Below, piece after piece: positions 1 to 13,014 of a stretch of DNA of 13,014 bases; the stretch's first letter is position 1; every line of letters begins with the position of its first letter. Position numbers and translations under genes: made by a program. The DNA is from Candidatus Woesearchaeota archaeon (GTDB taxonomy: Archaea > Nanobdellota > Nanobdellia > Woesearchaeales > GW2011-AR9): contig JACQNF010000016.1 of assembly GCA_016203215.1 (NCBI GenBank), positions 1 through 13,014 of the forward strand, in the 5' to 3' direction. The notes below the pieces were generated by a model, which was not told the DNA's origin, did no database searches, and was given only the letters and a program-made list of their open reading frames with translations.

Positions 1-76
1 TAACTGTTAAGAGGCCAACGTAGTTGGACGACTATATACTGGCCTTGCCCGCCGCGACGGCGAACTAAATACGTAC
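1..76 (-). mobile_element. Foldback (MITE-like) element, copy 1, cut by window edge
   Basis: Bases 41-76 carry the same terminal block as the complete copy at 4180-4367: GGCCTTGCCCGCC, then a spacer, then CGAACTAAATACGTAC. The orientation matches that copy; the strand is set relative to copy 3, taken as plus. Bases 1-40 match poorly, so this copy is diverged, rearranged or only partly in view. Its outer flank cannot be tested for a target duplication because the left end lies outside the window. No coding capacity is seen. Confidence 0.6.
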
Positions 77-123
77 GGATGGCTTTTTAAACGGGCTTTC
101 ATTCCTACCCTCACAGAGGTTTT

Positions 124-435
124 ATGGATCAACTAGCCCATTATGTAAAGCGTTATCTGTACATCCCATTAATAACTGTAGCAACGACGTCCGTCTTTGC
201 CACCATCGTTGGCTTTTCTGGTGAAAATAATGCCCCTCCCTCTCTCGAGTCTTGTTGTATGATCGAGAGAGAATTTGAAAAAGATATCCTTGAAGGCCAA
301 AAAACGTATACAGCGAATCTCGAAAATCCCTGTAAAATTTATTCTCAAATACATCAAATTTTAGACAAAGCATATTCCGTTGTCGAATATTCTAAGACAG
401 AACCTATCAAAAAAGCGTTGAAAGAGAGGAGATAG
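124..435 (+). CDS. Small secreted or membrane-anchored protein, unknown function
   Basis: This encodes a 103-residue protein that I do not recognise. Residues about 11-31 form one hydrophobic segment after a short basic stretch (K9, R10), which suggests a signal peptide or an N-terminal anchor. The remainder is polar and charged, with three cysteines (C44, C45, C70) that could form disulfides outside the cell. A GAGGT at 116-120 lies three bases before the ATG, which is short for a Shine-Dalgarno site but fits the archaeal 16S end. A TTTTTAAA box at 84-91 could be the promoter. The gene follows the end of foldback copy 1 and converges on the TatD gene with a six-base gap. An overlapping minus-strand reading frame exists but has no promoter-like or protein-like features, so I prefer this strand. 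Confidence 0.55.
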   Translation: MDQLAHYVKRYLYIPLITVATTSVFATIVGFSGENNAPPSLESCCMIEREFEKDILEGQKTYTANLENPCKIYSQIHQILDKAYSVVEYSKTEPIKKALKERR

Positions 436-441
436 AACAAT

Positions 442-1251
442 CTACGATGTTCCAAACACTTTCTGATAATTTTTCCATATCTGGCTTGCTGCCGCTTCTA
501 TAGAAATCTGTTTAATTTCCGCAATTTTTTCAATTGACTTCATCACAAAAGCAGGTTCATTCTTCTGCTCCTTGATCGGACTAAGCCACGGCGAATCGGT
601 TTCAGTTAACAGTTGGTGAATGTCGACCATCTTTACCAGCGTCTGGAAGTTCGATGCCTTGACGATGTTCGGCGGGATAGAGAAATAGTGCCCAAGCGCC
701 GCGGCCTTACGGATCACCTCTTTCCCTCCGGAAAAGCAATGATTCACAACAGGAATTTCCTGCTCTTTAATCTCTTCACTGAGAATCTGCACACATTCTT
801 CTTCCGCTTTTCGTGAATGAATCACGAGCGGTTTCTTCAGCTTAATTGCAAAACGGATAATTTTCCGGAAATTCTCTGCTTGCCGTTCGTACGTTTCTTC
901 TTTAGATGCCCAATGAAAATCCATCCCTACTTCGCCGATGGCAATGAATTTTGTGTTATTTTTTTCAAGGAAAGAAAATTCGGTTTCAAGATCGATCGGC
1001 CCTTTATGCGAAGGAAGGCCAACTCCATCTGGTTGAATACCAAGAGCGTCGATGGGATAAATTCCCAAGCTTGCTTTCAGGAGTGAATGGTCTTTTTCTA
1101 CAAATGATAGGACCTGTTTATTTGCTTCGGGATTGACACCCGAAATAAGGATTGCCTTCACGCCCGATTTTCTGGCACGGCCTAAGATGGTATCAATATC
1201 TTCTTTGAATAATTCGTGGTTCAGATGACAATGGACATCGACAAGTTTCAT
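442..1251 (-). CDS. tatD: TatD-family metal-dependent hydrolase (DNase)
   Basis: This 269-residue protein has the length and full motif set of the TatD family, TIM-barrel metal hydrolases that act as 3'-5' exonucleases or DNases, probably in the cytoplasm. Visible ligands are the HxH pair at H7 and H9 (VDVHCHL), E107 in GEVGMDFH, H145 in VIHSRK, H171 in NHCFSG and D219 in TETDSPWLSP, in the expected order. The start is the ATG at 1251. It has no Shine-Dalgarno site on its own strand, but ATTTAAAT at 1275-1282 is centred about 27 bases upstream, which predicts a leaderless transcript. It converges with the small secreted gene at 124-435. The family call is secure. The exact substrate is not, because archaeal TatD paralogues vary. 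Confidence 0.93.
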   Translation of the reverse strand: MKLVDVHCHLNHELFKEDIDTILGRARKSGVKAILISGVNPEANKQVLSFVEKDHSLLKASLGIYPIDALGIQPDGVGLPSHKGPIDLETEFSFLEKNNTKFIAIGEVGMDFHWASKEETYERQAENFRKIIRFAIKLKKPLVIHSRKAEEECVQILSEEIKEQEIPVVNHCFSGGKEVIRKAAALGHYFSIPPNIVKASNFQTLVKMVDIHQLLTETDSPWLSPIKEQKNEPAFVMKSIEKIAEIKQISIEAAASQIWKNYQKVFGTS

Positions 1252-1274
1252 TTGTGAAAGAAGAAAGGGAGGTG

Positions 1275-1282
1275 ATTTAAAT
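1275..1282 (-). promoter_or_regulatory. TATA box of the TatD gene
   Basis: ATTTAAAT is centred about 27 bases upstream of the ATG at 1251. No Shine-Dalgarno site lies between, so transcription would begin at or next to the start codon. Spacing matches the other leaderless promoters in this window. Confidence 0.55.
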
Positions 1283-1301
1283 GTTTTCTCACGAGAAGTT
1301 T

Positions 1302-1328
1302 GTATTTAGTTCGCCATCACGACAGGCA
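1302..1328 (+). repeat. Remnant of a foldback-element end
   Basis: The 14 bases GTATTTAGTTCGCC are identical to the reverse complement of the end of copy 1 (57-76). The next 13 bases match at 9 positions, and all four differences are G in copy 1 against A here. No second end is visible nearby, so this looks like a solo end or decayed copy, placed at the 3' end of the pilin-like gene. Confidence 0.5.
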
Positions 1329-1336
1329 TTACAAAG

Positions 1337-1897
1337 TCATTTCACATCTACCTGGATTTTCTGAATGGGGCCATATGGTCTGCCATCGCTTTTCTGGACG
1401 GTGACGTCAAAAAGATACGTGCCTGAAGCAGCAGTACGAGGGACGTCGATAAGAATTTCAACGGACGTTGATTCTTGCTCTCCTAAACTAACGGGTTCTG
1501 GATTATAGAGAACCCATGATCCAAATTCTGGATCTCCTGCCGCCTCCGGATCAGATTGTGGAGGAAGGTACGTCGCAGGATTGACGAGGACTACAAACGT
1601 CTCTTTGTTCCCGTCCGGATTTGTGATCGTGTTCAGGATACCTAGCCCGAAGAGGCGATGTTCCCCTCGGGAGATTGTTGCCTTACTCACCGGTAAAGCA
1701 ACTTGCCTGCCTTCTTGCGAGAGGAGCCGTTGAATCTCTGCTTCCGTACGAACATCAAGATCTTCTTCGAATTTCTCTGCGTCGGATACAAACTGAAAGA
1801 GGATGGTTATTCCGCCGGCAAGGACAACAAGTGAGATAATGATTACGACAAGCATATTTGCTGAAAGTTCTATTGCCCCTTTTTTTGTCTCCATCAT
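1337..1897 (-). CDS. Pilin-like protein with class III signal peptide (first paralogue)
   Basis: The protein has 186 residues. The N-terminus reads TKKG followed by AIELSANMLVV and a single hydrophobic helix to about residue 37. This is the layout of archaeal class III (prepilin) signal peptides, cut after the glycine by a FlaK/EppA-type peptidase, one of which is encoded at 4387-5241. After the helix come a charged linker (about 38-60) and a beta-rich extracellular domain. That domain shares pattern with the protein at 3567-4094: RQVALPVS, a GLGILN block, and a C-terminal SGTYLFDVTV-like strand. The classical QxSxE motif is absent. The start is the first of two ATGs; TTTAAA at 1921-1926 lies 26.5 bases upstream, which predicts a leaderless transcript. 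The likely role is a minor pilin or a membrane-anchored surface protein. Confidence 0.75.
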   Translation of the reverse strand: MMETKKGAIELSANMLVVIIISLVVLAGGITILFQFVSDAEKFEEDLDVRTEAEIQRLLSQEGRQVALPVSKATISRGEHRLFGLGILNTITNPDGNKETFVVLVNPATYLPPQSDPEAAGDPEFGSWVLYNPEPVSLGEQESTSVEILIDVPRTAASGTYLFDVTVQKSDGRPYGPIQKIQVDVK

Positions 1898-1918
1898 ACA
1901 TATACGAACACTACAAAC

Positions 1919-1927
1919 TATTTAAAG
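1919..1927. promoter_or_regulatory. Shared divergent TATA box
   Basis: TATTTAAAG contains the palindrome TTTAAA (1921-1926), which lies exactly midway between the ATG at 1897 (minus) and the ATG at 1950 (plus), 26.5 bases from each. Neither gene has a Shine-Dalgarno site. One TBP site may therefore serve two leaderless transcripts in opposite directions. Confidence 0.6.
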
Positions 1928-1949
1928 ATAATGGTCATTGGTTTATCCG

Positions 1950-3272
1950 ATGAAAAGAGGTGGTAGAAAACGGTTTCTGAGCACTGTCAGCGCCCTTGTT
2001 CTAAGCATAGGCAGTTCGTTCAGCAGTTGTTCTCCCGAGCCGATTGAACGGAATTACTTCTGTACAGATGCCGGTTGTCGTCCAGTCCCCCAAGAATCAG
2101 TAAGCACCGAGGAAAGTGTTTATCCCCGCACAAAAGAGGAATATTCTTCAGGCACACTGGAAACGATTGTTTCTTCGCAGTCTGGAACAGAAGTTGTTCT
2201 CGGCGAAACAATCCACGTCGTTGATCAGTACTACAACTCGTTATCTCAGATAACGATTCATGGACTCGCAATGGAGAATAAAAAATTATTTGTTGCAACA
2301 GATCTCTTGGGTAACCATTATCCCGCGCTCGCATCGAAAGAGTTTTCCTTCACGCAAAGCGGTTTGCAGACATCTCGCTTTTCCCAGCAGAAGACTCCCT
2401 TAACAACCGATGATATTGTAACGATGGTTCTTGAGACCGTTCAATGGGGAGAAAAGGTCTTAGAAAAACTAACTTCCTCAGAAGGGGATTTTCTTGGGAC
2501 TACAGATTCGACATCATTCTATTGCATGACCACAGACCAGATGAAACAGAATTATCTTCTCATCCCTACGGGAATCGTCGTGATGGCACTTCCAGAAAGC
2601 ACGTCTTCAAACGTCCTTAAGATTGCAAAAGGTATGATTGTAAGTGAGCTCCTGACACAATTTCTCTATGGGAAGTACGGGAAACACGAAGGATATCTTG
2701 TTGCAGTGCCTACAACAGGAGTTAATCTTTGCGGGGGAAATACAGATCCCGTCTGCACACTTTCGACAGAACAACTTTCCGCAGAGGTTTGGAGCAAAAC
2801 AGACATCCCCTACTGGGAAATTCGAGGAAGTTGTATTCCTGCTACAAAGACATCTTCTTCTCAAGAAAGAAGAGATCGACCTCAGGATGAACGTACTGCT
2901 TCGAGAGAGAGGACACTTGAGGAAGATACCCTCACTGATTCCAGCAGCGGCTTGCAGTGGCAAAAGAATTCATCACCAGGGATGATGACACGAGCAGAAG
3001 CCATCGCATTTTGCAACTCAATAGGATACGATAATAAATTACATTGGCGGCTTCCGTCCAAGAAAGAGATGAAGACGATCATGAATTTCAATGGTTCTTG
3101 TCTGCTTCCTACAGAATTGAATGGCCCTTGCGAGAAGTATTGGCTTGCAGACGATACTTGTGTTTATGCAAGTGAGCCCCATCTTCAGGTTGATTTTTCT
3201 CAAGGATTATATCCTTTTGAGTGCGTCCCTTCGTGGGCAGAAGCATATGTTCGCTGCGTGAGGACGCATTGA
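1950..3272 (+). CDS. Putative lipoprotein with C-terminal DUF1566/Lcl domain
   Basis: This is a 440-residue exported protein. The N-terminus has a basic region (KRGGRKR), a hydrophobic stretch (about 9-22) and FSSC ending at C27, an imperfect lipobox that may permit lipid anchoring. Residues about 30-320 are Ser/Thr-rich and not recognised. From about 327 to the end the pattern is that of DUF1566 (Lcl C-terminal domain): LTDSSSGLQW, EAIAFCN, WRLPSKKEM, YWLADD and AYVRCVRTH. This domain is common in cell-surface proteins and is related to C-type lectin-like folds. I chose the ATG at 1950 over the in-frame TTG at 1938 because it gives a clean signal peptide and sits 26.5 bases from the TATA box. 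The gene diverges from a pilin-like gene, which suggests a shared surface role. The biochemical function is unknown. Confidence 0.8.
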   Translation: MKRGGRKRFLSTVSALVLSIGSSFSSCSPEPIERNYFCTDAGCRPVPQESVSTEESVYPRTKEEYSSGTLETIVSSQSGTEVVLGETIHVVDQYYNSLSQITIHGLAMENKKLFVATDLLGNHYPALASKEFSFTQSGLQTSRFSQQKTPLTTDDIVTMVLETVQWGEKVLEKLTSSEGDFLGTTDSTSFYCMTTDQMKQNYLLIPTGIVVMALPESTSSNVLKIAKGMIVSELLTQFLYGKYGKHEGYLVAVPTTGVNLCGGNTDPVCTLSTEQLSAEVWSKTDIPYWEIRGSCIPATKTSSSQERRDRPQDERTASRERTLEEDTLTDSSSGLQWQKNSSPGMMTRAEAIAFCNSIGYDNKLHWRLPSKKEMKTIMNFNGSCLLPTELNGPCEKYWLADDTCVYASEPHLQVDFSQGLYPFECVPSWAEAYVRCVRTH

Positions 3273-3302
3273 GAGTTTTCTTGTTACGCTAACCACGAGA
3301 AT

Positions 3303-3332
3303 TTGAAAAGAAAAATTGAACAGAAAAAATTT
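3303..3332 (-). terminator. T-rich terminator after the second pilin unit
   Basis: On the minus strand, directly after the stop codon at 3333-3335, two T-tracts follow in quick succession (AAATTTTTTCTG and AATTTTTCTTTT). T-tracts without a strong hairpin are the usual archaeal termination signal. The site lies in the 60-base convergent gap after the lipoprotein gene. Confidence 0.5.
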
Positions 3333-3557
3333 CTATTTCCACACTTCGTATTCCTTGACAATAATGATCACGAAGAGGAACAAGAGTACTGCTCCTGCAA
3401 CCATGAACCACAAGCCAGGGAGAACTGTTGACGTCGTAAGGGCTTGGTACATTCCCCATCCCATGACCAGAAAGCCGAGCCAAAGAAACTTGTCGAGGAC
3501 AAGTTTTAGGATCTGAAATTCCTGATCTGCAGTCATTTTCTTTTTATTGCGTGCCAT
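3333..3557 (-). CDS. Small two-helix membrane protein
   Basis: This is a 74-residue protein with a lysine-rich N-terminus and two predicted membrane helices (about 24-41 and 47-67), ending in a short charged tail (KEYEVWK). I do not recognise a family. I chose the ATG at 3557 over the GTG at 3566 because AGGTGAT, a seven-base match to the archaeal anti-Shine-Dalgarno, lies at 3563-3569, five bases before the ATG. That Shine-Dalgarno site overlaps the stop codon of the upstream pilin-like gene (3567-3569), so translation of the two is probably coupled. The link to a pilin-like gene suggests a membrane partner or accessory protein, but this is inferred from context only. Confidence 0.7.
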   Translation of the reverse strand: MARNKKKMTADQEFQILKLVLDKFLWLGFLVMGWGMYQALTTSTVLPGLWFMVAGAVLLFLFVIIIVKEYEVWK

Positions 3558-3566
3558 GAGTATCAC

Positions 3567-4094
3567 CTATCCTGTAATGGTTATGAAAAATGTCTTTGAG
3601 TCGTATAATGTTTTTTGACCATCTCCAGTTGACTCGTAAATTGAAACCTTGAATTGTCCCGTCCCTGAAATTGTTTCGGAAGTTACCCTAATGGGGATGA
3701 TTCTGGTTTCCGTAGGGGCTAATTCTTCCGCATCTGTACTATACAAGAAATTATCCCCAATAGAATCACCAAAAATTTTTGCTCCGCCTTTTTCCTCGAT
3801 GAGGACTTCATATTTTAACGTCCCTGCTTTAACATTTTTGATACCAATAGCAGTCACTTTTGCTTCTTTCTTCCCTAAGCTAATCTCCGACACGGGAAAG
3901 CTAAGTCTCTTATCCCCGCGGCTTAGATCATCGGTAATTTGTTGCCGGACTTGTTCTGTAACTTGTTTTGAAAGGTCACCAAACGTTTCAAAATTCTGGC
4001 GAACAAATCCTAAACCTAAACCAAGAACAATAAACGCAATAACAATAATCACAATCGCTTCAATTGATAGATTCAAAGACCCCTTTTTTGTCAT
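3567..4094 (-). CDS. Pilin-like protein with class III signal peptide (second paralogue)
   Basis: The protein has 175 residues. It begins MTKKG and then SLNLSIEAIVIIVIAF, a prepilin-type cleavage site and a single hydrophobic helix to about residue 30. An amphipathic stretch follows (about 31-58), then a beta-rich domain with LSFPVS, AIGIKN, KYEVLI and GTGQFKVSIY. These blocks align in order with the protein at 1337-1897, so the two are paralogues. The family-typical glutamate is at position +7 after the cleavage glycine rather than +5. The ATG at 4094 is preceded by GAGGTG (4103-4108) with eight bases of spacing, and by a TATA-like box at 4131-4140. It is the first gene of a two-gene unit with the small membrane protein. 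A role as a pilin or pseudopilin is likely; the filament type is unknown. Confidence 0.78.
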   Translation of the reverse strand: MTKKGSLNLSIEAIVIIVIAFIVLGLGLGFVRQNFETFGDLSKQVTEQVRQQITDDLSRGDKRLSFPVSEISLGKKEAKVTAIGIKNVKAGTLKYEVLIEEKGGAKIFGDSIGDNFLYSTDAEELAPTETRIIPIRVTSETISGTGQFKVSIYESTGDGQKTLYDSKTFFITITG

Positions 4095-4130
4095 GTATCA
4101 TACACCTCTTCGAATAATGATGACTACATC

Positions 4131-4140
4131 AGTATAATTT
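4131..4140 (-). promoter_or_regulatory. TATA-like box of the second pilin-like gene
   Basis: AAATTATACT on the minus strand is centred 41 bases before the ATG at 4094. It predicts a leader of about 15 bases that would contain the GAGGTG Shine-Dalgarno site (4103-4108). A full foldback element begins about 40 bases further upstream. Confidence 0.45.
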
Positions 4141-4179
4141 CAACCTAATCTTTACAGGTATAAAAATGTTTCTACTTGC

Positions 4180-4367
4180 CTAACGTATTAAGTTCGCTAC
4201 GCCGCTTCGGCGAGCAGGCCGTCTTTCTCGCGGAGAATATAGTTGTCCTAACAGATGCACATAAACTGTTTAACTGCCTATTCTCCGACAATAATCAATC
4301 TGCTTCGCTCGGTAGAACGAGACAGACTTTGTGGCCTTGCCCGCCACAATAGCGAACTTAATACGTA
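4180..4367 (-). mobile_element. Foldback (MITE-like) element, copy 2, complete, 188 bp
   Basis: The ends carry a perfect 16-bp inverted repeat, ACGTATTAAGTTCGCT at 4183-4198 against 4351-4366. Immediately outside, the 8-bp direct repeat CTACTTGC occurs at 4172-4179 and 4368-4375, which looks like a target-site duplication. Inside, GCAGGCC pairs with GGCCTTGC, a TCTCG/CGAGA stretch follows, and CGGAGAATA can pair with TATTCTCCG. A side hairpin CGCCG-CTT-CGGCG sits in one arm, and the 40-base apical loop can itself pair AACAG with CTGTT. There is no open reading frame, so the element would depend on a transposase in trans. Orientation is opposite to copy 3. It lies between the pilin promoter and the 3' end of the prepilin peptidase gene. 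Confidence 0.8.
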
Positions 4368-4386
4368 CTACTTGCTACATTCATAC

Positions 4387-5241
4387 TCAAAGCCCCACGG
4401 TCATCTTCAGAAACGAGCTTGCAGGTTCTAATCCCCAGAGCACCAAGATGTAGGCAAATAGAAAGCTTGGAACGAAAGGGACGCCTTCGCGGATCACGAC
4501 TGACGGCAGTTTTCCTTCGCGATGGGCCGCCTGTAATGTTTCAATGTCCAATTTCTCAAGAGCACGTCGACGGGGAAACCGCTCATCATCTACGAGCACC
4601 TCTTCGCTGAGCCAATCTCCCTCTGTCAATTTCGAGGGAGAGATGCGTTTGACGAAGCATTCTTCCTCCACCGTCGTCACGAATAGAAACAAGTAGAATA
4701 ACGCGAGAGGGAGGAGCAAGAAAAGCCACCAGATATTCAAGAACGAAAACACCACCGCTGCGAATGAGAACATTCCCAGTGCTCCGTGAGGGGTTTTATA
4801 TTGTTTCAATTTTTCGATCAATGCGAGCTGGCAGGCCTTACGATGGGTAATTGAAAGCCCGGTTAACCAGCTCAGTCCGTAGAACGCGCCGACAATCAGG
4901 AGGAGGACAAAGAACCAGAGCAAAAGCAGGCTCGAAGAATGTAAAGGGTAGGCGATACCGATAACTGCGCCCATCCCCATCAGCAATTTGCTATCGCCCC
5001 CGCCCCATAAGTTTGTCTTATAGAGCACCCACGCTATCAAGAAACAGAAGAGGAGTCCTAAGGCGCCGCTCCAGATTAATTCCCAGCCCGTTGTCGGAGC
5101 AAAAATAGTCCTGATTCCTAACGCGGAGATAATAAGGCCATACGAGAGCAGATCCGGCACTTCTCGCGTCTTAAGATCCGAATACGAAGCGGCAAGCAAG
5201 AAAAACAATGTTACAACTCCCATCACGATCTCGAAAACCAT
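4387..5241 (-). CDS. Prepilin/preflagellin peptidase, GxGD family (A24)
   Basis: This 284-residue polytopic membrane protease would cut class III signal peptides of archaeal pilins, archaellins or related surface proteins. The two catalytic aspartates of the FlaK/EppA/PibD type are visible: D22 in SDLKTREVPD after helix 1, and D83 in WGGGDSKLLMGMG (the GxGD motif), each at the start of a membrane segment. A soluble section (about 190-245) precedes a conserved-looking EGVPFVPSF (252-260) and a last helix. The ATG at 5241 has no Shine-Dalgarno site, but ATTAATATACC (5262-5272) is centred 26 bases upstream, which indicates a leaderless transcript. Two likely substrates are encoded close by (1337-1897 and 3567-4094). 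Whether it serves pili or an archaellum cannot be told here. Confidence 0.9.
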   Translation of the reverse strand: MVFEIVMGVVTLFFLLAASYSDLKTREVPDLLSYGLIISALGIRTIFAPTTGWELIWSGALGLLFCFLIAWVLYKTNLWGGGDSKLLMGMGAVIGIAYPLHSSSLLLLWFFVLLLIVGAFYGLSWLTGLSITHRKACQLALIEKLKQYKTPHGALGMFSFAAVVFSFLNIWWLFLLLPLALFYLFLFVTTVEEECFVKRISPSKLTEGDWLSEEVLVDDERFPRRRALEKLDIETLQAAHREGKLPSVVIREGVPFVPSFLFAYILVLWGLEPASSFLKMTVGL

Positions 5242-5261
5242 CGTCCCTTCACGTCGTACAA

Positions 5262-5272
5262 GGTATATTAAT
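5262..5272 (-). promoter_or_regulatory. TATA box of the prepilin peptidase gene
   Basis: ATTAATATACC on the minus strand is centred 26 bases before the ATG at 5241, with no Shine-Dalgarno site between them. A leaderless transcript is predicted. Confidence 0.55.
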
Positions 5273-5303
5273 CTACCGCTTTAGAGCCAAGCCCTGAGAA
5301 ACA

Positions 5304-5311
5304 TTTATATA
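5304..5311 (+). promoter_or_regulatory. TATA box of the coiled-coil gene pair
   Basis: TTTATATA lies about 47 bases before the ATG at 5355. It predicts a leader of about 20-25 bases that contains the AGGTG Shine-Dalgarno site (5342-5346). A second AT-rich box (about 5330-5337) is closer but weaker. The divergent prepilin peptidase promoter is about 40 bases away. Confidence 0.5.
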
Positions 5312-5354
5312 CAATTATCTATTCATCATAATTATAAAAGAAGGTGGTGTGCAT

Positions 5355-5900
5355 ATGGACGAAGGAGATTATGAATTATTGCCTCATCAAGTTCTTAATG
5401 AGTTAAAGCAGGATGTCGAAGCGCTAAAGAAACGGTTAAGCCAACCAGATGCAAAGATAAATGAGCTGGTTCTAGAGATAGAAAGTTTGAAAGAAAACAT
5501 TCATCAGCTAACAGCCATTTTCCAGAAGGTATTGGAAGGGACAAAAGTAGATGATCCCAGCAAGAGCGTGCGTACGCTGATTGAAAAAACAGATGCAATC
5601 GTCAGCCAAAATGAAACGATTGCACGAGGGATGATCGCTATTTCTGACAAATTAAGTGAATTCATGGCGCGACAAGGCGTGAGTGGAAGGCCAGTTATCC
5701 CTCCCGCATCAACACCATATCCTCTGCAACAACCAAGAGCGCCTCCGGGTGTTCCTGGTCGTGTAGCGCCGCGTCCCATGCCGATGGATCTCCTTGGGCA
5801 ACAAATGACGCCTCCACCCGGAGCAGCGCCAGATCTTGATCTGCCCCCCCCGCCCCCTCCTGCCGTTGATTCCAAAAAGAGGATGGGTGTCTTTCGGTGA
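5355..5900 (+). CDS. Coiled-coil protein with proline-rich tail, unknown function
   Basis: This is a 181-residue soluble protein. Residues about 10-105 are strongly helical with heptad-like spacing (LNELKQDVEALKKRL, LVLEIESLKENIHQL), consistent with a coiled coil. Residues about 115-175 are rich in Pro, Gly and Ala and include a run of six prolines near the end, followed by a basic tail (SKKRMGVFR). I do not recognise a family. The ATG at 5355 is preferred over the GTG at 5349 because AGGTG (5342-5346) lies eight bases upstream. The downstream gene starts inside its stop codon (GTGA overlap), so the two are translated together and their products may interact. Similar Pro-rich coiled-coil proteins are usual in DPANN-type genomes, but no function is implied. 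Confidence 0.75.
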   Translation: MDEGDYELLPHQVLNELKQDVEALKKRLSQPDAKINELVLEIESLKENIHQLTAIFQKVLEGTKVDDPSKSVRTLIEKTDAIVSQNETIARGMIAISDKLSEFMARQGVSGRPVIPPASTPYPLQQPRAPPGVPGRVAPRPMPMDLLGQQMTPPPGAAPDLDLPPPPPPAVDSKKRMGVFR

Positions 5901-6646
5901 CGAGAGAAGACATGGAACGAAGTAGTACGCAGAATATCGATGTCTTTCGTACACGTCATATTCTTAACCTCGCAGCACAAGCATACGCTCAGGCGACGCG
6001 TCAGATTCCAAAAGAAAAAATTAGTAGGCGCATCGAAGAATTGAAATATCTCACGGCACAGAAAAAGATACCCCGCCTCAGCTTACGAAAAGAAATTCTC
6101 CACCTTGAAGAACAACTTCATTCAATTCTCCATGTTGAAACTGTGCTTCTGAAAAAAGAGAAGCATGAATCTGAACGGATTGCCCAGCTCAAAAAACAGA
6201 ATGAACAACTACGAAAGCAATTAGCCGCCGCGGGAGATGGAGAGTTACGTCAGAAGGTAAATAAATTGTCTCGGCTGCTGGCTGATGCGTTAGCTCATCG
6301 AGAGACAAAACGTACTGTCGCCGCAGTACAAAAAAAGCAGCCCATCACACCTCCTGTTGCTCACGAGACGGCTCAGTTGGAAGTTTCTCAGCAAGGGTTG
6401 CCCGAATTAGAACAACGAGTTGAAAAGTTAAAAGAACTGGTAGAACAACGAAAAGCAACGGGCGCTTCTGAAGAGCTTCTCCTCTTGGAAGAACGAATTG
6501 CTCAATTAGAAGAGAAAATAAAACAACGAACAGAAGAGAAACCCCAAGTCCGTCATCGCTTGTTATTTGGTCAATCTTCGACAACTTCTTCAAGTTTGCC
6601 GGCGCCTAGCCTTCCTACACGGAAGCCTACAAGTCTTTCCCCATAA
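5897..6646 (+). CDS. Long coiled-coil protein, unknown function
   Basis: This 249-residue protein is almost entirely helical and rich in Glu, Lys, Gln and Leu. Coiled-coil stretches run at about 65-130 (LHLEEQLHSIL, LKKQNEQLRKQL) and about 167-215 (LEQRVEKLKELVEQ, LLLEERIAQLEEKI), separated by a Pro/Thr-containing linker. The C-terminus is a low-complexity Ser/Thr/Pro tail. The GTG at 5897 overlaps the TGA of the upstream gene by four bases and has GGGTG (5885-5889) seven bases before it. An ATG at 5912 is a possible alternative. Its last 20 bases overlap, tail to tail, with the histone-fold gene on the other strand. It probably works with the upstream coiled-coil protein in a structural or scaffolding role, inferred only from the operon and composition. 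Confidence 0.75.
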   Translation: MTREDMERSSTQNIDVFRTRHILNLAAQAYAQATRQIPKEKISRRIEELKYLTAQKKIPRLSLRKEILHLEEQLHSILHVETVLLKKEKHESERIAQLKKQNEQLRKQLAAAGDGELRQKVNKLSRLLADALAHRETKRTVAAVQKKQPITPPVAHETAQLEVSQQGLPELEQRVEKLKELVEQRKATGASEELLLLEERIAQLEEKIKQRTEEKPQVRHRLLFGQSSTTSSSLPAPSLPTRKPTSLSP

Positions 6647-6806
6647 CGGTTCGTCTTCCGTTCTCCTTTGCGCGGGTGACAGCAGTGATGATTGTTTCTT
6701 TCACTTTTCTGTCTAGCACATCCATAAAATCTCCAGACATGTTTTCCACGCCGAGACCGGATTCTTTCAAAATATCTTTCACTTGCGTCTTTACAACAAG
6801 GTTCAT
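6627..6806 (-). CDS. Very short archaeal histone-fold protein
   Basis: This is a 59-residue protein that begins MNLVVKTQVKDILKESG and ends NGRRTVMGKDL. The pattern matches the histone fold: a first helix (about 6-16), loop 1, a long central helix (about 24-49) and the loop 2 signature GRRTVMGKDL, comparable with GRKTIKAEDI of HMf-type histones. The chain stops at the position where helix 3 would begin, so it is shorter than the usual 65-70 residues. It could bind DNA as a dimer or oligomer with altered geometry, or resemble the DUF1931-type single histone proteins. The ATG at 6806 has no Shine-Dalgarno site, but TTTTAAA (6829-6835) is centred 26 bases upstream, overlapping the stop codon of the membrane protein gene. 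It was found by reading the minus strand directly, and the frame is intact throughout. Confidence 0.78.
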   Translation of the reverse strand: MNLVVKTQVKDILKESGLGVENMSGDFMDVLDRKVKETIITAVTRAKENGRRTVMGKDL

Positions 6807-6828
6807 TTTACAAAAGGGGGGGCTCTAC

Positions 6829-6835
6829 TTTAAAA
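6829..6835 (-). promoter_or_regulatory. TATA box of the histone-fold gene
   Basis: TTTTAAA on the minus strand is centred 26 bases before the ATG at 6806 and overlaps the TAA stop (6830-6832) of the upstream gene. This suggests the histone gene has its own leaderless promoter instead of relying on read-through. Confidence 0.5.
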
Positions 6836-7375
6836 GATTTTCTGCGCGCCGATGAGTAGGATGACAAAGATCCCGAACGTGTGCAGGAGGAATACGACCG
6901 CCAAGAACCGTTTTGTGGTCATCTCCTTCAGAGAAGAAAGCAGGGCAATGCCCACTTCTGTCGGAAGAGGAGAAGAGATAATAATCCCCGCAAGGGCAAT
7001 CAAAGCGTGACGCTTATGGCGGTGAAATGGCTTTCCAAGTCGGGCGATCACTTTCTCTTTAGAAAGCTGATGAAGTTCCTGTGAAAAAGAACCCCGCATC
7101 AGCTTGAAGAAGAGGAAATCACCAAGAATTGCTCCCATTCCTGCGATGAGGCCGGCAAAAATGACATTTTGTTCGCGTGCTAACAGCAAGAGGAGTGCTG
7201 TCGCCAAAATTGCTGTAAAACTATAGGCGTAAAGGAGTCCTGCAATGAATGTTCCCACATAACCCAGTGAAAACAAAATCGTTTGGAGCGGGGCGAAATC
7301 CCGTTCAACGACGAGCACAAATGCAAGAATCAATGAGAACCCTAACAGAAGCAATTTGGGATATTTCTCACTCAA
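6830..7375 (-). CDS. DedA/VTT-like integral membrane protein
   Basis: This 181-residue protein has about five hydrophobic segments (about 8-22, 30-64, 70-92, 124-148, 157-178). The block GLIAGMGAILGDFLFFKLMRG (split at about residues 75-95) and the later SPLPTEVGIALL (135-146) resemble the conserved parts of DedA/VTT (SNARE-associated) proteins, which are thought to move lipids or maintain membrane homeostasis. The fit is partial, so the family call is moderate. The only start available is the TTG at 7375, since there is no upstream ATG or GTG in frame before the hydrophobic region. No Shine-Dalgarno site is visible, and the nearest TATA-like sequences (about 7412-7420 and 7434-7443) do not give the spacing of a leaderless promoter. 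The true start is therefore uncertain. Confidence 0.6.
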   Translation of the reverse strand: MSEKYPKLLLLGFSLILAFVLVVERDFAPLQTILFSLGYVGTFIAGLLYAYSFTAILATALLLLLAREQNVIFAGLIAGMGAILGDFLFFKLMRGSFSQELHQLSKEKVIARLGKPFHRHKRHALIALAGIIISSPLPTEVGIALLSSLKEMTTKRFLAVVFLLHTFGIFVILLIGAQKIF

Positions 7376-7517
7376 TGTTGAGCTTCGAGGGGGTGAATTG
7401 CGCTTTGCGATATTTTTGCAATGAGAAAAGAAGTTTATATAGTTATCGTCAGGCTTATGTTTGGTTGATAGTCATTTCGTAGGAGATGTAGTCAACAAAG
7501 CCCGCCCACAGGAAAAA

Positions 7518-7527
7518 TTAATATAAT
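7518..7527 (+). promoter_or_regulatory. Probable TATA box of the MgtC-DUF4010 gene
   Basis: TTAATATAAT is centred 35 bases before the ATG at 7557, giving a leader of about ten bases. GGTGATC (7549-7555) matches the anti-Shine-Dalgarno but is only one base from the start codon, so it is unlikely to work as a normal ribosome site. Confidence 0.45.
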
Positions 7528-7556
7528 CAATCTGTATCCTCTCTTTCGGTGATCAG

Positions 7557-8801
7557 ATGGCCGAACTCGTCCTCATTCAGCGATTTCTTGTTGCTCTTGC
7601 CTTAGGCGCGTTAATTGGTCTTGAACGAGAATATGCCCATTACCGGGGGAAAGGACAGAGCTATGCTGGTATTCGGACATATCCTCTCATCGCACTCTTT
7701 GGAGCGCTCTCTGCATTTCTCAGCGATTTGATTTCGCCGTGGATTCTGCTGATTGGGATGATTTTAGTGGGAGGCGTCATCCTTATCGCGTACTTTACGA
7801 TCAACGAGCGTGTCCATCGCTACGTTGGGGCGACTTCAGAAGTAGCTGGTTTCATTACTTTTTTTATCGGTGTTCTTGTCCACTATGAACAAGTTCTTCT
7901 AGCCACAGTTCTTGCCATCGTCATGACTCTTATCCTCTACGCGCGTTCGATCCTCCATAACTTTGCTCGGCGGATGGAAAAGAAAGAATTAGCAGACACC
8001 TTAAAATTTGCCGTGATCGCGTTTGTCATTCTTCCTTTTTTACCAGATGAATGGTTTGGACCATTTCAACTGTTTAACCCCTATGTTGTCTGGCTGATGG
8101 TCGTCTTGATTTCAGGTGTTAGTTTTGCAGGATACATCGCTTTGAAGTGGTTTGGAGAGAAAGGCGTTTCTTTAGCTGGTTTTCTTGGCGGGTTAGCCAG
8201 CAGCACAGCAACGACGTTAAGTTTTGCAGAACGCAGCCAAAAAGAAAAAACTATCTTCCGCGCCCTTTCTTTGGGCGTCATTCTCGCAAATCTTGCAATG
8301 TTTGGACGTCTTCTTGCTCTTGCTTTTGTCGTGAATGGAGATGTATTTTGGAAAATCCTCCCTTCGATTAGTATCCTCGGTGTTATCGTTGTGGGGTTCT
8401 CCTATTATCTCTGGAAGAAAACAAAGAAGATCAAAGCAAAAATAAGATTGGCTTCTCCATTTACATTATGGCCTGCATTAAAATTTGCTGCCCTTTTTGC
8501 CGCCATAGTTGCTCTCACTAAGATCGTCAATGTATATTTCTCAACCAGAGGAATCTACCTCGTCAGTTTCTTCTCTGGTTTTGTCGATATCGATCCTGTT
8601 GCGCTTTCTCTTGCACAACTCGCCAAGACAACGATCTCTGTTGACGTCGCTCACGACGGCATCCTTATTGCCATGCTCACGAACATTCTTGCAAAAGGAG
8701 GGATTGCATATTGGTTTGGAGGAAGAGAGTTCGGAAAGCTTGTACTTCAATTTTTCCTCGTCTTAACGCTTATCGGCACGGTCTTGCTTTATTTCCTGTA
8801 G
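7557..8801 (+). CDS. MgtC/SapB-type membrane protein with DUF4010 domain
   Basis: This is a 414-residue protein with about eleven membrane segments. The N-terminal half has the MgtC/SapB signature, ALGALIGLEREY (about 15-26) and GIRTYPLIALFGAL (38-51). The C-terminal half is DUF4010, with GGLASSTATTLSFAERS (211-227) and GFVDIDPVALSLAQLA (341-356). Proteins with this two-domain order occur across archaea and bacteria. The MgtC part is linked to magnesium limitation and to control of membrane ATPase activity in bacteria, but the transport or regulatory role of the fusion is not established. The length and ends are complete. The start at the ATG is supported by the absence of a better in-frame candidate and a TATA box 35 bases upstream. 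A 9-bp inverted repeat follows its stop codon. Confidence 0.92.
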   Translation: MAELVLIQRFLVALALGALIGLEREYAHYRGKGQSYAGIRTYPLIALFGALSAFLSDLISPWILLIGMILVGGVILIAYFTINERVHRYVGATSEVAGFITFFIGVLVHYEQVLLATVLAIVMTLILYARSILHNFARRMEKKELADTLKFAVIAFVILPFLPDEWFGPFQLFNPYVVWLMVVLISGVSFAGYIALKWFGEKGVSLAGFLGGLASSTATTLSFAERSQKEKTIFRALSLGVILANLAMFGRLLALAFVVNGDVFWKILPSISILGVIVVGFSYYLWKKTKKIKAKIRLASPFTLWPALKFAALFAAIVALTKIVNVYFSTRGIYLVSFFSGFVDIDPVALSLAQLAKTTISVDVAHDGILIAMLTNILAKGGIAYWFGGREFGKLVLQFFLVLTLIGTVLLYFL

Positions 8802-8802
8802 G

Positions 8803-8865
8803 GCGTGAGCAGATACTCGTCCACTTCATCTATCCCCAAACCTCTGCAGAACTCCTTGCTCACGC
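8803..8865 (+). terminator. Stem-loop after the MgtC-DUF4010 gene
   Basis: GCGTGAGCA (8803-8811) and TGCTCACGC (8857-8865) form a perfect 9-bp inverted repeat that starts two bases after the TAG stop. The loop is 45 bases, unusually long for a terminator, and no T-run follows. It may instead be a 3' UTR structure, an operator-like site or a small RNA element. The remaining bases to 8946 show only possible promoter boxes (8871-8881 and 8915-8924). Confidence 0.35.
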
Positions 8866-8946
8866 ACTCGAGAATTTAAAGTGTTGATTTCTTCACTCCT
8901 CAGGAACACGAAAGTAATAAAAACAAAGAGACCATTCATTAAGCAT

Positions 8947-9210
8947 ATGGCTTTAGAAACGAAATTAGTGGATACGACTATTCTACAAGATGAGGAATTA
9001 GATTGTCTCTCACAGTACCATATTCAAACACTGGAAGCACTTTATGGACGGTTAGCCGCGCCAAAAGGGTTAGATGGCGTCCAGAACGCCTTAGGAGCTA
9101 CTCGTGAACGAGTTGAGGAGATTTACACCGCAATTCAGAAAGAGTACGCCGCAAAATATGGGCCACGTACACCTCGTGAACCTAGAGGAACGGGAGCACT
9201 AAAGCCATAG
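8947..9210 (+). CDS. Small soluble protein, unknown function
   Basis: This encodes an 87-residue protein that I do not recognise. After a short acidic N-terminus it forms probable helices at about 16-36, 42-50 and 52-70. The order LSQYHIQTLEAL, then GLDGVQNALG, then TRERVEEIYTAI, is reminiscent of small helix-hairpin-helix proteins that bind DNA. The tail (RTPREPRGTGALKP) is basic and probably disordered. I chose the ATG at 8947. An upstream in-frame GTG (8881) would add 22 residues of unlike composition and sits on an AT-rich promoter-like box. No Shine-Dalgarno site is visible. TAATAAAAAC (8915-8924) or GAATTTAAAG (8872-8881) could be the promoter. It appears to be a single-gene unit. Confidence 0.6.
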   Translation: MALETKLVDTTILQDEELDCLSQYHIQTLEALYGRLAAPKGLDGVQNALGATRERVEEIYTAIQKEYAAKYGPRTPREPRGTGALKP

Positions 9211-9274
9211 TGAAGTCATCACGACGGTATCGTATGATATTTTCCCGACTAACCCATTATTCCTAGCCGAATAA

Positions 9275-9281
9275 TTTATAA
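9275..9281 (+). promoter_or_regulatory. TATA box of the tandem paralogue pair
   Basis: TTTATAA is centred 28 bases before the ATG at 9306, and no Shine-Dalgarno site lies between. It predicts a leaderless or nearly leaderless transcript covering both genes. Confidence 0.6.
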
Positions 9282-9305
9282 GCGAGATTCTTCTTATCCT
9301 TCTCC

Positions 9306-9818
9306 ATGGCGGAACGCACTCTTGTGATAGATCACCTTCGCTTGAATTATGAAGGTCTTTTCAATGCCGCAGAACTCTATAATCTCATCGCCGGCTGGTT
9401 CTATGAAAAAGGCTGGGATTGGTATGAGAAACTAAATCAGGAGCAGGTTACTTCCACCGGAAGACAGCTCCTCTGGGTTTTAGAACCATGGAAAAGCGCA
9501 TCAGATTTTAATAAGCTGAAAATGGTCTTGAAAGTCATCTTGACAGATGTGCGAGAAGTGGAAGTTACCCAAGGAAAAGAAACGCTCCGTCTAAACCACG
9601 GCGTGATCCACATGACGTTTGATGGTTACGTCGTCAGCGACAGGAAAGGAAAGTGGAAAGCGCGTCCTTTCTATTGGTTCATCGGAGTACTTACTGAGAA
9701 ATATTTTCTCCGCCATCATTTTATGAAGATGGAACGCTGGATTGAGAGCGATGTCGAAGACATCCACACAAAAATCAAGAATTACCTCAATGTATTCAAG
9801 TATACCTACGGAGCATAA
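9306..9818 (+). CDS. Tandem paralogue A, unknown function
   Basis: This is a 170-residue soluble protein without a signal peptide. The visible order is a short strand, LNYEGLFNAAELY (13-25), a helix (21-40), several beta strands (GRQLLWVLEPW at 52-62, LKVILTDVREVEV at 75-87, GVIHMTFDGYVV at 99-110), an aromatic segment (RPFYWFIGVLTEKYF) and a final helix (about 149-167). The next gene encodes a protein with the same blocks in the same order, so the pair arose by tandem duplication. The helix-sheet-helix layout could be a helix-grip (START/SRPBCC-like) fold, but this is a guess from secondary structure. The start is the ATG 28 bases after the centre of a TATA box. No catalytic motif is evident. 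Confidence 0.75.
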   Translation: MAERTLVIDHLRLNYEGLFNAAELYNLIAGWFYEKGWDWYEKLNQEQVTSTGRQLLWVLEPWKSASDFNKLKMVLKVILTDVREVEVTQGKETLRLNHGVIHMTFDGYVVSDRKGKWKARPFYWFIGVLTEKYFLRHHFMKMERWIESDVEDIHTKIKNYLNVFKYTYGA

Positions 9819-9820
9819 CT

Positions 9821-10423
9821 ATGAGCGCACCTTCCTTCATTTCATTTGAAAAGAACTTAATCATCAACAACCGTGAACTAGAATATAAAGGGATTTTTAG
9901 GGCAGATGAATTATTCTCAACGATCAATAAAGCTCTTCGTGAAAAGCAATATGAGATGCACGAAAAGAAAACTGAAGAGGTTGTGACCGAATATGGACGG
10001 AAAACCTCTCTCGAATTACGTCCCTATAAAGAAAAAACTGCGTATGTCGTATTGATGATTAAGATCAAAATTACGCTGAACAATGTGACGGAGACAAAAG
10101 AAGAAGTTAACGGCGTCCTGCAAAAGTTTCAAAACGGGGATGTTCATATCGTGTTCGATTCTTGGGTAATGACGGACTACGAGAATCGCTGGACGATGAA
10201 ACCGCTAGTCTATTTCCTCAAAAGCTTCATCAATAAATATCTTTATGCCTTTCCCCTCGAGGCCGGATTCCGGGGAGAGCTAGTAGGCGATACTGCGCAC
10301 GTCTATGCCGCAATTAAGAAATTACTTCAGTCCTATAAATATCAAGCGGGAAAAGTTGTCCGTGAAGAGGATGTTCGAAGAGAGATGGAACGGGAAGCAG
10401 AAACGTGGACGACAGAAGGATAA
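9821..10423 (+). CDS. Tandem paralogue B, unknown function
   Basis: This 200-residue protein is homologous to the upstream gene product. Blocks in common are LEYKGIFRADELF (20-32), GRKTSLELRPYK (59-70), IKIKITLNNVTE (80-91), GDVHIVFDSWVMTD (106-119), RWTMKPLVYF (123-132) and a last helix (about 158-173). It differs by a more basic middle region and by an added acidic-basic C-terminal helix (about 177-200) absent in the first copy. The ATG is two bases after the upstream stop, with GGAG (9810-9813) seven bases before it, so translation is probably coupled. The two proteins may form a heteromer. It ends eight bases from the convergent CYTH gene. Confidence 0.75.
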   Translation: MSAPSFISFEKNLIINNRELEYKGIFRADELFSTINKALREKQYEMHEKKTEEVVTEYGRKTSLELRPYKEKTAYVVLMIKIKITLNNVTETKEEVNGVLQKFQNGDVHIVFDSWVMTDYENRWTMKPLVYFLKSFINKYLYAFPLEAGFRGELVGDTAHVYAAIKKLLQSYKYQAGKVVREEDVRREMEREAETWTTEG

Positions 10424-10431
10424 TGAAGAAG

Positions 10432-10965
10432 TCATTTCGCAAGAGTCTTGTTTTTATATCTTCTCTCTTCTGTGATGTCTTTACCAAGAGGAACAAGTTT
10501 TTCTGCTTCTTCTCTTGTCGGGACTTCTACCTCCGCGACAATCAAATCACGATCGGTATAGACGTCAATTTCAAGGCAGTATCGTTGGTATGGTTTTGAT
10601 AGCCTTACTTTTTCTACTCGCTTGCCTTCCGTCTGCGGCCACCATGCCTCAAAAATAGTTTGATCAATTTCAGCCTCTAATTCTGACCTTGCTAATCCAC
10701 CATCCCCTTTGATGGTGAAGTAAAACGTCTTTGCTTTGTCTCGCAGCCGCGCCTCGCAAGGCTCGAAAGGAATGTCCAGCTTGAGTATTGCACCTAACTC
10801 AAGACCTGCTGTAAGAGGAAGATATCCCTGACGGATTGACTTTCCTCTCTTCAGAACATCCTCTGTCAGTTGGTCGATGGAGGCATAGATCGGGGAAAGT
10901 GCATCTGTGGAGAAATCAATCCCTTTCTCGGAAAGGAGATATTTCTTTTCGATTTCGTTGACCAT
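10432..10965 (-). CDS. CYTH-domain protein (triphosphate tunnel metalloenzyme)
   Basis: This is a 177-residue single-domain protein. The defining ExExK motif is at E4-E6-K8 (EIEKK), at the very N-terminus as expected. Further tunnel residues are in EARLRDK (R73, R75), FTIKGDG (K86), RSELEAEI (R93, E95, E97), CLEIDVY (E132, D134) and AEVEV (E145, E147). The end, ITEERRYKNKTLA, matches the family's closing motif. CYTH enzymes hydrolyse triphosphate compounds such as inorganic tripolyphosphate or thiamine triphosphate, or in some bacteria make cAMP. The single-domain bacterial/archaeal type is most often a tripolyphosphatase, but the substrate cannot be read from sequence. The ATG at 10965 lies 22 bases after the stop of the upstream gene and has no Shine-Dalgarno site, so it is probably in one transcript with that gene. 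Confidence 0.9.
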   Translation of the reverse strand: MVNEIEKKYLLSEKGIDFSTDALSPIYASIDQLTEDVLKRGKSIRQGYLPLTAGLELGAILKLDIPFEPCEARLRDKAKTFYFTIKGDGGLARSELEAEIDQTIFEAWWPQTEGKRVEKVRLSKPYQRYCLEIDVYTDRDLIVAEVEVPTREEAEKLVPLGKDITEERRYKNKTLAK

Positions 10966-10987
10966 GAGATTTAGTTAGAAGATGTTT

Positions 10988-11749
10988 CTATTTCTTTTTT
11001 GGTTCTTCTTTTTTCTCAGTAAGGTATTCATGACCTTTCTTTTTAATGACTGATTCGCGAATCTGCAATAATTTTCCGAGGTCTGCGGTAGCATAGCCCA
11101 CTTTGTCTTCAATTTCAAATCCTGCTTTCTCAATTTTTGGCTTAAGGTACGCTGCAATTTCCGGCCCTCGATATTTGGAGAAGTGATGGCTAATGTATTG
11201 GCTCTGTGCTTTATTAATTGCTCCTTCAGAATGTTTTGCTTTCTGGAGGTAAGCAGATCTCTTGAGCCGACCAACCGTTGCTTTTTTATCTTTCACAAGA
11301 TTTTCTAATTCACTGATACTTTCAACTCCTTTTACTGCTCCTACTCCTACGTGATCATCATAAAGCTTAACGAGAAAATCGTATTGCTCCTCTTCATCAA
11401 GCTTCATATCGTCCATAAACTTAGTATACGAGGGATGGACGCCCTTGAAATATTCTTTGATCCCTGTCGCAATCGCTTTCCTAATCTCTTTTTTCTTGCC
11501 AGTAAGTTTGGCTTCATCTCCACCGGCTTTACCAAATACTTTATCTAATTCTCCTTTAATGCCTGCATATAACTTATCCTGTGCGGGTGTAAAAACATTA
11601 TTATAAAGGTGGTTTTGATTTTCTTCTTTCGAGAATTCATCCCATGCCTTAAATGAGGTATCGAGATCTTTTGAATGTTCAGCACGTAACGAATCCATCA
11701 GCTCATCGATGTTCTTTGGTTTCTTTTTCTGTTCACCCTCTTTTGCCAT
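10988..11749 (-). CDS. Lysine-rich soluble protein, unknown function
   Basis: This is a 253-residue protein of a kind I do not recognise. Both ends are strongly basic (GEQKKKPKN at the start, KKEEPKKK at the end), and the rest is mostly helical with many Lys, Glu and Asp residues, no cysteine and no membrane segment. It has no catalytic motif that I can see. The ATG at 11749 follows CTATTTATAC (11771-11780), centred 26 bases upstream, so the transcript is probably leaderless; GGAAGG directly adjacent to the ATG is too close for a ribosome site. The CYTH gene follows 22 bases after its stop. A complete foldback element is inserted just upstream of this promoter. High charge and helicity could mean nucleic-acid or ribosome association, which is inference only. 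Confidence 0.7.
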   Translation of the reverse strand: MAKEGEQKKKPKNIDELMDSLRAEHSKDLDTSFKAWDEFSKEENQNHLYNNVFTPAQDKLYAGIKGELDKVFGKAGGDEAKLTGKKKEIRKAIATGIKEYFKGVHPSYTKFMDDMKLDEEEQYDFLVKLYDDHVGVGAVKGVESISELENLVKDKKATVGRLKRSAYLQKAKHSEGAINKAQSQYISHHFSKYRGPEIAAYLKPKIEKAGFEIEDKVGYATADLGKLLQIRESVIKKKGHEYLTEKKEEPKKK

Positions 11750-11770
11750 CCTTCCAGAAGAATGTTTAAA

Positions 11771-11780
11771 GTATAAATAG
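11771..11780 (-). promoter_or_regulatory. TATA box of the Lys-rich/CYTH unit
   Basis: CTATTTATAC on the minus strand is centred 26 bases before the ATG at 11749. The direct repeat flanking foldback copy 3 begins at 11785, so the element sits where the BRE and upstream promoter region would be. Confidence 0.6.
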
Positions 11781-11794
11781 ATTTCGTTCTTTAG

Positions 11795-11982
11795 GGCCCC
11801 GTAGAAAAAGTCGCCGCGGCGGGCAAGGCCAAAGTGTCTGTCTCGATCTACTGAGTGAAGCAGAGTAATTCATGTCGGAGAATATCCGCCTGAACGTTTT
11901 TTCTTCAAGCCGTTCACACCTTGATATTCTCCGCGAGACAGACGGCCCGCCCGCCGAAGCGGCGTAGCGAACTAAATAAGTA
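11795..11982 (+). mobile_element. Foldback (MITE-like) element, copy 3, complete, 188 bp
   Basis: It is flanked by the 10-bp direct repeat CGTTCTTTAG at 11785-11794 and 11983-11992. The interior is 188 bp, the same as copy 2, and it aligns with the reverse complement of copy 2: GGCGGGCAAGGCC, TCTGTCTCG, a CTAC-GAAGCAG block, GTCGGAGAATAT, a loop, ATATTCTCCG, CGAGACAGACGGCC, CGCCGAAGCGGCG and GTAGCGAACTAAATAAGTA. The stem pairings GTCTGTCTCG/CGAGACAGAC and GGAGAATAT/ATATTCTCC are perfect here. The apical loop differs in sequence from copy 2 but can still pair (GAACG/CGTTC). The left terminal repeat (GTAGAAAAAGTCGCC) is degenerate. It contains no coding sequence. Confidence 0.8.
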
Positions 11983-11991
11983 CGTTCTTTA

Positions 11992-12010
11992 GTACGTATC
12001 AAGTTCGTCA
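11992..12010 (+). repeat. Adjacent remnant of a foldback-element end
   Basis: TACGTATCAAGTTCGTC resembles the terminal repeat ACGTATTAAGTTCGCT and lies just beyond copy 3. Together with the end of copy 3 it can form a hairpin (GAAC...TACGT against ACGTA...GTTC, about 11970-12007). It may be the head of a decayed second element, showing repeated insertion at one place. The bases from here to 12061 hold nothing else that I can identify. Confidence 0.4.
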
Positions 12011-12061
12011 TGACAATGGCAAGATCCATTGACCAAAAAGTCTCACTTTTTCCAGAAATAC

Positions 12062-12073
12062 TTATATTTATAA
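12062..12073 (+). promoter_or_regulatory. TATA box of the nucleotidyltransferase gene
   Basis: TTATATTTATAA lies about 60 bases before the ATG at 12128 and predicts a leader of roughly 35 bases that carries the GGAGGT ribosome site (12116-12121). Confidence 0.55.
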
Positions 12074-12115
12074 AAGAACACCTCCTACTATCGAGAGAGC
12101 AGAGTCTCACCTACT

Positions 12116-12121
12116 GGAGGT
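12116..12121 (+). promoter_or_regulatory. Shine-Dalgarno site deciding the nucleotidyltransferase start
   Basis: GGAGGT has six bases of spacing to the ATG at 12128 and only two to the out-of-frame ATG at 12124, which fixes the start. ACCTCC (12080-12085) is its perfect complement upstream, but it may lie before the transcription start. Confidence 0.7.
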
Positions 12122-12127
12122 CAATGT

Positions 12128-13014
12128 ATGGTCAAAAAAGCATCCACGCCGAAGAAAATCAAAGCCGTTTCCCCTTCTTCTGAAATCCCGCTTCCCCCGA
12201 TGGCAGCTATGCCCAAACTTTCTCCAGAAGTGGAGAAAAAACTGAAGGCGCTGAAAGAACAGCTGGATACATTTAAAACAAAAGTTCTCGAGAAATTTGG
12301 TGATTATATTGTGGGCATCGCTCTTCTCCCTCCAGAGAAAGCCGTACCCAAGGAAGGCGAACAACCTCCGAAAGAGCCAGAGAAACCAGAAGACGAAGAG
12401 AAAAAGATCTCGCTTTTGGTGGTGGTTGATGATACTACCTCGCAGAAGATGTCGAAGGATGAACTCCATCAAAAGTTCTCTGCGATCATTTCTCAGATCG
12501 CTACCGATACGGACAAGAACATTGTGCCACAGAGCATTCTGTTGACTGACCTATGGCAGAATTGTTATGATGCAAAATACGATTTCAATCGCTTAATCTC
12601 GCTTTCCGCGCCGATCCATGACACGGGAATGCTCGCAGCGATCAAGATTGCGGAAATCCATAAGAGCATGGTCATCAAGAAATTTGAGAAGTATATTTTG
12701 AGCTACGTTCTTGCTGGATCCCTCACCCAGGGACGGGCGACAGCATCATCTGACATCGATGTCTGGATCGTGATTGATGATACGGATGTCAAGAAGATGA
12801 GCCGTGCAGAGCTGAAAGATAAACTTCGGGCAATTATCATCGGGATGGGCGTGGAAGCAGGAGAGATGACGGGTATTAAGAATAAATTGAACATCCAAGT
12901 CTATATCCTCACGGACTTTTGGGACTCATTGAAAGAGGCTAACCCGATCATCTTCACCTTGCTCCGTGACGGGGTTCCCTTTTATGACCGAGGTATTTTC
13001 ATGCCCTGGAAACA
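12128..13014 (+). CDS. Nucleotidyltransferase-fold protein with duplicated domain (partial)
   Basis: The first 295 residues are in view and the frame is open at the window edge. Residues about 187-295 form a polymerase-beta-type nucleotidyltransferase domain: AGSLTQG (G197, S198) followed by SDIDVW (D209, D211), then IVIDDTDVKKM, VYILTDFW and LLRDGVPFYDRG. This fold transfers nucleotides to proteins, RNA or antibiotics. Residues about 55-150 repeat the same pattern without the active site: KFGDYIVGIALLPP matches KFEKYILSYVLAGS, VVVDDTTSQKMSKDEL matches IVIDDTDVKKMSRAEL, and ILLTDLW matches YILTDFW. The positions of D209 and D211 are K93 and S95, and a Pro/Glu/Lys-rich insert (about 69-92) replaces the glycine loop. 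The N-terminal 30 residues are basic and probably disordered. The substrate is unknown. Confidence 0.82.
   Translation, partial: MVKKASTPKKIKAVSPSSEIPLPPMAAMPKLSPEVEKKLKALKEQLDTFKTKVLEKFGDYIVGIALLPPEKAVPKEGEQPPKEPEKPEDEEKKISLLVVVDDTTSQKMSKDELHQKFSAIISQIATDTDKNIVPQSILLTDLWQNCYDAKYDFNRLISLSAPIHDTGMLAAIKIAEIHKSMVIKKFEKYILSYVLAGSLTQGRATASSDIDVWIVIDDTDVKKMSRAELKDKLRAIIIGMGVEAGEMTGIKNKLNIQVYILTDFWDSLKEANPIIFTLLRDGVPFYDRGIFMPWK

Follow-up and report, generated by a model that had tools for sequence, protein, structure and literature searches.

The window analysed here is a stretch of 13,014 nucleotides that forms contig C74 of a Candidatus Woesearchaeota assembly (G000, hereafter the source genome; 649,795 bases on 93 contigs, 83% complete). 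It holds two full-length foldback elements, copies 2 and 3, and several partial ones (Table 1). Copy 2 lies between a prepilin-peptidase-like gene (4387-5241, PF01478) and a small membrane-protein gene with no Pfam match (3567-4094); the latter is served by the TATA box facing the left end of the element and has its called start 85–86 bp from that end. Read directly in the window, both copies are as an earlier sequence-only reading had described them, with 188 bp between direct repeats (copy 3 at 11795-11982) and opposite orientations, and the perfect terminal inverted repeat given there as 16 bp in copy 2 extends over 17 bp. The two copies match as inverted arms, with 77% complementarity over 90 nt and 91% over 58 nt. 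The promoter-facing (right) end of copy 3 is diverged, and the 10-bp repeat around this copy is best described as an 8-bp duplication with chance matches or with a diverged right end. The further traces proposed, a cut copy and two remnants that bring the count to about five in 13 kb, were all located. At the end of the cut copy the best TATA score falls at offset 7, and it is therefore not counted as a TATA match below. The elements had been said to lack coding capacity, which holds: in the window a single doubtful frame overlaps copy 3 (11766-12110, minus strand).

Table 1. Elements, target duplications and facing promoters in the window
Feature	Position	Strand	Remark
Copy 2, full-length element	4180..4367	+	about 4181-4368 from terminal repeat to terminal repeat if the GTAC terminus is counted
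Target duplication CTACTTGC, left of copy 2	4172..4179	.	window sequence, flank comparison
Target duplication CTACTTGC, right of copy 2	4368..4375	.	window sequence, flank comparison
Terminal inverted repeat, left arm, copy 2	4183..4199	+	pairs with 4350-4366
Terminal inverted repeat, right arm, copy 2	4350..4366	-	
TATA box TTTTTATA, facing left end of copy 2	4159..4166	-	aligned in G001 and G002
Copy 3, full-length element	11795..11983	-	window sequence, alignment
Target duplication CGTTCTTTAG of copy 3	11785..11794	.	8 bp plus chance matches
Target duplication CGTTCTTTAG of copy 3, second copy	11983..11992	.	
TATA box of gene 10988-11749, facing copy 3	11772..11779	-	start codon 45–46 bp from element end
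Longer variant, right part, cut by contig start	1..76	+	
TATA-like box	84..91	+	between end of 1-76 copy and ATG at 124
Right-end remnant	1298..1328	-	faces promoter of TatD-like gene 442-1251 at offset 14, with the start codon at 46 bp
Left-end-like remnant adjoining copy 3	11992..12020	+	left out of counts

Gene-less inverted-repeat families in three related genomes

A search of the source genome with the 188-bp copy 2, as the sequence-only reading had suggested, returned 53 matches at E ≤ 10. Eighteen full-length copies (186–190 bp) could be aligned, and their median pairwise identity of 0.78 (maximum 0.88) indicates that they are not young. The terminal repeat reads GTACGTATTTAGTTCGC. An end matrix of 14 positions, running inward from TATTTAG, was scanned over 205,581 bp of the source genome in stretches chosen partly because they hold copies, and yielded 100 ends scoring 10 bits or more, compared with 8 after shuffling, and 88 scoring 12 bits or more, compared with 1 after shuffling. 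Sorting by hand, with some ends missed by the scan added and weak or doubtful ones, including that at 11992 in the window, omitted, gave 28 single ends and 27 two-ended copies of 65–311 bp, short enough for MITEs, which stay below about 600 bp. Inner parts vary. The copy on contig C62 (L020/L023) holds extra hairpins in its loop, and much smaller forms occur on C89 (65 bp between ends) and C26 (85 bp), while a longer variant on C46, C3, C9, C12, C45 and at window positions 1-76 has an additional segment before its right end. This segment is a hairpin (window 1-76; L021, L022, L036, L037 and L042), and several contigs start or stop inside the variant, probably because assembly across such similar copies fails.

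The target duplication is best described as 8 bp long and often decayed. Flanking 8-mers agree at seven or more positions in 8 of the 27 two-ended copies when read in plain register, compared with 1 of 702 swapped flank pairs. Whether copies genome-wide carry flank duplications had been named as a point on which the mobile-element reading turns, and with a shift of up to 2 bp allowed at each end 13 of the 27 do, compared with 5 of 702 swapped pairs; in the other two-ended copies the duplication is decayed or was never present. Among the 18 full copies, the longest stretch common to both flanks is 8–10 bp in seven, and it is 8 bp in 2 of 306 swapped pairs.

Empty sites, which the sequence-only reading had proposed to look for, were found in the sister genome G002 at the positions matching C14:4287, C19:3865 and C74:4181 (copy 2). 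In all three the TATA box and BRE region lie within the conserved flank alignment to G002, which lacks the element, and these promoters are therefore older than the insertions. At C74:4181 the aligned flanks are separated by 78 bp in G002 and by 276 bp in the window, a difference close to the 196 bp of an element plus one duplication; the promoter there also aligns in the second sister genome, G001, up to near the insertion point, where the G001 site holds other DNA as well. The G002 alignment at C74:11795 (copy 3) supports the promoter side only, with other DNA between the genes. A gene-less inverted-repeat family with target duplications, absent at three matching sites, is what the sequence-only reading had in mind in calling the elements MITE-like, and that part of it stands; what it missed is the promoter-locked position described below and the existence of sister families with the same 14-bp ends. 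A DDE-type transposase supplied in trans characteristically leaves defined ends, a duplication of fixed length and empty sites, and it is likely that the elements are mobilised in this way.

Searched by blastn with the element, 59 genomes gave a match in the source genome and none in its 58 relatives, and the left-end pattern of the source species was found in the source genome and in none of the 48 other family members. A wider sample of 371 genomes contained five with this pattern, four of them with a single match, which is no more than a reversed control pattern gave. Restriction of the family to one genome is nevertheless rejected, since the outer 14 bp are common to G001 and G002. GTACGTATTTAGTT is the commonest repeated 14-mer in 348,602 bp of G002 (5 places). 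With at most one mismatch the 14-bp end occurs 25 times in 337,008 bp of G001 (shuffled, 0), 11 times in 737,526 bp of G002 (shuffled, 2) and not at all in 279,908 bp taken from 20 further genera of the family (shuffled, 0). When two mismatches are allowed the counts are 40, 15 and 2 (shuffled, 1, 7 and 8). As far as sampled, the element group looks confined to one genus.

The interiors have diverged more. When 28 G001 elements were compared they fell into two clusters, 18 of a 176-bp type and 10 of a 143-bp type. Seven of the 18 align with the source-genome interior over a short stretch better than all 60 shuffles, a weak similarity, and none of the 10 does so; four G002 elements form one cluster, and two of them exceed all 60 shuffles. 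A complete lack of relationship between the sister-family interiors and the source family is in part rejected by this comparison. A Nop-domain protein encoded in a sister genome is taken, with the TATA-type leaderless promoters described below, as a sign that the organism is archaeal.

Distance from element end to TATA box

The TATA matrix used here derives from 97 upstream regions of the source genome that are free of elements and were taken from simple gene calls. In these regions the TTTAWA motif has its peak at positions -31 to -28 relative to the start codon, which indicates leaderless promoters. Among the 27 two-ended copies a TATA box (score ≥4) starts 9–20 bp outside an end in 23 and 12–16 bp outside one end in 22, most often at 14, leaving five exceptions to the narrower range, whereas for uniform non-coding points in element-free gaps the corresponding count is 1,235 of 11,969 (10.3%; P about 1e-17). 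An offset of 14 equals the 8-bp duplication plus about 6 bp at the position of the BRE. The called start codon lies 44–46 bp from an end in 13 of the 27, as expected from the position of the TTTAWA peak. Scored end by end, 42 of the 88 ends of at least 12 bits face a TATA box, 24 of them at exactly 14 bp and 8 at 12 bp, with no orientation bias (18 right, 16 left and 8 unclassified). No preference for strong TATA boxes was found (P 0.22).

Intergenic gaps in the source genome are short (median 56 bp). A second null was confined to the same gap. Positions were drawn uniformly over its free room, conditional on a TATA box within 9–20 bp, for the 22 of 23 TATA-facing copies that can be placed between called genes; 21 of the 22 lie at 12–16 bp, compared with 4.7 expected, and none of 200,000 simulations reached as high a count. 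Seven copies have 69–716 bp of room on the far side and still lie at 12–16 bp, one of them being the C59 copy, for which the room is overstated because a tRNA gene (L005:1725-1809) stands about 40 bp from its promoter-far end.

The same spacing is seen in G001. Pairs of ends (up to three mismatches) were selected there with the duplication (7–8 of 8) as a criterion, giving 23 elements of 128–308 bp in 999,763 bp; 17 have a perfect 8/8 duplication, and three shuffles each gave none. A TATA box starts at 12–16 bp in 18 of the 23, with five exceptions, compared with 12,327 of 123,249 non-coding points (10.0%; P about 2e-14). Because promoters played no part in choosing these elements, which come from a different species and different sites, the G001 count replicates the finding independently. 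Both G002 pairs also have the TATA box at 12–16 bp.

Probable targeting of insertion to the core promoter

That elements in three related archaeal species have landed repeatedly at nearly one point a short way before the TATA box suggests that the mover homes on the promoter or on proteins bound to it. We consider it probable that the elements are mini-transposons mobilised in trans, and that their transposase places them on the immediate upstream side of the archaeal core promoter, perhaps through contact with TBP/TFB. In this scheme, a transposase supplied in trans would recognise the terminal sequence GTACGTATTWAGTT and insert the element with duplication of 8 bp; insertion would be targeted to promoters, with the duplicated 8 bp abutting the BRE position on its upstream side, and the TATA box would consequently start about 14 bp beyond the element end, whichever way the element is oriented. 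The duplicated stretch stops about 6 bp before the TATA box, which in archaeal promoters is the upstream boundary of the BRE, the site occupied by TFB. The spacing would thus arise at integration and not by later selection, with the transposase either touching TBP/TFB or reading the BRE/TATA DNA, and the element would gain a harmless insertion site in a genome densely packed with genes.

Direct reading is a sub-case of targeted insertion: the transposase would respond to BRE/TATA sequence or to bendability and need no contact with TBP/TFB. Sequence data cannot separate the two, as what they give is a fixed spacing to an AT-rich motif. The base preferences next to the TATA box fit direct reading, with A at 3–4 bp before it at frequencies of 0.85 and 0.69 in 39 insertion sites versus 0.59 and 0.62 in 56 element-free promoters, and C at 7–8 bp before it at 0.49 and 0.41 versus 0.27 and 0.30, differences for which significance was not computed. 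On the other hand, many sites resemble functional leaderless promoters, as judged by the start-codon distance above, and no strong motif was found within the duplicated 8 bp of the 39 insertion sites, whose composition is broadly that of other promoters with somewhat more C in the last two positions; both observations are compatible with direct reading too. We regard this variant as a tentative but serious possibility.

Alternatively, insertion may be random, with purifying selection in a compact genome leaving only copies upstream of promoters. In its favour, the gaps are short, an insertion into a gene would not persist, and copies at other places may have been removed by selection. Remnants also often retain the end towards the promoter: a TATA box starts 9–20 bp outside 18 of the 28 single ends and 10 have none in that range, probably because deletions away from a promoter are tolerated and deletions into it are not. 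However, such filtering predicts a spread over the free room instead of a peak at 14 bp. The copies with ample far-side room do not show this spread, and in G001, where gaps are longer (median 83.5 bp), the peak is unchanged. Nor can a later deletion between end and promoter have shifted all copies into place, since this is impossible for those with perfect duplications on both sides. We consider this explanation unlikely.

It is very improbable that the repeats are immobile, promoter-proximal regulatory elements or structured RNA genes. Their location upstream of promoters and strong foldback (z of -6.8 and -7.8 for copies 2 and 3; 47 consensus pairs in the alignment, 7 with two-sided change) would suit such a role, but they occur in both orientations with target duplications and empty sites, and sister species have the same ends with diverged interiors. 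Rfam at gathering score also matched none of the elements, giving no hit in the window and two tRNAs only across 15 loci (121,129 bp). Individual elements might nonetheless have acquired a regulatory role later.

Candidate enzymes and related systems

The sequence-only reading had proposed to look for a transposase gene bounded by element-like ends. None was found in these incomplete genomes: five DDE family searches in the source genome gave one cut IS5-like gene and one artefact, and no transposase between element ends was seen in the examined parts of G001 and G002 (by ends and self-repeats). Self-comparison gave repeat pairs of at least 350 bp twice in G001 and once in G002. A 1,864-bp end pair in G001 with a 6/8 duplication was rejected, its left end belonging to a 143-bp element with a perfect duplication; its four frames gave a sub-threshold cupredoxin match only. 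A Pfam scan of ten among at least 270 accessory G001 frames identified a serine recombinase and a reverse transcriptase and no DDE transposase.

The cut IS5-like gene is the sole transposase from the source-genome searches, but that such an enzyme moves the foldback elements is scarcely credible, as its relative L050 has the ends GGCTCTGTAGAAA and not GTACGTATTTAG, this foreign motif is also present in the tail of the C67 frame, and the L050 protein gave no tblastn match to a relative in those parts of G001 and G002 that were examined, although both genomes contain elements. The gene lies at a contig end (L048; G000:C67:9046-9261) with the motif GGCTCTGTAGAA on the reverse strand, the different end found in its relatives. 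This motif also occurs just outside elements on C58 of the source genome and at L132, L145, L171 and L192 of G001.

Other known mobile groups were compared with the elements. IS66 has GTAA ends, an 8-bp duplication and its own transposase; derivation from it is rejected, as the elements end in GTAC and the single sub-threshold PF03050 match is an artefact with no element ends nearby. REP/BIME elements of RAYT (IS200/IS605-like) enzymes are hairpins without target duplication and are ruled out by the 8-bp duplications, which also argue against an origin from casposons, since these use a Cas1 integrase and make a longer duplication. One blastn search and three exact patterns found no elements in phages or viral contigs, and the sole GTDB match (L047, from a horse-faeces archaeon) is attributed to chance, being 27 bp inside open frames and without ends. 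A search for a TFIIB-type factor (PF00382, E ≤ 0.01), positive in 4 of 14 control genomes, gave nothing in the 83%-complete source assembly.

Archaeal MITEs are already known, with SM1–SM4 of Sulfolobus present in 25–44 copies per genome (PMC10969869). The present elements share with these and other prokaryotic MITEs their short, non-coding form, terminal inverted repeats, target duplications, tens of copies and mostly intergenic location. They differ in having no known parent transposon and in a TATA spacing fixed within a few base pairs, whereas the account of insertion preferences in PMC10969869 describes intergenic location and names no fixed promoter distance. Correia elements of Neisseria are likewise MITEs found mainly immediately upstream of genes, but bring their own promoter (PMC10969869), while the host promoter here lies outside the element and predates it where compared. 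IS elements, too, are often near genes (PMC9208149). A closer likeness is that to Ty3, which integrates in a narrow window upstream of Pol III genes through TFIIIB, including contact with TBP (PMC8632968); Ty3 is, however, a retrotransposon with an integrase, whereas the present case concerns a DNA mini-element at protein-gene promoters of an archaeon, for which TBP/TFB contact is proposed. The tRNA-gene-targeting retrotransposons of Dictyostelium (PMC5006619) similarly insert in a position-specific manner as a strategy for persisting in a compact genome, but use other enzymes and tRNA genes in another domain of life. Judged by titles and the starts of abstracts, no archaeal transposon at a fixed distance upstream of a TATA box was found in the literature searched.

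Targeting through the general transcription machinery is known from eukaryotic retrotransposons, and archaeal TBP and TFB are simple forms of the same machinery. A bolder version of promoter-targeted insertion is that archaeal DNA transposition finds its targets through bound TBP-TFB on protein-gene promoters, inserting almost to the base pair where TFB ends on its upstream side, as a DNA-transposon counterpart of Ty3 at TFIIIB. Within one genus this system would have given rise to three or more mini-element families that have diverged but retain a common 14-bp end; we would place this version a little short of probable. If true, recognition of a promoter complex by an integrating enzyme could be tested with few purified proteins, and the tolerance of a gene-dense archaeal genome for tens of insertions would be explained. 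The copies also amount to a ready-made collection of promoters, each interrupted at the same upstream distance, in which the importance of sequence upstream of the BRE for expression could be examined.

Some G001 elements have further features beside them. The reverse transcriptase frame (L134:2286-3398, PF00078) stops a few bases before an element end at 3404, and the serine recombinase gene (L193:15381-16175; PF00239, PF07508) lies at a distance of about 0.8 kb from an element whose 8-bp duplication is perfect. In several cases (L133, L135, L141, L143 and L171) the motif GGCACAATCC recurs just outside the element end that is far from the promoter, followed by a GTGAGTGATGG-like sequence, and is perhaps a further repeat family.
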